Assembly: GCA_902800715.1 (NCBI GenBank)
Contig: CADCFN010000013.1
Span: forward strand, 62,001-126,000
Source of the DNA: an uncultured Bacteroidales bacterium
Lineage (GTDB): Bacteria > Bacteroidota > Bacteroidia > Bacteroidales > Muribaculaceae
DNA: 64,000 bases
Direction of reading: 5' to 3'
Under the pieces are notes generated by a model. That model was given only the letters and a program-made list of their open reading frames with translations, was not told the origin of the DNA and ran no database searches. This document shows positions 1 to 64,000 of this stretch, one piece after another. The position numbers were made by a program, and so were the translations under genes. The stretch's first letter is position 1. Every line of letters starts with the position of its first letter.

Positions 1-1
1 G

Positions 2-1468
2 CTGGCTTGGACTCCCGACGGCAAGAACCTCGTGTACGTTTGCCGCAAGAAGACCGGCAAGGACTACGCTTTCTCGACCAACAGCGACCTGTACAAGTAT
101 AACCTCGAGACCGGCAAGACCGAGAACCTGACGCAGGGCATGATGGGCTATGATACCTATCCCATCATCAACAGCAAGGGTGAGATGGCTTGGCTCTCGA
201 TGGAACACGACGGCTACGAGGCCGACAAGAACCGCATCTTCTTCATGGATGCTGCCGGCAACAAGAAGGACCTGACCGAGAACTGGGACTACAGCGTGGA
301 TGACATCGCCTGGTCGCCCGACGAGAAGGCCATCTATTTCATCTGCCCGTTCCAGGGCACGCAGCCCATCTTCCGCATGGATGTCGCTACCCAGAAGGTG
401 GACACCATCGCCATGGGCGTGTGTGACTTTAACAGCATGGCATTCCCCGATAATGAGACCGTTATCGCTTGCCGTCAGAGCTACCAGACCCCCAATGAAA
501 TTTGCAGCATTCAGATGGGCAAGGAGCCCGTTCAGCTCACTCATGTCAACGACGAGGCTCTCGCCCAGGTTGACCCCATCGGCATCGAGAAGCGCATGGT
601 GCCCACCACCGATGGCAAGCTGATGACCACTTGGGTATGCTACCCGCCCAACTTCGACCCCAACAAGAAGTATCCCGCTATCCTCTTCTGCGAGGGCGGC
701 CCGCAGTCTCCTGTAAGCCAGTTCTGGAGCTATCGCTGGAACATGCGCATCATGGCCAGCAACGGCTACATCGTCATCCTGCCCAACCGCCGCGGTCTGC
801 CGGGCTTCGGCACCGAGTGGAACGCCCAAATCAGTGGCGATTACGGTGGCCAGAATATGCGTGACTACCTCAGCGCTGTGGATTACATGAAGAAGGAGCC
901 TTACATCGATGGTGAACACATCGGTGCCGTTGGCGCCAGCTATGGTGGCTATTCGGTTTACTTCCTTGCCGGTAACCATAACAAGCGCTTCGCCTGCTTC
1001 CTGGCACACGCCGGTATCTTCAACCTCGAGGCCCAGTATCTCGAGACCGAGGAGATGTGGTTCGTGCAGTGGGATCTCGGTGGCCCGTACTGGGACAAGA
1101 GCAACGCTACCGCACAGCGTTCCTACACTCAGGCCAACCCCAAGAACTACGTTCAGAACTGGGATACCCCCATCATGTGTACCGCTGGTGAGTTGGATTA
1201 CCGCATCGTCTTCACCCAGGCTTGCCAGGCATTCAATGCCGCCAAGATTAAGGGCTTGCCCGCCCGTCTGCTGCTCTTCCCCGACGAGAACCACTGGATT
1301 CTCAAGCCCCAGAACAGCATCCTGTGGCAGCGCGAGTTCTTCCGCTGGCTCGACACGTGGCTGAAGCCCGGCAGCGAGGCTGCCAAGGCCTACAAGGCCC
1401 AGCAGGACAGCATTGCCGCCGCCAAGGCTGCCGCTAATCCTGTTCCCGCCACCGAAGAGAAAAAATAA
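2..1468 (+). CDS. S9 family prolyl oligopeptidase / DPP5-like peptidase (5' truncated by window edge)
   Basis: This is the C-terminal ~488 residues of a serine peptidase of family S9; the frame is open to the window start, so the true start lies outside. The first ~200 visible residues contain beta-propeller blades (AWTPDGKNLVYV, IAWSPDEKAIYFI). The C-terminal part is the alpha/beta-hydrolase domain with the nucleophile elbow GASYGGYS (Ser codon at 938-940), the acid in GELDYRI and the His in DENHWI, so the triad is complete. Known S9 enzymes of this type release dipeptides from peptides in the periplasm of asaccharolytic and saccharolytic Bacteroidales; DPP5 is the closest match by memory. 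The C-terminus carries an Ala/Lys-rich tail (AAKAAANPVPATEEKK) beyond the hydrolase fold. Exact substrate preference cannot be read from sequence. Confidence 0.86.
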   Translation: MAWTPDGKNLVYVCRKKTGKDYAFSTNSDLYKYNLETGKTENLTQGMMGYDTYPIINSKGEMAWLSMEHDGYEADKNRIFFMDAAGNKKDLTENWDYSVDDIAWSPDEKAIYFICPFQGTQPIFRMDVATQKVDTIAMGVCDFNSMAFPDNETVIACRQSYQTPNEICSIQMGKEPVQLTHVNDEALAQVDPIGIEKRMVPTTDGKLMTTWVCYPPNFDPNKKYPAILFCEGGPQSPVSQFWSYRWNMRIMASNGYIVILPNRRGLPGFGTEWNAQISGDYGGQNMRDYLSAVDYMKKEPYIDGEHIGAVGASYGGYSVYFLAGNHNKRFACFLAHAGIFNLEAQYLETEEMWFVQWDLGGPYWDKSNATAQRSYTQANPKNYVQNWDTPIMCTAGELDYRIVFTQACQAFNAAKIKGLPARLLLFPDENHWILKPQNSILWQREFFRWLDTWLKPGSEAAKAYKAQQDSIAAAKAAANPVPATEEKK

Positions 1469-1491
1469 CTGATAGTTAATCTGATTATAGC

Positions 1492-1527
1492 ATGAAATAG
1501 GGAGACCTTCTGGCCTCCCTATTTCAT
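1492..1527. terminator. Bidirectional terminator hairpin
   Basis: A perfect 13-bp inverted repeat (1492-1504 and 1515-1527) with a 10-nt loop lies between two convergent genes, the S9 peptidase and the HAD hydrolase. The stem base is A/T-rich, giving U-rich 3' ends in both directions. Confidence 0.8.
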
Positions 1528-1550
1528 GTCATAATATCTGGTCCGTCCAG

Positions 1551-2207
1551 TTAGTCCAGCATGTCCAGTCCCAGATAACTGTACACCTCCCCACGCCAGT
1601 CGCTGCCGTTGTCGGGGTTGATGGTGCGGATTCCCAGGGCTGCAGCGGCCTGGCAGTTGCGGGCGCTGTCGTCGATGAATAGGATGTTGTCAGGGGCGGT
1701 CTGTTCGCCGTCAATCATGGCACGGAAAATGTCGGGTGAGGGTTTCATCATGCGCATCTCGTAGCTCAGGTACAGGCGGTCGAAATAGTAGTCCAGACCG
1801 TGTCCGTTGCCGTCGAAGGCGCTGCTGCGTGCCCAATGCATCATGAAGGGGTTGGTGTTAGACAGCAGGGCAACGCGGTATCCCTCACGGCGTAAGCGCA
1901 GCAGGGCATCGAAGTTGCGCTGGTACAACTCGGCGGCATAGCCCGTCCAAGCATATTCCAGCTGTTCCATCGTCAACTGCTTGCCCACGATGCGGCTCAG
2001 CTCGTCGCGGTACTGCTCGGCGGTGAGTACTCCGGCCTCCAGGTCGCCGAAGATGCCTTTCTGGGCATAATCGTCGAGAAATTCCTCGACTCGCGTCACA
2101 CCGATTTCCTTGAACCGCTGGATAGCAATCATCTTGTCGAGACGGAAAACCACACCGCCCAGGTCGAATACCACGTGCATCTTGTCGCTATTGTCTATTT
2201 TGCTCAT
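1551..2207 (-). CDS. HAD-superfamily (IA) phosphatase, YihX-like
   Basis: A 218-aa haloacid dehalogenase-like hydrolase. Motif I is FDLGGVVF near the N-terminus, motif II is LLSNTN, the conserved Lys is in MMKPSPDIF, and motif IV is ILFIDDS. This pattern (DLGG rather than DxDxT) is typical of the HAD-IA group that includes sugar-phosphate phosphatases such as YihX; cytoplasmic. An upstream in-frame extension to 2354 would cross the divergent promoter and overlap the opposite gene, so the start MSKIDN at 2207 was chosen; it leaves a leader of about 20 nt after the -7 box at 2235-2242. The natural substrate is not predictable. Confidence 0.82.
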   Translation of the reverse strand: MSKIDNSDKMHVVFDLGGVVFRLDKMIAIQRFKEIGVTRVEEFLDDYAQKGIFGDLEAGVLTAEQYRDELSRIVGKQLTMEQLEYAWTGYAAELYQRNFDALLRLRREGYRVALLSNTNPFMMHWARSSAFDGNGHGLDYYFDRLYLSYEMRMMKPSPDIFRAMIDGEQTAPDNILFIDDSARNCQAAAALGIRTINPDNGSDWRGEVYSYLGLDMLD

Positions 2208-2228
2208 AATGTACTCATTATTGGAATT

Positions 2229-2268
2229 TGTTTGCAAAGGTAAACAAAAATGTTTACCTTTGCAAACA
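2229..2268. promoter_or_regulatory. Divergent promoter inside a perfect palindrome
   Basis: Two 18-bp arms (2229-2246 and 2251-2268) are perfect reverse complements around a 4-nt centre AAAA. Each arm contains a -7 box TACCTTTG reading outward (2255-2262 on +; 2235-2242 on -), so the HAD gene and the DUF2284 gene appear to use mirror-image promoters. On the + side only six bases separate the box from the ATG, so that mRNA would be nearly leaderless. Confidence 0.65.
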
Positions 2269-2822
2269 TGAAATATACAGTAACCAGCAAAGAGACGATT
2301 ATCGGTGCCGACGAATTCATCAGCCGTTACCGTGATGTGGAGCGCATCAGGCAATTCTGCCTGCAGTGCCCGGGCTATGGCAAGGCGTGGAATTGTCCGC
2401 CTTTTGACTTCGACCCGAGGACGGTGAGCGACGGCTTCAAGACGGTGAGGTTTATCGCTACGATTATCGAGTTTGACGAGCAGACGCGCGCCGCTTGCAC
2501 GTCACCGGAACAGGCCGTCGAGGTGGGCCGTCAGGCGATGGATGAGGTGTGGCAATCGCTGTTGCCGCGCATGTATGAAATGGAACGGGCGGTGCCCGGC
2601 AGCCGTTGTTTCACTTTTCGCTGTGTGTTGTGTCCCGAGGGCTGCACGCGTCCCGAGGGTAAGCCTTGCCGCCATCCTGATAGGATGAGGCATTCTCTTG
2701 AATCTGTCGGCTTTGACATAACTGCCGCAGCCACCGACCTGTTGGGCATCAACCTTGACTGGAGCGGTGATGGTTCCTTGAGCAAGACCATCACGTTGCT
2801 CACAGCGCTCATGTGCCCCTGA
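2268..2822 (+). CDS. DUF2284 family metal-binding protein
   Basis: A 184-aa protein rich in cysteines arranged as C-x2-C-x7-C (CLQCPGYGKAWNCPPF) and a second cluster FRCVLCPEGCTR followed by CRHPDRMR. This is the layout of the DUF2284 predicted metal-binding family, thought to bind a metal or Fe-S cluster through these cysteines; its biochemical role is unknown. An alternative start at 2250 (MFTFAN) lies within the promoter palindrome, so ATG 2268 is preferred. It is divergent from the HAD hydrolase and shares its promoter palindrome. No membrane segment or signal peptide is visible. Confidence 0.8.
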   Translation: MKYTVTSKETIIGADEFISRYRDVERIRQFCLQCPGYGKAWNCPPFDFDPRTVSDGFKTVRFIATIIEFDEQTRAACTSPEQAVEVGRQAMDEVWQSLLPRMYEMERAVPGSRCFTFRCVLCPEGCTRPEGKPCRHPDRMRHSLESVGFDITAAATDLLGINLDWSGDGSLSKTITLLTALMCP

Positions 2823-2890
2823 TTGAGGGGGAATCTTAGTATTGGGTTTTCAATCGTGTGGGACCACGCCGAGGGCGGGGCCCTGTGTCC

Positions 2891-3265
2891 TCACCACTTG
2901 TGGAAGACAAAAAAGACAGCCATCACCAGGCACACGCCGGCTGCTAAATGATTCCATCGCAGTGATTCGCCGTTGAAGAATATCGTCACGAATACCGTGA
3001 ACACTGTGAGCGAAATCACCTCCTGGATGACTTTCAACTGCATGATATTGAATGGACCGCCGTTGCCGTCAAACCCGATGCGGTTGGCGGGCACTTGGCA
3101 CGAGTACTCGGGCAGCGCCAGCAGCCACGAGAACAAAATAATCATAAAGAGCGGGGTATCGTCGTTGAAGACCTTGATTTGCTGCAGTTTCAAGTGGCCA
3201 TACCAGGCAATCGTCATGAAGATATTGGACACGATAAGTAATCCAATGGTATAGAATTGTTGCAT
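2891..3265 (-). CDS. DMT-family small membrane protein (DUF486)
   Basis: A 124-aa polytopic membrane protein with about four hydrophobic helices: near residues 5-20, 38-52, 82-97 and 106-121. The internal segment around LPEYSCQVPANRIG, with its conserved Pro and Arg, matches the DUF486 branch of the drug/metabolite transporter superfamily. These are half-size transporters of unknown substrate. It lies downstream of murI on the same strand with a 27-bp gap, so it is probably co-transcribed with it. Confidence 0.78.
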   Translation of the reverse strand: MQQFYTIGLLIVSNIFMTIAWYGHLKLQQIKVFNDDTPLFMIILFSWLLALPEYSCQVPANRIGFDGNGGPFNIMQLKVIQEVISLTVFTVFVTIFFNGESLRWNHLAAGVCLVMAVFFVFHKW

Positions 3266-3292
3266 AAATCGTTGAAAGATTGTTTCTGTGGG

Positions 3293-4132
3293 TTATAGGT
3301 TGATGCGCTTAGCGTTGACGGGCTCGTTGACAAACACGCTTGCCAGGGGCGAGAAATGGTCGGGGTCCTCGGTCGTGTAGTAAGAGCATGTGCCACCACG
3401 GCTGCAATGGCGCTCGATTTCGGGGTGGCGTCTCAGGTAGTCGGCGAGGCTGTCGGCGACGATGGGACCCTGTTGGATGACATTCACGCCCTGAGGAATG
3501 TATTGGCTGATTTTGTTGATGAGCAGAGGATAGTGGGTGCAGCCCAGGATAACGGTGTCGATGTCGGGGCACTGCGACATGAGCAGATTGATGTCTTTCT
3601 TGACAAAGTAGTCGGCGCCGTCGCCCTCGCTCTCGCGGTTCTCGACCAGTGGCACCCATAAGGGGCAGGCGTGGCCGTACACCTTGAAACCGCTGTAAGT
3701 CCCCTCAATTTCGATGTTATAGCTGCGGCTGGCAATGGTGCCAGGCGTGCCGAACACGCCGATGTGGCCCGTACGCGTCAGTTCGCCCACCTTCTCGACC
3801 GTGGGGCGTACGACGCCCAGCACACGGCGGTTGGGGGCGAGGGTGGGGAGGTCCTGCTGCTGGATGCGTCGCAACGCCTCGGCCGAAGCCGTGTTGCACG
3901 CCAGGATAATCAGATGGCAACCGCGTGAAAACAGGTATTTGACAGCCTGTAAGGTGAACTCATAGACCAGCTCGCGGGAGCGTGTGCCATAAGGTGCCCG
4001 CGCGTTATCTCCAACAAACAGGTAATCGTACTGGGGCAGCACCCGCCTGATGTCGCGCAGGATGGTGAGTCCGCCGAATCCCGAGTCAAAAACCCCGATG
4101 GGAGCCTGCTCTATGCCGTTGTCGTGTATCAT
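3293..4132 (-). CDS. murI: Glutamate racemase
   Basis: Interconverts L- and D-glutamate to supply D-Glu for peptidoglycan; cytoplasmic. Family hallmarks are IGVFDSGFGGLT near the N-terminus, the first catalytic Cys in LACNTASAEALR and the second in VILGCTHYPLL. The product is 279 aa, the usual length. Several in-frame ATGs lie upstream (4150, 4201). The -7 box on this strand (4161-4168) would start transcription near 4154, so MIHDNG at 4132 is the start that leaves a normal leader. The gene is divergent from folP and precedes the DUF486 gene. Confidence 0.93.
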   Translation of the reverse strand: MIHDNGIEQAPIGVFDSGFGGLTILRDIRRVLPQYDYLFVGDNARAPYGTRSRELVYEFTLQAVKYLFSRGCHLIILACNTASAEALRRIQQQDLPTLAPNRRVLGVVRPTVEKVGELTRTGHIGVFGTPGTIASRSYNIEIEGTYSGFKVYGHACPLWVPLVENRESEGDGADYFVKKDINLLMSQCPDIDTVILGCTHYPLLINKISQYIPQGVNVIQQGPIVADSLADYLRRHPEIERHCSRGGTCSYYTTEDPDHFSPLASVFVNEPVNAKRINL

Positions 4133-4160
4133 AATTGCAGTATCTGTCATTTCTGTGCTG

Positions 4161-4198
4161 CAAAGGTAAGCCATTTTTAGAGAATTGTTGTATATTTG
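4161..4198. promoter_or_regulatory. Divergent -7 boxes for murI and folP
   Basis: On the - strand TACCTTTG (plus-strand 4161-4168) serves murI; on the + strand TATATTTG (4191-4198) serves folP. Both match the Bacteroidetes sigma -7 consensus TAnnTTTG, and each lies just upstream of its gene. Confidence 0.65.
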
Positions 4199-4221
4199 CA
4201 AGTTAAAATGTGATTAGCACA

Positions 4222-5100
4222 ATGATGCTACCCTTCAAGACATACAGCTTGAACCTGAAAGGGCGACTGGTGGCCATCGACCGACCGTGGGTGATGGGCA
4301 TCATTAACATTACGCCCGACTCGTTCTACAGTGGCAGCCGGGTTAACGACGAGCATGTACTTATCGAGCGCGTCGGTAGGATGCTCGACGATGGCGCCGA
4401 CGTGCTTGACATCGGGGCATGCTCGACACGTCCCGGAAGCGAATCGGTTGATGCTCAGGGCGAGATGGCACGTCTTGACTGGGCGTTGACTGCCATTAGA
4501 CGTGCGTTCCCCGATGCTATCCTCTCGGTGGACACCTACCGCGCCGAGGTGGCACGCCGTTGTGTGGCAGAGTGGGGGGTAGATATCATCAACGATATCT
4601 CGGCAGGCACGCTCGACGCGGAGATGTTTGCCACGGTAGCGCAGCTCAAGGTGCCCTATGTGCTGATGCACATGCGCGGCACACCCGAGACCATGTCGTC
4701 GTTGACCGACTACCAGAACGTCGCCGCCGAGGTCCTCGAGTGGATGGCGCGTCGCATCGACGAGTTGCGCCAGATGGGCGTTGCCGACATCATCGCCGAC
4801 CCGGGTTTCGGCTTTGCCAAGACACTTGAGCAGAACTACGAGCTGCTGGCGCGTCTTGAAGCGTTCCATGCCCTTGATGCCCCGTTGCTGGTGGGCGTGT
4901 CACGCAAGCGCATGATATACACCCCGTTGCAATGCACTGCCGATGAAGCACTCAACGGTACCACGGTCATCAACACGATTGCCCTGCTGCAGGGAGCGCA
5001 CTTCCTGCGTGTGCACGATGTCAAAGCTGCTGTCGAGGCTGTGAAACTCACCACGCTCTTGCGTCAAGGCAGTATAAACAAGAAACTATCAACAGTATAA
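4222..5100 (+). CDS. folP: Dihydropteroate synthase
   Basis: Condenses p-aminobenzoate with hydroxymethyl-dihydropterin pyrophosphate in folate synthesis; this is the sulfonamide target. Signatures: VMGIINITPDSFYSGSR at about residue 26, DIGACSTRPGSE, the SVDTYRAEV loop, ADPGFGFAKT and VGVSRKRMI near the C-terminus. A GTG at 4210 is also in frame, but ATG 4222 sits better relative to the -7 box at 4191-4198. The product is 292 aa, normal for the family. cdaA follows after 23 bp, an arrangement known in other Bacteroidetes. folC, a later folate-pathway gene, is elsewhere in this window (20.5 kb). Confidence 0.94.
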   Translation: MMLPFKTYSLNLKGRLVAIDRPWVMGIINITPDSFYSGSRVNDEHVLIERVGRMLDDGADVLDIGACSTRPGSESVDAQGEMARLDWALTAIRRAFPDAILSVDTYRAEVARRCVAEWGVDIINDISAGTLDAEMFATVAQLKVPYVLMHMRGTPETMSSLTDYQNVAAEVLEWMARRIDELRQMGVADIIADPGFGFAKTLEQNYELLARLEAFHALDAPLLVGVSRKRMIYTPLQCTADEALNGTTVINTIALLQGAHFLRVHDVKAAVEAVKLTTLLRQGSINKKLSTV

Positions 5101-5123
5101 TCCACAATCGCACAACATAACTC

Positions 5124-5909
5124 ATGCTCAGTTCATTATTCTCACTTTTCAGTCTCAAGGACCTGATTGACATCCTGCTGGTTGCCACATTCCTGTACTA
5201 CCTCTACCGCACGATGAAGGATTCGGGCTCGCTCGACATCTTTGTGGGCGTCCTGGCGTTTGTCGTTGCCTGGGTAGTGATGTACAAGATGATGGACATG
5301 CGCCTCATCGGCACCATCATGGACAAGTTCATCGACATCGGCCTGTTTATCCTCGTCATCCTGTTCCAGGACGAAATCAAGCGTTTCTTGACCGAATTGG
5401 GCTCCAGGCGGGGCTTCAAGATATTCGAGAAAATCTTTAAGAGCAAGGGCGAGGTTGTTGATGCTAAGAGGTGGATTATGCCCGTGGTGGTTGCCTGCAT
5501 GAACATGTCTAAGACCAAGACGGGAGCCCTGATTGTGATTCAGCGCACGATGCCCTTGACTGACTATGAGCGCACGGGTGACATCATCAACGCCGACATC
5601 AACTCGCGACTGATCGAGAACATCTTCTTCAAGAACAGTCCGTTGCACGACGGTGCGATGATTGTTGCCAGCAACAAGATTATGAGTGCCGGATGCATCC
5701 TGCCCGTGTCACATGATACCAATATCCCTCGTTACCTGGGCCTGCGTCACCGTTCGGCAAAGGGCATCGCCCAGACGACTGACGCCATTGCCATTGTGGT
5801 GAGCGAGGAGACGGGACATATTTCCTATGCCCACAAGGGTGAGCTGCATTTGAATCTCTCCAGTACCGACCTTGAACACGCCCTGTCGGCTCTTGTTGAG
5901 AACGATTGA
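5124..5909 (+). CDS. cdaA: Diadenylate cyclase CdaA (c-di-AMP synthase)
   Basis: Makes cyclic di-AMP from two ATP. The N-terminal ~80 residues hold three hydrophobic helices that anchor it in the inner membrane, with a short linker before the cytoplasmic DisA_N cyclase domain. The two catalytic motifs are intact: DGA at residues 176-178 (in LHDGAMIV) and RHR at 208-210 (in GLRHRSA). The product is 261 aa, close to the family norm of about 270. It is probably translated from the folP transcript. In this phylum c-di-AMP is linked to potassium and cell-envelope homeostasis; no riboswitch or receptor for it is evident nearby. Confidence 0.94.
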   Translation: MLSSLFSLFSLKDLIDILLVATFLYYLYRTMKDSGSLDIFVGVLAFVVAWVVMYKMMDMRLIGTIMDKFIDIGLFILVILFQDEIKRFLTELGSRRGFKIFEKIFKSKGEVVDAKRWIMPVVVACMNMSKTKTGALIVIQRTMPLTDYERTGDIINADINSRLIENIFFKNSPLHDGAMIVASNKIMSAGCILPVSHDTNIPRYLGLRHRSAKGIAQTTDAIAIVVSEETGHISYAHKGELHLNLSSTDLEHALSALVEND

Positions 5910-5975
5910 GTTGATAGCCCTCCCACTGAAAATAAATCAACTGAAAACTGAAAACTGAAAACTGACAACTGAACT

Positions 5976-6557
5976 ATGTTTGATATCGACGGCACATTGG
6001 TGAGCCTTGACCTCGTGGAGCGCTTCTTCTGTTGCGACCTGGAGACGTGCTTGGGTGCATGTTGCATCGAGGGCGACTCGGGCGCGCCATTAACACAGGA
6101 GGAGTATCGGCGGCTGAAGGAAATCCTGCCCGAGGTGTGGGACGACCTGCTGCCTCAGGCCCAAGAGCAAATCAAGGAGAACGGCGTCGCCTTCTTTGAC
6201 GTCGAGGGAGAACTGGTCACCCAGCTCGTGGGGGGCGCTAACTGCGTCTTCTCGACCTATGCGCCGGGCGGCATGTGCCTGTGTGCCATCGAGAAGGCTT
6301 ATCGCGAGGGGCGCATCAAGTGGCGCAAACCCATGTCCTGCTACCTCTATCCCGTGCGCATCAAGCGCTATCCGGGCTACGAGGCGGTGAACTTCGACCG
6401 TTGGAAAATCTGCAAGTGTGCCGAGGTGCTTGGACGCCGTGAGGGCATCCGTCTGTATCAGTTCCTGAAAGAACCGCTCATCGAGCGCTATGGTCAGCAA
6501 TGGTACGATACCCTGGTCGCCAACTGCGAACTTTATATCAAGGAATACCTGTCTTGA
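5976..6557 (+). CDS. DUF3109 family protein
   Basis: A 193-aa cysteine-rich protein typical of Bacteroidetes. The N-terminal block VSLDLVERFFCCDLETCLGA and the following CCIEGDSGAPL are the hallmark of DUF3109; further Cys lie in GGMCLCAIEKA and WRKPMSCYLYP, and in ICKCAEVLG. The spacing suggests an Fe-S or zinc site related to the YkgJ cluster proteins, but no activity is known. It is preceded by a short tandem run of aactgaa units (about 5940-5970) and follows cdaA by 66 bp, so it may belong to the same operon. Confidence 0.85.
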   Translation: MFDIDGTLVSLDLVERFFCCDLETCLGACCIEGDSGAPLTQEEYRRLKEILPEVWDDLLPQAQEQIKENGVAFFDVEGELVTQLVGGANCVFSTYAPGGMCLCAIEKAYREGRIKWRKPMSCYLYPVRIKRYPGYEAVNFDRWKICKCAEVLGRREGIRLYQFLKEPLIERYGQQWYDTLVANCELYIKEYLS

Positions 6558-6598
6558 AAAAATATTATTTTTTTTATTGCCAGTTCGGAAAAATGTAC

Positions 6599-6606
6599 TA
6601 CCTTTG
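6599..6606 (+). promoter_or_regulatory. -7 box for rplS
   Basis: TACCTTTG matches TAnnTTTG; a TTG about 19 bp upstream (near 6577) fits the -33 element. The mRNA leader to the start codon would be about 78 nt, long enough for a ribosomal-protein leader, although no known structure was recognised. Confidence 0.65.
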
Positions 6607-6690
6607 CCCCGCTTTTCGTAATCTCTGACAAGAAAAAGTGTGGCTTGTGTATATTGCGAAGTGATTATTAACGAATTAAAAGATATAACA

Positions 6691-7056
6691 ATGGACTTGA
6701 TTAAAGTTGCAGAACAAGCATTTGCTACAAACAAGCAGCACCCGGAATTCTTTCCTGGTGACACAATCACGGTAGCATACCGCATCAAGGAGGGTAACAA
6801 GGAGCGTATCCAGCAGTACCGTGGTGTGGTGATTAAGATCACTGGTGAGGGTGAGAAGAAGCGTTTCACCGTTCGCAAGATCAGTGACAACATCGGCGTT
6901 GAGCGTATTTTCCCGCTCGAGTCTCCGTTTATTGACAGCATCGTTATCAACAAGCATGGTAAGGTGCGTCGCGCTAAACTGTATTACCTGCGTGGTCTCA
7001 CCGGTAAGAAGGCTCGCATCAAGGAGCGCCGCATTATCAAGAAGGAAGAGGCTTAA
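6691..7056 (+). CDS. rplS: 50S ribosomal protein L19
   Basis: A 121-aa basic ribosomal protein of the large subunit located at the 30S-50S interface. Recognised by [25 protein letters not shown], the [17 protein letters not shown] block and the C-terminal KARIKERR. An in-frame upstream start at 6640 would add 17 residues not present in L19 proteins, so ATG 6691 (MDLIKVAEQ) is used. It is a stand-alone gene with its own promoter and terminator; in many other bacteria rplS sits with trmD and rimM, which are not here. Confidence 0.95.
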
Positions 7057-7080
7057 TACTGGCCCATTCTTGAGAATAAG

Positions 7081-7125
7081 AAAACCGAAGGACCGAGGCA
7101 TTAACTGCCCCGGCCCTTTAGTTTT
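7081..7125 (+). terminator. Terminator after rplS
   Basis: Arms 7081-7100 and 7106-7125 pair over most of 20 bp with a 5-nt loop (TTAAC), ending in GTTTT. It lies 24 bp after the rplS stop codon. Confidence 0.7.
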
Positions 7126-7137
7126 ACACCCAGTGCC

Positions 7138-7237
7138 TTGTCGGACCTTGTCTGACTTAGTCTGACTAAGTCGGACTTGGTCGGACTTAGTCAGACTTGG
7201 TCAGACTTGGTCAGACCTTTTCAGACAATGTCGGGGC
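7138..7237. repeat. 10-bp tandem repeat array with GTCNGAC core (right-hand partner of 7871-7940)
   Basis: Ten consecutive 10-bp units; eight contain a perfect GTCNGAC palindrome (N = G, T or A) and two are degenerate. The phase of 10 bp is constant. The array lies just after the 3' end of the four-helix-bundle gene. Confidence 0.88.
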
Positions 7238-7827
7238 TAGTTTGAGCTATTATTGTTTGGGTCTTGGTTGTTTTTTGGGGGATGGTTGGCGCGGTATTGT
7301 AGGCGAGCGCGTGTCATCTGCTCGCGCACGCCGCCTTGCTCAAGAAACTGTGCCTGCTGCTTCTCGAGCAGCCGCTCGAGCATGTGGGTTGCTTGATGAA
7401 TGAGCGTGATGCACAGGTTGGCGAGTTCTTCATCGTTCAAGCGGTGCATCAGGTTAGGATACTCGTTCTCGAATTTATCGCTTTTGACATAGTCCCGCAT
7501 TTTCAAGTAACGCTGATTGGTGGCGTCCCACCGCTGGAGTGAACGCACCCTTAGGTAGTCTTCATAGTCTATCAGCAGTTCTTCGAGACTTGCCTTGGCG
7601 ACATTTGTCAGTTTGATTTCGGTCTCACGGGATGTAGTGGCAGCCTTGCTCCCCTCAGCGATGTTCTGTTTGCCACTGCGTGCTGCCTGAATCATTTGGT
7701 CGATGGTGCGGTCTGGCTTGGTCAGGTGGGTGTGGGCAAAATGGTAGGTCAGGTCATAGATAATCTCGGTGATCTGGTAGACCTTGAGTTTCCGGTATCC
7801 TCCCAATGGCTGCAAGAACCCCATCAT
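7237..7827 (-). CDS. Four helix bundle protein (S23/IVP-like, 'suffix domain' type)
   Basis: A 196-aa protein. The middle, around DQMIQAARSGKQNIAEGSKA and the following TSRETEIKLTNVAKASLEE, is the signature of the four-helix-bundle family first seen in 23S rRNA intervening sequences and related in fold to the Avd accessory protein of diversity-generating retroelements. Proteins with this extended N- and C-terminus are known as the four-helix-bundle suffix-domain type. The Gln/Asn-rich tail (NNQDPNNNSSN) is low complexity. It is flanked on both sides by GTCNGAC arrays, and no rRNA or reverse transcriptase is near, so this is a stand-alone cassette. Function unknown; nucleic-acid binding is a reasonable guess. 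Confidence 0.8.
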   Translation of the reverse strand: MMGFLQPLGGYRKLKVYQITEIIYDLTYHFAHTHLTKPDRTIDQMIQAARSGKQNIAEGSKAATTSRETEIKLTNVAKASLEELLIDYEDYLRVRSLQRWDATNQRYLKMRDYVKSDKFENEYPNLMHRLNDEELANLCITLIHQATHMLERLLEKQQAQFLEQGGVREQMTRARLQYRANHPPKNNQDPNNNSSN

Positions 7828-7870
7828 AGTAGTGAAAATTGAAAAATGAACAATTGGTTTTTTCTCTCTC

Positions 7871-7940
7871 TTGTCGGACCTTGGTCAGACATTGTCAGAC
7901 ATTGTCAGACTTTGTCGGACTTAGTCTGACAAAGTCTGAC
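7871..7940. repeat. 10-bp tandem repeat array with GTCNGAC core (upstream of four-helix gene)
   Basis: Seven perfect GTCNGAC units spaced 10 bp apart (one step of 11) at 7873-7940. They lie about 45 bp upstream of the four-helix-bundle start codon and mirror the array beyond its stop codon. Confidence 0.88.
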
Positions 7941-8050
7941 TTTATTCTGGGTGCAAATTTAGTTGTTTTTCTTGATTTATTGGCGGGGAATGGTGAGGGA
8001 AGTCGCTAAAAAATGTGGAGAGTTTTTGTTGGTAATATTTAAATAATGTG

Positions 8051-8058
8051 TAACTTTG
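8051..8058 (+). promoter_or_regulatory. -7 box for the amphipathic repeat protein
   Basis: TAACTTTG matches TAnnTTTG, with TTG-containing sequence (TTGTTGG) about 20 bp upstream. It lies 68 bp before the ATG at 8126. Confidence 0.6.
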
Positions 8059-8125
8059 GGGGCAGAGAAAGCCGAATCGCTTGAAAGGAAGTAGGCACAT
8101 GTTTTTATAAAATACAGGATGTAAT

Positions 8126-8704
8126 ATGGACGAGGAAATTAAGAATCCCGAACAGGCTCCCGAGGAGATGAAGAATGAGGCTGGCAATATCTTTGACCAA
8201 TTGAAGGAAATGCTTGGCCAGACTGGCAGTGACGGCGTTAGTATTTTCGACCAGCTCAAAGACATGTTTGAGGGCAAGGAAGGCGAGCCCGGTATGCTCG
8301 ACCAACTCAAGGAAATGGTGGATAAGGGTACCACTGCTGCTGGCGAGGTGAGCCAGGAGTTCCTGGAGAAGGCCAAAGCGATGTTCGAGACCAAGGAGGG
8401 CGAACCCAGCCTGCTGGATAAAGCCAAAGAGATGTTTGGCGAGGGCGCAACCGCTGCCGGCGAGATGATGGACAAGGCTAAGGACTTTGTAGAGCAAGGC
8501 ACTGCCGCTGCTACTGAGGTCGCTCAGGACCTGTCACAGAAGGCAAAAGAGGCTTTTGAGCCGAAGGAGGGCGAAGAAAGCGTTCTTGACAAGGCCAAAG
8601 ATGCGCTTGACGATGCCAGCAAAGCTGCCGAGGGCATGATGGACAAGGTACAGGATTTCCTGAAGAATGCCTTTGGCGGTCCCAAGGACGAAGGCGAGGC
8701 CTGA
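8126..8704 (+). CDS. Acidic amphipathic-repeat (LEA/apolipoprotein-like) protein
   Basis: A 192-aa soluble, strongly acidic protein built from degenerate repeats of about 40 residues. Each repeat has a KEGE(E/P) turn, then L(L/D)DKAKEMF-like helices and a GATAAGEMMDKAK or GTTAAGEVSQEF segment. There is no Trp and almost no aromatic residue besides Phe; one face of each helix is Leu/Phe/Met, the other Lys/Glu/Asp. This resembles late-embryogenesis-abundant or apolipoprotein-type proteins, which are disordered in solution and fold on membranes or during desiccation. No signal peptide is present. No enzymatic motif is visible; a stress-protective or membrane-associating role is inference only. 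Confidence 0.7.
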   Translation: MDEEIKNPEQAPEEMKNEAGNIFDQLKEMLGQTGSDGVSIFDQLKDMFEGKEGEPGMLDQLKEMVDKGTTAAGEVSQEFLEKAKAMFETKEGEPSLLDKAKEMFGEGATAAGEMMDKAKDFVEQGTAAATEVAQDLSQKAKEAFEPKEGEESVLDKAKDALDDASKAAEGMMDKVQDFLKNAFGGPKDEGEA

Positions 8705-8718
8705 TCAGTTTCCTGAAT

Positions 8719-8788
8719 AAACTACGAATTACGCGAATTTTACGAACCGGGCGGAAGCCATTCGTTTAATTCGCGTAATTCGTAGTTT
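8719..8788. terminator. Long near-perfect palindrome between convergent genes
   Basis: Two 21-nt arms (8719-8739 and 8768-8788) are exact reverse complements and the pairing continues partly into the 28-nt loop. It separates convergent genes and probably acts as a bidirectional terminator; the arms are built from the motif ACGAATTACGCGAATT. Confidence 0.75.
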
Positions 8789-8796
8789 GCTTTTCG

Positions 8797-9672
8797 TTAG
8801 TCCAGGAAACGCTTGTCGAGGTCGCTGTAGCACTCGATGCGGCGGTCGCGCAGGAAGGGCCACCAGCGGCGCACCTGCTCGCTGCGTTGCATGTCGATGT
8901 CGATGACCAACAGATCCTCGCTGTCGTTGGGAGCGCGGTAGATGAGTTCGCCCTGTGGACCGGCAACAAAGCTGCTGCCCCAGAACTGGATGCCTTTGGT
9001 CTGGCCCGACGGGTCGGGTTCATGGCCCACGCGGTTCACGGTGATGACGTGGAGGCCGTTGGCGACGGCATGGCCGCGTTGCACGGTGGTCCAGGCCTCG
9101 CGTTGGCGTTCCTGCTCCTCGGGTGTGTCGCTGCTCTCGTAGCCGATGGCGGTGGGGTAGATGAGCAGTTCGGCACCGCGCATCGCCATCAGTCGTGCGC
9201 CCTCAGGGTACCATTGGTCCCAGCATACCATCACGCCCAGTCTGCCCAGCGACGTCTCGATGGGTATGAAGCCCTGGTCGCCTGGCGTGAAATAGAATTT
9301 CTCGTAGTAGGCAGGGTCGTCGGGGATGTGCATCTTGCGGTACTGTCCCGCCACGCTGCCGTCGGTGTCGAATACCACCGCCGTGTTGTGGTAGAGGCCC
9401 GTCGAGCGTTTCTCGAACAGCGAGGTCACCAGCACGATGTGGCATTGGCGTGCCACGTCGGCATATTCACGGGTTACATCGCCAGGAATGGGCACTGCGA
9501 GGTCAAAATTGTCCACATTCTCCACTTGGCAGAAGTAGAGCGAGTCGTGCAGCTCGGGCAGGACGACGAGTTGTGCGCCCATTGTGGCAAGTTTCTTGAT
9601 TTTGCTGATGAGCGACTGGCGGTTGGCGGTGACGTCACTGCTATTGCGTTGTTGTATGATTCCTATTTTCAT
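8797..9672 (-). CDS. aguB: N-carbamoylputrescine amidase
   Basis: Hydrolyses N-carbamoylputrescine to putrescine, CO2 and ammonia; cytoplasmic member of the nitrilase superfamily. The Glu-Lys-Cys triad is visible: Glu in VVLPELHD, Lys in GQYRKMHIPDD and Cys in MVCWDQWYPEGAR. The product is 291 aa, the family length, and the substrate-site segment ATAIG-like YPTAIGYES matches this clade. The upstream neighbour aguA on the same strand (23-bp gap) makes its substrate, which strongly supports the assignment. Confidence 0.92.
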   Translation of the reverse strand: MKIGIIQQRNSSDVTANRQSLISKIKKLATMGAQLVVLPELHDSLYFCQVENVDNFDLAVPIPGDVTREYADVARQCHIVLVTSLFEKRSTGLYHNTAVVFDTDGSVAGQYRKMHIPDDPAYYEKFYFTPGDQGFIPIETSLGRLGVMVCWDQWYPEGARLMAMRGAELLIYPTAIGYESSDTPEEQERQREAWTTVQRGHAVANGLHVITVNRVGHEPDPSGQTKGIQFWGSSFVAGPQGELIYRAPNDSEDLLVIDIDMQRSEQVRRWWPFLRDRRIECYSDLDKRFLD

Positions 9673-9695
9673 GACTAGAGATTAGTAATTAGAGA

Positions 9696-10745
9696 TTAGT
9701 GATTGGTGAGGGCGCCTTTTGGCAGCTGCATGGTGGCGCAGTGCAGGGAGCCGTGCTGGCAGATGAGCGCCTGACAATCGATTCCCGTGACCTTGCGGCC
9801 AGGGAAGGCGTCGCCGATGAGTTGGCACGCCATGAGGTCTTTTTCGGGCTGTCCGTAGATGGGCACCAGCACCTGATGGTTGGTCACCAGGAAGTTGGCA
9901 TAGGTAGCAGGCAAGCGCGAAATCTCATCAAACATGGCATCGGGTAACGGCAGCTTGATGAGGTGGTAATGGTCGCCCTTGGCGTCGGTGAACGCCTTGA
10001 GGTCTTCTTCCATTTGCATCAGTGACTCGAAGTGCTCGTCGTCAGGGTCATCGCAGCCCGTGTAGAGGATTACGCCGCCGGGAGCAAAGCGTGCCAGCGT
10101 GTCGATGTGCCCGTCGGTGTCGTCGCCCGTGAGGGCGCCGTGGTCGAGCCACAGCATCTTGACGCACCCCAGCCGCTCCAACAGCACCTGTTCCACTTGC
10201 TCACGGCTCATGGCGTCGTTGCGGTTGGGGGCGGTCAGGCAACAGGTCGTGGTCATCACGGTGCCGTTGCCGTCGGTCTCGATTGAGCCGCCCTCGAGCA
10301 CCAGGTCGCGGTAGTTGAGCACCGGCATGTTGAACACGCCACGCTCGTCCAGACGCGATGTGACGAGGTTGTCGCAGTCGGCGGCAAACTTCATGCCCCA
10401 GGCATTGAAGGTGAAGTCGGCAAGCGTCATCTTGCCCTCGTGCCATAGGGCGATGGGTCCGTAGTCACGCACCCAAGTGTCGTTGGTGGGCAGTTCGACG
10501 ATGGTGATGCGACTCCAGTCGGCATCGGTGCCTATGGCAGCGCGCACGTCATCGGCATCGGGAGCCACGATGACCAGCCGCTCATCGTCGTCCTGCAGGA
10601 TGGCCTTGGTGAGTTGCACATAACAAGCCGTCACCTCGTCGAGCATATAAGCCCAGTCGGTGCCGGCGTGAGGCCAAGCAATGAGAATGCCGTCCTGGCA
10701 ATCCCACTCGGCAGCAAAGCTGCGGTTTCTTTCAGTTGGGTGCAT
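9696..10745 (-). CDS. aguA: Agmatine deiminase
   Basis: Converts agmatine to N-carbamoylputrescine and ammonia; a peptidyl-arginine-deiminase fold enzyme. Recognisable segments: WPHAGTDW near the N-terminus, TNDTWVRDYGPIAL, LEGGSIETDGNGT, DGHIDTLARF with the catalytic Asp/His, and the C-terminal nucleophile Cys in QHGSLHCATMQLP. The product is 349 aa, as expected. It is the first gene of an aguA-aguB operon that completes the arginine-agmatine-putrescine route; arginine decarboxylase is not in the window. Confidence 0.93.
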   Translation of the reverse strand: MHPTERNRSFAAEWDCQDGILIAWPHAGTDWAYMLDEVTACYVQLTKAILQDDDERLVIVAPDADDVRAAIGTDADWSRITIVELPTNDTWVRDYGPIALWHEGKMTLADFTFNAWGMKFAADCDNLVTSRLDERGVFNMPVLNYRDLVLEGGSIETDGNGTVMTTTCCLTAPNRNDAMSREQVEQVLLERLGCVKMLWLDHGALTGDDTDGHIDTLARFAPGGVILYTGCDDPDDEHFESLMQMEEDLKAFTDAKGDHYHLIKLPLPDAMFDEISRLPATYANFLVTNHQVLVPIYGQPEKDLMACQLIGDAFPGRKVTGIDCQALICQHGSLHCATMQLPKGALTNH

Positions 10746-10814
10746 CTATTGTAGTGTGTATCGTAGTTTTATCGGTTAAGGTAATATACTGAGTTGTTAA
10801 ACGAACAAAGCGAA

Positions 10815-11054
10815 TTAGATATTATTTCCGAACTCTTGATAATTGTCCCAGTATGAATCTTGAGACTCAACAATCTCGTTGATGAAATCGAGGTAGCCAT
10901 CCTTGATACTATAGCCATTGTCTTCACACCAGGCAGCATAGTCGTCTTCGAAGCCATCAACTTCTCGTCTCATTCTCTCAAATTCCTGGTCTAGCTCGGG
11001 CGTGTTGCTGTAACGGTCCAGCAGTTCACGAAGAATTTCAGAAATATCATTCAT
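10815..11054 (-). CDS. Small acidic hypothetical protein
   Basis: A 79-aa protein rich in Asp, Glu, Tyr and Trp (FEDDYAAWCEDNGYSIKDGY) with no signal peptide or membrane helix. No family was recognised. A good -7 box (TAAATTTG, 11130-11137 on the minus strand) precedes it, with a leader of about 70 nt, which supports expression. The acidic composition could suit a DNA-mimic or an immunity-type protein, but nothing specific supports this. Confidence 0.5.
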   Translation of the reverse strand: MNDISEILRELLDRYSNTPELDQEFERMRREVDGFEDDYAAWCEDNGYSIKDGYLDFINEIVESQDSYWDNYQEFGNNI

Positions 11055-11388
11055 AGTCTTTCGTTTTTAATATTCAGGCGCTTAAGGCTCTCCTGAACAG
11101 GTTCTACTTGTTTTTATGGTTTTGATGTCCAAATTTAGTTCAATATTTTGAATTAATCGTTATTGTTTAGTTAATTTTTTCAAATACTACTAATTCTTAT
11201 CAACGGCGATGAGTTTTGGGGTATAGAATGATACTTTCATTTTTCATTTCCCGAAAAAAGTTGTTGCATATTTTGCTTGTTATCTCCCTAATATGTCGTA
11301 ATTTTGTGCCTGTGTTCGGAGGTGTATATCCTCTTGAACCGATAGTTAGACCGATAACCCAATTTATTGTTAATACAATCGCTTAAAA
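11055..11388. promoter_or_regulatory. AT-rich divergent intergenic region with two promoters
   Basis: No gene is visible in these 334 bp. The minus-strand box TAAATTTG (11130-11137) points to the 79-aa gene; the plus-strand box TAATTTTG (11299-11306), with a TTG about 20 bp upstream, points to the DUF4836 lipoprotein and leaves a leader of about 75 nt. Confidence 0.6.
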
Positions 11389-12921
11389 ATGGCCATGAAA
11401 TGGTTGAAGTTTTGGTCGCTCGCACTGCTCGTGTTCTTGATGACAGGCTGTGCCAGTGATAGTCTTGAGAAGATGATTCCTGCCGATGCTACGGGAGTGG
11501 TTAGTTTTGATGTCCCCGAGATTCTGAAGCAGGCCGGAATGCTCGATGACGACCGCATTGTGTTGCCCAAGTCGCTGCAGCAGGTGGTCGACGACAATGA
11601 CACGTCGCCGTTGTGCGTGCTGCTCAACGACCTGCCCCAGATGGGCATCGACACCGACAGCAAGGCCTACTTGTTCTTCACGGTCAAGACCTTCGGGCGC
11701 GTGTTCCTTGCCGCCCTTGATGATCCTGCCAAGGCCCGCAAGACGCTGGCGATGCGTGTGGGCGGCGACTTTGAGAAGGTCGAGGGTCTGGATTGCATGT
11801 ACGTCAAGGATAACCTGTATGCCATCGACGGCAAGGTGCTCCTCATCGGTACGGTGAACAAGGCGATGGAGGCATCGCGTGCCGCCAAGGCCGCCAAGGG
11901 CATCCTGTCGATGACGGCGACCAGCATCACCGATAATAAAGACGTCAAGTCGATACTGCATAACGACGATGCCGCCATCAATGCCTGGATGCAGGGCAAG
12001 GGGCTGAAAACCATCCTGGGCAAGAGCGATGTGTATCGCGAGTTGTCCCAGAAGATGCCGCTCATCGAGATTTTCACCGAGAGCGACATTGATGCTGTGG
12101 TCTGCAATATCAGCCTGGATAAAGAGCGTGTCGAGATGTCGACCAGCATCCAAGCTGCCGAGAACAGCGAATATGCACAGTTGCTCAACTCCACGCTGGG
12201 CAAGCCCAACGAGGACGTCCTCAAGGCTATCCCCAACTCGATGGACTACATCTTCACCATGAGCGTCAAGGGTGACAACTTCGTCAAGCTGAAACAGATT
12301 CAGCAGTTGTTGAGCATGTTTGGCAAGATTCCCTACATCGGCCGCATTGACCTGGCGAGCATCATCTCGACCGTCGACGGCCCGTTCACCATCGGTCTGG
12401 CGCGCGACCCGCACCTTGAGGGCGAATGGAACATGGTGATAGCCACCCGCTCGACCGACCCCGATGGCGTGGTGAAGCAGATCAGCACCTTTGCCAACGC
12501 GATGGGCCAGGCTCCCGAGCTGTATGAGAACGAGTATATCTACCAGTATGACAACAAGATGATACGCATCGGTGTGATTGACGGCATTCTTTACCTCAAG
12601 ATGCTCGACTATGAGCAGACCGAGGGTTATGCCTACGAGATGAAGCCCGTGCGTGAATTCTTCAACACCGCATTGATGGGCATCTTTGCCCAGACGCGCA
12701 ATGATAGCATCAACGGCTACTTTGAGTTCGGTCTGGAGGACATTTTCAAGGGCAAGGGTCACTTCTTCACCAACATGCCCAAGGCAAACGCTTCGCTGGA
12801 ATTGCTGCGCTCGCTCTGTACCATCAAGACGGGTGACGGATTTGGCAACGAGGAGGAGGACGAGAACGATTTCTCATCGTTTGTGAGCGGTGCCATCGAT
12901 AAGCTGCAGCCCATGGAGTGA
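11389..12921 (+). CDS. DUF4836 family lipoprotein
   Basis: A 510-aa exported lipoprotein: the N-terminal hydrophobic helix ends in the lipobox LMTGC (Cys near residue 21). The mature N-terminus begins with SLEKMIPADATGVVSFDVPE, the pattern of the Bacteroidetes DUF4836 family, whose members share a repeated substrate-free beta/alpha fold and have no known activity. The C-terminal part contains a low-complexity acidic stretch (NEEEDENDFSS). Probably anchored in the periplasm or outer membrane. Single-gene unit with its own promoter and a strong terminator. Confidence 0.8.
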   Translation: MAMKWLKFWSLALLVFLMTGCASDSLEKMIPADATGVVSFDVPEILKQAGMLDDDRIVLPKSLQQVVDDNDTSPLCVLLNDLPQMGIDTDSKAYLFFTVKTFGRVFLAALDDPAKARKTLAMRVGGDFEKVEGLDCMYVKDNLYAIDGKVLLIGTVNKAMEASRAAKAAKGILSMTATSITDNKDVKSILHNDDAAINAWMQGKGLKTILGKSDVYRELSQKMPLIEIFTESDIDAVVCNISLDKERVEMSTSIQAAENSEYAQLLNSTLGKPNEDVLKAIPNSMDYIFTMSVKGDNFVKLKQIQQLLSMFGKIPYIGRIDLASIISTVDGPFTIGLARDPHLEGEWNMVIATRSTDPDGVVKQISTFANAMGQAPELYENEYIYQYDNKMIRIGVIDGILYLKMLDYEQTEGYAYEMKPVREFFNTALMGIFAQTRNDSINGYFEFGLEDIFKGKGHFFTNMPKANASLELLRSLCTIKTGDGFGNEEEDENDFSSFVSGAIDKLQPME

Positions 12922-12947
12922 TGCCGCTGCGGTGACACTAGGGACAC

Positions 12948-12990
12948 AAAACAAGCAGGACCAGCCTCACGGGCCGGTCCTGCTTGTTTT
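12948..12990. terminator. Bidirectional terminator
   Basis: A perfect 15-bp stem (12948-12962 and 12976-12990) begins with AAAA and ends with TTTT, between the convergent DUF4836 gene and the outer-membrane protein gene. Confidence 0.88.
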
Positions 12991-13012
12991 GTAATCGGGT
13001 TTGGAGCGGGGT

Positions 13013-13501
13013 TTAGAACTTGTAGTTCACACCGAGCCCGAAGACGCCCTGGTCCACCTTGCGGATGATGGTGTGGCGGTACTCAAGGCTGACACCGAAG
13101 TGGTTGGTGATTTCATATTCCACGCCGGCACCCAGGTTCAGACCTACATGGTTTTTCTCGCCCTTGTCGTCGAGTTCGCCCTTGAAGTCCACCATCGTGT
13201 AGTTAAGTCCAGCTATAGGGTAGATGTACAGCTGTTCATTCCAGAGTCCCACGAGGTAATGGGCGTTAAGGTTGATGTCCCACCACGACATGTGGTTTTT
13301 CTCGAAGAAGTAGTTGATACCGATTTCGGCACGCAGTTGGTCTAGGATGCCATACTGGTACCTGATGCCGATACCCAGATTCTTGATTTCACTGCCGTAC
13401 ACCAGCTGTAGGCCAGCGGCGCTCTCGCCCTGATGAGTCTGTGCGTTGCCCACGCCCATGCACAGCATGAGCATGCAAACTAGCGTTAAAATCTTTTTCA
13501 T
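13013..13501 (-). CDS. Outer membrane beta-barrel protein (porin/opacity-like)
   Basis: A 162-aa protein with a signal peptide ending near VGNAQ. The mature part alternates hydrophobic and polar residues in eight or so amphipathic strands with Gly- and Tyr-rich turns, and it ends in a terminal aromatic residue (GLGVNYKF), the usual outer-membrane assembly signal. This fits small eight-stranded barrels of the OmpA/OmpW/opacity type. No peptidoglycan-binding domain is present. Function not determinable from sequence. Confidence 0.78.
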   Translation of the reverse strand: MKKILTLVCMLMLCMGVGNAQTHQGESAAGLQLVYGSEIKNLGIGIRYQYGILDQLRAEIGINYFFEKNHMSWWDINLNAHYLVGLWNEQLYIYPIAGLNYTMVDFKGELDDKGEKNHVGLNLGAGVEYEITNHFGVSLEYRHTIIRKVDQGVFGLGVNYKF

Positions 13502-13721
13502 TTTTCAGATCATTAATGGTTATTGATAAATATACTTTTGCCGCAAAAAAGAAAAATACTATGTTGCTCAGAGCAGTATTATAAGCCATGGGGCGGTTCA
13601 TAGACTGCTTTGAAGTGGTAAAATTACAATCAAATTCTGATACCTGCAATTTTTCGGGCTTTTTTCGTGTTGATTGCCATGCAAATAGGCCTTTTCGGGC
13701 ATGGTCTTGGGAATGGGTAAT

Positions 13722-13747
13722 AAAAAAAGCTGCCCTTGTGAGGCAGC
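13722..13747 (-). terminator. Terminator after rpoD
   Basis: On the minus strand a GGCTGCC/GGGCAGC hairpin is followed by seven Ts; it lies 29 bp beyond the rpoD stop codon. Confidence 0.8.
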
Positions 13748-13775
13748 CTGAGACTTTTTGCTAATAAGAATCGTG

Positions 13776-14633
13776 TTATCCCAAATAGGCCTTGAGCAGT
13801 TTGCTCTTCTGGCCTTTCAGGCGGCGGATGGCTTTCTCCTTGATTTGGCGAACGCGTTCGCGTGTCAAATCAAACTTGGCGCCAATCTCCTCGAGCGTCA
13901 TTTCCTGACAGCCGATGCCGAAGAACATCTTCAAGATGTCCCTCTCGCGCGGGTTGAGCTGGTCCAATGCTCGGTTCACCTCCTTGGCGAGCGACTCCTG
14001 GTTGAGGGTGGAGTCGGCCATGGGAGAGTCGTTGTTGGGCAGCACATCCAGCAGGCTGTTGTCCTCGCCTTCGACGAAGGGTGCATCGACCGAGACATGA
14101 CGTCCCGACACTTTCATCGTGTCGCTAATCTTGTCAACGGGGATGTCGAGGCGCTCGGCGAGTTCCTCGGCCGACGGACGACGCTCATGCTCCTGCTCGA
14201 ACCTGGACTGGGCCTTGCTGATCTTGTTGATCGAACCCACCTGGTTGAGCGGCAGCCTTACAATGCGAGACTGCTCGGCAAGGGCCTGAAGGATGGATTG
14301 ACGAATCCACCACACAGCATAGGAGATGAACTTGAAGCCACGTGTCTCGTCGAATTTCTGCGCTGCCTTGATGAGGCCCAGATTTCCCTCGTCGATCAAG
14401 TCGGGGAGACTCAATCCCTGGTTCTGATACTGTTTTGCGACAGAAACGACAAAGCGCAGGTTGGCATTGACAAGCTTGTCAAGCGCTGCTTGGTCACCTT
14501 GACGAATGCGCTGTGCCAGCTCGACTTCTTCATCGACTGTAATCAGCTCCTTGCGGCCAATTTCTTGAAGGTACTTGTCGAGCGAAGCGCTCTCGCGATT
14601 AGTAATGGATTTTGTAATTTTAAGTTGTCTCAT
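13776..14633 (-). CDS. rpoD: Primary RNA polymerase sigma factor (sigma-70, Bacteroidetes type)
   Basis: A 285-aa housekeeping sigma factor lacking the long region 1.1, as in SigA of Bacteroides. Region 1.2 is [14 protein letters not shown]; region 2.1-2.4 contains [29 protein letters not shown] and [11 protein letters not shown]; region 3 contains [12 protein letters not shown]; region 4.1-4.2 contains [15 protein letters not shown] and the helix-turn-helix [16 protein letters not shown]. It would recognise the -33 TTG/TTTG and -7 TAnnTTTG promoters annotated throughout this window, including its own (14659-14666). Confidence 0.95.
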
Positions 14634-14658
14634 CTAACTTATGTAGAATTTAAGCGTG

Positions 14659-14666
14659 CAAAGATA
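14659..14666 (-). promoter_or_regulatory. -7 box for rpoD
   Basis: Minus-strand TATCTTTG, about 25 bp upstream of the rpoD start codon. Confidence 0.6.
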
Positions 14667-15004
14667 CAACAAATTTTTCAACAGTCAAAAAATATTTTCA
14701 AAAAACAGACAATATTTTTTTGAATTCAATGGTTTGCTGTGTTCACGTTGGGGTTATCGTGTGTTTCACCCATCATTTCAGGCGTGAAAACCACAGCATG
14801 ATATCAATATACAGCAAAAAGCGTGCCAAATTTCTTTGGCTTCCACACGGGGGGATTGGTTCACTCACCAACCCACACAACAAATCCCGCCGGTACAGGG
14901 TAGCGGCGTTGGGTAGAGCGTGCAATGAAAAGCGGTTCTTCTAGATATCTGGGTTTTAGGCTTATCGATGTGCGTTTGGCTTTATGGGGGGCTTCATGTT
15001 CCCA
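14667..15004. other. Intergenic region without recognisable gene
   Basis: About 340 bp. The first third is A/T-rich and serves the rpoD promoter. The remainder (14740-15000) is of mixed composition with no convincing open frame, tRNA cloverleaf or terminator. Confidence 0.5.
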
Positions 15005-15190
15005 TTACGCCATCATCTCTCCATATTCGTCGATGATGAGTTGCTCGACAATGCCTGCCAGTGGCTTCTTTTTGGCAGTTGAAATTTGTTTCAATTTGTC
15101 CTTGGTTTCCTCTGAAATCAGGATAGATAACTGCACTCGCTTTCCATAAATTTTGGGTCTACCGGCTCCGGGTCTAGGTCCTCCTCTCAT
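15005..15190 (-). CDS. Small ribbon-helix-helix type DNA-binding protein
   Basis: A 61-aa basic protein starting MRGGPRPGAGRPK, a GRP-rich arm common in small phage and mobile-element regulators, followed by QLSILISEETKDKLK and a second helix PLAGIVEQLIIDEY. This fits a strand-helix-helix (Arc/CopG-like) fold: a DNA-binding dimer. A good -7 box (TATCTTTG on the minus strand, 15226-15233) precedes it by about 36 bp. No partner toxin is adjacent. Its targets are unknown; autoregulation is usual for the family. Confidence 0.65.
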   Translation of the reverse strand: MRGGPRPGAGRPKIYGKRVQLSILISEETKDKLKQISTAKKKPLAGIVEQLIIDEYGEMMA

Positions 15191-15225
15191 AATGATTCAA
15201 GAATTAGGGGTTAATATTCAGATGC

Positions 15226-15233
15226 AAAGATAA
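15226..15233 (-). promoter_or_regulatory. -7 box for the ribbon-helix-helix gene
   Basis: Minus-strand TATCTTTG preceded by an A/T-rich tract; it leaves a leader of about 30 nt. Confidence 0.55.
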
Positions 15234-15387
15234 TACTTTTTTTTGAAATCTAACTATTTTCAGTAAATTTTTTTTGAAAAAAAGTTGAAAATCATAGAAT
15301 TGCTTAGTTTGATGCCATTATGCAGCGAAAACGTATTTTCATGTTTTTCGCCCTGTTTTGCGCTTGCTGCAGGGTGATTAAACGTAA

Positions 15388-15415
15388 AGGAGATGAGGCA
15401 AATGCCCCATCTCCT
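15388..15415 (-). terminator. Terminator after htrA
   Basis: Arms 15388-15400 and 15403-15415 pair over 12 of 13 positions with a tiny loop; located 30 bp beyond the htrA stop codon on the minus strand. Confidence 0.7.
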
Positions 15416-15444
15416 AAAACGTGCTATGGAATGAAAAAGTTGTC

Positions 15445-16992
15445 TTAATCCTCGTCGTCGCTCAGGTCAACAGCGTAGTAAACCTTCTTGCCGGTGGGGT
15501 AGAAGCCGGTGATGAACATCACCTTGTCGGCGTCGCTGCTGCGCATGATCTGGTTGTAGATGCTCTCCACATCGTCGCGCGAGTCAACAGGAATGTTGTT
15601 GATGTCGGTGATAATGAAGCCGTCGCGGATGCCGGCGCTCTTGAACTTGCCTGCCTTGATGCCGACCACCTTCAGGCCCTTGGAGATGGCAAGGTCTTCC
15701 TTGTCTTCCTTGCTCAGCTCGGTGAAGGCACATCCCAGCGACATGACATCGCTCTGCTTGGTCATCTTGGTGTTGCCCTGGTCGTTCTTGAAGGTGACGG
15801 TGGTGTGGCGCAGCTTGTTGTCGCGGTAGTACTCGACCTCGGCCTTGTCGCCAGGACGCAGCTTGTTCATCTCTTCCTGCATCTCGCCACTGTCCTTGAC
15901 GCGGGAGCCGTTGAGCTTCACGATGACATCGCCCTCTTGCAGGCCGGCTTCCTTGGCAGCACCGCGGTCGGTGACCTTAGCTACGTAGATGCCCTCGTTG
16001 GTGGCGGTGATTTTCTCCTCCTTGGCTTTCTCGGCGGTCAGCTCAGTGTACTGGATGCCGAGCACTGCACGCTGCACGGTGCCATATTGCTTGATGTCGG
16101 TGATGACCTTCTTGACGGTGTTGCTGGGCACGGCGAACGAGCAGCCGCTGTAGTTACCCGTCTGGGAATAAATCATCGTGTTGATGCCGATGAGCTCACC
16201 GGCGGTGTTCACCAGTGCGCCTCCCGAGTTGCCGGGATTGACGGCAGCATCGTGCTGGATAAACGCCTTGATGCCGTTGTTGTTGCGGCTGTTGTCGCTC
16301 ATGCCGCGGGCCTTGGCGCTGATGATGCCGGCGGTAACGGTGGAGTTGAAGCCGAAGGGGTTACCCACTGCCACACACCACTGGCCGGGTTTGACAGCGT
16401 CGCTGTTGCCGAAGGTGATGGCGTGCAAATCCTTGGCGTTAATCTTGATGAGCGCGATATCGGTCTTCTCGTCGGTGCCCACCACTGTGGCGTTGAACTG
16501 GCGGTTGTCGTTGAGGGTGACCTCGAGTTTCTCGGCGCCGTCAATCACGTGGTTGTTGGTCACGATATAGCCGTCAGAGCTGATGATTACGCCCGAGCCT
16601 GCGCCGATGGCTTGAGGCTCGCTCTTCTGCTGTTCTTGCTGTTTGCGTTGTCCCTGTCCGTTACCACCGCCGAAGCCGGGGCCGAAGAAGAACTCAAACG
16701 GGTCAATAAAGCCGCCCTGGTAGTAGTTCTGCTTGGGCGTGGCAAGATTCTTGATGCTGACTACACAGTTGATGGTGTTCTCGGCGACGTCGGTAAAGTC
16801 GCGGCTCAAGTCCACGGGGCGAGATGCGGACTTAACAAAACCATCGTCGGTGGTCTTGCTCTCCTTGTTCAATACATATGTGTCGGTAATGACACCTTTC
16901 TTTTGCAACTCGCTTGTTGCCATCATGGTTGCTGCCGAGCCTAAAACCGACGCAGCCACGAGCATAATCGCTAATTTCAAATTTTTCTTCAT
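15445..16992 (-). CDS. htrA: Do/HtrA family periplasmic serine protease
   Basis: A 515-aa exported protease-chaperone that degrades misfolded envelope proteins. An N-terminal hydrophobic helix (LAIMLVAASVLGSAA) is followed by a Gly/Phe and Gln-rich loop (about 90-125), then the trypsin-like domain with the triad His148 (TNNHVI), Asp178 (TDIALIK) and Ser256 (GNSGGAL). Two PDZ domains follow; the first includes AGLQEGDVIVKLNG and the second GIRDGFIITDINN. The C-terminal tail is acidic (DLSDDED). The arrangement and length are those of DegP/DegQ. Transcribed alone from a TACTTTTG box (17067-17074). Confidence 0.94.
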   Translation of the reverse strand: MKKNLKLAIMLVAASVLGSAATMMATSELQKKGVITDTYVLNKESKTTDDGFVKSASRPVDLSRDFTDVAENTINCVVSIKNLATPKQNYYQGGFIDPFEFFFGPGFGGGNGQGQRKQQEQQKSEPQAIGAGSGVIISSDGYIVTNNHVIDGAEKLEVTLNDNRQFNATVVGTDEKTDIALIKINAKDLHAITFGNSDAVKPGQWCVAVGNPFGFNSTVTAGIISAKARGMSDNSRNNNGIKAFIQHDAAVNPGNSGGALVNTAGELIGINTMIYSQTGNYSGCSFAVPSNTVKKVITDIKQYGTVQRAVLGIQYTELTAEKAKEEKITATNEGIYVAKVTDRGAAKEAGLQEGDVIVKLNGSRVKDSGEMQEEMNKLRPGDKAEVEYYRDNKLRHTTVTFKNDQGNTKMTKQSDVMSLGCAFTELSKEDKEDLAISKGLKVVGIKAGKFKSAGIRDGFIITDINNIPVDSRDDVESIYNQIMRSSDADKVMFITGFYPTGKKVYYAVDLSDDED

Positions 16993-17066
16993 GTGTCAGT
17001 TTATTGTTAAATTATTGTTGTTTTTAAATTTTCAAAGTGTTAAATTTAACTTTTCAAATGCTGTGC

Positions 17067-17074
17067 CAAAAGTA
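17067..17074 (-). promoter_or_regulatory. -7 box for htrA
   Basis: Minus-strand TACTTTTG; the leader to ATG 16992 would be about 70 nt. Confidence 0.55.
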
Positions 17075-17347
17075 CAACTAAAAATGACACTGGCAATATC
17101 TGTGCCACTTTTTTTAAAATAAATTAATAGCATTGCCGTGACTTTTTAATTAGTTTTGCATTGCACCTGCTCATGATAACAATTAATGACATTTTGTCAC
17201 TGCCAAAAACGAGCTCCGACCCTAGTAAATATAAGATGTGGCACCCCGCAAGCCGCAGAGCGCCACACCTCGGTGTTAAATGCTGTCATGTGTGTGCAGG
17301 GCTAGCAGTAGCTGGGCTGCACAGGTGGGCGTTAGCCCGTTTTCATG

Positions 17348-20158
17348 TCAATTGCTGCTCAGGAGCTTGTCGTAGAGCGCAGTGACGTCACCGATGTCGA
17401 CAACGCCGTCGTAGTTGACGTCGGCAGCAGTATTGCTGCTGGGGTTGCTGCCCGCCAGCAGGTCGATGAGCGCTGTCACGTCGCTGATGTTCACCGTGCC
17501 GTCATTGTTGACATCGCCAATGAAGGTGCCCGTGAACACAACCCAGTCATAGCCGTTGTCGTACAAGGGCGGCCAGAGTTTGTTCTTGGCTGTGGTAATC
17601 TGGCTGGCGGTCATCCTGTTGCCCTCGTTGGTATCGTAAATCGCGTAGAATTCGCCTGGGTCGCTAGCCGTGCGCGTGGGCAGGCTGTTGACGAGTGTGG
17701 TCATACCCGCACCGGAAATCTGGTTCTGGTAGCAGCGGAGCGTCTTCAACGCGGTGCAGCCCTGCACGTTGAGCGAAGTCAGCCTGTTGGTTTCGCATAA
17801 GAGCGTGCGAAGTTTGGAGCACCCTTGCACGTTGAGCGACATCAGCTTGTTGCCTTGGCAATACAGATAAGTTAGATTAGTCTTATTAGGGACGTTGAGC
17901 GAATTCAACTGGTTGCCAAAGCAGTAGAGGGTCGTGAGCGACGTCAGTGCCGACACGTTGAGCGATGTCAGCTTGTTGCCGTCGCAATACAGAGAGGATA
18001 GCTTGGTTAAGCCTGAAAGATCGATGCTGCTGAAGTCGCAGTCCGAGATTTCAAGGGTCTCGAGTTCCTTGCAGTTGGATAATCCCTCGATTTTGCTCAG
18101 GTTGTCATTGCCATGGGCGAGAATTTGGACCAATGCCGTGTTGCCTGACACATCGATAGTGGTCAGGTCATTCATGTAACAGCTGAGGTCGGTCAAGTCA
18201 GTGCAGTCGTGGCAACCCAGGACATTCAGCTTCGGGCAGTTGGTGACGGTGAGGTCAGTGAGCTGTGGGTTGCTGTGGCAATAAACTGCGGTCAGCTTGC
18301 TCTTGTCTCTTATGGTGAGCGATGTCAATTTGGTGCTGTTGCAGTTCAATAAATCCAAGTTGGTCATATAGGCTACGTCACTCAAGTCGCTGATGGATGT
18401 ACTGTAGCAGATGAGTGTTTCCATTGCTTTGCAGTTCGACAGGCTGGTGATGGTTGTAAGATTGGCGTTGGGTGCGCAATCCAGGTAGGTCAATGCGGTG
18501 TTCCCGGTCATGTTGAGCGTAGTAAATGAGTTGCCCCAACACTTAATCGTCTCCAAGGCAGGACAGTTCGTGCAATCAAGGAGCGTTAAAGCTGAATTAT
18601 AGCAATAAAGTTCCTTCAACTGGGAGTTATTCATGCAGTAGAGCGTGGTGAGCTGTCTCTTGCCGCAGACATTGAGACTGGTGATCTGAGTGCCCTCGCA
18701 GTCAAGGTATTTCAGATTGCTCATGTTGCTGACAGCGCTCAAACTGGAGATGGCGGTGTAGTAGCACAGAAGTCTTTCCATAGATGTGCAACTCTCCAGG
18801 TTGGTGATTGTGGACAGTTTTGAGCAGTAAGAGCAGTCCAGAAGGGTCAGTCCGGTGGTGCCCGCCAGGTTCAGCGTGGTAACTGTATGGTTGCTGCCGT
18901 AGCACTGAAACTCTGTCAGCGCCGAGCACCCCGTCACGTCGAGTGATGACAGCTTGTTGCGACTGCAGTTGAACACTAGCATTGACGTGTTGTTGGACGC
19001 ATCGAGCGCGGTCAGGTTGGGGCGGTCGGTGATATACAATGATGTGAAATCGTTGGAAGCGCAGCGGATTTGCCGCAAAGGCGAATTTGAGGCTGGGGGC
19101 AGCGTGAGCGAGGTCAGTCGGTTGTTGTCGCAGTCCAGGTATTCCAGCCTGGTGTTGCTACTCACATCAAGGTCTTCGATGGAGTTGTTGTAGCACATGA
19201 GATTTTTCAGATAGATGAGTTTCTCGACTCCCTTCAACGAGGAGATACTCTTGTGTGAAACATTCAGTGAAGTCAGGTTCTGCAACTCGCTCGGGGTGAG
19301 GTACTGTTCAGCATGCCCCGACCTCATGTAAGTGCGGAAGTTGGCATCGGGAAAGTTGGCTGTGCTCAGGATGACGCCGTAGTTGTTGGTAATGTGAACA
19401 TAAGGTTCATCGTGAACCAAATAACCACTGGAACCCAAATAAGCATCTGCCGGCTGGACAATCGCCTCGTTGCCATTGAATGTCAGGGAACCGATGTTGA
19501 AAAAGTTGTAATAGTTGCTTCCGCTAATGAATTTCACATCACTGTTGGCATTAAACTTGACATTGTTGAAACCCATCAGCGTCGTTCCCGGTGTAATGAC
19601 GTAGGCCTCTATGTTCTCAAATGTCAAGGTGCTCGAACTTGTTTTTCCGCTTCCCTTGAAAGCTTTGGGCTCAGATGAAGTCTCACTTGTTTCGGCATTT
19701 ACATTCATAAACCCTGGCCCTTTGATTGTTACTGGCACATTGTTGCTGTAGAAGACTGCCAAATCAGAACTATTGGAATTGTACAACGAAACATACACCG
19801 TGCTGCCACTGGTGACCTCAATCGTGGTGCCTTTTTCCATGTTAATCGTGTAGGACCTTTGAGTACTCAGGTAGCAGTCTCCTACACATTTAATGACCAA
19901 TCCTGGACGGTTGATGTTGTGGATGGCATATTCACCACTGTTGGAGCAGGAGATACTGGCATTATTGAGCGTCAACACATTTGTTGATGGGTTGTAGCTC
20001 ACAGTGCCGGTAATGATGTCATTACCTGTCACGTTGTTATAGTTGGCTGTTGTGACCTCCACGTTGCCCACTTTGAAACCATAACTGGTGGCCGCCGCTG
20101 CTGCCAGCCCTGTGAGCAGCAGAAACATGAGAGATAGTAACAAATTTTTCATAAGCAT
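17348..20158 (-). CDS. Secreted leucine-rich-repeat surface protein with dockerin domain
   Basis: A ~936-aa exported protein. The signal peptide is MKNLLLSLMFLLLTGLAAAA, so the start at 20158 (MLMKNLL) or 20152 was preferred over an open 50-residue upstream extension without signal character. Residues ~30-290 form a beta-rich region with pectin-lyase-like features (VLTLNNASISC, VTIKGPGFM). Then follow about 25 irregular leucine-rich repeats of the LTSLNVSALTSLTTLYC type, with Cys at the recurring position, similar to BspA-like repeats. The C-terminus is a two-repeat dockerin-like calcium-binding module (GDVNNDGTVNISDVTALID and DVNYDGVVDIGDVTALYDK). LRR surface proteins often mediate adhesion; a cohesin partner is not in the window. 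Confidence 0.85.
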   Translation of the reverse strand: MLMKNLLLSLMFLLLTGLAAAAATSYGFKVGNVEVTTANYNNVTGNDIITGTVSYNPSTNVLTLNNASISCSNSGEYAIHNINRPGLVIKCVGDCYLSTQRSYTINMEKGTTIEVTSGSTVYVSLYNSNSSDLAVFYSNNVPVTIKGPGFMNVNAETSETSSEPKAFKGSGKTSSSTLTFENIEAYVITPGTTLMGFNNVKFNANSDVKFISGSNYYNFFNIGSLTFNGNEAIVQPADAYLGSSGYLVHDEPYVHITNNYGVILSTANFPDANFRTYMRSGHAEQYLTPSELQNLTSLNVSHKSISSLKGVEKLIYLKNLMCYNNSIEDLDVSSNTRLEYLDCDNNRLTSLTLPPASNSPLRQIRCASNDFTSLYITDRPNLTALDASNNTSMLVFNCSRNKLSSLDVTGCSALTEFQCYGSNHTVTTLNLAGTTGLTLLDCSYCSKLSTITNLESCTSMERLLCYYTAISSLSAVSNMSNLKYLDCEGTQITSLNVCGKRQLTTLYCMNNSQLKELYCYNSALTLLDCTNCPALETIKCWGNSFTTLNMTGNTALTYLDCAPNANLTTITSLSNCKAMETLICYSTSISDLSDVAYMTNLDLLNCNSTKLTSLTIRDKSKLTAVYCHSNPQLTDLTVTNCPKLNVLGCHDCTDLTDLSCYMNDLTTIDVSGNTALVQILAHGNDNLSKIEGLSNCKELETLEISDCDFSSIDLSGLTKLSSLYCDGNKLTSLNVSALTSLTTLYCFGNQLNSLNVPNKTNLTYLYCQGNKLMSLNVQGCSKLRTLLCETNRLTSLNVQGCTALKTLRCYQNQISGAGMTTLVNSLPTRTASDPGEFYAIYDTNEGNRMTASQITTAKNKLWPPLYDNGYDWVVFTGTFIGDVNNDGTVNISDVTALIDLLAGSNPSSNTAADVNYDGVVDIGDVTALYDKLLSSN

Positions 20159-20534
20159 AGTGTTCGTTGCCTCTTGTTGTCCCCCGAATTTGGCATTAAA
20201 GGATTCGTCATTGAAAGCGCAGGGACTTTGTCTGCCAGCAGATGACAACACGCTTTCGTCTGGTCTATAGGCTCGGCAGTGGGGCACGCCCACATCTTTA
20301 CGCCACAAATATAATAATTATTTATCAAATTAAAGAAAAAATGCAACAAAAACAGCTCCTTGGAATTGTTGGGGTAAAAGATAGGCGGTTATAGTTCAAA
20401 TGCCTGAACTATAACCGCTGGACTGATGATAATTGATTCAAGTGTAGTCTTGCAACAGCCAGTTAAGTCGCTGTGGCAGTTTTTTTACTAATGGTTTATT
20501 CTATTAGTAGGATTGAAATTGGGGAGGGACGACA
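20159..20534. other. Intergenic region with hairpin carrying the CGGTTATAGTTC motif
   Basis: No gene seen. Arms 20385-20397 and 20406-20418 form a perfect 13-bp hairpin containing GAACTATAACCGC, a motif that recurs in the repeats at 32.2 and 46.1 kb. A second GCTG-type hairpin followed by seven Ts lies near 20446-20487. These probably terminate folC and insulate the LRR gene promoter. Confidence 0.55.
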
Positions 20535-21875
20535 TCAGTCGTCGTTGTCCTTGTCCTTGGCGATGGCTTGGAACAGCTCGGCAAGGACATACATGCTGCC
20601 ACCTATGTAAATCAAGTCCCTGGGGTGGGCTGCTTGGCGTGCGGCGTCGAGCGCCTCGCTCACATTATTATAAGTAGAGCCTTTCAGGCCATGTTCATTT
20701 GCCTTGGTCATCAGGTCCTGGATGGGCAGGGCTCGCGGGGTCTGTGCCCGTGTGAAATAGTAGGTGGCTTTCTTAGGCAGTAACTGGAGGATGCCATCGA
20801 CGTCCTTGTCGGCCATGAATCCCATGACCATGTGCAACTGGTCATACTCCTCGTGGGTGAGCTGGTGCATGGCTTCGGTGATGCCTGCTACGTTGTGTGC
20901 CGAGTCGCAGATGGTGAGCGGCTTGTCGCCGAGTTTCATCCAGCGTCCAATCAGGCCCGTGGTTTCGGCAACATGGGCAAGCCCTTCTTTGACGTCCTGG
21001 TCCTTGATGCGGTATTTGCCTTGCTTGAGTACTCTCAAGGCGGTGAGCACCGTGTTGATGTTCTCGATTTGGTAGTCACCCGTCAGGTCACAGTTGATGG
21101 CGCCATAGTCCCGGGTGTTGAGTTGCAGCATCCCGTTGGCGTGTTTGGAGCTGATGACCTGAGGCTCGTCTTCGGCAAACGTGATGTTGGAATACAACCG
21201 CTTGGCGGTTCTTTCAAACACCATGCGAACGATGCCGTGGGCGTTACCGATGACCACGGGCTGGCCGTGCTTGATGATACCGGCTTTCTCTCGGGCAATG
21301 TCGGCGAGTGTGTCGCCCAGGAACTGTTGATGTTCCAAACCGATGTTGGTGATGATGCTCAGGTCGGGCGTGATGATGTTGGTGCTGTCGAGCCTGCCGC
21401 CCAGTCCTGTCTCGATGACAGCCACGTTGACATGGCGCCATGCGAAATAGTCAAATGCCATTGTCGAGGTCAGTTCAAAGAATGACGGCTCGATGTCCCC
21501 GAGTTTCTTTTGTTTATTTTTCTGGTAGTCGGCGACCCATTGTATCACGAAGTTGCGGCTGATTTTCTTGCCATTGACGCGGATGCGTTCTCTGAAGTCC
21601 ACCATGTGGGGCGAGGTGAAGAGTCCCACGCGATAACCGCACTTCTGTAGGCAGGAGGCCAGCATGTGTGCCGTTGAGCCCTTGCCATTGGTGCCAGCGA
21701 TGTGGATAGTGCGGTATTGTCGATAAGGCTCCTTGTACAATTTGGCAAGAGCAATGCTGGTTCCAAGCCCAGGCTTGTAACCGTGTGCGCCCTGCCGCTC
21801 AAAGGCGGGACGTTGGTTGAACAGATAATCTGTCGTGCGCAGCCACAAGCGTTCTAATTCTTCTTTTCTTGCCAT
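20535..21875 (-). CDS. folC: Bifunctional folylpolyglutamate synthase / dihydrofolate synthase
   Basis: Adds glutamate to dihydropteroate and to folates; cytoplasmic Mur-ligase superfamily. Key segments: the P-loop IAGTNGKGSTAHML, GLFTSPHMVDFRERI, the TGLGGRLDSTNII block, SIITNIGLEHQQFLGDT, EKAGIIKHGQPVV, and CDSAHNVAGI in the C-terminal domain. The product from ATG 21875 (MARKEELE) is 446 aa, the usual size; an upstream in-frame extension to 21947 has no family support. It complements folP at 4.2 kb in the same pathway. rnpB lies upstream on the same strand. Confidence 0.93.
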   Translation of the reverse strand: MARKEELERLWLRTTDYLFNQRPAFERQGAHGYKPGLGTSIALAKLYKEPYRQYRTIHIAGTNGKGSTAHMLASCLQKCGYRVGLFTSPHMVDFRERIRVNGKKISRNFVIQWVADYQKNKQKKLGDIEPSFFELTSTMAFDYFAWRHVNVAVIETGLGGRLDSTNIITPDLSIITNIGLEHQQFLGDTLADIAREKAGIIKHGQPVVIGNAHGIVRMVFERTAKRLYSNITFAEDEPQVISSKHANGMLQLNTRDYGAINCDLTGDYQIENINTVLTALRVLKQGKYRIKDQDVKEGLAHVAETTGLIGRWMKLGDKPLTICDSAHNVAGITEAMHQLTHEEYDQLHMVMGFMADKDVDGILQLLPKKATYYFTRAQTPRALPIQDLMTKANEHGLKGSTYNNVSEALDAARQAAHPRDLIYIGGSMYVLAELFQAIAKDKDNDD

Positions 21876-21950
21876 ATTTTGGTTACATAAATGATTAAAT
21901 AAGCCATCGTTATCCAATGTCATCCACTGGTGATACATGAAAAACAAAAG

Positions 21951-22307
21951 ACAGTATGGCTGTAAGCCGGGTTATGTGCCGGCCATGTAGGCCGGTGCCT
22001 GTCATTTATCTGTCTGACGCATTGCTGCGCCAGTATAGCGTTCTACCCCCCGGCAATGGACGAGCAGCCCTTAGATGCCGGTATACATGAACTTGCAACT
22101 CACAGGTGGTGCGGCGCGCTGTGTCACCACAGTGCCCGGTGGGCTCTTACCCCGCCTTTTCACCCTTACCGCTCATGCGGCGGTTGTTTTCTGTCACCTT
22201 AACCCTGCGGTCTCCCACAGCTTCCCGTTAAGAAATGTGATGCTCTGCGTTGCCCGGACTTTCCTCTCGCAACCATATTGTTAACGAGCGACAAGCCGCC
22301 ATACTGT
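21951..22307 (-). ncRNA. rnpB: RNase P RNA
   Basis: Catalytic RNA that trims tRNA 5' leaders. On the minus strand the 5' part contains GAGAGGAAAGTCCGGGC (CR I), and further on GGTAAGGGTGAAAAGGCGGGGTAAGAGCCCACC-like sequence in short blocks, typical of type A RNase P. The 5' end CAGTATGGC pairs with 3' GCCATACTG to form P1, which sets the ends. A -7 box TAATTTTG (22319-22326, minus strand) sits right upstream. Length about 357 nt fits. Confidence 0.93.
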
Positions 22308-22318
22308 TTTTGGTATCG

Positions 22319-22326
22319 CAAAATTA
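22319..22326 (-). promoter_or_regulatory. -7 box for rnpB
   Basis: Minus-strand TAATTTTG; transcription would start within a few bases of the predicted 5' end of rnpB. Confidence 0.65.
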
Positions 22327-22643
22327 CAATGAATATTCAAAATCAGCAAATTTTTGTGTATTTTATGACTTTTTATCAGTTTAAAGGGGATTCTATGATT
22401 TAAACTAGAAGATTTCATATAGAGTTGCAACTCATTTTTAACTTTTTTACTACTATTAGGTGTGATTGATTTTTTAGCCAAAGTAATCTCACGCCGGACT
22501 GCAGCCGCGAGAGTTGTTGCAGGCGCTTTTTTGGCGGCTGTCGGCGCTGGGCTGTAGGGTGCCGTGTTTTTGGTGCTCGGGCTGGCAATTTTACACGTTT
22601 TTTCACGTTATAGAGGTATAATCTGGTTATAAGAAATATAAGT
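22327..22643. other. Intergenic region between rnpB and the DUF4153 gene
   Basis: About 320 bp with no convincing gene; the left half is A/T-rich upstream sequence of rnpB, the right half is GC-richer. No clear TAnnTTTG box was found for the downstream gene. Confidence 0.4.
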
Positions 22644-24407
22644 ATGGCATTGTTCAAGAATTTTTCTCTCAGCGCTTGGATTAAACAGTTCGGGCGGAGC
22701 TGCCGTCGTTTTCCCGTGTCGGTATTGCTGCTGGTCTTCCTCACGTGCTTTGTGCTGTTCCTCATTCATGGGGGCAAGGTGACCGACAAGTGGCAGTTCT
22801 TCTATATCTTCTATCCTGCAACCGGTGCTGTGCTGGGCGTGTCCCTGCAGTTGCTTACCGAGGACTTCAAGCGTCGCTCGGTCGCTGTGCTTACCCAGGT
22901 GCTGGTCCATGCCGCCTGGCTGGGGATTTCGTTTTATCTGGGGCAGTTTGACCGCTTCTCGCTGCCGCAGTTTGACGCTGTGACCGCCACTGTGGTGACC
23001 ATGGTGCTGTCGGTGTTCCTGCTGTCATTTTACCGCAAGGGAGACGATGTGCCGTTCTGGTACTTCTCGTTGCAGACCATGGTTGCCATCATCGCCGGAT
23101 TGTTCGTTGGTGGAGTGCTCACGTTAGGACTGATTCTGTTTGCCCAGTCGCTGGAATGGCTTTTCGATGTACAGGTTTCAGACAGCGTGTTTGGCAGCAT
23201 CCCCACGGTGTGCATGCTGCTGTTGGCACCGCTATTGTTCATGAATCTCATTCCAGCTGGTGAGGAGAAACGCGTGCGCGAGGTTCAATCCTATTCCGGT
23301 TTCTTCAAGGGTGTGGTGCAATACCTGTTCATCCCGCTCCTGTTGTTATACATGGCGACGCTCTATATCTATGCCGCCAAGATTCTGTTCTCATGGCAGT
23401 TGCCCGTGGGGTGGGTGAGTTATCTGGTGACAGCCAGCATGGTGGGTCTGGTGATTCTGCTTTATCTCACCTATCCGTTGCAGCTTGAGCAGGGCAATTC
23501 TTTCTTCAAGACCGTGACCCGTTGGCTGCCCTTGGCGATGCTGCCGTTGCTGGCGCTGATGACGGTGGCTATCGGTCGCCGCCTGAGTGACTACGGCATC
23601 ACGGTGAGCCGCCTGTATCTGGCGGTGTTCAACCTCTGGTGCTATGTGGTGTGCATCGGGTTGCTCATCACCCGCAACAAGCGCATCTGGTGGATTCCCG
23701 CTTCGTTTGCCGCAGTGCTGTTCCTCATCTCGGTGGGTCCGCAGTCCATCCCCAACATCACCCAGCGCGAGCTGCAGAGCGAGGCACGTAAGGCCTTTGC
23801 CGCATCGGGAGTCAAGCAACTGCCGCTCACGGGTGACCAGTACGAGAAGTGGCTCGACAGCGTTGACACTACGGTGGCCGCTTCGATTGATGGCAAACTC
23901 GACTACCTGCAGCGAGACTTCGGTTACAACAGCACGAGTGACCTGCTGGCCAAGGATGCCATCACAGGCAACCTTACCAAGCAGGGCAGTCTGCACGATG
24001 GCGTGTCTTTCAGCAGAGGCTATGGTGGCTATCATAATAATGACTTGATTAATAACGTCACGATACCGCAGGGCTATTCCCGCATGTACTATGTGGGCTT
24101 TAACTTAGACAAGACGACAGGCACAGTCATGGATAACGGTGACAAGGTCATCATCGTTATCAGCCCGTCGCATTTGCGTGGTTCCGCCGATGAGGCCACA
24201 CTGCCAGGAGGAAACCCCGAATATCGCTTCGAAATCAAGGTGAGCCAGTTTGTGGAGCGGGATTGGGAACGGAATACTGAAGGCGATGTCGAGCCGCTGA
24301 TTGTCGATAATGGCAAGGAATTGCTGATGTTTAATCAGTTCTCGTTCTGGGTGAATCAGGACAAGAACATTTTAATCGGTGGCCAGGGCATTCTGTTCAC
24401 CAAATAG
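22644..24407 (+). CDS. DUF4153 family integral membrane protein
   Basis: A 587-aa protein. The first ~370 residues contain about ten to twelve transmembrane helices (for example VSVLLLVFLTCFVLFLI, ALLFMNLIP-like segments and LAMLPLLALMTVAIG). The rest is a soluble periplasmic or cytoplasmic domain of about 200 residues, rich in beta strands. This matches the Bacteroidetes DUF4153 membrane family. Residues PNITQRELQSEARK begin the soluble part. No catalytic motif is known. Function unrecognised. Confidence 0.78.
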   Translation: MALFKNFSLSAWIKQFGRSCRRFPVSVLLLVFLTCFVLFLIHGGKVTDKWQFFYIFYPATGAVLGVSLQLLTEDFKRRSVAVLTQVLVHAAWLGISFYLGQFDRFSLPQFDAVTATVVTMVLSVFLLSFYRKGDDVPFWYFSLQTMVAIIAGLFVGGVLTLGLILFAQSLEWLFDVQVSDSVFGSIPTVCMLLLAPLLFMNLIPAGEEKRVREVQSYSGFFKGVVQYLFIPLLLLYMATLYIYAAKILFSWQLPVGWVSYLVTASMVGLVILLYLTYPLQLEQGNSFFKTVTRWLPLAMLPLLALMTVAIGRRLSDYGITVSRLYLAVFNLWCYVVCIGLLITRNKRIWWIPASFAAVLFLISVGPQSIPNITQRELQSEARKAFAASGVKQLPLTGDQYEKWLDSVDTTVAASIDGKLDYLQRDFGYNSTSDLLAKDAITGNLTKQGSLHDGVSFSRGYGGYHNNDLINNVTIPQGYSRMYYVGFNLDKTTGTVMDNGDKVIIVISPSHLRGSADEATLPGGNPEYRFEIKVSQFVERDWERNTEGDVEPLIVDNGKELLMFNQFSFWVNQDKNILIGGQGILFTK

Positions 24408-24430
24408 CCCCCGAGGACATAGCTTCTCAT

Positions 24431-24476
24431 GATACCCGAAAAAAGTAGCGCTTGTTGATAACTTTTTTCGGGTATC
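24431..24476 (+). terminator. Terminator after the DUF4153 gene
   Basis: A perfect 16-bp stem (24431-24446 and 24461-24476) with a 14-nt loop, 24 bp after the stop codon; the stem contains six-base A and T tracts. Confidence 0.82.
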
Positions 24477-24503
24477 TCTTGTGTATATATGGCGGTAAGG
24501 CAG

Positions 24504-24511
24504 TAATTTTG
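24504..24511 (+). promoter_or_regulatory. -7 box for the secreted protein at 24.5 kb
   Basis: TAATTTTG, 25 bp upstream of ATG 24536, with a TTG near 24479. Confidence 0.6.
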
Positions 24512-24535
24512 CACTACAAAATATTAATGTGTGCA

Positions 24536-26515
24536 ATGAAGCGTTTTTTCTCGATTTTCTTGATGGCCTTTTCGGCCTTTTTCGTATTGCAGGCAGCCGT
24601 TGTCACCTTTGACTTCTCGACTGCCGAGGGTATTACTGCCATGGGTTATGAAGTGCCTGCCCAGGGCTCTGGAACCAATCTCGCTCCTGCCGGTGCAGTG
24701 ACCGTGGGCGGTGTGACGCTGTCGGCGACCGACGGCGCGACTCCGACGCGCATCTGGAACTCGCAGGGCAGTTTCACGCTGCGCATCTATGTGGACGGCT
24801 CGGTGACCTTGTCGGTGGCCGAGGGCAGCATCACGGGCATCACTGTCAATGCCGCCAACACGTCCAACTTTGACCTCATCGCCAGCGTGGGTGACTATAG
24901 CGCCAGCGGTGCCGTGGGCACCTGGACGGGAAGTGCAGCGTCGGTGACGTTGACTCATGTGGGCACCAAGAATGCCCAGGTCGCCAGCTTGGTGGTCACG
25001 ACCAGCGGTGAAGGTCCCGTTACCCCCGATCCCGAAGACCCCATCGACCCCGATATCGAGAAACTCGATTCGATTCACCATCTGGCAGCGCTGCCCGACG
25101 GCACCGAATTCCAGTTCACCAGCGACGTGTATGTCAACTATCAGTGGGAGAACTACTTGTGGGTGATGCAACTCAACGAGGAGGGTGACGCTTTTGCAGG
25201 ACTCATCTACGGCAACACGGGCAAGGAGTACGCGTTGGGCGCTGTCATCCCCGCTGGTTGGACCGGCAAGAAGGCCACCTATAAAGGCTTGGTCGAAGTG
25301 ACCAATCCTGCCCATTTCAAGAATGCCAAGAACATCCTCGACGAGGACTACTACTCGCCGTTTGACTGTACGGGCGGCCTCGCCTATATCGCTGACTCCG
25401 AAGAGGAATGGGTGAACTACAAGGTGTTCTTTGACGGTGTGCGCCTGAGCGACATCGACGAGCGCGGCAATTTCACCATCACCAGCCGCGAGACCGACGA
25501 GGAAGGTAACCCCATCGAGGCTACGATGGCGGGTTACAACAAGTTCGGCATCGACTACCCCGAGGTGGACCCGACCGAGGTCTATAGCATCGAGGGTATG
25601 GTCAATATCTATAACGACATCATCCAGCTCTATCCCATCAGCATCACTGCCGATGCGGGTGCGCCCCTGTGGAAGGCTCTCTATGAGGGCGAGGACGGCA
25701 CTCAGTACAAACTCAACGACACGCTGTATGTCGCTGCCGCTGTGGATGCCGGGAATAGCAAGCTGGTCTTTGTGACCGACAATGTCAGCGAGATTTACTA
25801 TGACACCTATGCCGACTGGGGCTATGCCGAGTGGATGGCATGGTATCCCGACTGGATTGCACTCGACTGCACCGACAACGAGGAAGCGTTCAATGCAATG
25901 GCCGATATGCAGGTGCTCGCTCCCGGTACGGTCAAGGGTGAACTTGCCGACCGCTTGACCAATCCGCGTCTGGTACTGAACAGCACGCCTGTTGCCGCCG
26001 AGGACGCTGAACTGCCCACGCTGAACCTCTTCCGCTATGACTTGAGCAGTGATTATCTGACTGCTCTGGGCAACGAGGTGGGCCGTGCCGACGGTTACTT
26101 CTTCTATCGTGACGGCAAGCCTTACCTGTGCAGCGAACAGGATACCGTGACGGTGAAAATCGACTTTGACTACGCACCCGCACTCGAGGCCGAGATGGCT
26201 GCCAAGGAAGGCTTCTCCTACGGTCTGCTGTGCGTCTTCACGCTCGATGAGGTGTGGGAGGAGAATTACGGTCAAACCCCCATGCGCCGCATCCACGCCA
26301 CCGACGAGGACTACTTCACCAACTATACGATTCATCCCCTGGCCATCATTTCGTGTGCTTCGGTCGATGAAAACGTGGTGGACAAGCAGGTCGTTGACGT
26401 GAAGTATATTAGCACTAACGGCGTGATGAGCGAGACCCCGCAGGACGGCGTCAATATCGTCGTTACCACCCACAGCGACGGCTCCCGCACAACCGTCAAG
26501 CGCCTCAACAAGTAA
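24536..26515 (+). CDS. Secreted multidomain protein of unknown function
   Basis: A 659-aa exported protein. The signal peptide MKRFFSIFLMAFSAFFVLQAA follows ATG 24536; an upstream TTG-initiated extension would run through the promoter and was rejected. Residues ~20-170 are a beta-rich domain (TRIWNSQGSFTLRIYVDGS, SVTLSVAEGSITGITV), then a Pro/Asp linker (TPDPEDPIDPDIEKLD), then two copies of an OB-like domain that begin with LAALPDGTEFQF and KLNDTLYVAAA. The C-terminal 40 residues (YISTNGVMSETPQDGVNIVV) resemble the sorting-type tails of Bacteroidales secreted proteins. No catalytic motif was recognised; likely cell-surface or secreted. Confidence 0.68.
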   Translation: MKRFFSIFLMAFSAFFVLQAAVVTFDFSTAEGITAMGYEVPAQGSGTNLAPAGAVTVGGVTLSATDGATPTRIWNSQGSFTLRIYVDGSVTLSVAEGSITGITVNAANTSNFDLIASVGDYSASGAVGTWTGSAASVTLTHVGTKNAQVASLVVTTSGEGPVTPDPEDPIDPDIEKLDSIHHLAALPDGTEFQFTSDVYVNYQWENYLWVMQLNEEGDAFAGLIYGNTGKEYALGAVIPAGWTGKKATYKGLVEVTNPAHFKNAKNILDEDYYSPFDCTGGLAYIADSEEEWVNYKVFFDGVRLSDIDERGNFTITSRETDEEGNPIEATMAGYNKFGIDYPEVDPTEVYSIEGMVNIYNDIIQLYPISITADAGAPLWKALYEGEDGTQYKLNDTLYVAAAVDAGNSKLVFVTDNVSEIYYDTYADWGYAEWMAWYPDWIALDCTDNEEAFNAMADMQVLAPGTVKGELADRLTNPRLVLNSTPVAAEDAELPTLNLFRYDLSSDYLTALGNEVGRADGYFFYRDGKPYLCSEQDTVTVKIDFDYAPALEAEMAAKEGFSYGLLCVFTLDEVWEENYGQTPMRRIHATDEDYFTNYTIHPLAIISCASVDENVVDKQVVDVKYISTNGVMSETPQDGVNIVVTTHSDGSRTTVKRLNK

Positions 26516-27035
26516 TGCTCGCGTTGCTCGCAGTTTAGAGTTTAGTGTTTAGGGTTTAGAGAGCATCCGCGCTCATTTAGCCTCACGCTAAGGCGCTAAG
26601 AATTTGAAAACAATAAATACAACAAATACAATATATTGATTATCAATACAATATAATTTATTTGTGCTTTTGTTTCTCTTGTCTTTTAAAACCTAACGCT
26701 TACAAAATAGACATCCGCGTTCCAGAAGATGGAACGCGGATGTTATTAGTGTAATTCGTTAAACATGCCGGCAGCAACCGAGTGCGGATGCTAAATATAA
26801 ATCTTAGCGTCTTAGCGCCTTAGCGTGAGGCCCTACGATGCGGATGCCTCAAAAAAACGTAGCGTCTTAGCGCCTTAGCGTGAGGCCCTACAATGCGCAT
26901 GCCTCAAAAAAACCTTAGCGTCTTAGCGTGGGGTATGAACGCGGATGCATAATTAAATGTTGTTTTTGTTGTTCAACGTTGTCTTTGTTGTATGAAAAAA
27001 CCTTAGCGTCTTTGCGCCTTAGCGTGAGGCCCGGT
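26516..27035. repeat. Intergenic cluster of TTAGCG-type repeats and a hairpin
   Basis: 520 bp without a gene. Near-identical copies of a ~28-bp unit (CTTAGCGTCTTAGCGCC then TTAGCGTGAGG) lie at about 26803, 26862, 26913 (shortened) and 27001, and an inverted copy at 26577-26601. Between the first two are repeated GCGGATGCCTCAAAAAA blocks. A 12-bp hairpin (26712-26742, CATCCGCGTTCC arms) is probably the terminator of the upstream gene. Confidence 0.8.
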
Positions 27036-27896
27036 TTAGCGCAGGTTGATGCGTTGCAGCACGATGACGATTTTGCCCTTGTTGTCGAGCAGTGCCATCT
27101 CTTGCTCGTTGATGCGCTTGCACGACTCGGTAGTTTCCAGCGCGAGCAGCAAGTCCGTCTCAAAGTCGATGTTTTCGCAGTCGTGCTCGGTCGAGTGCAG
27201 GTCCTCGAACTGGATGGCCATGTCCTTGGTGGGGTCGAGTGTGATGATGCCGTTGATGATGTTGCAGCCCGTGTCGCCGTGGATGGTCTGCATGACGGCA
27301 TCAATCACGACGCGCATGTTGAGCTCGTCCACCTTCTCGCTGTTGAGCTCCTTGATGAGCCAGGCACCGTTCATGGCATCGAGGTTGTGACGCTTGAGCA
27401 CCATGATGACCACACCCTTGGAGTTCATCAGGTTCAGGTATTGCGCATTGTATTGTGTTTCAAGCGTGAAGCGGCGCACGTCGGCGAGGGCGTGCATGAT
27501 GGTCTTCTCGTTGGTGACGTTGCGGCATGACTCGCCCGAGGAGATGAAATCCTCAAACTTCAGGTTGTTGCCGCTCAGCTGGAATCTGCCGTTAATGGTG
27601 TTGCAGCCGTTGTTGCCATACACCTTGTTGCCTCCGGCAAAATCCAGATACAGGTAGGCACGCTCCAGCGTATAGACTTTCTTCTTGCGCAGATTCACGA
27701 TGTCCCATTCGCCGTACAGTTGCTGTGCCGGGTTGGTGATGGCGACCTCGCGCATGGGCTGTTCAACGTCGGCGATGACATTCTCGACATTGACGCCGCG
27801 TTTCTCCATCTTCTTGTCTTTTTTCTTGCGCGCGTCCATCGTGGCGGGTGCCAGCAGCATCGCCACCAGTAGGCTTAAAATGATATATTTTCTCAT
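27036..27896 (-). CDS. Secreted protein with two META (HslJ-like) domains
   Basis: A 286-aa exported protein with signal peptide (IILSLLVAMLLAPATMDA). Two META repeats follow: the first starts at QLYGEWDIVNL and includes GNNGCNTINGRFQ, the second starts at LDAMNGAWLIKELN and includes GDTGCNIINGIIT. META domains occur in HslJ, a heat-inducible envelope protein, and in surface antigens; their ligand is unknown. The mature N-terminus is very basic (ARKKKDKKMEKR). Probably periplasmic or surface-located. Confidence 0.82.
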   Translation of the reverse strand: MRKYIILSLLVAMLLAPATMDARKKKDKKMEKRGVNVENVIADVEQPMREVAITNPAQQLYGEWDIVNLRKKKVYTLERAYLYLDFAGGNKVYGNNGCNTINGRFQLSGNNLKFEDFISSGESCRNVTNEKTIMHALADVRRFTLETQYNAQYLNLMNSKGVVIMVLKRHNLDAMNGAWLIKELNSEKVDELNMRVVIDAVMQTIHGDTGCNIINGIITLDPTKDMAIQFEDLHSTEHDCENIDFETDLLLALETTESCKRINEQEMALLDNKGKIVIVLQRINLR

Positions 27897-28067
27897 TCCG
27901 GTAGTGGTCTATTTTAGTTTCAAACTTCAAATTTCGCATTTTTTTTTCATCCCGCCCAATTTTTTAGATACTTTTAAGAAAAATGTTCAGAATTGAATCT
28001 ATGTGTTTAATGTAAAGCCCTAATCGGAATTTTCTTTTTCTGTTTTGGTTATGTTGAAACTAATGAT

Positions 28068-28108
28068 TAATTTTGCTTTCGTTTTATACTATGAATGAGT
28101 CACTCATT
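28068..28108 (+). promoter_or_regulatory. -7 box and 15-bp palindrome upstream of the AAA+ gene
   Basis: TAATTTTG (28068-28075) fits the sigma -7 box. Just downstream, 28094-28108 is a palindrome with 7-bp arms (AATGAGT and ACTCATT) around one base, placed between transcription start and the start codon, where a repressor could bind. Confidence 0.5.
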
Positions 28109-28125
28109 ATTTGATAATTATTATT

Positions 28126-29976
28126 ATGGTGTTATCTTTTGGTAATAGTGAAGGTTGTGGATGCTGGGGCTGGGGTTTTCTCGTGCTTTTAATAGGTTCT
28201 TTTATAGGCGGTGTCCAAGATGGGGACTGGTCTACTTTTCTCCTGCTTTTCATTCCATCGTTCATCATTGTTGTTGTCGCTTTAACTCAGGCTAATAATA
28301 ACGATGAGTCGGCTTCAGCTACAAAATCAGATGATGACATCACGCCTCTAATAAAGTCTTCTGATAACTCTATTCAGAATTCGATATCTGAGAATTATGA
28401 TACTGAATATGATAATGATGACGATGACGATCTGGATAATGACGATGACGAAGATGACTTGTTTGGAGATAGAATAGATCATACAGACTATGAAATACAA
28501 GTCACTGCCGATGAATTTAACGGTATAAAAGCCAGTGTTAAGGAATTGCTGAAATTATGTCATCTCATAAGTGCTAATAGAGAGATGAGGCAATATTTGT
28601 TTGAGCGTGCTAATGATAAGAATACCATTGAAGGTGAGTATGACATGGACAAATTCTATGACACGCTTAAGCTTTTACTTGCAAAAGATATTGCTTATGT
28701 CTATGAACATTTGGGCTTTGATGTCGAAATTAATTTATTTGAACCAGAGGGACAACTTTTGCTTGCAATAGTTAAGACATTACAAGAAGATTATGAAACT
28801 AATAACTATAAGTCATTCAGGGAATTGATTAAATACGATGATGGCCTTACTGCTGCAATGCGCGACAATTATGAGGACATGCTAGATATCTATAAGAATC
28901 AAACAGACGTAAAAATCTCTGCCAAAGGATTTGATGAATTCTCTCTTGTGTTGATTATTGTGTATTCTCGTCAAGAGAAACGTTATCTGAAGAAAACACG
29001 CAATGCTCTTTTTCACTTTGCTCGTACAGTCATAGACATAACAGGAGAAAATGAGACATCGAAAGCTTTTCTAAAAGATTTGATAGAACGTGCAAAGGAT
29101 GATGAAGAGGATTCTGAAAAGCAAGATAATAAAGATGAAACGGATGTTAAGGCTGAACCTCTAGGAACGATGGAGGATTTGCAGGAAATGATAGGGCTGA
29201 ACCAAGTTAAGAAAGAAATCACAGAACTTAAGAATTTTATTGAGGTCAATCGTCGTCGTGAAGAAGCGGGAATGAAGACGCCTCCGATTTCCTATCATTG
29301 TGTTTTTACGGGTAACCCAGGAACTGGTAAGACAACTGTGGCGCGGATTGTTGCGGGGATTTATAAGGAATTGGGTATCTTGCAAAAAGGTCATCTTGTT
29401 GAGACCGACCGCTCGGGCCTTGTCGCTGAATATGTGGGTCAGACTGCTGTTAAGACCAACAAAGTCATTGATAGTGCCCTTGATGGAGTGCTGTTTATTG
29501 ATGAGGCCTATTCACTCGTTGGAGCAGGAAATGAAGATTTCGGCAAGGAGGCTATTGCCACATTGGTGAAACGAATGGAGGATAACCGTGACAGGTTAGT
29601 GGTTATTTTAGCTGGCTATGAAGACGAGATGCAGCAGTTTATTGAGTCTAATCCTGGTTTGCGTTCTAGATTCAATCGTTACATTCATTTTGAGGATTAT
29701 ACCGCCGAAGAGCTAGAACAGATTTTCCTAAGTATGCTGCAGCGGTATGACTATATTCTACAGGATGAAGGAGAGCAAGCCCTAAGACGACATTTTGAGC
29801 AATGTGTTGCCAATAAAGGTAAAGATTTTGGCAATGCGCGTTATGTGCGTAATCTGTTTGAGCGTTCTATCAAGGCACAATCGGTAAGGCTTGCAGCACA
29901 AACTGATAATGATAAGACTCAATTAGCGACAATTATAGCAGATGACATTACCTCAGCTATAGCCGATAAACCTTAA
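28126..29976 (+). CDS. AAA+ ATPase (CbbX/SpoVK type) with membrane N-terminus and acidic linker
   Basis: A 616-aa ATPase. ATG 28126 (MVLSFGN) was chosen over a TTG at 28111. Residues ~10-55 contain two hydrophobic segments (FLVLLIGSFIGG and LLLFIPSFIIVVVAL). Then comes an extremely acidic linker (NDDDDDLDNDDDEDDLFGD), an alpha-helical middle of about 200 residues, and the AAA+ module: Walker A GNPGTGKTT at 396-404, Walker B LFIDEA with D459/E460, and Arg finger RSRFNRY. The family includes CbbX and stage V sporulation protein K, hexameric remodelling ATPases. The gene is clearly more A/T-rich than its neighbours, suggesting transfer. A second member of the family sits at 40 kb. Confidence 0.82.
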   Translation: MVLSFGNSEGCGCWGWGFLVLLIGSFIGGVQDGDWSTFLLLFIPSFIIVVVALTQANNNDESASATKSDDDITPLIKSSDNSIQNSISENYDTEYDNDDDDDLDNDDDEDDLFGDRIDHTDYEIQVTADEFNGIKASVKELLKLCHLISANREMRQYLFERANDKNTIEGEYDMDKFYDTLKLLLAKDIAYVYEHLGFDVEINLFEPEGQLLLAIVKTLQEDYETNNYKSFRELIKYDDGLTAAMRDNYEDMLDIYKNQTDVKISAKGFDEFSLVLIIVYSRQEKRYLKKTRNALFHFARTVIDITGENETSKAFLKDLIERAKDDEEDSEKQDNKDETDVKAEPLGTMEDLQEMIGLNQVKKEITELKNFIEVNRRREEAGMKTPPISYHCVFTGNPGTGKTTVARIVAGIYKELGILQKGHLVETDRSGLVAEYVGQTAVKTNKVIDSALDGVLFIDEAYSLVGAGNEDFGKEAIATLVKRMEDNRDRLVVILAGYEDEMQQFIESNPGLRSRFNRYIHFEDYTAEELEQIFLSMLQRYDYILQDEGEQALRRHFEQCVANKGKDFGNARYVRNLFERSIKAQSVRLAAQTDNDKTQLATIIADDITSAIADKP

Positions 29977-30024
29977 TTTGGATTAAATTAACTTAATTCT
30001 TTGTTGTTCCATTCGGTTTTCTTC

Positions 30025-30032
30025 TACTTTTG
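30025..30032 (+). promoter_or_regulatory. -7 box for the TPR protein
   Basis: TACTTTTG with TTGTTG about 18 bp upstream; 18 bp before ATG 30051. Confidence 0.6.
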
Positions 30033-30050
30033 TCGTTGTAATAACACAAT

Positions 30051-32138
30051 ATGAGTAAGATAAAAATAAAATATCGGCGGTTGATTATGTTGCTGGCATT
30101 GCTGGTGACGGCAATGGGCATGCAGGCGCAGATTAATACTGACCAGGTGGTCAACATCGGGCGCAATGCGCTCTATTTTGAGGACTATATACTTGCTATC
30201 CAGTACTTTAATCAGGCGATTAAGGCGAAGCCGTTTCTTGCTGAGCCTTATTTCTACCGTTCGGTGGCAAAAATCAGCCTCGAGGACTACCGTGGCGCCG
30301 AGCAGGACGCCGGCTTGGCAATAGAGCGCAACCCGTTCATTGTCGATGCCTATCAGGTGCGTGGCGTGTCGCGTCAGAACCTGGGCAACTTCAAGGGTGC
30401 CGTCGAGGACTATGACGCGGGGCTAGAACTGATGCCCGAGGACAAAAACCTGCTCATCAACCGCGCCATCTGCCAGAGCGCGTTGAAGAACTATGACGAG
30501 GCACAACAAACCTTTGACCGGCTGTTGTCACTGGACCGCCGCAACGACCGTGCCTACATCGGCTTGGCGCAGATGAACCTTGCCCGTAAGGACACGGCAG
30601 CTGCCCTCGAGAACCTGAATCGCGGCATCGCCTTGAGCAAGAAGAACGCCAGCGCCTATGTCATGCGTGCCGAAATCGAAACCCGTAGCCAACGCGACTT
30701 TGAGCGCGCCCTTGCCGATATGGACAGCGCCATCCTGCTGGAGCCTCGTCACGCCGGCTATTTCATCAACCGCGCTTACATGAAATACAATCTGGATGAC
30801 TACTTCGGTGCTATGGCCGACTATGACTATGCCATCAGCCTGGACCCTGCCAGCCAGGAGGCACATTTCAACCGAGGCTTGCTGCGTGCCGAGGTGGGTG
30901 ACAACAACAAGGCAATCAGCGATTTCAACTTTGTGCTGCAGAATAATCCGTCCAATTTCATGGCGCTCTATAACCGTGCGCTGCTGCACATGCGCACGCG
31001 CCAGTTCCGTGAGGCCGTCAACGACTTTACCGCCATCCTGAAGAAGTACCCAAACTTTGAGGCGGGTTACATGGCACGCGGTGAGGCAAAGCGTCGCATG
31101 GGCGACAACAAGGGCAGTGAGGCCGACATGGAGAAGGCGATGTCGATTTTCCGCCGCAACAAAACGCATGTGTCGGACTTCAACCCTGTCGAGATTGAGC
31201 AGACTGCCGCCATCAAGAAAGCCGAGCAGCGTGCCATCGAGGGCAATGACGAGCCCGAGACCGCCGAGGAAATCATGAACCGTTTCAATACCCTTCTCAC
31301 GGTCAACGAGAATGACCCCGTCAAGTCCGAATATGCCAACCGTCAGCGCGGCCATATCCAGAATGACAATATCGAGGTCGAGCCGATGCCCATGTTCGCC
31401 TTGTCCTACTATGACAAGGACAACAAACTCAACGGCAAGACGCACTATATCAGGGAAATCGGTGATATCAATGACTCGCGACTGCTGCCGGCAGTGCTCA
31501 CGCTCGTCTCTGGCGAGGTGCAACTGGATGAGGAAATCATTCAGCGCCACTTTGCCGATATCGAGTACTATAACAGCCTGTTGACGTCGGCCAAACCCCG
31601 CAGTGTCGATTATTTCGCGCGTGGATTGGATTACCTGCTGGTGAAGAATCCCGAAGCTGCCGTCAGTGACGCCGATGCAGCCATTGCCCTGAGCCCTGGC
31701 TTCACGCTGGCATACATCCTGCGTGCAGACGCCCATTACGTTCAATACCGCATGGCACAAGCGCGTCAGGGCATGCTTGACGGGCCGGCAGGCGCCCCCG
31801 ACGCCAAAACCGAGGCGATGTTGCACCAGCGTCAGGAGATGGCTTATCTCGATATGGTGAAAGCCGACCTGGACCAGGTCATCAAGCTGTCGCCCAAGAA
31901 CGTCTATGCCCATTTCAACAAGGGCAACATCTATATGCTGCAGGGCGACTTGACCAGCGCCATCAGCTGCTATAACACCGCCATTGAACTCAAACCCGAC
32001 CTTGCTGAGGCTTACTACAACCGCGGGTTGATGTACCTGCGCATGGGCAACAAGACGCTAGGCGTCGCCGACTTGAGCAAGGCTGGCGAGTTGGGTGTCC
32101 TGCCCAGCTACAATGTCCTCAAGCGCATGAACCGCTAG
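30051..32138 (+). CDS. Exported tetratricopeptide-repeat protein
   Basis: A 695-aa protein with a signal peptide (LIMLLALLVTAMGMQAQ) and about twelve TPR units, e.g. YILAIQYFNQAIKAKPFLAEP, GAVEDYDAGLELMPEDKN (given separately), FGAMADYDYAISLDP and LTSAISCYNTAIELKPDLAEA. Residues ~385-500 interrupt the repeats with a charged linker. TPR solenoids bind partner proteins; in Bacteroidetes such exported proteins are found in outer-membrane assembly, gliding/T9SS-like and stress pathways, but none is specified here. It has its own promoter and is followed by a MITE-like repeat. Confidence 0.85.
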   Translation: MSKIKIKYRRLIMLLALLVTAMGMQAQINTDQVVNIGRNALYFEDYILAIQYFNQAIKAKPFLAEPYFYRSVAKISLEDYRGAEQDAGLAIERNPFIVDAYQVRGVSRQNLGNFKGAVEDYDAGLELMPEDKNLLINRAICQSALKNYDEAQQTFDRLLSLDRRNDRAYIGLAQMNLARKDTAAALENLNRGIALSKKNASAYVMRAEIETRSQRDFERALADMDSAILLEPRHAGYFINRAYMKYNLDDYFGAMADYDYAISLDPASQEAHFNRGLLRAEVGDNNKAISDFNFVLQNNPSNFMALYNRALLHMRTRQFREAVNDFTAILKKYPNFEAGYMARGEAKRRMGDNKGSEADMEKAMSIFRRNKTHVSDFNPVEIEQTAAIKKAEQRAIEGNDEPETAEEIMNRFNTLLTVNENDPVKSEYANRQRGHIQNDNIEVEPMPMFALSYYDKDNKLNGKTHYIREIGDINDSRLLPAVLTLVSGEVQLDEEIIQRHFADIEYYNSLLTSAKPRSVDYFARGLDYLLVKNPEAAVSDADAAIALSPGFTLAYILRADAHYVQYRMAQARQGMLDGPAGAPDAKTEAMLHQRQEMAYLDMVKADLDQVIKLSPKNVYAHFNKGNIYMLQGDLTSAISCYNTAIELKPDLAEAYYNRGLMYLRMGNKTLGVADLSKAGELGVLPSYNVLKRMNR

Positions 32139-32171
32139 CCAACAAAAAACAACAGGGTGTGTCATAATTCA

Positions 32172-32284
32172 ACTGCTAGAACTATAACCGCCCTGTGGGC
32201 GGGAAATTAAACAAATTAATTATAAAATTTTTAATAATATGATAATAGTATCAATTTTGATTTAATAATTTGTTTAATTTCCCG
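32172..32284 (+). repeat. MITE-like repeat, copy A
   Basis: An element of about 113 bp. Its A/T-rich core is bounded by perfect 19-bp inverted repeats (32200-32218 and 32266-32284), and one end carries a GC hairpin (CCGCCCTGTGGGCGG) plus GAACTATAACCGCC. A diverged copy lies in reverse orientation at 45997-46107. Just upstream (32154-32171) is a sequence matching the end of the IS at 37 kb. Confidence 0.78.
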
Positions 32285-32400
32285 AAGTTTGGCAGCACCT
32301 TAGCAATTGATGCAAGCATCATTGCCTTCGGTTTGCACAAACTTTCCCGTGCGATAGCACGGTTATATTACCGAGCGTTTGTCTATAGGGAGAATGGTGA

Positions 32401-33552
32401 TTAATAAGCGGGCATGTCTTTGATAACCTGTTCAGGAACAAAAGTGACAGCGCTTACCTTGCCGTTCTCGTCAAGGATAATCATGAGGCCGGCTTTGCCA
32501 TTCTCATAATTCAGAATCGAACAATAGGTCTTGTACTCCTGGTACTTGCGGATATCCCACGGCTCGTTGCCCTTGTACTTGCCGAATATCTCCTCTGTCT
32601 TGGTGAGGGCGCCGTTCAGGTCGTCGGCTTTGGACTTGGATTTCAAGTCATCGGTAAGGCAGTTGTACAGTTCATTGTACTGGTTGTTAATCAGATAGTT
32701 CAGCAACTGATTACAACGCACGAAGTTAGGGTCGTCTTTGGCTTTGGGCTGAGGGGCAGGTGCAGGACCGGCGATATTGGCACTCATCAGCGCTTTGAGC
32801 ATGGACTCTACCTTGTTGAGGCTGCCCTCGTTCTTGATGAGCACGGTGTAGTTATTGTCCAGCAGGTAGAAGCAGGGCAGGGTGGGCAGGTCGTACAGCT
32901 CATTCTGCTCAATCTGGCGGCTCTGGTTCCAGCCGTTAATCATCATCGAGGGATATTTGGACTTCTTCCACAGCTTGCCGTCCTCGTAGGGGTAGATGGC
33001 AAGGACGATGAGCTTCTTGTCATTGACGAGGTTGTTGATGAGCTCATTGTTGGTAAGGCGCTCCTTGACGGTCTCACACGACTCGCAGTCGGGATTGTTG
33101 AAGTAGACAAGGATATAGTCTGCCTTGAGGTCCTTCAGGTGGTGTACGGCCTTGTCTTTGGTGGTGACGTAGTCAAAGTCGGTGGCGGTGGAGCCAATCA
33201 TGTTCTTCTTGGCACCCATCAACAGCAGGCGCTGTTTCTCCTTCTCGGCATTGCTGAGCACAAAGTTCTCGGTGGTATGTTTGAGAACGACCATGTACAG
33301 CTGCTCGTTGTGGAGGGGATCGGCGGGGTCGCTGAAGCGCTTCTCGGCAAGTTCCATCATCATGCGGTAGCCCTTGGGATCTTTAGCGAGGGTTTCCATC
33401 GTGGCATTCATGAGGAATTCGGCCTTGGGCTGTTCCAACTGTACCATCTGTTCCAGCAAATTGTTGTATCTCTCGGGGGCAGGCGAAGACTGTGCCTGGC
33501 TGCTGAGCCATCCTGCGATAGCAATTACGGCAACTAAAAAGAGTTTTTTCAT
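32401..33552 (-). CDS. DUF5106 thioredoxin-like secreted protein
   Basis: A 383-aa exported protein with signal peptide (FLVAVIAIAGWLSSQAQ). Residues ~20-115 match the helical DUF5106 region; residues ~125-250 form a thioredoxin-like domain with the redox motif CESC (in NNPDCESCETV) and a cis-Pro segment YDLPTLPCFYLLD. The C-terminal ~100 residues look like a DUF3887-type alpha/beta module (LLNYLINNQYNELYNCL). Probably a periplasmic thiol-disulfide protein. Its promoter (TAATTTTG, minus strand) overlaps that of ybaK. Confidence 0.8.
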   Translation of the reverse strand: MKKLFLVAVIAIAGWLSSQAQSSPAPERYNNLLEQMVQLEQPKAEFLMNATMETLAKDPKGYRMMMELAEKRFSDPADPLHNEQLYMVVLKHTTENFVLSNAEKEKQRLLLMGAKKNMIGSTATDFDYVTTKDKAVHHLKDLKADYILVYFNNPDCESCETVKERLTNNELINNLVNDKKLIVLAIYPYEDGKLWKKSKYPSMMINGWNQSRQIEQNELYDLPTLPCFYLLDNNYTVLIKNEGSLNKVESMLKALMSANIAGPAPAPQPKAKDDPNFVRCNQLLNYLINNQYNELYNCLTDDLKSKSKADDLNGALTKTEEIFGKYKGNEPWDIRKYQEYKTYCSILNYENGKAGLMIILDENGKVSAVTFVPEQVIKDMPAY

Positions 33553-33599
33553 TTTATCTCAAAAATTAATTTTTGGTTCTCTAACAATTAAATTTTGTG

Positions 33600-33617
33600 C
33601 AAAATTAAGTAACTTTG
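33600..33617. promoter_or_regulatory. Back-to-back -7 boxes for the DUF5106 gene and ybaK
   Basis: Minus-strand TAATTTTG (33600-33607) and plus-strand TAACTTTG (33610-33617) are two bases apart, so divergent transcription starts would be mutually exclusive or coupled. Confidence 0.6.
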
Positions 33618-33637
33618 CGGAATAAAGACAAGAATGA

Positions 33638-34129
33638 ATGAAAAAAATTACTAAAACGAATGCGGCGCGTTTGCTCGATGCTGCTCAAGTGGAGTATGAG
33701 CTCATCCCCTATGAGGTCGATGAGAGCGACCTGGGTGCCCAGCACATCGCCGACCAGCTGGGCGAGAATATCGAGCAGGTGTTCAAGACGCTCATCCTGC
33801 AGGGCGACAAGACGGGCCATCTGGTGTGCGTCATCCCCGGCGCCGAGGAGGTGGACTTGAAGAAAGCCGCCCGCGTGTCGGGCAACAAGAAGGTGGACCT
33901 CATTCCCATGAAGGAACTGCTGCCCACCACGGGCTACATCCGCGGCGGCTGCTCGCCAGTCGGCATGAAAAAGCCGTTTCCCACCTATATCGACGAGACC
34001 TGCATCCTGTATGACTACATCTACGTTAGCGCTGGCGTACGTGGCCTCCAGTTCAAGATTGACCCGCAGGCATTGGTCGCCTTTGTGAGAGCCGAGATTG
34101 TTGACCTGATAGCCGAGAAGACCGAATGA
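33638..34129 (+). CDS. ybaK: Cys-tRNA(Pro) deacylase YbaK/EbsC
   Basis: A 163-aa trans-editing enzyme that hydrolyses Cys mischarged on tRNA-Pro; cytoplasmic. Family features are the N-terminal TNAARLLDAAQVEYEL, the GEN..EQVFKTL(I/V) segment with the conserved catalytic Lys, and GGCSPVGMKKPFPTY. The stop codon overlaps the aroC start in ATGA, so the two are translationally coupled. Short gap to its -7 box (20 bp). Confidence 0.9.
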   Translation: MKKITKTNAARLLDAAQVEYELIPYEVDESDLGAQHIADQLGENIEQVFKTLILQGDKTGHLVCVIPGAEEVDLKKAARVSGNKKVDLIPMKELLPTTGYIRGGCSPVGMKKPFPTYIDETCILYDYIYVSAGVRGLQFKIDPQALVAFVRAEIVDLIAEKTE

Positions 34130-35139
34130 TGAATACGATAGGCAAGATATTGACATTGACCACCTTCGGTGAGTCGCACGGACCCGCCATGGGCGGCGTG
34201 CTCGATGGCATGCCCGCTGGTGTGGACATCGACATGGATGCGTTGCAACGCTTCGTGGACCGCCGCCGCACGGGACAGACCGCTGGCAGCAGCAGTCGTG
34301 CCGAGCAGGATAGGGTAGAGGTGCTGTCGGGCATCTGGCAAGGCAAGACGCTCGGCACGCCCATCGGCTTCATTGTGCGTAACACCGATGCCCGTAGTGC
34401 CGACTATGAGGAAATTGCCCGTTGCTACCGTCCCAACCACGCCGACTACACCTGGCAGGCCAAATACGGCATCCGTGATCCCCGTGGGGGCGGACGTGCA
34501 TCGGCCCGCGAGACCGTGGCGCGCGTCATCGCCGGCGGCATTGCGATTCAGGCATTGGAACGTCTGGGCATCACGGTCGAGGCTTGCATCGTGCAGGTAG
34601 GGCCTCACTCTGGCGTGACCGACGAGGAACAGCAACGCTTGGTCGGCGAGGCTGCCAAGGACGGCGACACCCTGGGCGGCATCATCGAGTGTGTCGTTAG
34701 GGGCGTGCCGGCTGGACTGGGCGAGCCGCTGTTCGGCAAACTCCATGCCCAGATGGCGGCGGCAATGATGAGCATCCCGTCGGTACACGGCTTTGAATAC
34801 GGCGACGGCTTTGATATGGCCACCAGGCGCGGTAGCGAGGTGATGGACGAGTTCGAGCGTCGCGAGGACGGCACCATCGGCACCGTGACTAACCACTCGG
34901 GGGGCATCCAGGGCGGCATCAGCAACGGCGAGGACATCGTGATGCGCATCGCCTTCAAACCCGTGCCCACGCTCATGCGCCCGCTTCCCGCTATTAACCG
35001 CGACGGCAATCCCGTGACGTTGCAACCCCGTGGCCGTCACGACGCCTGCGTGCTGCCGCGTGCCCTGCCCATCGTCGAAGCGATGGCGGCACTCGTGATT
35101 TTAGATAACCATTTAATCAAGAAAACCAATGTGCTCTGA
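34126..35139 (+). CDS. aroC: Chorismate synthase
   Basis: Last step of the shikimate pathway: EPSP to chorismate with reduced FMN. Signatures: LTTFGESHGPAMGGVLDG at the N-terminus, the RRRTGQ and SSRAEQDRVEVLSG segments, and PRGGGRASARETVARV. The C-terminus has the conserved RGRHDACVLPRALPIVEA. The product is 337 aa, slightly short of the usual 350-360. Start ATG at 34126 overlaps ybaK; ATG 34129 is the alternative. Its 3' end overlaps the thioesterase gene by 11 bp, so three genes form one operon. Confidence 0.94.
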   Translation: MMNTIGKILTLTTFGESHGPAMGGVLDGMPAGVDIDMDALQRFVDRRRTGQTAGSSSRAEQDRVEVLSGIWQGKTLGTPIGFIVRNTDARSADYEEIARCYRPNHADYTWQAKYGIRDPRGGGRASARETVARVIAGGIAIQALERLGITVEACIVQVGPHSGVTDEEQQRLVGEAAKDGDTLGGIIECVVRGVPAGLGEPLFGKLHAQMAAAMMSIPSVHGFEYGDGFDMATRRGSEVMDEFERREDGTIGTVTNHSGGIQGGISNGEDIVMRIAFKPVPTLMRPLPAINRDGNPVTLQPRGRHDACVLPRALPIVEAMAALVILDNHLIKKTNVL

Positions 35140-35875
35140 CGATAAGAAACAGTTCTATATGGACTACTATCTCGCCGCTGGCGAGTGCAACCCCCAGGGT
35201 GAGATGCCCTTGACGCTGTTGATGACCCGCATCATCGAGGTGGCGACTTTCCATGCCAACTCGTGGGGAGCAGGCTATGCCCGCCTGATACAGGACAATC
35301 AGGTGTGGGTGCTCTCACGCGTGACCATCGAGATGACCGCTTATCCCAAGGTGAACACCAACTACCGCCTCACCACATGGATTGAGGACTATAACCGCCA
35401 CTTCTCGCAGCGTAATATGCGTATTGACGATGCCCAGGGCAATCCGCTGGGCTATGTGCGCACCATCTGGATGGTTATCGACTTGACCACCCGCGCCAGC
35501 GTGGATATCTCCCAGTTGGGTTATATCAGCGACAAGGTCTCTGACCTGCCGTGTCCCATTGAGCCGATGAGCCGTCTGCGTCCCATCGAGGAAGGTCATG
35601 CCGTGGACTACACCTTCGGCTATATGGATTGTGACCTCAACCGCCACGTCAATACCGTGCGCTACCTCTCCCACCTGATGAACCTGTTCGACATGGACTG
35701 CTATGACAGCTACTTCATCCGCCGCATGGAGATTTCCTTCATCAAGGAGAGCCATTACGGCGAGACCTGCCAGTTCGTCATCGACGACACCGACCCCATG
35801 GACTCCCACATGAGCATCACCGATGCTGATGGCGACGACCATGTGCGCGCCCGCTTCCAATGGCAGCAACGGTAG
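35129..35875 (+). CDS. Acyl-ACP thioesterase (FatA/FatB-like)
   Basis: A 248-aa protein with two consecutive hot-dog domains. The first has NPQGEMPLTLLMTRIIEVAT and the second the typical YTFGYMDCDLNRHVNTVRYL, in which the Asn/His are catalytic; ETCQ follows. This is the bacterial acyl-ACP thioesterase family that releases fatty acids from acyl carrier protein. It overlaps aroC by 11 bp. The pairing with aroC has no evident metabolic logic and is probably just operon packing. Confidence 0.88.
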   Translation: MCSDDKKQFYMDYYLAAGECNPQGEMPLTLLMTRIIEVATFHANSWGAGYARLIQDNQVWVLSRVTIEMTAYPKVNTNYRLTTWIEDYNRHFSQRNMRIDDAQGNPLGYVRTIWMVIDLTTRASVDISQLGYISDKVSDLPCPIEPMSRLRPIEEGHAVDYTFGYMDCDLNRHVNTVRYLSHLMNLFDMDCYDSYFIRRMEISFIKESHYGETCQFVIDDTDPMDSHMSITDADGDDHVRARFQWQQR

Positions 35876-35966
35876 TTGTGGCTGGAGGAATGATTTGATA
35901 CATGACCAAACTTGAAGCGGTAGCGAGATAACACGCTTTTTCTTTTTATTTGTGGCATTTTTTGTT

Positions 35967-35974
35967 TATATTTG
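35967..35974 (+). promoter_or_regulatory. -7 box for the dockerin protein
   Basis: TATATTTG; leaves a leader of about 85 nt before ATG 36064. Confidence 0.6.
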
Positions 35975-36063
35975 CAGCACCATAACCAATGATTATGGGG
36001 CATGATATGCTCATTTATGGATTAAAAACCGGCTTATATTAACCATTAATTGTTTTAAGCTTT

Positions 36064-36948
36064 ATGAAAAAGTTTTACATGATTCTCGCAGCTATCGCTG
36101 CACTGTCAATGTCGGCCCAGGCCCAGTTCCTCAGTTGGGTTGAGGTGGGAGACTACTACAATGCCACCGAGCTGTACAACGGCTCTTACTTTGACATGGC
36201 ACCGACCAACTTCTACATCTCTCACACCGGTGCCCAGATGATTTACACGCCCGACTTGCTGACCGGGATGGAAGGCAAAGATGGCTTGAAAATCAAGTAC
36301 CTGAATTTCAAGTTCTATTGTGAGTCCTATGAAGAGATAATCCGCAATGCGAAGGTTTATCTTCGGGAAATTGATGAAACCGAGTTTGCTTCGGTCGAGG
36401 GTGTAAAGCAGTTCTTCGATTTTGGCGAACTGGTCGCCGAAGGCCGATATGACATAGACCTGCTTGAGTACTATGGCGAAGACCAGGTTTTGGCTCTGGA
36501 AATGGAAGAGCCGTTCCCGTTCACGCTTGGCAAGAGTCTGCTTGTGACCATCGTTTTAGACGCTGAAGATGACGATAACTGCACGATGGGCAGTGACTAC
36601 GCTCCCTTCTACACCTCGGGAATTCGTGGCAAGGCGATGACCTATACCGACAACTGGACAAGCTTTGTGGACTATGCCAATGGTAGTGAGTTCCCTAATG
36701 CATCTGCTTCAGTGGGTTGCGGCACTAACGTCGAACTCCCTGTTACCGAGGTTGGTTACACCTATGAGAGAATGCTCGGCGATGTCAACGGTGACGGCTT
36801 CATCAGCATTGGCGACGTGACAACACTCATCGATATGATGTTGGGTTCTGATACCGGCTTCCCCGTGAATGCCGACATAAATGAAGACGGCAACATCTCT
36901 ATCGGCGACGTGACGATGCTCATCGACTCATTGTTAATTGTGGATTAA
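36064..36948 (+). CDS. Secreted protein with C-terminal dockerin domain
   Basis: A 294-aa exported protein: signal peptide MILAAIAALSMSAQAQ, a ~200-residue beta-rich domain of unknown type (FLSWVEVGDYYNATELYNG, LYFKFY-like strands), and a two-repeat dockerin-like module at ~235-294 (GDVNGDGFISIGDVTTLID, ADINEDGNISIGDVTMLID). The Asp/Asn spacing is that of calcium-binding EF-hand loops. The same module ends the LRR protein and occurs inside the FISUMP protein at 42.4 kb, so the three may share an anchoring partner. Confidence 0.8.
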   Translation: MKKFYMILAAIAALSMSAQAQFLSWVEVGDYYNATELYNGSYFDMAPTNFYISHTGAQMIYTPDLLTGMEGKDGLKIKYLNFKFYCESYEEIIRNAKVYLREIDETEFASVEGVKQFFDFGELVAEGRYDIDLLEYYGEDQVLALEMEEPFPFTLGKSLLVTIVLDAEDDDNCTMGSDYAPFYTSGIRGKAMTYTDNWTSFVDYANGSEFPNASASVGCGTNVELPVTEVGYTYERMLGDVNGDGFISIGDVTTLIDMMLGSDTGFPVNADINEDGNISIGDVTMLIDSLLIVD

Positions 36949-37049
36949 TCTGTTGCACTAATCGAAGAATCATTTTTTCAAGGATTTTAACCATCGTTTC
37001 GCGCCTAATAATGATCGGCCTCACGGCCGAGAAATCAATCAAAATTAAA

Positions 37050-38928
37050 AAAGGGGGTGTGTCATAATTCAGTTATGGCTCACCCTCTTTGCAAATCAAC
37101 CGCCTGAGAATGCGATATTTTTCAGGCGGCTTTTTTTTCTGTGTTTTGCTTAGACATCCGATTCTCATGGAGTAAAAACCGAACTGTGACGGCAAAATGA
37201 CAAAAATGGGGCGTATTTCCGCCGTTTCGGGTGGATTTTGCCATTATTGCAGCCATTTTCTTGATGTTGAAGGCGATGGCGAAGAATGCAAAGTCCATCG
37301 AGACCTTGTCTTTGCCGAAGTGGCGGAAGCGCTTGTAGTGCATGTTGTTCTTCATCTGCCCGAACACGGCCTCGGGCTCTATGGGTCTCCTGGAGCGGTG
37401 TTCGAGCCCTTTCTCGGAGTTGAGGTTTTCCCGTGCCCTCTGCTTGTAGGCGATGAGCCTGTGGCTGACCTCGATCTCTCGGTTGCCTCTTTTCTTCCTG
37501 TAACACTTAGGCCTCAGCGGGCATCCATGGCAGCGCTGTGCGCGGTAGGCGGCCATCTCGACGATGTAGCCGCTCTCGGTTTTTTCATGCCGTGTGCCCA
37601 CGCGCCTCATGTGCTGTCCCATCGGGCAGACGAAGTAGTCGCCCTCGGCATTGTAGTGCAGGTTCTCGATGCGGAACGGGTTATCGCGGAAGGCGCGCTT
37701 CTGCTCCATGTGGAAGTAGTTGTACTTGACGTAGGCCCGGATGCCGTTCTCCTCCATGAATCGGTAGTTCTCCTCGCTGCCGTATCCCGAGTCGGCCACC
37801 ACCGTGGAGGCCATGTGCCCGTAGCGGCGCTGGAACGATGTGAGGAACAGGGGCATGGTGAGCGTGTCGCCGGGGTTGTGGAACAGGCCGAAGTCCACCA
37901 GGAACTGGTTCTCGGTGGCTATCTGCAGGTTGTGTCCTGGCTTGGTCTGCCCGTTGTTCATCGCGTCCTCCTTCATGCGCATGAACGTCGCGTCGGGGTC
38001 TGTCTTGGACATCGAGTTGCGCTCGCCCATCTGCTCAAGGCGGCCGTCGTACTCGTCAAGCTTGTCGCGCTGCTTCTCCAGTTCCCGTGTATTTCGCTTG
38101 AGTTCGCGAAGCCTTGCCTTCTCTGCCTTGTCCTTGGCCTTCTCAGCCGAGGCGCGCTCAATGGAGCCCCGCAGCTCCTCGCATATCTCCGTCAGCTGCG
38201 CGGGCGTGAACTCCACCGGCTCGTCCTGGGCGGCATTCTCCTGGGCGATGGCATCGTCGATCTGGCTCAGCAGCACGCGTATCTTCTCCATCAGGCGGGC
38301 CCGGTTCCTCACCACAGTCTTCTTCCAGACGAAGGTGTACTTGTTCGCCTTCGACTCTATCTTCGTGCCGTCGATGTACTCCACGTCAAGGCTGACCAGG
38401 CCACGCTCGGCAAGAATCAGCACCAGCTGCGTGAACACGTTGTCGATCTCGTCCTTGACGCGCAGGCGGAAGCGGTTGATCGTGACGAAGTCGGGCTTCT
38501 CGTAGCCAGACAGCCAGATGTAGTGGATGTCGCGGCGGAGCGCCTGCTCAATCCTGCGGCACGAGTAGATGTTGTTCATGTAACCGTAGATAATGACCTT
38601 GAGCATCATCCTCGGGTGGTAAGGGCTGCGGCCGCGCTCCTTGTACAGCTTGTTGAATCGCTCCAGATCCAGACTGTCGACGACCGCATTGACCAAACGC
38701 ACAGGGTCATTCGGAGCGATATCCTCATCGATTCTTTGAGGAAAAAGCACCAATTGGTTGTTTATGTGCTCACGAAAGTGTAACTTTGCAGACATATTTT
38801 TTTAATTTATTGATTGTCACAAAGTTACTAAAACTTTTTGACATGACAAAGCCTCCGCTTGGGAAAGTAGAGGCTTTGTTATATGTTTTACAGCATGTTA
38901 CAAAAAGAAATTTTGACACACCCTCTTT
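37050..38928 (-). mobile_element. IS1182-family insertion sequence
   Basis: A ~1.88-kb element with one transposase gene and terminal inverted repeats: left AAAGGGGGTGTGTCA (from 37050) and right, reversed, AAAGAGGGTGTGTCA (to 38928). The ends are flanked by A/T runs, so the target duplication cannot be read with certainty. A terminator hairpin with eight Ts (37100-37138) lies inside the left end and overlaps the transposase stop codon. The element looks intact. Its left flank (37017-37049) carries a GC hairpin plus GAAATCAATCAAAATTA, similar to the end of the MITE-like repeats. Confidence 0.88.
37122..38795 (-). CDS. IS1182-family transposase
   Basis: A 557-aa DDE transposase. The N-terminal region has HPRMMLKVIIYGYMNNIYSC and RRIEQALRRDIHYIWLSG, typical of IS1182; DGTKIESKANKYTFVW contains the first catalytic Asp; a long coiled coil (about 165-265) follows; VVADSGYGSEENYRFM has the second Asp. 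A Cys cluster (CHGCPLRPKCYRKKRG) and the final part with the Glu (RRPIEPEAVFGQMKNNM) complete the catalytic core. Full length, so the IS may be active. Confidence 0.92.
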   Translation of the reverse strand: MSAKLHFREHINNQLVLFPQRIDEDIAPNDPVRLVNAVVDSLDLERFNKLYKERGRSPYHPRMMLKVIIYGYMNNIYSCRRIEQALRRDIHYIWLSGYEKPDFVTINRFRLRVKDEIDNVFTQLVLILAERGLVSLDVEYIDGTKIESKANKYTFVWKKTVVRNRARLMEKIRVLLSQIDDAIAQENAAQDEPVEFTPAQLTEICEELRGSIERASAEKAKDKAEKARLRELKRNTRELEKQRDKLDEYDGRLEQMGERNSMSKTDPDATFMRMKEDAMNNGQTKPGHNLQIATENQFLVDFGLFHNPGDTLTMPLFLTSFQRRYGHMASTVVADSGYGSEENYRFMEENGIRAYVKYNYFHMEQKRAFRDNPFRIENLHYNAEGDYFVCPMGQHMRRVGTRHEKTESGYIVEMAAYRAQRCHGCPLRPKCYRKKRGNREIEVSHRLIAYKQRARENLNSEKGLEHRSRRPIEPEAVFGQMKNNMHYKRFRHFGKDKVSMDFAFFAIAFNIKKMAAIMAKSTRNGGNTPHFCHFAVTVRFLLHENRMSKQNTEKKAA

Positions 38929-39072
38929 AAAATTGTATTGAACTTTTTATCATCTGAATATAAATTTCTTCGTGTGCAGTATGGAATAGATTATAGGCCT
39001 TTAATTATGGCTTAATTTATTGACTATTAGTAAGTCGTGTATGCTACTATTATCTTTGCTGTTTGAGTGGGG

Positions 39073-39669
39073 TTAGTCGATGATGCTGGTGCCGTCGATG
39101 TTGGCGAACTGGTCGCGCAGGGCGGGAACTTTGTCGGCATCGGCCTCGATGGTCATCGAACACACGTTGTCGAAGGCTTGTTCAATGACCTTCAAATCGC
39201 TCTTTTTCACCACTTTCATCACGTCGTTCATGCTCAGGTAGGGGAAAGTGAACGACAGGCGTGCCTGCTCGTGGCACTCGAGGATTTCGCCCGCTTCGAT
39301 GGCGAGTTTGGCTGCCTCGCGGTAGGCGACAATCAGCCCTGACGTGCCCAACTTGATGCCGCCGAAGTAGCGGATGACGACGATGACGATGTTGGTCAGT
39401 TCAAAGGAGTTGATTTGGCCCAGGATGGGTTTGCCTGCTGTGCCGCTAGGCTCGCCGTTGTCGCTGCTCAGGTACTCGTTGCGCTCGGTGCCTATCATGT
39501 AGGCCCAGCAGCAGTGGCGCGCGTCATGGTACTCGTTGGCATAGCGCTTGATGACCGCTCGTGCCTCCTCGGCGCTCGAGACAGGCTCGGCAAACGCCAG
39601 GAAACGCGACATCTTCTCGCGGTAGATGCCCTGCGAGACGCCCTTCACTGTCTTGTAGAAATCGCTCAT
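39073..39669 (-). CDS. yigZ: YigZ/IMPACT family protein
   Basis: A 198-aa protein of the UPF0029/IMPACT family. Hallmarks: SRFLAFAEPVSSAEEA, HDARHCCWAY, SSDNGEPSGTAGKPIL and IVVIRYFGGIKLGTSGLIVAY. The C-terminal ~60 residues are the ferredoxin-like domain. Human IMPACT relatives regulate translation under stress; the bacterial role is not settled. It lies just downstream of the IS and is transcribed toward it. Confidence 0.88.
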   Translation of the reverse strand: MSDFYKTVKGVSQGIYREKMSRFLAFAEPVSSAEEARAVIKRYANEYHDARHCCWAYMIGTERNEYLSSDNGEPSGTAGKPILGQINSFELTNIVIVVIRYFGGIKLGTSGLIVAYREAAKLAIEAGEILECHEQARLSFTFPYLSMNDVMKVVKKSDLKVIEQAFDNVCSMTIEADADKVPALRDQFANIDGTSIID

Positions 39670-40001
39670 GTTCTCTCTGTGTAGAAACGCAAAATCTTGC
39701 GTCTCAGTTATAAATTACCTCCTAAAATGAAGTCTAAGGCCTGGAATCGTAAAGCCTATTTTCGACAAAAGTACATAAAAACTCTCACTTGTACAAATAT
39801 CATTTTTGTGTTCTTCGGCTTGCTGCTCATTGCCCACTTCTGGTAAAGGAATTTCATGTCCATCATCGAGTTTTAAAGTAAGAATAAAAAAGTTCAGAAA
39901 AAAAGTTGTGTGCTGATTAAACCGCACGGTGTTTTTCACGTCAAAGGACGGCATGAAACCCGGAACACATAATTAAACCATCTTTTTTTAAACAAATCTA
40001 T

Positions 40002-42155
40002 ATGGAAATCAAAACTATTACACTCCAGCCAGTAAGCGGCAATCAAAACTATGTTTACAACTTAGGCGACGTACAGGCCGTCATCAGTCTGGGCCACAGA
40101 GCATCGGTCACCAACGACTACCTCCTGATGATTTTTAATGAACGGTTGGCACTCATGGCCGATGCCCGCACGCGCAACCAGAGTGACACCACGCCTTTGC
40201 CCGCTAACAATGTGGTCAAGCGCACAGGGTCACTGTTGAAGGCTTCGCTCCACTCCACGATGGTGTGGACCCCCGGTAACTATTTCCTCATTGTTCGCTG
40301 CGACGAGACGGGTGACCTCTGCCGCTTTGACCTCATGCTCGACCAGTGCTGCACATTTCATGTGACGGGCTGCCGAGTCTGCGAGCGTTACAGCACTGAG
40401 GACATGCTCTCGGGACAGCTCTACAAGTCCGGTGCCTGGATGCTGCGCCACTTGATGACGCGACCCGGCTTGGGGCAATTCCGCGAGTGGGCCATCAGGC
40501 GAGCCCAGGAAAAAGCGTTCAACGCTAAACGTGCCTCACTGGGCAACGCCAAGGCTATGGCGTTCAACAGCAATATGCTGGTTGTCGCACATGGCAGTGC
40601 CACAAAGCAGGGCCGCGAAGCCATCAGTGCAATGGTCAATGCCGTTGATGTGATAGAGGGCGACTGCTCCACCTTTTTCGACAGGACGTGCGGAAACCCC
40701 TATGAGAACCTCAACTGTTACTTCAGCGAGAGGCTACACTACGACTACGTCAGGTCGATGGATACCGGTCGGGAAGGCGAGTTCTGCATGTTGTTTTACA
40801 ACCTGTGGGCACTCAACGACAGTGACGGGCGCATCTTCATGGACAAACTGCTCAGCTACTGGCCCGACAAGCGGTATTTTGTCGTGTTCTATGGCACGCG
40901 TCAGGAAATTGATGCCTTGATGGAGCAGTATCCCTCGTTGCGTGGCTATTTCCCGCAGTATAACCGTATCGAGGAAGAAGCCCCCACGGCCGAGGAACTG
41001 ATGCAGCAGTTCTTCATGGAAGCCGACAACGCGCAATTACGGCTCTCGCCGGCAGCGACCGACAAGGTCTGCCGCATCATTGCCGAGGCAGGCTGCCATG
41101 GCATAACCGCCCGATGGGACCTGAACGAGTTGCACCGCTATGTGCATGACACGCTGCTGCACGGTTATTGCCGTCACGCGGTGAACGACCTCCAGTCGGG
41201 CTACGGCATCAAGCACACTGTCGAAGTGACGCCCGAGGACATCGATTCCGACGCCCTGCTGCCAAAGACGAACTCTGCCGACAACCTGTTTGACGACCTC
41301 GACACGATGGTCGGCCTCGACACCATCAAGCAGCACATGACCACCATTGCCAACCGTGTGCGCTTCAATGCCGAACGCCGTCGGCTGGGACTGCCAGTGA
41401 ACGAGGATGGCCCTTATCACGCAATCTTCACGGGAAATCCCGGAACTGGCAAGACCACGGTCGCCAGGATGATGGGCAAGATGTTCCACACGCTGGGGCT
41501 ACTCTCCAAGGGGGATGTCATCTGTGTGGACCGTGCCAAGATGTTGGGAGAGTTCATCGGGCAGACCGAGCAAATCATGAAGCGCATCCTGGTCGAAGCC
41601 CGCGGCAACGTGCTCTTCGTCGATGAGGCCTATACCCTCTACAGGCGCGACAACGACAGGGACTATGGGCGCATCGCCGTGGAGAGCCTGCTCGGCGTCC
41701 TGTCCAGCAAGAACCCCGACATGATCATCATCTTTGCCGGATATGAGAAGGAGATGGACGCACTCTTCTCGATGAATGACGGTCTGGAAGGACGTTTCCC
41801 CTACAAGATTCACTTCGCTGATTATGATGCTGACCAACTGATGCAGATTGCTGCGAGAGTCTTGGCTCAGGAGCAGTTCATCCTCACGCCCGATGCACAG
41901 TCGCTGTTGCAGCAGACTATCGCCAGCGCGGTGAGCCGTCGCGACAGCAAATTTGGCAACGCACGATGGGTCAACCAACTGGTACACAACGGCATTATCC
42001 CCGCCATGAGCGACAGGGTCATGGCATCGGTCCGCGTGTTTGACAAGGCTGCATACCAGACCATCGAACCCATCGATATCAAGAACGCCTGCAGCAAGTT
42101 CAATGCGGGAACCGAAGTGCCGACCACCCGCAACATCATCGGCTTCCGCGCCTGA
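40002..42155 (+). CDS. AAA+ ATPase (CbbX/SpoVK type) with large novel N-terminus
   Basis: A 717-aa protein. Its C-terminal module is an AAA+ ATPase: Walker A GNPGTGKTT at 478-486, Walker B VLFVDEAYTL and the GLEGRFPYKI arginine finger. Residues 1-~200 are beta-rich (ITLQPVSGNQNYVYNLGD); residues ~190-330 include HGSATKQGREAI and YFVVFYGTRQEIDAL, which look like a second, probably degenerate, AAA-type module (EEEAPTAEELMQQF marks its end). It is the second CbbX-like ATPase of the window, with normal base composition. Client proteins are unknown. Monocistronic. Confidence 0.8.
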   Translation: MEIKTITLQPVSGNQNYVYNLGDVQAVISLGHRASVTNDYLLMIFNERLALMADARTRNQSDTTPLPANNVVKRTGSLLKASLHSTMVWTPGNYFLIVRCDETGDLCRFDLMLDQCCTFHVTGCRVCERYSTEDMLSGQLYKSGAWMLRHLMTRPGLGQFREWAIRRAQEKAFNAKRASLGNAKAMAFNSNMLVVAHGSATKQGREAISAMVNAVDVIEGDCSTFFDRTCGNPYENLNCYFSERLHYDYVRSMDTGREGEFCMLFYNLWALNDSDGRIFMDKLLSYWPDKRYFVVFYGTRQEIDALMEQYPSLRGYFPQYNRIEEEAPTAEELMQQFFMEADNAQLRLSPAATDKVCRIIAEAGCHGITARWDLNELHRYVHDTLLHGYCRHAVNDLQSGYGIKHTVEVTPEDIDSDALLPKTNSADNLFDDLDTMVGLDTIKQHMTTIANRVRFNAERRRLGLPVNEDGPYHAIFTGNPGTGKTTVARMMGKMFHTLGLLSKGDVICVDRAKMLGEFIGQTEQIMKRILVEARGNVLFVDEAYTLYRRDNDRDYGRIAVESLLGVLSSKNPDMIIIFAGYEKEMDALFSMNDGLEGRFPYKIHFADYDADQLMQIAARVLAQEQFILTPDAQSLLQQTIASAVSRRDSKFGNARWVNQLVHNGIIPAMSDRVMASVRVFDKAAYQTIEPIDIKNACSKFNAGTEVPTTRNIIGFRA

Positions 42156-42279
42156 AAAATAGGATTGGCTAAGACATATCTTAGCCAATTTTGTTCATTT
42201 CTTGGCCGTTAGACCGATTAAAACCGTGTCAAGTGTAGTTTTGCAGCACCCGCGCCATTGGTTTTTGCGAAAAAATCTA

Positions 42280-42287
42280 TATCTTTG
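42280..42287 (+). promoter_or_regulatory. -7 box for the dockerin/FISUMP protein
   Basis: TATCTTTG with TTG 19 bp upstream (42258-42260); leader of about 90 nt. Confidence 0.6.
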
Positions 42288-42383
42288 CTGATTGTATTAG
42301 CATTTCCTGTTCACGATGAATATAATAAAGGAAATAACAGAAGATTTATCACTGAATGATTAACCATTAAATATATTTAGCTT

Positions 42384-43811
42384 ATGAAAAAGAATTACTT
42401 ATTGTTACTTGCATTGTTTATGGTTGCAATGTGCGCTGGCGCGCAAGTGTCGGTGTGTGGCGTATGGCCTGATGAGCAGGGCCATTTCAACACCTCTTTC
42501 ATCAAGAGCGGCACGGTCACCTGGAACGCTGCCAGCCGCACCCTCACGCTGAACAATGCCGTTGTTGAATACAGCAGCGACAATGCCTATGATGGCGTTG
42601 CGACTATTCGCGTTACTGAAGACTTGACAATCGTTGTCCAGGGTGAATGCCGAGTGACAAACACCGGTCATGTGGCTCTGGGAATGAATAGTTATAACAC
42701 CAAGAATGTCACTATCAAGGGCAATGGCAGCCTGACCACTTCCAGTTCGTGGATTGACATCTTCCTCGTTGTCACTCGATTGACCATTCAGGACATCACC
42801 TTGTATTCTGCCAAAGGCATCGGCAATAATTCCGAAGGCGTAGGCGTTGGCCTTACGTTCGACAATGTGCAGGCAACAATCAGGGGTGGGGTAGGCCGCA
42901 TCGGCTTGGGCATCACCTTTAAGAATTGCTCAATTACCTATCCCGTTGGTGCCTATATCGGCGAAACCGAATATGGTGCATTCATCTATGACGGCAATGG
43001 TCACATTCCGGATGAGATTAGAATCTCTCGTAATGGCAGTGGCCTGAAGGGCGATGTGAACGGTGACGGCGAGGTCACCATTGCCGATGTGAATGCCGTG
43101 GTCAGCGTCATCCTGGGCCACAGTATTAACGGCATGGCTGACGTCAATGGTGATGATGAGGTCACCATCGCCGACGTGAATGCAGTCATCAGCATCATCC
43201 TTAACCCTGCCACGGCAGCGGGGCATGAGTATGTTGACCTGGGTTTGCCCAGCGGTACCCTGTGGGCAACGTGCAACCTGGGCGCCAACAGCCCCGAGCA
43301 GTACGGTGACTACTTCGCCTGGGGCGAGACTGCGCCCAAGGAGGTCTATACATGGACGACCTACAAGTGGTGCAACGGCACCAATAACACGCTGACGAAA
43401 TATTGTACAAATAGTTCTTGCGGCTATAATGGCTTTGTTGACAACAAGACCGAGTTGGAGCCATCTGACGATGCTGCCTGTGCATATTATCCTGACGTGT
43501 GCATGCCATCGGTGGAACAGATTCAGGAACTTTGTGATTGCTGCACTTGGCAGTGGACTGAAATGAACGGCGTGAACGGCCAATTGGTCACCGGTCCCAA
43601 TGGTGCCACCATGTTCTTGCCCGCAGCCGGCTACCGCTATGACAATCAGCTCAAGAACGTGGGCTCTTCATGTTACTATTGGTCGCGCACCATCTTCCCG
43701 AATTATCCCTACTACTACGCTTTTCACTTATTCTTCACTTCGGAGCTAGTGGATTGGGGCATCATTAGCCGCATGTATGGGTTCCCCGTGCGTGCGGTGC
43801 GTGTGCAGTAG
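42384..43811 (+). CDS. Secreted protein: beta-helix region, internal dockerin module and C-terminal FISUMP domain
   Basis: A 475-aa exported protein (signal peptide LLLLALFMVAMCAGAQ). Residues ~20-205 are beta-helix-like with repeated TLNNAVVEY, VTIKGNGSLTT and LTIQDITLYS, close to the N-terminal part of the LRR protein at 17-20 kb. Residues ~215-275 form a dockerin-like pair (GDVNGDGEVTIADVNAVVS and ADVNGDDEVTIADVNAVIS). The C-terminus is a FISUMP domain that starts EYVDLGLPSGTLWATCNLG. So it is a mosaic of modules reused elsewhere in this window. Probable surface adhesin or carbohydrate-associated protein. Confidence 0.82.
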   Translation: MKKNYLLLLALFMVAMCAGAQVSVCGVWPDEQGHFNTSFIKSGTVTWNAASRTLTLNNAVVEYSSDNAYDGVATIRVTEDLTIVVQGECRVTNTGHVALGMNSYNTKNVTIKGNGSLTTSSSWIDIFLVVTRLTIQDITLYSAKGIGNNSEGVGVGLTFDNVQATIRGGVGRIGLGITFKNCSITYPVGAYIGETEYGAFIYDGNGHIPDEIRISRNGSGLKGDVNGDGEVTIADVNAVVSVILGHSINGMADVNGDDEVTIADVNAVISIILNPATAAGHEYVDLGLPSGTLWATCNLGANSPEQYGDYFAWGETAPKEVYTWTTYKWCNGTNNTLTKYCTNSSCGYNGFVDNKTELEPSDDAACAYYPDVCMPSVEQIQELCDCCTWQWTEMNGVNGQLVTGPNGATMFLPAAGYRYDNQLKNVGSSCYYWSRTIFPNYPYYYAFHLFFTSELVDWGIISRMYGFPVRAVRVQ

Positions 43812-43884
43812 AATCAGCACTGCTGCCCCTGAATGGGAAATAAAGTGAAATACTGGAAATTGTGATTAATAAAATATAACCGTT

Positions 43885-44442
43885 ATGAAATTCTTAAGAA
43901 CATTATTGCTCATGGGCTGCACAATCATGGCGCTTGCCGCCACTGCCCAGCAGCCCGACCCTGTTATCGCATCGATTAATGATGCCTATCAGCAGGCCAA
44001 AGAGGCCACCAAGAAGAACAAAGGCATGGGTAACGAGATGGTGACCACAATCAATTACACCGTGCGTGGACAAGGCAAAACCACCGAGACGCTCCACTTC
44101 TTCTTCAACACTGTCGAAGGCACCTATGCGTTCGTCGAAGACCGTGACCCGCATTTCTTCTACTATCCCCTTTATTACGTCACCCGCAGTTATAATATCG
44201 GGAAAAAGAAGTACAACGAGGAATACCTGTTCGACTCCTATTCCCAGCGGCTGCTGTTTGCCTTGACGCAGGACTATGATGAACAGGGCAAACGCTTTGA
44301 CCGCCGCTTCTATTTCCATGAGGGAAGCCTCTACCACCTCGACGGGCCTGCTCCCACTGAGTTCATGATAGATATGGTCGGCTATCAGGCCGATGAACTG
44401 AGGCATGCATTCGACTGGCTGCTTCGCAATCCCAAAGAATGA
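43885..44442 (+). CDS. Secreted hypothetical protein
   Basis: A 185-aa protein with a signal peptide (LLLMGCTIMALAATAQ; the Cys may also be a lipobox). The mature part is an alpha/beta protein rich in Tyr and Phe (HFFYYPLYYVTRSYN, FYFHEGSLYHLDGPAP). No family was recognised. It lies 73 bp after the dockerin/FISUMP gene on the same strand and may share its transcript. There are no catalytic motifs I can identify. Confidence 0.6.
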   Translation: MKFLRTLLLMGCTIMALAATAQQPDPVIASINDAYQQAKEATKKNKGMGNEMVTTINYTVRGQGKTTETLHFFFNTVEGTYAFVEDRDPHFFYYPLYYVTRSYNIGKKKYNEEYLFDSYSQRLLFALTQDYDEQGKRFDRRFYFHEGSLYHLDGPAPTEFMIDMVGYQADELRHAFDWLLRNPKE

Positions 44443-44530
44443 AACAGCAGCACCATCGGTGACTATCCCTGTCGTGGTTGATGAAAATTTATTAGGGCCG
44501 CCTCCAGCGACATCCTTTTGGGCATCTGCG

Positions 44531-44583
44531 CCCGTGGTGATGCTGACTTCCTCGCTCCGCTTGAAAGCCAGCATTACCACGGG
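44531..44583. repeat. Long hairpin in intergenic region 44443-44782
   Basis: Arms 44531-44545 and 44569-44583 (CCCGTGGTGATGCTG versus its complement with one G-T pair) form a 15-bp stem; this looks like a dispersed extragenic palindrome. The remaining 340-bp gap has no gene; its right half is A/T-rich. Confidence 0.7.
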
Positions 44584-44782
44584 TTACCCATAGGCTCGCC
44601 CTTTGGGCGAAAACAGACCGAAATTAGGTCCTATTTACCACTTGACGCTATAAGCATGTTCAATAAAATAAGGCATGAATATACTATTTGGACTGCTGGT
44701 GCGTTATATATAGTGTAACATTATTAACTAATAACTAAAGAAGCCTATTATTTAGTATCATATTATTAAAAATCAGATAATT

Positions 44783-45529
44783 ATGAAGAAGATTCCGTTA
44801 TTAATGGCTATTGTATTGCCTTTCGTCTTCGTTTCATGCGGTGACGATAAAAATGAACCAGACACTCCCGATAAACACGAGTATGTTGACTTGGGTCTGC
44901 CCAGCGGAACGCTGTGGGCGACGTGTAACGTCGGTGCCGACAGTCCCGAGCAATATGGCGACTATTTCTCCTGGGGTGAGGTCGCACCTAAGGAGAACTA
45001 TGACTGGCCTTTCTACAAGTGGGCACATTGGGAGTATGATACCATTAGCGATCATTATTATCATGTTGTGGAAGAGACATGGTATAAGTACTTTATCGAG
45101 AATTGGACAGAAAATGGTACAATCAAGGGAGATGGCAAAATGGAACTTGACCCTGAAGACGATGCCGCATACGTGAACTGGGGCTCCAAGTGGCGCATGC
45201 CGACGTTGGAACAGTTTCAGGAGCTTGTTGAGGAATGCGACTGGCAGTGGACTGAGAGGAAAGGCGTGAATGGTCAACTGGTAACCGGTCCCAATGGTAA
45301 ATCCATCTTCTTTCCCGCTGCCGGTGGACGCGTAGACCATCTATTTAATGATGGCGAACATGCCTACTATTGGTCTCGCACGCTTTGTTCCCCCAACAAG
45401 CTCAATCTCGAAGAGGTCAGCCAGGGATATGCATATATCATGTCATCCAATTCGTGGCGCCATCATGTCTGGTACGATTCCCGATTCGAGGGAAACTCTG
45501 TGCGTGCCGTGCGCACCTCCCGCAAATAG
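44783..45529 (+). CDS. FISUMP-domain lipoprotein
   Basis: A 248-aa lipoprotein: lipobox FVSCGDD after a hydrophobic helix (Cys at about 19), then an acidic spacer, then one full FISUMP domain from EYVDLGLPSGTLWATCNVG to the terminal SVRAVRTSRK. FISUMP is the Fibrobacter succinogenes major paralogous domain, common in surface proteins of gut Bacteroidetes; its role is unknown. Over its domain it is nearly identical to the neighbours at 42.4 and 45.6 kb, indicating recent duplication. Confidence 0.83.
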   Translation: MKKIPLLMAIVLPFVFVSCGDDKNEPDTPDKHEYVDLGLPSGTLWATCNVGADSPEQYGDYFSWGEVAPKENYDWPFYKWAHWEYDTISDHYYHVVEETWYKYFIENWTENGTIKGDGKMELDPEDDAAYVNWGSKWRMPTLEQFQELVEECDWQWTERKGVNGQLVTGPNGKSIFFPAAGGRVDHLFNDGEHAYYWSRTLCSPNKLNLEEVSQGYAYIMSSNSWRHHVWYDSRFEGNSVRAVRTSRK

Positions 45530-45632
45530 AATTGATGCCGACAACTCAAGGCATCCGCAATAGAGCGATTAATAACTTGTTTTATTGTTGATGCTTCATG
45601 TCACTGACTCAAATAATTAATAGGTTGTCATC

Positions 45633-45920
45633 ATGAAGAAGGTGTTTCTGTTAATGGCTGTTATATTGCCTTTCGTCTTTGCTTCATGCGGTGACGATAG
45701 AAATGAGCCAGCGGTTCCCGATAATCATGAGTATGTTGACCTGGGACTGCCCAGCGGCACACTGTGGGCGACATGTAACGTCGGCGCCAACACTCCTGAG
45801 GAATACGGCGACTACTTCGCCTACAATATGGGGTGCAATTCGAGCAACATGTTCTGGAACGACCACAGGTACCGCGCCTGCGGAATCCCTGTCCGTGCTG
45901 TGCGGGCATCACAGAATTAG
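45633..45920 (+). pseudogene. Internally deleted FISUMP lipoprotein
   Basis: A 95-aa relative of the preceding gene. The signal peptide and lipobox (FVFASCGDD) and first ~45 FISUMP residues (through EYGDYFA) are present, then the sequence jumps to a short NMGCNSSNMFW segment and the final GIPVRAVRAS motif, so about 150 residues of the domain are missing. The frame is kept, so it could also be a minimal functional lipoprotein; a deletion derivative is more likely. Confidence 0.7.
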
Positions 45921-45996
45921 AGTAGCGTATTTTCAAGCGATACACGAGGGTGTGTCATAATTGCAATTCCAACAAAAGAATCCGTGCTACGCACGG

Positions 45997-46107
45997 AGAA
46001 ATTAAAAAAATTATTAAATTAAAATTGATACTATTATCATATTAATAAAAATTTTATAATTAATTTGATTAATTTCCCGCCCGCAGGGCGGTTATAGTTC
46101 TAGCAGT
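45997..46107 (-). repeat. MITE-like repeat, copy B
   Basis: Reverse-orientation copy of the element at 32172-32284, about 85-90% similar by eye, including the A/T core, the CCGCCCTGCGGGCGG hairpin and GAACTATAACCGCC. Its other end is a CCGTGCGTAGCACGG hairpin. Nearby, 45951-45967 matches the IS terminal repeat (GAGGGTGTGTCATAATT). Confidence 0.78.
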
Positions 46108-46110
46108 CAC

Positions 46111-46508
46111 CTTCAACAGGCAGCAACCCGCCCTCAAGAATGGCTCGTCTATAAAGTTGTATCTTATCGTGAGTTCAACGAAAATTTTTCTAGAAATCAG
46201 CGGGTTAGCTACCTGATGACTTGTTGAGACGCAAAACCTTGCGTCTCTAATCGCCAGGCATTACCAAGCGGCTTACATCGAGACGCAAAATGTTGTGTCT
46301 CTACATGTCTGAACAATTGATTATCAGTAGTTTATTTTCATCATACTTACGCTGTCTTTGCACCGCATTGTTACTGACACCCTGAGACTACAGCTTTGAG
46401 ACAGGAATCCCGTTTGATAAATCACCAGAAACCAAGCGAAATTGCAGCGTTTTTGGGGAATAATAACTACCTTTGTGCTATTATTAATAACATCAATCTT
46501 TATTAGTT
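46111..46508. repeat. Intergenic region with GAGACGCAA hairpin pair and a repeat shared with 54.4 kb
   Basis: No gene. Two hairpins, GAGACGCAA...TTGCGTCTC (near 46226) and GAGACGCAA...TTGTGTCTC (near 46280), lie inside a stretch (46192-46353) whose ends align with 54418-54503. The promoter of the next gene is at 46468-46475 (TACCTTTG). Confidence 0.65.
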
Positions 46509-47180
46509 ATGAAAAAAGTGTTGATTCTCATGCTGATGATTCCGCTGCTTGCCAGTGCGCAGAATCGGCTTCGCGTTTCCGTTTTGGGTGACTCTTACTC
46601 GACTTTTCAGGGGTATATTCCTGAGGGAAACGAGACATGGTACTATACCCCTGCCGACACTTCAAGAACCGATGTGGACAATGTCACTCAGACCTGGTGG
46701 TGGCAGGTCATCAATCAGGCAGGCTGCCTCATCGAGAAGAACGACTCCTACAGCGGTGCCACGATCAGCAACCACGGCTACAACAATGAAGATTACAGCT
46801 ACAGGTCGTTTGTCACCCGATTGCCGCGCCTGGGCAGTCCTGATGTGATTTTCATCTTTGGAGCCACCAACGACGACTGGGCGGGGGCTGAATTGGGCGA
46901 TTATCAATATGATAATTTCATTCAGGCCGACTTCTACACCTATCGTCCCTCATTGGCTTACCTGTTACAGCAGGCAAAGGAGAGGTATCCCAATGTCAGA
47001 ATCTTCTTTCTCATCAATGACATGCTGGATAAAGATTTTAAGGAATCGACCAAAGTTATTTGTAACCATTACGACATTCCATATATCGAGCTAAAAGATA
47101 TTGACAAGAAACTTAATCATCCCACGGTAAAAGGAATGAGGTCAATTGCACAGCAGGTCTTGATGTTTATCAACAAATAA
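46509..47180 (+). CDS. SGNH/GDSL-family secreted hydrolase
   Basis: A 223-aa exported esterase-type enzyme: signal peptide MKKVLILMLMIPLLASAQ; block I SVLGDSYST with the nucleophile Ser; block III FGATNDDW with the oxyanion Asn; block V DKKLNHPTVKG with the catalytic His. Such enzymes deacylate glycans or other esters. Its own -7 box (TACCTTTG, 46468-46475) gives a leader of about 30 nt. The deacylated substrate cannot be read from sequence. Confidence 0.85.
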   Translation: MKKVLILMLMIPLLASAQNRLRVSVLGDSYSTFQGYIPEGNETWYYTPADTSRTDVDNVTQTWWWQVINQAGCLIEKNDSYSGATISNHGYNNEDYSYRSFVTRLPRLGSPDVIFIFGATNDDWAGAELGDYQYDNFIQADFYTYRPSLAYLLQQAKERYPNVRIFFLINDMLDKDFKESTKVICNHYDIPYIELKDIDKKLNHPTVKGMRSIAQQVLMFINK

Positions 47181-47339
47181 AACGAGTGCTGAAACGTTCT
47201 GTCTGGTTAAGGCATTCCACCTCTTTTCAAGGCAAATACTGCTGGACTACTTAATCAATAAACAATGGTACTCCAGATAAAACACCGCCTTGGCTGTCAA
47301 AAAAATGAAGAAAATGCGAATGTTTAGCCAAAAAATGCC

Positions 47340-47347
47340 TACCTTTG
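47340..47347 (+). promoter_or_regulatory. -7 box for the 160-aa secreted protein
   Basis: TACCTTTG, 27 bp before ATG 47375. Confidence 0.6.
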
Positions 47348-47374
47348 TGACAACTCAAATAAAAATTGCTTATT

Positions 47375-47857
47375 ATGAAGAAAATATTATTGTTTTTACT
47401 GATGGCCTTGATGCTGAACCTCATCTCGACGGCTACCGACTTCAAAACCTTCGAGAACGAGAAACTCAAGATCAGCTATCCTGCCGATTGGGAAGTGTCT
47501 TATTATGGTGATGACTGGATGAACGTGGCTTCGCCTGATGATGAGATCCGTTTTGATGTCACTTACAATGATTATGGCCCAACAAAGAGTCAACTGAAAG
47601 AGGCGGCAGACAATTGGGAGTACATGAAAACGAGCAACGGCCACAAGGTGGACCAGAAACTGGTTAAAGATGACTATGTGCTCGTGCGTTCGATCAAAAC
47701 CGATGAGGACGACGGTACGCAAACCGTAGTCGTGTGGTTCCTGATGATTACCAAGGAGCCGGAATGTTTCTCTGGGTCAATCCAGAGCCCGATAAGCCGC
47801 GCCAACGAGGCTATTGACATACTGGTAGAAATGCTCGCCACCCTCTCCCAGAAATAA
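47375..47857 (+). CDS. Small secreted hypothetical protein
   Basis: A 160-aa exported protein (signal peptide ILLFLLMALMLNLIST, start ATG 47375; the earlier TTG at 47366 is less likely). The mature part TFENEKLKISYPADWEVSY resembles the PsbP/MOG1-type fold used by many small secreted proteins, with KISYP as the typical entry strand. No specific function was recognised. Confidence 0.62.
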   Translation: MKKILLFLLMALMLNLISTATDFKTFENEKLKISYPADWEVSYYGDDWMNVASPDDEIRFDVTYNDYGPTKSQLKEAADNWEYMKTSNGHKVDQKLVKDDYVLVRSIKTDEDDGTQTVVVWFLMITKEPECFSGSIQSPISRANEAIDILVEMLATLSQK

Positions 47858-47977
47858 CAAGGGGTAATATTTAATTCTAGCCACAACAGCTTGATTGATA
47901 GCCTAATGTGTGTTATTCGTGTGGAGAATTGAAAAGGGTTAATTAAGAAAAAGGGTAGTGATTATCGGCATAATCGC

Positions 47978-47985
47978 TACCTTTG
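47978..47985 (+). promoter_or_regulatory. -7 box for the methyltransferase gene
   Basis: TACCTTTG; the leader to ATG 48029 is about 37 nt, which argues against the TTG at 47987. Confidence 0.6.
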
Positions 47986-48028
47986 TGTGTTGAGATATAA
48001 CGATAAACCAGTAAACGGGAAAGGCAAC

Positions 48029-48784
48029 ATGGATATAACGCAATCTTTCTATGATGATATGGCCACTCAATATGAAAAGCTCTTTCTTGATTGGCAATCT
48101 ACAACCCATGAGCAGGCTGTAATTTTGGAAGAAATCTTTAAGAAGAATGGTTTCAGCAAGAATGCCTGCATTCTGGACTGCGCCTGCGGGATTGGAACGC
48201 AGTCAATAGGGCTGGCAGCCTTGGGCTATCACGTTAGTGCATCAGATATCAGTGAAGGTGAACTGGCCGAAGCAAGAGAAAGAGCAAAGAAGAATGGTGT
48301 CCAGATTCGCTTTGAACGCGCTGATTTTCGCAATTTGTCAGAAGCGTTTCCCGAGCAATTCGACATCGTTATTACCATGGATAACGCTTTGCCCCACATG
48401 CTTACAAGAACTGACCTGGAGGCTGCAGTAAAGAGCATCCTGGGGCAGACCAAGGATGGCGGCATCTTCGTCGCCAGCATCCGCGACTATGACAGCCTGC
48501 TGGAGAAGAAGCCGTCATACTCCACACCTTATATCCACAAGACCGATAAGGGCCAACGGGTATCATTTCAGACGTGGGTATGGGATGATGAACGGTATCA
48601 CCTCATTCAATACATCATTGATGATGAGGAATCCCTCCAGATAAGCAAGTTTGAATGCGATTACAGAGCCACCCGCCGCGACGAACTCACGAGCATATTA
48701 CTAGCCAATGGCTGCAGCGAGGTCGCTTGGATACCACCAGCAGATACCGGCTTTTACCAGCCCATAGTAGTCGCCAGGAAATAG
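48029..48784 (+). CDS. Class I SAM-dependent methyltransferase
   Basis: A 251-aa enzyme. Motif I is ILDCACGIGTQSIGLA at about residue 48, followed by the acidic loop VSASDISEGELAEA; motif IV is FDIVITMDNALPHML, where MDNALPH is characteristic of small-molecule methyltransferases. No signal or DNA-binding domain. Its substrate is unknown. It uses a start at 48029 because the -7 box leaves no room for an earlier start. Confidence 0.84.
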   Translation: MDITQSFYDDMATQYEKLFLDWQSTTHEQAVILEEIFKKNGFSKNACILDCACGIGTQSIGLAALGYHVSASDISEGELAEARERAKKNGVQIRFERADFRNLSEAFPEQFDIVITMDNALPHMLTRTDLEAAVKSILGQTKDGGIFVASIRDYDSLLEKKPSYSTPYIHKTDKGQRVSFQTWVWDDERYHLIQYIIDDEESLQISKFECDYRATRRDELTSILLANGCSEVAWIPPADTGFYQPIVVARK

Positions 48785-48973
48785 CTCTCTGTACGCCTTT
48801 CCCAATCACCCACAATTGATTCACCCTGATAGAAAGGTAAACCAACCGCTGCCCTAAATAGCCCGATTTGCTGAAAGAAGCGTAATCCTGTTGGTCCTTT
48901 CTAACGGTATTTTAAGAGTCGTAAAGATGCTGTTTCCCATTTTTCTGCGGGACACAGAACGATAGATTCGGGT

Positions 48974-49018
48974 TTTAAAGAAATGCGCCACGAACAAATC
49001 GCGGCGCATTTCTTTAAA
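48974..49018. terminator. Terminator between convergent genes
   Basis: A perfect 16-bp stem (48974-48989 and 49003-49018), bounded by A and T tracts. It lies 21 bp past the C10 peptidase stop codon on the minus strand and ~190 bp past the methyltransferase. Confidence 0.85.
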
Positions 49019-49038
49019 AATTCAGTTATTTCTGTCGA

Positions 49039-52000
49039 TTACTTCAATAAAACCTTCTTACCGTTGACAATGTAGATGCCCTTATCTGGCCTGGACACAC
49101 GCTGTCCGTTGATATTGTAGTAAGGACCTTGCAGGTTGATTGTCTCATTGTCAAAAATCTCACTGATGCCTGATTCAAAGGTGAGCTTAATCGTCAACTG
49201 GTCAGCAGGATTCAGAGGGGTTATGGGCATACAGTAGGCGTGGAACGGGCTTACCGAGTGGGTGCCGAGCACGAAGGCTGAGCCATCGGTATTGAGGACA
49301 TAAGTTTCTTTCTGGTTTTTTATGGGCGCCAAGGTGCCTTTCATCTTATAGTCCAGTCCGGTAACAGCCGAGTTTTCGATAAGCACTTCAGCATTGTCGG
49401 CGCTGAATGTTATGGGGACGTTAACGAGCGACGTGCTTTCATTAATTGTGGCCGGAACGCCCAGCAGATAGGGATGGTTAGAATTCAATGTGGTTTCGGG
49501 GAAGCCAAAAAACAGATCGCTGCCGTTTTCATACTTAAATGTAACGACCATCAATTCGCCATCGGTGTTGTCGGTGTACCATCTGAGCGGCGTGTCAACT
49601 CCGTTGATTGTTGCCTGGCAACTTGTCGCGGCAAACGGGAGGTTCAGGGTGGTCCATCCCTTGCCGTTCTTGATGTCGAAGTATCGCTCGGGCGTCACTG
49701 TGTAGCTGACGTGTTGAGCCTTGATGTTAAACGGTGCGAAGTATGGATACCCGTCGATGAGCTTGACGTTCTGGGCCTGCTCTTTCTTGACGATGTTGTC
49801 GCCGGTGAGGGGGCTGTCTTCGGACGCAATGATAATCAGGTTAGGATTGGCGCTTGTGATGACGTTTGTCACCTCGGGGGCTCCAGTCAGGTCGATGGCG
49901 CACTCCGATGCGTCGGGCTGCAGGGTGGCAGTTGCGCGTTTGGTGCTTACTTTGCCATCGGCATCGTAGGTATAGTAGAAAGGCACTGTTGTGTAGTAAA
50001 CCTCCGGTATGTCTTGTTCTATCTCGGCTCCATTTCTGATATACATGGTTGAGAAGCGGTAGCGTTCGCCACCGGTGAGAACTGGCGACTCGCGGTGCAG
50101 TACTACCGTCTGGTGTGCCGGAATCGTCTCTGGTGAGGACTCTTGCTCCAGATTGCCCTCGTCGCCGATGTACTTGAAACAGTAGACGTAGATTGCGCCA
50201 TAGTAATCATGGTCGCTGTTGTTGGTGACCGTGAGGTCAAGCTTTGCCGTGGGGCCGGCAATCTCGGTGCCTTCGGCATTGGTGACCTGGTGTGTGATGG
50301 TGAGGTCGCAGTTGCTGTTCTGGTTGTTCTCGGCAACCGTTATGGTCCCTGTGTAGTAAGTTTCGTTTCTGCTTTGTATAGAGTAGTCTATTGTGCCGGC
50401 TTTTTTAGGCGTGAACGACAGGAAGAGTTCAATGGTTTCTTCAGGATTCACGTCTATTTCTTTGCCATCAAGCCATTGTAAATTTCTCTGGGCTAAAATC
50501 ATGTCACCGTGAAAGGCGACGGGACCATTGTTCCTTACTGTGACCTTCAGCTCGCAAAGCTTTCCCACTGTGGGTGTAGGGGTTTCGACTTTCACCTCCT
50601 CAACAGTCAGCTGTGGCTCGATACACACGGCGGTGGCTGTGAGTTGCTTGTGGGCGTGGTCGAGATGAATCTCCATGTAATGGTTGTCACTACCTTCATC
50701 GAGCTGCCATGTGTCGGAGCCCTTTAACCTGCTGATGAAATACAGCTTGTAGTCTCCATCGGTTAATCTGGGATCGTCAACGGGATTGATGTAAAAAGCC
50801 TGTCCATATTCACTATAACCGAAGTTGGGCGTGAAATTGAGCGATAGCTCCCATGGATAATCTTTTGTCACACTTCCGTCATTTTTGACAAGCCGGCATC
50901 CAAGCTCAAAATAGCCCTCTACTGTATTAAAATAATGGCTGTTCATTATTGGACTGACAAGATATCCACTATCGAAGAGGGGACTAGTGCTTTCCATACC
51001 TGGAGTGTTAAAGTCGTTATTGCCTTGAGCATCGCAGAGCAGCCAGTTTTTCAGTACTGTCAGCCTGAGAGGCGTTGCAGTACCACCCCCATTGGGCTTA
51101 ACACCAAAGAATGCGACCTGGTCGATGGCGTAGTTGTCATTGTTCGGGCTGCCTCCGATACCCTGCTCATTAGGATCCATGAGCACGACTTTATAATAGC
51201 CATCGCTATAGCCGCCCCAACCCCAGTTCACATGGAAGTAGTCTTCTTCGAGATATCCATCAACGACAAACGAGTGAGCTCCATCTATCGAGGTGCCACT
51301 GAACATCACTGGGCGCATAGCCACGAGCTCGGCATAGAGCATATCGACCCACTCGATGTAGCTGCGCTGGCAGCGCCATACGGTGCTTGCACTGGCATCG
51401 TAATCAAAATACTTGATAATGCCTTGCAGTGCATCATAGCCTGTTGCGCCACTCTCTTTACCATAATGAGTGAGTGATGCCGTGCCCACATATTTCATTA
51501 AACGGGCGACCTCGGTGCCGTCTTCGCCTTTGGTGTAAGTAGGATATATCTTGCTCCAGTCAAAGGTTGTGGGCTCAAGGGCGGGCAATGAGGGATAGTG
51601 GGTGCTCGCGGTGTTTTCGGGGGTAAAGCCGGGGATTGCAGTTGTAGACCCCGTGGGCCACTTGTGGTAGAACATCACCTGGGCCATTGCCGTGTTGGTA
51701 CAACCGGTAGCACAATGCTGACCGTCAACTATCGGGCACTGGTCATTGAAAGGAGTGCCTTGGTTCCATTGGCTCTTGAGCAATGGCGCAATGGGAGTCT
51801 TGGTGGGAACACCTGGCGCCGAGCGAAGTGAGCGAGCGGTATTTACGTCCTTAACACCAGCGGCGCTTGCCATGTAGCTTTTAAGCCACGAGCGCATGTT
51901 GGGGGGCATCTGCTGCTCGTTGAAAGTGCCGTGGTCACAATAGCCGAGGATGTCATTGCTTTGGTCATTACCAACGACCAGCACAAAGCCTTCGTTATTG

Positions 52001-52224
52001 TCCAGATTTACAGCATAGGCCATCGTTTCACACTCATTGCTGGTTGCAAATGACGGTGCTTGCTCGATAGGCAGTGCTTTAATTTCACTGATCGAGACAT
52101 TTTTGCCGACCTTTTGTTCCACAAACTGTTTTGCAGTCTGTTTTGCCTGTTCCTTTGAGAACTGCGTGGCTGTCATCATCAATGCAGCCAGCATGCAGAA
52201 GAATAGTAAAGATGTTCTTTTCAT
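49039..52224 (-). CDS. C10-family cysteine protease (streptopain/interpain-like) with sorting tail
   Basis: A 1061-aa exported protease. After the signal peptide (LLFFCMLAALMMTA) comes a Spi-type inhibitory propeptide, then the papain-like C10 domain: Cys175 in HCATGCTNTAMAQVM and His317 in GAHSFVVDGY, followed by the NWGWGG motif. About 660 residues of Ig-like and beta-sandwich domains follow (VKVETPTPTVGKLCELKV, TLDLTVTNNS-like strands). The C-terminus (YYNINGQRVSRPDKGIYI then VNGKKVLLK) is a Bacteroidetes sorting-type domain used for surface anchoring or T9SS export. Interpain A of Prevotella intermedia is the best known relative; it degrades host proteins and complement. Confidence 0.9.
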   Translation of the reverse strand: MKRTSLLFFCMLAALMMTATQFSKEQAKQTAKQFVEQKVGKNVSISEIKALPIEQAPSFATSNECETMAYAVNLDNNEGFVLVVGNDQSNDILGYCDHGTFNEQQMPPNMRSWLKSYMASAAGVKDVNTARSLRSAPGVPTKTPIAPLLKSQWNQGTPFNDQCPIVDGQHCATGCTNTAMAQVMFYHKWPTGSTTAIPGFTPENTASTHYPSLPALEPTTFDWSKIYPTYTKGEDGTEVARLMKYVGTASLTHYGKESGATGYDALQGIIKYFDYDASASTVWRCQRSYIEWVDMLYAELVAMRPVMFSGTSIDGAHSFVVDGYLEEDYFHVNWGWGGYSDGYYKVVLMDPNEQGIGGSPNNDNYAIDQVAFFGVKPNGGGTATPLRLTVLKNWLLCDAQGNNDFNTPGMESTSPLFDSGYLVSPIMNSHYFNTVEGYFELGCRLVKNDGSVTKDYPWELSLNFTPNFGYSEYGQAFYINPVDDPRLTDGDYKLYFISRLKGSDTWQLDEGSDNHYMEIHLDHAHKQLTATAVCIEPQLTVEEVKVETPTPTVGKLCELKVTVRNNGPVAFHGDMILAQRNLQWLDGKEIDVNPEETIELFLSFTPKKAGTIDYSIQSRNETYYTGTITVAENNQNSNCDLTITHQVTNAEGTEIAGPTAKLDLTVTNNSDHDYYGAIYVYCFKYIGDEGNLEQESSPETIPAHQTVVLHRESPVLTGGERYRFSTMYIRNGAEIEQDIPEVYYTTVPFYYTYDADGKVSTKRATATLQPDASECAIDLTGAPEVTNVITSANPNLIIIASEDSPLTGDNIVKKEQAQNVKLIDGYPYFAPFNIKAQHVSYTVTPERYFDIKNGKGWTTLNLPFAATSCQATINGVDTPLRWYTDNTDGELMVVTFKYENGSDLFFGFPETTLNSNHPYLLGVPATINESTSLVNVPITFSADNAEVLIENSAVTGLDYKMKGTLAPIKNQKETYVLNTDGSAFVLGTHSVSPFHAYCMPITPLNPADQLTIKLTFESGISEIFDNETINLQGPYYNINGQRVSRPDKGIYIVNGKKVLLK

Positions 52225-52264
52225 TTGTTTATTATGTTTATTGGGCTTAATGAATATCGTAGCG

Positions 52265-52272
52265 CAAAATTA
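52265..52272 (-). promoter_or_regulatory. -7 box for the C10 protease
   Basis: Minus-strand TAATTTTG, about 40 bp upstream of the start codon. Confidence 0.6.
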
Positions 52273-52397
52273 CATTTTTTCTTTAATTTGGCGCAAATAA
52301 TAACGGTTTTCTTTAATTTGCAAATAAAAATCGTTACTGCATAATGACACCCTCAACGGGCAGCAGATTTTTTTGCCTGTTCGTGTTTTGGGAGAAT

Positions 52398-53144
52398 CTA
52401 AATCTTTCCCGTTTTTGCCAACTCGCAGGCTTCGTAGTATGTGTCAAGGCTTCCGATATCAAACCGGCCGGCACTCATGGGCCACGCATGCATGGTGGTA
52501 TGCTCCACCATGTAATGCGCCAGATTACCCGGTGCATCCTTGCCACACCCATTCTCTACCGAGTGGCGCACCAGGTCCAGGTCCTTCTTCAGGTAGATGT
52601 AGAAGGGTGGCACCGCCCAATGGCTCTTTGGCACCTGCGGTTTTTCCTCCATGCCGAGCACCATGTTGTTGGCATCGAGTTCGACCACTCCCGTCCTCTG
52701 CAATTTCTCCACTGATGGCTGTTCGTGGCACATGATACAGCTCGTTCCCTTCTCCTTTGCAAAGTCCACAAACTCCTGAAACGAGAAAAACAACAGATTA
52801 TCTGCCGCAACCACCAGCAGGTCGTCATCTATCTGTAGCTTTTCCATAGCAAAGAGCAGGTCACACACGGCGCCCAGCCTCGACTCATTCGTCTCAGTCC
52901 CGTCATCAACAATCGTGATGGGTTTCTTCCATCTTGCATCATCATGCTTCCATTTGTCAAAAATGGGCGCAAAGCGATGATTTGAGACAATCACGTGTTC
53001 AGTAATTTCTGGAATCCTGTCGATATCATCCAGCATCCGTCCTAGGATGGTATTCTCTCCAATCTTCAGCAATGGCTTGGGAAAGTTCTTTGTCAACGCC
53101 CCAAGCCTGGTCGCATATCCTGCTGCTATTACAATATTCTTCAT
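52398..53144 (-). CDS. Sugar-1-phosphate nucleotidyltransferase
   Basis: A 248-aa NTP transferase: N-terminal nucleotide-binding signature IAAGYATRLGALTKNFPKPL, catalytic DDDLLVVAADNLLFF Asp region, and C-terminal IGSLDTYYEA. It is downstream of the kinase on the same strand (36-bp gap). A sugar kinase plus a nucleotidyltransferase is the layout of a sugar-salvage pathway to an NDP-sugar; here probably NDP-galacturonate or a related NDP-sugar. Which nucleotide it uses cannot be told. Confidence 0.82.
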   Translation of the reverse strand: MKNIVIAAGYATRLGALTKNFPKPLLKIGENTILGRMLDDIDRIPEITEHVIVSNHRFAPIFDKWKHDDARWKKPITIVDDGTETNESRLGAVCDLLFAMEKLQIDDDLLVVAADNLLFFSFQEFVDFAKEKGTSCIMCHEQPSVEKLQRTGVVELDANNMVLGMEEKPQVPKSHWAVPPFYIYLKKDLDLVRHSVENGCGKDAPGNLAHYMVEHTTMHAWPMSAGRFDIGSLDTYYEACELAKTGKI

Positions 53145-53180
53145 TTTCGGATTCTGCGTTTTTTAGATGATGTTGAAATC

Positions 53181-54356
53181 CTATACAAACCTTGCGCCAT
53201 CATCAGGTTTCACCCAGAACACCTGGAAGGTTTTCTCGTATTCCGGGAACAGCTCCAGATATCTTGCCGTCAGCCGTTTCTCAATGTCGTCCTTATGGGC
53301 AGGGTCCACTAGCGCAATGCATGCCCCCTTGAAGCCGGCACCGGAAAAGCGGCCGCCATAGACGCCAGGCAGCGTACGCATGATATCATAGATGGCAATC
53401 AGTTCAGGCGAGCCGCACTCATAGTTGTGGATGCTGCTCTCGCAAGAGTCAAAGCTCAACTGCCCAAAGAGTTCCAAATCACCTTTCTCCCACGCCGTCA
53501 CCCCCTGACGCACACGGCTGCACTCGCTATAGAAGTGCTCTGCACGGCGTGCAAATCTGGCAGGCATGGCTGTACGCGTCTTGTCGAACGTCGCTTTGGG
53601 GATATCGCGCAAAAAGGTCTTGTCGAAGGTCTTCAACGGCTGCTCCGTATATGCCAACATGTTCCATGCTGCGGTCTTGCACTCATCGACACGAAGGTTA
53701 TAATCACTATTCACCAGACTGCGCGTAAGCCCTGAGAAGAAGATGCCAATCTCAAACTCCGGCATCTCAGGATTGCGCTTGATGATATGCCAATCGTTCG
53801 TGGCGCAATCAAGGAACAACAGGCCGTCCTTTTTGCCCAATGCAATACATGCCTGGTCCAGTAATCCGTTGTTTAGCCCGATATATTCGCGCTCAGCCTC
53901 CGAAGCTATCTTCACCACCTCAAAAGGCTCTAGCGAGATGTCGTTAGCCTTGGCAAACGCCATCACATAGGCCACCAGCACAGCAGCCGAAGAACTCAAA
54001 CCGCCTACTGGCAGCGACCCCTTGATTACACCATTGATGCCTCGTTTCAGCCCAAAGCGCTTAAGAAGCGCATACTTGGCGCCACGGGCATAGTCGCCCC
54101 AATGTCCTTCTTTCGCCTGCGGGGGTGTATCAATATCAAAATCAACTGTCCCGTCAAACGTCAACGACTCCAGGTGCACATGATTGTCAGGCCAATTATC
54201 AGTTTTGTCTGTTGCATCCGTGTTCGTCACGTCAAACCACAAATCCACACCCTTGTCTATCGCAAAACCAGTAACCAGCCCATGCTGGTGGTCAACGTGA
54301 GCACCCAACGGGCACACACGGTAGGGACTAAAGATATGATACCGGTATTTCTTCAT
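53181..54356 (-). CDS. Galacturonokinase-like GHMP sugar kinase
   Basis: A 391-aa kinase of the GHMP superfamily that would phosphorylate a sugar at C1. The phosphate-binding motif is LPVGGLSSSAAVLVAY. The sugar motif reads PYRVCPLGAHVDHQHG, where typical galactokinases have GRVNLIGEHTDY; from memory, CPLGAH(I/V)DHQ is the signature of plant galacturonokinase (GalAK). Other shared segments are YARGAKYAL, the NGLLDQACIAL loop, NLRVDECKTAA and PGVYGGRFSGAGFKG. The start at 54356 (MKKYRYHIF) fits its -7 box at 54365-54372. Operon with the downstream nucleotidyltransferase; no galactose pathway genes are near. Confidence 0.83.
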   Translation of the reverse strand: MKKYRYHIFSPYRVCPLGAHVDHQHGLVTGFAIDKGVDLWFDVTNTDATDKTDNWPDNHVHLESLTFDGTVDFDIDTPPQAKEGHWGDYARGAKYALLKRFGLKRGINGVIKGSLPVGGLSSSAAVLVAYVMAFAKANDISLEPFEVVKIASEAEREYIGLNNGLLDQACIALGKKDGLLFLDCATNDWHIIKRNPEMPEFEIGIFFSGLTRSLVNSDYNLRVDECKTAAWNMLAYTEQPLKTFDKTFLRDIPKATFDKTRTAMPARFARRAEHFYSECSRVRQGVTAWEKGDLELFGQLSFDSCESSIHNYECGSPELIAIYDIMRTLPGVYGGRFSGAGFKGACIALVDPAHKDDIEKRLTARYLELFPEYEKTFQVFWVKPDDGARFV

Positions 54357-54364
54357 AATGATGG

Positions 54365-54372
54365 CAAAGTTA
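54365..54372 (-). promoter_or_regulatory. -7 box for the galacturonokinase operon
   Basis: Minus-strand TAACTTTG, 9 bp upstream of ATG 54356; the transcript would be almost leaderless, or a second promoter exists. Confidence 0.5.
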
Positions 54373-54417
54373 CGAAAAGATGCGTATAAAAACCAAATTT
54401 CTTTGAACCCGACCAAA

Positions 54418-54503
54418 AATGTTTTCTAAATCTCGGCGAGTTAGCTGTCTCTACATATCTGGTCAATTATTATAAGGACTTTATTTTTTTCGAACTTACG
54501 CTA
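54418..54503 (+). repeat. Shortened copy of the repeat at 46192-46353
   Basis: Its ends align with both ends of the 46-kb repeat (TTTTCTA-AATC-GCG-GTTAGCT at one end; GTCTCTACAT-TCTG-CAATTGATTAT and CTTACGCT at the other), while the central ~90 bp with the GAGACGCAA hairpins is missing. It lies directly in front of the CRISPR leader region. The rest of 54504-54880 is A/T-rich with no gene seen. Confidence 0.55.
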
Positions 54504-54880
54504 AATAGTTTCCTCCTTACCTAGTCGTGAACTTATATTCTGCCTCTGCTTATGCTCTCGATTTTGGTTGTCTAACCATCTACTTTCACCTTTATAGGTG
54601 TAGATTGTGGGGATGGGACGAGGTGTGCTTGTGGTTCCATGCGGTTATCAAGGTGCGGAATTTCTTCGCAAATAGTCAATAACTCCCAAAATGTATGGAA
54701 GTCTTGCGAAAAATTACTATTTTTGCAAGGTCATAAGCCAATGAAATTGAGAGCTGATTTCGCAAGAACATATTAAAGAAAAACTTGCTAAATCATTTGC
54801 GAACATTTTGGCAATGCTAAATAATTGATAATAAACAAGATTTGAGATTCATATCCCTTTATAACCAGGTATTTGACAAG

Positions 54881-55004
54881 AAAAAATATGGTTTTTGCGA
54901 AAAATGAGTTTTAAAGGCATCAAATCATGCTAAATCAATACATTAGAACAAAAAATCATTCGCTCTATGATGAGCGATTTCAATAAAGTCCTGTTTTCAG
55001 GACG
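54881..55004 (+). promoter_or_regulatory. CRISPR leader 1
   Basis: 124 bp immediately upstream of array 1, matching leader 2 (61721-61844) at all but four positions. It contains a GAGCG-type hairpin (CGCTCTATGATGAGCG, 54961-54976) and, abutting the first repeat, a perfect GTCCTG-TTTT-CAGGAC stem-loop (54988-55003). It probably holds the array promoter. Confidence 0.8.
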
Positions 55005-55885
55005 GTTGTAGAAGCCTATCGTTTGGGTAGGTATGACAACCCGAAGAACTTGACCGTCCCATCAGAATTTCTCGTTGTAGAAGCCTATCGTTTGGGTAGG
55101 TATGACAACTTACTTCTTCTGCGCATTACTATTAGACCAACTTGTTGTAGAAGCCTATCGTTTGGGTAGGTATGACAACAAGTGCACACAATCCTCAGGA
55201 GTGAAAGACATCTCGTTGTAGAAGCCTATCGTTTGGGTAGGTATGACAACTCGTTGTTGTTGTGACCGGAAGTCTCGGTGGCAAAGTTGTAGAAGCCTAT
55301 CGTTTGGGTAGGTATGACAACTGCGTGTAGTCCAGGAACGTCAGGCTGACGTTTTGTTGTAGAAGCCTATCGTTTGGGTAGGTATGACAACCTGAAAAAT
55401 AACCTGTCAAAAATTAACAAAACTGTTGTAGAAGCCTATCGTTTGGGTAGGTATGACAACTCCTCTGCATCGATTACCTGAATGGGTGTTTGATGTTGTA
55501 GAAGCCTATCGTTTGGGTAGGTATGACAACATGGACAATGGGGAGGTTGTCTTTTCCTCATTGAGGGTTGTAGAAGCCTATCGTTTGGGTAGGTATGACA
55601 ACTCCAGTATTTGGTGCCATTCACCGGTTCAGTGAGATGTTGTAGAAGCCTATCGTTTGGGTAGGTATGACAACTCAAAAATTACTGTACCTGTTGCTAT
55701 TACTGAGACGTTGTAGAAGCCTATCGTTTGGGTAGGTATGACAACTGTGACAGCTCCACCCACAGTAACGTGATTAACAGTTGTAGAAGCCTATCGTTTG
55801 GGTAGGTATGACAACATGTTAGGATTCGGATTTTTCTTTTCCATTTTAGGTTGTAGAAGCCTATCGTTTGGGTAGGTATGACAAC
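55005..55885 (+). CRISPR. Type VI-B CRISPR array 1: 13 repeats, 12 spacers
   Basis: The 36-nt repeat begins GTTGTAGAAGCCTATCG and ends GGTAGGTATGACAAC; all 13 copies are identical (starts 55005, 55074, 55144, 55215, 55286, 55356, 55425, 55495, 55567, 55639, 55710, 55780, 55850). Spacers are 33-36 nt. Repeats with GTTG/CAAC ends and a 36-nt length are the Cas13b type, in which crRNA is spacer then repeat, read from the same strand as the leader. The array lies on the same strand as cas13b. Confidence 0.99.
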
Positions 55886-55927
55886 AAAGGCCTCCCGGTC
55901 GACAATGCGATCGAGAGGCCTTATTTT
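55886..55927 (+). terminator. Terminator after CRISPR array 1
   Basis: Arms 55887-55894 and 55915-55922 (AAGGCCTC and GAGGCCTT) around a GC-rich inner stem, followed by TTATTTT. It starts one base after the last repeat and separates array 1 from the downstream operon. Confidence 0.75.
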
Positions 55928-55992
55928 GAAAGATGCTAATAGCGGAAATCTGTTTTTTTGAGAAAAGAATTGGAGATTTGTATGGAGAACTG

Positions 55993-56000
55993 TATCTTTG
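55993..56000 (+). promoter_or_regulatory. -7 box for the membrane-protein-cas13b operon
   Basis: TATCTTTG with TTG about 20 bp upstream (GAATTGGAG, 55970); leader of about 33 nt before ATG 56039. Confidence 0.65.
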
Positions 56001-56038
56001 CATTTAATTATTTTCTTTACCAATGACATTTTCATTTT

Positions 56039-57667
56039 ATGGATCAACAGTCAACAAATCCAATACATCAGCTGGAACTTGAAAAAGCCATCACCTTCTT
56101 TATGGTGCCCTTCTTCTTCGATTATGAAGAATTGGACATCATTAAGAAACAAGACCGATGGCAGAAAATCTCACGCGAGATCTACAATCAGGAGGATATC
56201 CTGTATCCTTACATCATGGACGTGTTCAAGCAGAAGAACATGACAGCAAATACCCGACTGGACATTTATGAATTCAAGTCCCAGAGTAAGGGCATCAAGT
56301 CAGAATTGTTTATCGACAGGATACTGGGGAAAACCAACTATGCCGTGCTGGCCAAGAATGCCCAGGAGAAAGCCTGCCCCGCCATCGTGCCGTTCAAGCT
56401 GTGCAAAGATGAGAATTATGGGCCGCTACTGTTCATCTCTGCTGCGGCCAGGATGGGAATTTTGACATTCTCGGTAGAACTCATCGGTGCAAAGACATTG
56501 CCCGACCTTATGAACTTCAACTACTATTGCCACAAGAGGGACCAGCTGGACAGTTACAAGTGCGTGTGCATCAGGCCCGAGAAAAAGAATGACAGCTCCG
56601 CTGCCATCGACGCTCAGAGCCTATATCAAATGATCCCTGATTTCTGGAAACTGAATCAGTACAACACGAGGGAGGAAATTAATTACCTGTGCTGGAATTT
56701 TGACGAATATGTCAGCCTGCTGTTGGGGACGATGGGCAAAGCCCGTGTGGATCAATGCCGCATCAAGTATTTCACCAGTAAACGAATGCACCATTTCACT
56801 TTTTTCACGATACATGACACTGATAATCAGGTCAAAGCCGCAGATCTGCATTCCTGGATACTGCGACTGTCGCGTTGTGAAACATCAAGCTATATGTTGC
56901 CTATTGATCAGTTGGTTAAAACAGAAGCTGTGTTACAGACGTTTGAGAACATCATGTTTGCTTCGTCACTTGAGGGAACCGTGATGGCGTGTATCGGTAA
57001 AGACGTCAATTCAGCATTCATCAGGAATATCCACAGCAACTTCAGCCATCAATATCTGGTGATCTATCTGTTGGTACTCATTCAACGCTACACGCTGCAG
57101 AGCATTGAAAGACAAATTACCGAGTATGAGTCAACCGACAAGAATGATGATGTGCGGCTATGGAACCTCATCGATGTGATTTGCCGAATCAAGGTCAAAT
57201 GCTACTACACCGACGTGTCGATCTACACCCATCACAGCCAGTTCTATCAGCATTGCTGCCGCAACCTGAATATTCCTGTAACATTCAACGAGGTGGGTGA
57301 AAAAATCGAATTGCTGAAAGCCACAACCGACCGAAGAATGCAACAAGCCTTGAATGAACAGAATGCATTGTTGCAAGGGCAGCTGGAAGAACATGAAAAA
57401 GAGATTGAAGCAGCCGAGCGCCGACAGCACCTCTTGAACTGGATTGTCGCCATCTTGACCATTGCTCAGGTGATGCAATCAACATATGAATTATCCAAGC
57501 CAAGGTATTATTGGGATGACCCGGCTTTATATTGGAGTGTTGGGCTTGGGGTGTTGTGTGCAGCAATACTCATTCTTGTAATGTGGAAAGATATTAAGGC
57601 CTTCTTCAAGTCTATCTTCACAAAAAAGAAAAAAGATTCAGTGGAAAACGAAACAATCAATCAATAA
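56039..57667 (+). CDS. CorA-like two-helix membrane protein, first gene of the type VI-B operon (putative accessory)
   Basis: A 542-aa protein, 14 bp upstream of cas13b, so one transcript. Residues 1-~420 are soluble and mostly helical, with a hydrophobic helix (QYLVIYLLVLIQRYTLQ, ~340-356). A coiled coil follows at ~425-463 (QALNEQNALLQGQLEEHEKE), then TM1 at ~465-485 (LLNWIVAILTIAQVM), a short loop (PRYYWDD) and TM2 at ~497-517, and a Lys-rich tail (KKKKD). This order is that of CorA-family channels; the Mg-channel GMN motif is absent, as in the CorA-like effectors tied to type III CRISPR. No RxxxxH HEPN motif is seen. It is much larger than Csx27 or Csx28, the usual Cas13b partners. I expect a membrane effector or modulator of Cas13b; unproven. 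Confidence 0.8.
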   Translation: MDQQSTNPIHQLELEKAITFFMVPFFFDYEELDIIKKQDRWQKISREIYNQEDILYPYIMDVFKQKNMTANTRLDIYEFKSQSKGIKSELFIDRILGKTNYAVLAKNAQEKACPAIVPFKLCKDENYGPLLFISAAARMGILTFSVELIGAKTLPDLMNFNYYCHKRDQLDSYKCVCIRPEKKNDSSAAIDAQSLYQMIPDFWKLNQYNTREEINYLCWNFDEYVSLLLGTMGKARVDQCRIKYFTSKRMHHFTFFTIHDTDNQVKAADLHSWILRLSRCETSSYMLPIDQLVKTEAVLQTFENIMFASSLEGTVMACIGKDVNSAFIRNIHSNFSHQYLVIYLLVLIQRYTLQSIERQITEYESTDKNDDVRLWNLIDVICRIKVKCYYTDVSIYTHHSQFYQHCCRNLNIPVTFNEVGEKIELLKATTDRRMQQALNEQNALLQGQLEEHEKEIEAAERRQHLLNWIVAILTIAQVMQSTYELSKPRYYWDDPALYWSVGLGVLCAAILILVMWKDIKAFFKSIFTKKKKDSVENETINQ

Positions 57668-57681
57668 AAAACCTATACACT

Positions 57682-60600
57682 ATGTCTACATCAGATTCTT
57701 TCTATTCGTTCGGGGTGGACTATACCAAGACCTATGACCAACAGCCCGACTGCAGGCGTCATGTCTTTGGAGCCTATGCCAACCTGGCTCGCCACAACAT
57801 GACGCTTGTCGTGAACACTATTATGCAGGCCATCGGCATGCCAACCTTTAATGAGAATATAATCTCAGATGCATTCAACAGCACGCATCGAAAGGAAATC
57901 GACAAGCTGGACAATATCAAGAAAGTCTTGCTGCAAGAGCGCTTGTATCGTCATTTTGCATTCTTGAAACGCATGAAACTGGAGGACTCCAAGAAGAAGA
58001 CCGTACAACTGAATACGTTGCTCGAGACACTTTCTGATTTCACAAGAATGATGGCCTATATGCGCAATTTCTATACGCATTACAATCCCTATAACTCAAG
58101 GGACGAAAAAGAAAAGCAGGGCGATCTGAATAAGAAAATGGGAGAACGCCTGCAGTTCCTGCTTGAAAACAGCCTGCAGATGTTGAAGGACACCGAGAAA
58201 CTTGACCATGCCAAGAACGAGGTGTTGTCATCATTGCGTGTCCCTGAAAGAAAAACAATCAGGCCTGGCGACACTGAATACAGCAATATTCATGATCTGT
58301 ATTTCACAAAGAACAAACGGAAAGGTATCAAATACGATAAGGATACCAAAGTATTTACGCAACAAGTATATATCTTGAATCCTGCTTATCCGGCCAAGAT
58401 GACCGATAGTGACGGATATCTGTCCCTGGCGGGAATGGTGCACTTCCTCTGCCTTTTTCTCGAGAAGAAAATTGCCTTTGAGCTGATGGATGAAGTAGGG
58501 TTCACCCAGCAGTGCCATTTCAACGGAAGGGATGCTGAGCAACAGTTGCTCTATATCAAGGAGGTCATGTGCATGAACCGTGTGCGCATGGCTCAGCCTC
58601 GATTGGACAGCGAGATGAGTGATACAGCGCTGGCGCTCGACATGATCAACGAGCTGCGCAAGTGCCCTGAGCCGCTCTTCAAGGTGCTGGACAAGGAGGC
58701 ACGCAATGAGTTCAAGGACGATGCCACGGTACAGTGGGAGATGGAGCACAATGTGGAAGCCCGTCCAGGCGAGGATGAGGAGAACAACAACAATGAGGAC
58801 GACATTGAAGAACCTGATGAGACCATCCGGGAGGATAAGGCGGTACCGCGCAGCACCTTCGTGCGCTGGAATGACCGTTTCCCGCAGATGACGCTGAGCT
58901 ATATCGACATGCAATCAGTGTTGCCCACTATCCGTTTCCAGTTGTACCTGGGTAAATACCGCTTTGCTTTCTATGAACATGATAAGGAGTATAGCGTGGA
59001 CAATGCTGAACGACTGCGTGTGCTCCAAAAGGAGATGCATGGCTTTGGCCGACCCCAAGAGGTGAAGGCGAACTTGAAGGACAAATGGAAGGACTATTTT
59101 GAGCATAAGACCATCGAAAACGGCCTGACCATGAAAGAACCTGATAAGGCTGGTCAAGCGCCCTACGTGACTGAGCAGAATCCGCAGTATGCCATCGATG
59201 AAAAGAGCCACTCGATTGGAATCAGATGGGGTGAGTGGAGTAGCGGCCATGGTGGATCTCATTATGGTGACCTGGACAAGCTCAATATGTTCATCCCCTG
59301 CTTGCCCAAGCCCAAGGCTGATGAGGACAAGGATAAGCAGAGAAACCATGCAGAAAAACTCCTGCCTCCCAAGTGCATGTTGAGCCTATATGAATTGTCG
59401 GGACTTGTCTTCTACCACTATCTGCTGAAAAAGTGCGGGAAGGAAACGGGTCAGGTTGAGCGGCACATCATCACCTATCATGACAATTTAGTACGCTTCT
59501 TGACTGATGTCAAAGAAGGCACAATCATTCCAGTAACCGATGTGGATGACCCGAAGGGTTACTTGGAAAAAATGCTCATGGAGTCCTATGCCCTTCGCCT
59601 GTCTGACATTCCTGAAAGAATAAAGAAATATCTGCTTAACGAAACTAAAAGCAGAGAATATAGACTGAAGGAGTCGGCAAAGAAACGTCTAGAAATTCGC
59701 CTCAAGAAGGTGATGAAGGATTTGGAATCCCATCAGGCAAAGAAAAAAAGAATCGGTACCAAAGAGAATAAATTCAACCGCAAGAGGTCAACAATCAAAA
59801 CGGGAAAATTAGCCAAAGATCTGATCCGTGACATCATGGACTGGATGCCGCGAGGAAGTGTGGGCCGCATGAATCTTTCGGGAGAGAGTTACATGGCAAT
59901 CCAGGCAGCTCTGACGATGCTCGGACAGCAATTTGACCGGGGAAAAGCCAATGTGGAAATTTATGATTTGGTGGATATATTGGTAAAAGCCAAACTCATC
60001 ATGCCTGATAGTGATGTCGAGGGAGCAGATTTTAATCCATCACATTACCATCCTTTTATGGATGATGTCTTGACAGAGGATAGATGTGGACCAGAGACAT
60101 CATTAGAGGATGTTTATGAATGGTATCTTGAGGAGGAAATTGCACATATCAAGAGGTTGATCAGTAGCATTAACAAGGTATCGACGGATTCCTTGCTGAT
60201 GAAGCAATACAACTTGATTCCTTTCCTGCATTGTGGCCGTGAGCGCTGGAACAAGGTGGATGACGAGGCCATCAAGAAATTGGCAGAAAAATACCTGAAC
60301 AACCCGATCCAATTGCCGAACAGCCTGTTTGCAAAACCGATTTTTGAACTCCTTAAAGAGGTCGCTCAAGAGAAAAACTATGACCGGTTGTCCCAAGCAC
60401 TGGAGGCGGCCTCTCAAGATGCAAACAATTTGAGCAAAAATACGGCTTATCTGATCGGTCTTTACTTTGAAATGGTAGAGGGCGACCATAGTCAGGCTTT
60501 CTATAACTCGTGCCCGGCCGATGATGGGACCGTCAGCCCCTACCGCCACGTCTATCGGGTATTCAAGAAACTATACGGAGAAATCATTGAGAACACTAAC

Positions 60601-61677
60601 CGAACGACTTCACCTGCTTATTCTAAAAAGGAAATCAGTGACATTCTCGCTGGTAGGGAAGTGAATGGTAAGATTCTATCAGATAGAATCAGTCGCTATG
60701 TCCAAAAAGCCGTGGATGAATTCAAAAAGCAAAAAGATGATGACCTCAAACAATACAGAATAGAAATTAAGGATGCTGCCTTCAACGAGAATAGAGTTAA
60801 ACATCTGAGGAAGAAGGCTTACGAAATTTTCGAGGAAGTCGACGTCAAAGTAGATCAAAAACGTGAAGAATTCGAGCGGCTTACCGATCAATACAGGCAA
60901 GAGGTTGAAGCAAAGCTCAAGAAGTTGCTCAAGAAAGTGCAACTCAATGAGCGGGCGATTCTCCGCTTCAAGACCCAGGACATACTATTATTGATGATGT
61001 CCAGGGATATCTTGAAAATGGGCAGTGATAATGAGTTCAAGTTGGAAAATGTTCTTTCAGAGTCGCTGTTGGAGAAACGTGTGGATTTCTCCTGGAAAGT
61101 TTCTGTCAACGACCAAACAAAGGATAATGTCACCACCTACAAGACGATAGAGCAAAAGAACATGAAGATGAAGGACTACGGGCAATTCTATAAATTTGCA
61201 AGTGACCACCAGCGATTGGAGTCCTTACTGTCTCGGTTGTCGCCATCGGTATTCCAGCGTGCCGAAATTGAGAATGAGTTCTCTTATTATGACTCCAATC
61301 GTAGCGAAGTATTCAGGCTTGTCTATATTCTTGAAAGTTTTGCTCTGGAAATGAAACCGGGTCTCAAGGACGATAATAATGCAAAAGAGCCGTGGTTTAA
61401 CTACATCAGGAAGGGCAAGCCATCCCCCAAACGCAATAGCTTTATAGAATTGCTTGAAGTGTTAATAGCAGGTGCTGACGGAATACTCGATAATCAAGAG
61501 AAAGAGTTGTTACGGGAAATCCGTAATGCCTTTGGTCATAACACCTATGATGTTGATTTTGAGACAATCTTTTCAGGCCCTCGGAAAAGCAAGCGTAAAG
61601 TACCCGAAGTGGCTAATGGCATCAAAGACAATATGGAAGAAAAGACGACTAATGTCTTAGAAAAGACCAAGAAGTAG
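57682..61677 (+). CDS. cas13b: CRISPR-associated RNA-guided ribonuclease Cas13b (type VI-B)
   Basis: A 1331-aa effector that uses a crRNA to bind target RNA and then cuts RNA, also in trans. Both HEPN active sites are intact: RNFYTH at residues 128-133, with R128 and H133, near the N-terminus, and RNAFGH at 1281-1286 (followed by NTYDVD) near the C-terminus, the end-to-end placement unique to Cas13b. The region 660-715 is strongly basic (KKRLEIRLKKVMKD, KKKRIGTKENKFNRKR), probably the crRNA-binding lid/helical part. An Asp/Glu/Asn-rich insert lies at ~358-387 (GEDEENNNNEDDIEEP). At 1331 aa it is at the long end of the family (typically about 1100-1250). Start ATG 57682; codon use is like the neighbours. 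Confidence 0.97.
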   Translation: MSTSDSFYSFGVDYTKTYDQQPDCRRHVFGAYANLARHNMTLVVNTIMQAIGMPTFNENIISDAFNSTHRKEIDKLDNIKKVLLQERLYRHFAFLKRMKLEDSKKKTVQLNTLLETLSDFTRMMAYMRNFYTHYNPYNSRDEKEKQGDLNKKMGERLQFLLENSLQMLKDTEKLDHAKNEVLSSLRVPERKTIRPGDTEYSNIHDLYFTKNKRKGIKYDKDTKVFTQQVYILNPAYPAKMTDSDGYLSLAGMVHFLCLFLEKKIAFELMDEVGFTQQCHFNGRDAEQQLLYIKEVMCMNRVRMAQPRLDSEMSDTALALDMINELRKCPEPLFKVLDKEARNEFKDDATVQWEMEHNVEARPGEDEENNNNEDDIEEPDETIREDKAVPRSTFVRWNDRFPQMTLSYIDMQSVLPTIRFQLYLGKYRFAFYEHDKEYSVDNAERLRVLQKEMHGFGRPQEVKANLKDKWKDYFEHKTIENGLTMKEPDKAGQAPYVTEQNPQYAIDEKSHSIGIRWGEWSSGHGGSHYGDLDKLNMFIPCLPKPKADEDKDKQRNHAEKLLPPKCMLSLYELSGLVFYHYLLKKCGKETGQVERHIITYHDNLVRFLTDVKEGTIIPVTDVDDPKGYLEKMLMESYALRLSDIPERIKKYLLNETKSREYRLKESAKKRLEIRLKKVMKDLESHQAKKKRIGTKENKFNRKRSTIKTGKLAKDLIRDIMDWMPRGSVGRMNLSGESYMAIQAALTMLGQQFDRGKANVEIYDLVDILVKAKLIMPDSDVEGADFNPSHYHPFMDDVLTEDRCGPETSLEDVYEWYLEEEIAHIKRLISSINKVSTDSLLMKQYNLIPFLHCGRERWNKVDDEAIKKLAEKYLNNPIQLPNSLFAKPIFELLKEVAQEKNYDRLSQALEAASQDANNLSKNTAYLIGLYFEMVEGDHSQAFYNSCPADDGTVSPYRHVYRVFKKLYGEIIENTNRTTSPAYSKKEISDILAGREVNGKILSDRISRYVQKAVDEFKKQKDDDLKQYRIEIKDAAFNENRVKHLRKKAYEIFEEVDVKVDQKREEFERLTDQYRQEVEAKLKKLLKKVQLNERAILRFKTQDILLLMMSRDILKMGSDNEFKLENVLSESLLEKRVDFSWKVSVNDQTKDNVTTYKTIEQKNMKMKDYGQFYKFASDHQRLESLLSRLSPSVFQRAEIENEFSYYDSNRSEVFRLVYILESFALEMKPGLKDDNNAKEPWFNYIRKGKPSPKRNSFIELLEVLIAGADGILDNQEKELLREIRNAFGHNTYDVDFETIFSGPRKSKRKVPEVANGIKDNMEEKTTNVLEKTKK

Positions 61678-61720
61678 ATTCATCATGTGGACTCTGTAAA
61701 ATCAGGAATAGTTGACAACA

Positions 61721-61844
61721 AAAAAATATGATTTTTGCGAAAAATGAGTTTTAAAGGCATCAAATCATGCTAGATCAATACATTAGAACAAAAAATCATT
61801 CGCTCTATGATGAGCGATTTCAATAAAGTCCTGATTTCAGGACA
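61721..61844 (+). promoter_or_regulatory. CRISPR leader 2 (duplicate of leader 1)
   Basis: The same 124-bp sequence as 54881-55004 at a 6840-bp offset, with four base differences; one of them lies in the loop of the terminal stem-loop (GTCCTG-ATTT-CAGGAC, 61828-61843), leaving the stem intact. Confidence 0.85.
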
Positions 61845-62369
61845 GTTGTCTAAGCCTATCGTTTGGGTAGGTATGACAACTAGGGTTTCTTGTTTACGAT
61901 CCTTTTTCGGATTGGTTGTAGAAGCCTATCGTTTGGGTAGGTATGACAACTTGTAACGTAAACGGTGCCGAAAGGCAATCGCTTTGTTGTAGAAGCCTAT
62001 CGTTTGGGTAGGTATGACAACTTACCATCGATGTGGTACGACTGAGTAGTTGGTGTTGTAGAAGCCTATCGTTTGGGTAGGTATGACAACTTAGAGATTC
62101 TTCGATTCACTCATTAGAGTTTGTTGTAGAAGCCTATCGTTTGGGTAGGTATGACAACACTAATGGTTGCAGGTGAGGGATAGGTGCGACTGTGTTGTAG
62201 AAGCCTATCGTTTGGGTAGGTATGACAACTTTGATGTCATCATTAACAGCCTTGGCCTTCTGGGTTGTAGAAGCCTATCGTTTGGGTAGGTATGACAACT
62301 GGTTTTTTGTTAATTTTTTTCAACAACAAGGTCGTTGTAGAAGCCTATCGTTTGGGTAGGTATGACAAC
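61845..62369 (+). CRISPR. Type VI-B CRISPR array 2: 8 repeats, 7 spacers
   Basis: Repeats start at 61845, 61915, 61986, 62055, 62123, 62194, 62264 and 62334 and equal those of array 1, except the first, in which bases 6-7 are CT instead of AG. Spacers are 32-35 nt and none is shared with array 1. Same strand and same leader position (5') as array 1. A hairpin (62374-62410; arms CCGCATTGC and GCAATGCGG) follows the last repeat. Confidence 0.99.
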
Positions 62370-62373
62370 AAAA

Positions 62374-62410
62374 AATCCCCGCATTGCGTTTAATTTGCAA
62401 TGCGGAGATT
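62374..62410. terminator. Hairpin after CRISPR array 2
   Basis: A 9-bp GC-rich stem with A/T outer pairs. A T-tract follows only in the minus-strand reading, so it terminates well for minus-strand transcripts and only weakly for the array transcript. Confidence 0.5.
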
Positions 62411-62455
62411 GAGTATAAACTTATAGTATTTGAACCCGGCTATCCCGTTTTTCCC

Positions 62456-62611
62456 CTAGCTCTTAATCGTCCCGGTTTTGCGTCCGAGTTTCCCTCTGTT
62501 TCTCACATACTGGGCGCGTTCTGAGTTGAGCCGGTTTGGGATGTTGGCTCGCTCGATATAGCCCATCTCAGCTAAAACGGTGATCAGAATGGACGCGATA
62601 ATTGGGTGTCT
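62456..62611 (-). pseudogene. Serine-recombinase (invertase/resolvase) C-terminal remnant
   Basis: A 51-codon open stretch between stops on the minus strand. The translation includes ILITVLAEMGYIERANIPNR and ends RNRGKLGRKTGTIKS, which resembles the C-terminal end of the catalytic domain of Bacteroides Mpi-type serine invertases (LAEME.....R...A...GKLGRK.G..K). The N-terminal catalytic part and the HTH end are absent, so it is a decayed fragment next to the CRISPR array. Confidence 0.6.
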
Positions 62612-62745
62612 TTAAGGATGAAAAGGGGTGAATAATCGGGTGTCACATTTCTCGAGAGCCAGTTCAGTTTCTTGGTCAACATTATAATATCTTACTCGAA
62701 TTTGCTGAACGGAGGTTTTTTGTTGGAAAGTTCAGTGAAGTGTCT

Positions 62746-62753
62746 TATCTTTG
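62746..62753 (+). promoter_or_regulatory. -7 box for the GH2 gene
   Basis: TATCTTTG with TTG 20 bp upstream (62723-62725); the leader to ATG 62857 is about 100 nt. The rest of 62612-62745 shows no gene. Confidence 0.62.
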
Positions 62754-62856
62754 CAGTGCTTACAAACTGGTATGCTTTAACGGTGTTATTTACACAGATG
62801 ATGATTGGGGACAACATCGCTTACGACTAAATGAATTATCTTCAAATTCAGGAAAT

Positions 62857-64000
62857 ATGAAAAATATCAACGGTAACCATGTGGGGCTGAGGCTCGCCAT
62901 TCTGGGTTGGATGCTTTGTACAATGCTGTCTGTGCATGCACAAAATGTGCGTGAGACCGTACGATTGGACGAGGGCTGGAAATTCTCTATGGGCAACGCT
63001 GCCGACCCTGCAAAGGACTATGGCTGCGGCACTGAGTATTTCAACTATTTGACCAAGGCCAACTCAATACACAACGAGGGTCCATACTCCATCAAGTTTA
63101 ACGACTCTACATGGCAGGAGGTGCGCGTTCCGCACGATTGGGTGACTACCTTGCCCTATGCTCAAAAGGCCAGCCACTCGCACGGCTACAAAACCGTGGG
63201 TTATCAATATCCCGAAACGAGTGTGGGTTGGTATCGCAAGGTGATTACAATCCCCGAGTCGGACTTGGGCAAGCACATTGCCCTGCAGTTTGACGGCATC
63301 TTCCGCAATGCCCGCGTATGGTTCAACGGCTTCTATATGGGTACCGAGCCCAGCGGCTATGCCACGCAGGTGTATGATGTGACCGAATATGTGAACTATG
63401 GCGGTGAAAATCTTGTTTGTGTACGGGCCGATGCTACGCTCGAAGAAGGCTGGTTCTATGAGGGCGCCGGCATCTATCGTGACGCATGGCTCATCAAGTC
63501 GGCTGCCGTCAGTGTAGCTCCATTCGGCACCTTTGTCTATGCCGACCTCAAGGCCCCATACACCTCGGCGACCATTCATGTGGATACCGAGGTAAACAAT
63601 CATTCGTTGGAACCACAAACGTGTACCGTCGAACACCGGCTGCTCGATGCTCAAGGCAACGAAGTGGGCAGGACAAACACCGCATCACTTAACCTGAAAG
63701 CCAAGCAGACCAGCGGCTGCAAACAGATGCTGACACTTGACCGGCCGCATCTGTGGAGCACCAGCGACCCCTATCTGTATCAAGTGGAAACGACCGTCAA
63801 GGTGAACGGACTGGTGACCGATGTCTACATGACGACAACGGGCATCCGTGATGTGGAGTTTGACGCCGACCGGGGATTTCTGCTCAACGGAAAAGAGGTT
63901 GAACTCAAGGGCGTGAACATGCATCAGGACCATGCCGGCGTGGGAGCCGCTATCCCTGAGGCTCTCATGGCGTGGCGCATCAAGCAGCTGAAGAAATTGG
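62857..64000 (+). CDS. Glycoside hydrolase family 2 (beta-galactosidase-like), 3' end beyond window
   Basis: The first 381 residues of an exported enzyme (signal peptide LRLAILGWMLCTMLSVHAQ). The sugar-binding jelly-roll domain includes VRVPHDWVTTLP and GWYRKVITIPE, DGIFRNARVWFNGFYMGTEPSGY. The Ig-like domain follows (VSVAPFGTFVYADLKAP). The TIM-barrel begins at FLLNGKEVELKGVNMHQDH, the typical GH2 entry segment. The catalytic Glu residues lie outside the window. Bacteroidales GH2 enzymes of this layout cleave galactosides, mannosides or glucuronides in the periplasm; the specificity is not decided here. Confidence 0.9.
   Translation, partial: MKNINGNHVGLRLAILGWMLCTMLSVHAQNVRETVRLDEGWKFSMGNAADPAKDYGCGTEYFNYLTKANSIHNEGPYSIKFNDSTWQEVRVPHDWVTTLPYAQKASHSHGYKTVGYQYPETSVGWYRKVITIPESDLGKHIALQFDGIFRNARVWFNGFYMGTEPSGYATQVYDVTEYVNYGGENLVCVRADATLEEGWFYEGAGIYRDAWLIKSAAVSVAPFGTFVYADLKAPYTSATIHVDTEVNNHSLEPQTCTVEHRLLDAQGNEVGRTNTASLNLKAKQTSGCKQMLTLDRPHLWSTSDPYLYQVETTVKVNGLVTDVYMTTTGIRDVEFDADRGFLLNGKEVELKGVNMHQDHAGVGAAIPEALMAWRIKQLKKL

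Follow-up and report, generated by a model that had tools for sequence, protein, structure and literature searches.

The Cas13b locus of an uncultured Bacteroidales bacterium (Muribaculaceae) carries, directly ahead of cas13b, the gene for a CorA-like membrane protein, a pairing that is real, recurrent and unexpected. The best reading of the sequences is that such proteins form a third class of membrane effector for Cas13b, beside Csx27 and Csx28. Csx27, the accessory protein of subtype VI-B1, has four transmembrane (TM) helices, and Csx28, that of subtype VI-B2, is an octameric pore. Homology in the soluble part, repeated adjacency to cas13b and the correlated divergence of the two proteins all come directly out of the computations described here. 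That the protein belongs to the CRISPR-CorA superfamily as a membrane effector, adopted by Cas13b systems as an alternative to Csx27 or Csx28, seems to us fairly probable, an estimate that rests mainly on the hhalign homology, the survey of neighbouring genes and the Mantel correlation.

A homologue of the SAM-AMP receptor that operates free of Cas10 would tie the two RNA-targeting types of CRISPR together by a common effector family, and the recurrence of the pairing suggests the wiring of one kind of immune effector to a different kind of sensor. A third class would also raise the question of what signal a Cas13b locus gives to a CorA-like effector, and it would provide a natural test case for ligand change in CRISPR membrane effectors. 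The 2025 classification (PMC12669027), in the sections considered here, names no Cas13b accessories other than Csx27 and Csx28 and remarks that further accessory proteins of class 2 systems are probably still to be discovered. The portions covered of the open-licence literature (including PMC12669027, PMC10600005, PMC11014256, PMC11229360, PMC12255297, PMC9554183 and PMC13187072) yielded no statement about a CorA-like gene with Cas13b; an earlier mention elsewhere is possible.

Organization of the locus

The window, i.e. the whole stretch of 64,000 nucleotides that was analysed, belongs to a draft genome of 3.3 Mb that is 89% complete. Within it, two CRISPR arrays that have one common 36-bp repeat bracket the operon of the CorA-like gene and cas13b. 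The features of the locus are as follows (window coordinates):

54870..55004, + strand: leader of CRISPR array 1, assigned by eye, with a near-copy at about 61703-61844, ahead of array 2
55005..55885, + strand: CRISPR array 1, 13 repeats (GTTGTAGAAGCCTATCGTTTGGGTAGGTATGACAAC) and 12 spacers of 33-36 bp
55887..55930, + strand: candidate terminator-like inverted repeat 3' of array 1, assigned by eye
55970..56000, + strand: putative Bacteroidetes-type promoter, TTG-N20-TATCTTTG, ahead of the CorA-like gene, assigned by eye
56039..57667, + strand: gene for the putative CorA-like membrane effector, 542 aa, ATG start
56081..57343, + strand: part with homology to the type III-B CorA effector, residues 15-435 (hhalign)
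56531..56536, + strand: His165-Lys166, in place of the type III-B RR pair (three MAFFT modes agree)
56777..56788, + strand: SKRM, residues 247-250, in place of the type III-B DDRM (three MAFFT modes)
57431..57583, + strand: C-terminal membrane part, predicted TM1 and TM2 (hydropathy), no GMN
57682..61677, + strand: cas13b, 1331 aa (NF038190)
58063..58080, + strand: HEPN1 motif RNFYTH, Cas13b residues 128-133
61522..61539, + strand: HEPN2 motif RNAFGH, Cas13b residues 1281-1286
61845..62369, + strand: CRISPR array 2, 8 repeats as in array 1 (the first degenerate) and 7 spacers

The locus is of type VI-B: its Cas13b matches the NCBIfam model VI_Cas13b (NF038190, E 3.2e-140) and possesses both HEPN motifs, and the 36-bp repeat has the GTTG...CAAC ends that are a trait of this type. 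Only 14 bp separate the CorA-like ORF from the cas13b ORF that follows it, leaving little space for a second promoter between the two genes. The promoter call ahead of the CorA-like gene is based on TAnnTTTG, which we take to be the Bacteroidetes consensus. Folding gives the leader of array 1 a hairpin of its own beside the first repeat, and the inverted repeat at the other end of this array is absent from the list produced by a scan of the region. No Cas1 was found in the draft genome (89% complete). Compared with phage records, the spacers of array 1 had no match and those of array 2 had best matches at chance level (E 0.5); the central 24-mers of three of the 19 spacers had no match in viral contigs.

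Relationship of the CorA-like protein to known effectors

A preliminary description, made from the sequence alone, had placed a 542-aa protein with two TM helices 14 bp upstream of Cas13b. The ORFs and hydropathy agree with this, TM2 (residues 497-515) being strong, with a mean hydropathy of 2.36, and TM1 (approximately 465-483; mean 1.26) being weak and the less certain of the two. The same description had found no RxxxxH motif, and indeed there is no R-4to6-H motif of any kind in the protein. Pfam and NCBIfam searches with the 542-aa sequence produced no match over the cut-off, and a PDB search with this single protein returned VAMP2 alone (E 0.15). The PADLOC CorA profile (PDLC01043) matches residues 316-446 over profile positions 264-389 (E 2.9e-7). 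Some match to this profile, in many cases a weak one, occurs in 122 of 295 genomes of the order, but unlike that of the window protein most of these fall at profile positions of about 340-450, and ordinary CorA channels are their likely cause.

Three alignments were used for the profile comparisons: A4, with 13 Cas13b-linked CorA-like proteins including that of the window; A5, with seven type III-B CorA proteins; and A6, a second Cas13b-linked clade. Among the A5 loci, L121 has Cmr2 (TIGR02577) and NrN (PDLC01149) adjoining CorA, an NrN-like gene adjoins CorA in L124, L126 and L130 and a DEDD-like gene does so in L127 and L129; L125 has Cmr-like neighbours, with neither NrN nor DEDD within the stretch covered. 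With hhalign, A4 aligns to A5 with a probability of 96.9 (E 1.9e-10; 368 columns, window residues 15-435), whereas the negative controls gave 0.1 (Cas13b), 0.2 (Csx28) and 0.2 (Csx27). Of six type III loci, three are also matched by the A4 profile (E 3.7e-6, 4e-6 and 7.5e-4). To judge from such profiles, the window protein is a distant homologue of the type III-B CRISPR CorA effectors, and the kinship with type III CorA that had been proposed for it is upheld. A6 is likewise related to A4 (probability 97.0, E 9.3e-11) and weakly to A5 (probability 75.9, E 2.3e-5, 105 columns). In this second clade the PADLOC CorA profile matches L019 (1.2e-8) and L022 (1.1e-4) and has no match in L023, a member tied by BLAST to L094 (1e-44) and L083 (3e-28).

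The resemblance to the type III-B CorA, the SAM-AMP receptor of the Bacteroides fragilis type, extends to general architecture (some 500 aa, with a soluble sensor followed by two C-terminal TM helices) and to CRISPR linkage in the Bacteroidales. The housekeeping CorA Mg2+ channel has two C-terminal TM helices as well, and here the link runs through the type III-B profile: A5 matches solved CorA channels via the membrane part (E ~1e-7), whereas with A4 no solved chain is matched at E values up to 1. Weak PADLOC CorA matches across the order, such as those observed, are what one would expect of an ordinary divalent-cation transporter adjoining cas13b by chance. Nevertheless, such a transporter strikes us as extremely improbable, and a plain Mg2+ transporter is contradicted by the missing matches to Pfam CorA and to solved CorA channels, by the missing GMN and by the recurrent linkage to cas13b, beside which four close relatives and further homologues lie.

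A relative of Csx27 or Csx28 was also considered and, by sequence, rejected, in agreement with what had been claimed before. Apart from the hhalign values of 0.2 for each, the NCBIfam models for Csx27 (NF040557) and Csx28 (NF040556) match their controls, L056 (E 1.5e-60) and L098 (E 4.4e-45) respectively, and do not match the window protein. Csx28 is, like the window protein, a membrane partner of Cas13b, with membrane depolarisation as its proposed output, but it is a short HEPN-like membrane protein (in the control, 192 aa with one predicted TM helix, encoded downstream of cas13b), whereas the window protein is CorA-like and has no R-4to6-H motif. The csx27 gene likewise lies directly upstream of cas13b, but its product has 228-235 aa and four predicted TM helices (L056, L059 and L035).

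The presumed SAM-AMP pocket and the type III hallmarks

In the parts of Chi et al. 2023 (PMC10600005) considered here, R152-R153 and D219-D220 mutants of the B. fragilis CorA lose immunity, with the caution that the mutations might instead alter quaternary structure. From their position and motif, these two pairs are presumed to be equivalent to the GRR and DDRM motifs of A5. In the window protein HK and SK stand in their place. In clade 1, three MAFFT modes put HK at the RR position in 11 of the 13 proteins, with CK and RK in the remaining two, and find the DD pair absent from all 13. The DDRM motif occurs in 7/7 proteins of A5, 0/13 of A4 and 0/6 of A6, and GMN, which the window protein has lost, in 6/7, 0/13 and 0/6, respectively. 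Just past the lost DD pair, clade 1 has an invariant histidine, H251. The residues N161, K166 and H251 (and mostly H165) are conserved in the Cas13b-linked proteins, and the same N161/K166/H251 set is kept in L028, L029 and L030, relatives with no Cas13b in view, the solo L030 having also retained DD.

While the type III-B CorA is paired with Cas10, its counterpart in the window is paired with Cas13b. The earlier statement that Cas10 is missing holds for the draft genome (PF22335; 89% complete), and no Cas10 was found in six of the seven Cas13b-CorA genomes searched, that of the window (G000) included. NrN and DEDD profiles match nothing in 47 Cas13b stretches, the window's among them (46 loci, L026 being the same as L077). 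They did match six of six type III loci (four NrN, two DEDD), but these loci had supplied all four NrN and two of the four DEDD profile rows, which shows that the search runs and not how far it reaches. The PADLOC NrN search, which had no positive control, found none in the window genome and three others. Genome G169 possesses a Cas13b-CorA locus and, on another contig, a type III-B locus that has a CorA and an NrN of its own.

This last genome, along with the homology to a SAM-AMP-binding CorA across most of the protein and the DD pair of L030, could be taken to favour gating by SAM-AMP or a cyclic oligoadenylate that a type III system provides in trans. Given how rarely Cas10 accompanies these loci, the negative NrN/DEDD searches and the DDRM counts (7/7 in type III-B against 0/13 and 0/6), we consider this very unlikely. 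A transplanted SAM-AMP pathway was rejected on similar grounds: the draft genome has no detected Cas10, no NrN or DEDD was found in the 47 stretches, and both DD and GMN are lost. There is a published hint that CorA effectors may change ligand, as the portion of PMC11229360 considered here describes an Actinomyces CorA clade that lacks SAM-AMP-degrading enzymes and is proposed to sense cA6.

Association with cas13b

The linkage to Cas13b recurs, in support of the preliminary description. Genomes with an NF038190 match over the cut-off were counted as Cas13b-positive (12 of 397 in the family sample, 15 of 393 in the order and 3 of 395 in the phylum). Any match to the Cas13b profile was seen in 22 genomes of the order and 5 of the phylum, and those below the cut-off, seven and two respectively with one common to both, were left out; four such sub-cut-off loci (L068-L071) have no CorA-like ORF by BLAST. 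With neighbours labelled by means of the A4 profile, the 27 distinct Cas13b-positive genomes comprise 7 with a CorA-like neighbour, 3 with Csx27, 9 with none and 8 left undecided by a contig end. A second, overlapping set of 37 loci from a genome collection gave 16 with a CorA-like neighbour (12 of clade 1 and 4 of clade 2), 1 with Csx28, 11 with none, 8 undecided at contig ends and 1 fragment (L108, with Cas13b in pieces). The bait for this second set was an alignment of eight Cas13b sequences, so that the sample leans toward Cas13b resembling those rows; since some of them have a CorA-like neighbour themselves (P0002, L026, L058 and L060 of clade 1; L022 of clade 2), 16 of 37 overstates the prevalence.

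The proteins nearest to that of the window, L072, L073, L074 and L075 (43, 47, 42 and 39% BLAST identity, E 1e-112 or better; 39-48% across the full alignment), are all encoded directly upstream of a cas13b whose product is 43-52% identical to that of the window, and four such cases in other genomes make the pairing more than chance. Elsewhere the CorA-like gene is divergent from cas13b (L091, L092, L093 and L103) or downstream of it (L082, L084 and L102), which implies that the linkage outlives rearrangement. Cas13b in the complete carriers measures from about 1120 to 1340 aa, with one ORF reading 1469; with such a spread its length does not define the carriers. A scan of viral contigs with the Cas13b alignment found no relative, and plasmids yielded no homologue.

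The CorA-like family is not exclusive to Cas13b. With the window protein as bait, homologues were detected in 4 of 101 genomes of the genus, and only the window's own lies beside cas13b; with the A4 profile, they were detected in 7 of 334 genomes of the order and 2 of 69 of the family. At the clade-1 level (E below 1e-10, leaving out weak matches in G711, G690 and G642) there are eight genomes, four with the homologue beside cas13b (G000, G128, G432 and G737, whose proteins were themselves rows of A4) and four with no cas13b in view (G022, G062, G066 and G435, where a contig end cuts G435 within the gene and G022 about 0.4 kb upstream). Thus homologues do not simply occur mostly away from Cas13b, nor do they occur only beside it, the counts being four of eight at the clade-1 level and one of four with the single bait. 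Among the relatives that lie apart from Cas13b, L028 is directly ahead of a 1376-aa NACHT/Avs2-like gene and L118 is some 1.4 kb from a similar, convergent gene of 1363 aa, with two ORFs between (the NACHT matches of both neighbours are under the Pfam cut-off; their Avs2 matches have E 7.9e-9 and 9.5e-11). L117, a cut gene, is two genes ahead of an AAA-kinase-TPR gene, L155 and L157 adjoin TPR-SpoIIE (phosphatase) genes, and L029, L030, L120 and L154, the last from the window's own genome, have no obvious partner.

Phylogeny and co-divergence

In a tree of 33 CorA rows, 13 of whose 30 inner branches are starred and 9 open, the type III-B proteins form one clade (100) and the Cas13b-linked proteins are found in two separate ones: clade 1 (99), to which the window protein belongs and in which 13 of 16 are Cas13b-linked, and clade 2 (99), with 5 of 9. 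The Cas13b tree, constructed by a quick method, has 49 rows after one duplicate and four fragments were left out. A single sector of 36 rows contains all 18 CorA carriers, together with 10 non-carriers and 8 undecided rows; the three Csx27 carriers (L056, L059 and L035) and the one Csx28 carrier are outside this sector. The ten non-carriers imply that Cas13b can do without the CorA-like protein, and even within the window's own Cas13b clade L076 has a readable neighbourhood with no CorA-like neighbour. The CorA label requires 7 changes on this tree (37 labelled rows, 18 of them CorA); 1 shuffle in 500 does equally well. These trees do not support the single new VI-B subtype envisaged in the preliminary description, there being two CorA clades and carriers mixed with non-carriers.

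The distances among the CorA-like proteins and among their Cas13b partners are correlated (Mantel, 13 pairs: r 0.89, p 0.0001). The correlation persists after close relatives are thinned (8 pairs: r 0.64, p 0.009), and clade 2 shows it as well, with r 0.87 and p 0.008 for 5 pairs; common host descent could be a contributor to it.

Possible mode of action

According to the parts of the literature considered here, the type III CorA confers immunity for which its TM part is required (PMC10600005), and Csx28, a pore, strengthens the defence given by Cas13b (PMC12669027). By analogy with these relatives, the CorA-like protein would assemble into a funnel-shaped oligomer whose TM helices form a bundle at the C-terminal end, and recognition of phage RNA by Cas13b would lead to opening of the pore. 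The membrane might thereby be depolarised or damaged, after which the infected cell would stop growing. The protein is probably a pore that target RNA recognition trips via a signal other than SAM-AMP. Several observations were counted against reading the protein as a membrane effector: the weakly hydrophobic TM1, the lack of a solved-chain match for A4, the missing GMN, the related CorA-like proteins that are solo or near other genes, the Cas13b loci that do without one, the weak comparability of clade 2 with type III-B, and the lack of a PADLOC match for L023.

The trigger is the least certain part of this scheme. We know of no messenger made by Cas13b, which leaves either the RNA products that it makes or direct contact as the natural candidates. 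A small ligand bound in the sensor pocket is a tentative first choice, of somewhat less than even likelihood; we rate it a little above direct contact because the pocket set is common to the Cas13b-linked proteins and to three relatives with no Cas13b in view. Such a ligand, lodged in the re-shaped pocket, might derive from the collateral RNA cleavage of Cas13b, for example as RNA ends or nucleotides. It is a bolder proposal, and on balance an unlikely one, that this cleavage makes a second messenger that opens the CorA-superfamily pore and that the same receptor family also serves NACHT-like or other sensors; were it true, type VI would gain a signalling arm that resembles that of Cas10 but needs no cyclase.

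Alternatively, the same pore might be opened by contact with target-bound Cas13b or the crRNA complex, with no diffusible ligand and with the pocket having a merely structural role. The correlated CorA and Cas13b distances, the lost DD pair and the failure to find Cas10 in the window draft genome all agree with this, and Csx28, at least in the portion of the literature considered here, likewise acts with Cas13b with no known messenger. Contact would not, however, explain why N161, K166 and H251 are kept in L028-L030, and the Cas13b tree, with seven or more changes, hints that the gene passes readily from one divergent Cas13b to another; we regard direct contact as possible though somewhat doubtful.

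Perhaps, instead of being a killing pore, the protein regulates Cas13b or tethers it to the membrane. It does occupy the position that csx27 has in L056, L059 and L035, and the CorA-like gene is missing from many cas13b loci. In Smargon 2017, Csx27 is reported to repress and Csx28 to enhance Cas13b, which would be in keeping with such a role. The 2025 classification, in the sections considered, has both Csx27 and Csx28 augmenting Cas13b (PMC12669027). On the other hand, the type III-B relatives are effectors needed for immunity (PMC10600005, in the parts considered), and the presence of relatives near genes of NACHT-like, AAA-kinase and TPR-phosphatase type points to an output module; a regulator or tether appears improbable. 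With two carriers that bear strain names, Palleniella muris NM73_A23 (L084) and Dysgonomonas sp. 511 (L103), the pairing of the CorA-like protein with Cas13b looks testable.

CRISPR leaders and adaptation genes

The leader of each array in the window was folded together with its first repeat:

54955-55040, window: leader hairpin and first repeat, array 1
61796-61881, window: leader hairpin and first repeat, array 2

In both predictions the leader forms a stable hairpin of its own immediately 5' of the first repeat, which retains its internal hairpin. This arrangement, with a separate leader hairpin and an intact repeat hairpin, is unlike the leader-repeat hairpin that PMC13187072 reports for other VI-B arrays. 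No Cas1 was found in the window genome (a draft, 89% complete), and the arrays may therefore rely on adaptation genes that lie outside either the assembly or the genome itself.

Other genes beside cas13b

Three other loci carry further genes upstream of cas13b:

L086 3497-13033, all on one strand: triple AAA ATPase gene, CorA-like gene, cas13b
L099 3973-4959: gene preceding cas13b
L100 8372-9418: gene preceding cas13b, assigned from position only

The L086 ATPase (1256 aa, SpoVK/CbbX-like) is encoded directly upstream of the CorA-like gene. The L099 and L100 genes (328-348 aa) are another possible accessory; that of L099 gave weak matches to MqsA-type antitoxin and Panacea-like profiles, below curated cut-offs.

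CorA-like genes in other settings

The window genome has a second CorA-like gene, of clade 2, on contig C3; within about 7 kb of it there is neither a Cas13b match nor, judged by eye, an obvious sensor gene.

L154 7282-8595, minus strand: CorA-like gene, clade 2, 437 aa
L155 396-4389 and L157 866-4626: TPR-SpoIIE phosphatase gene, CorA-like gene, gene of about 210 aa
L028 3995-9534 and L118 1-6792: CorA-like gene with a NACHT/Avs2-like gene nearby

In L155 and L157, from two genomes, the CorA-like gene is flanked by the phosphatase gene and the uncharacterised gene of about 210 aa, a set that is possibly another defence or signalling unit. The NACHT/Avs2-like genes of L028 and L118 encode 1363-1376 aa and are followed in both loci by an ORF resembling, by eye, a glycerophosphodiester phosphodiesterase.
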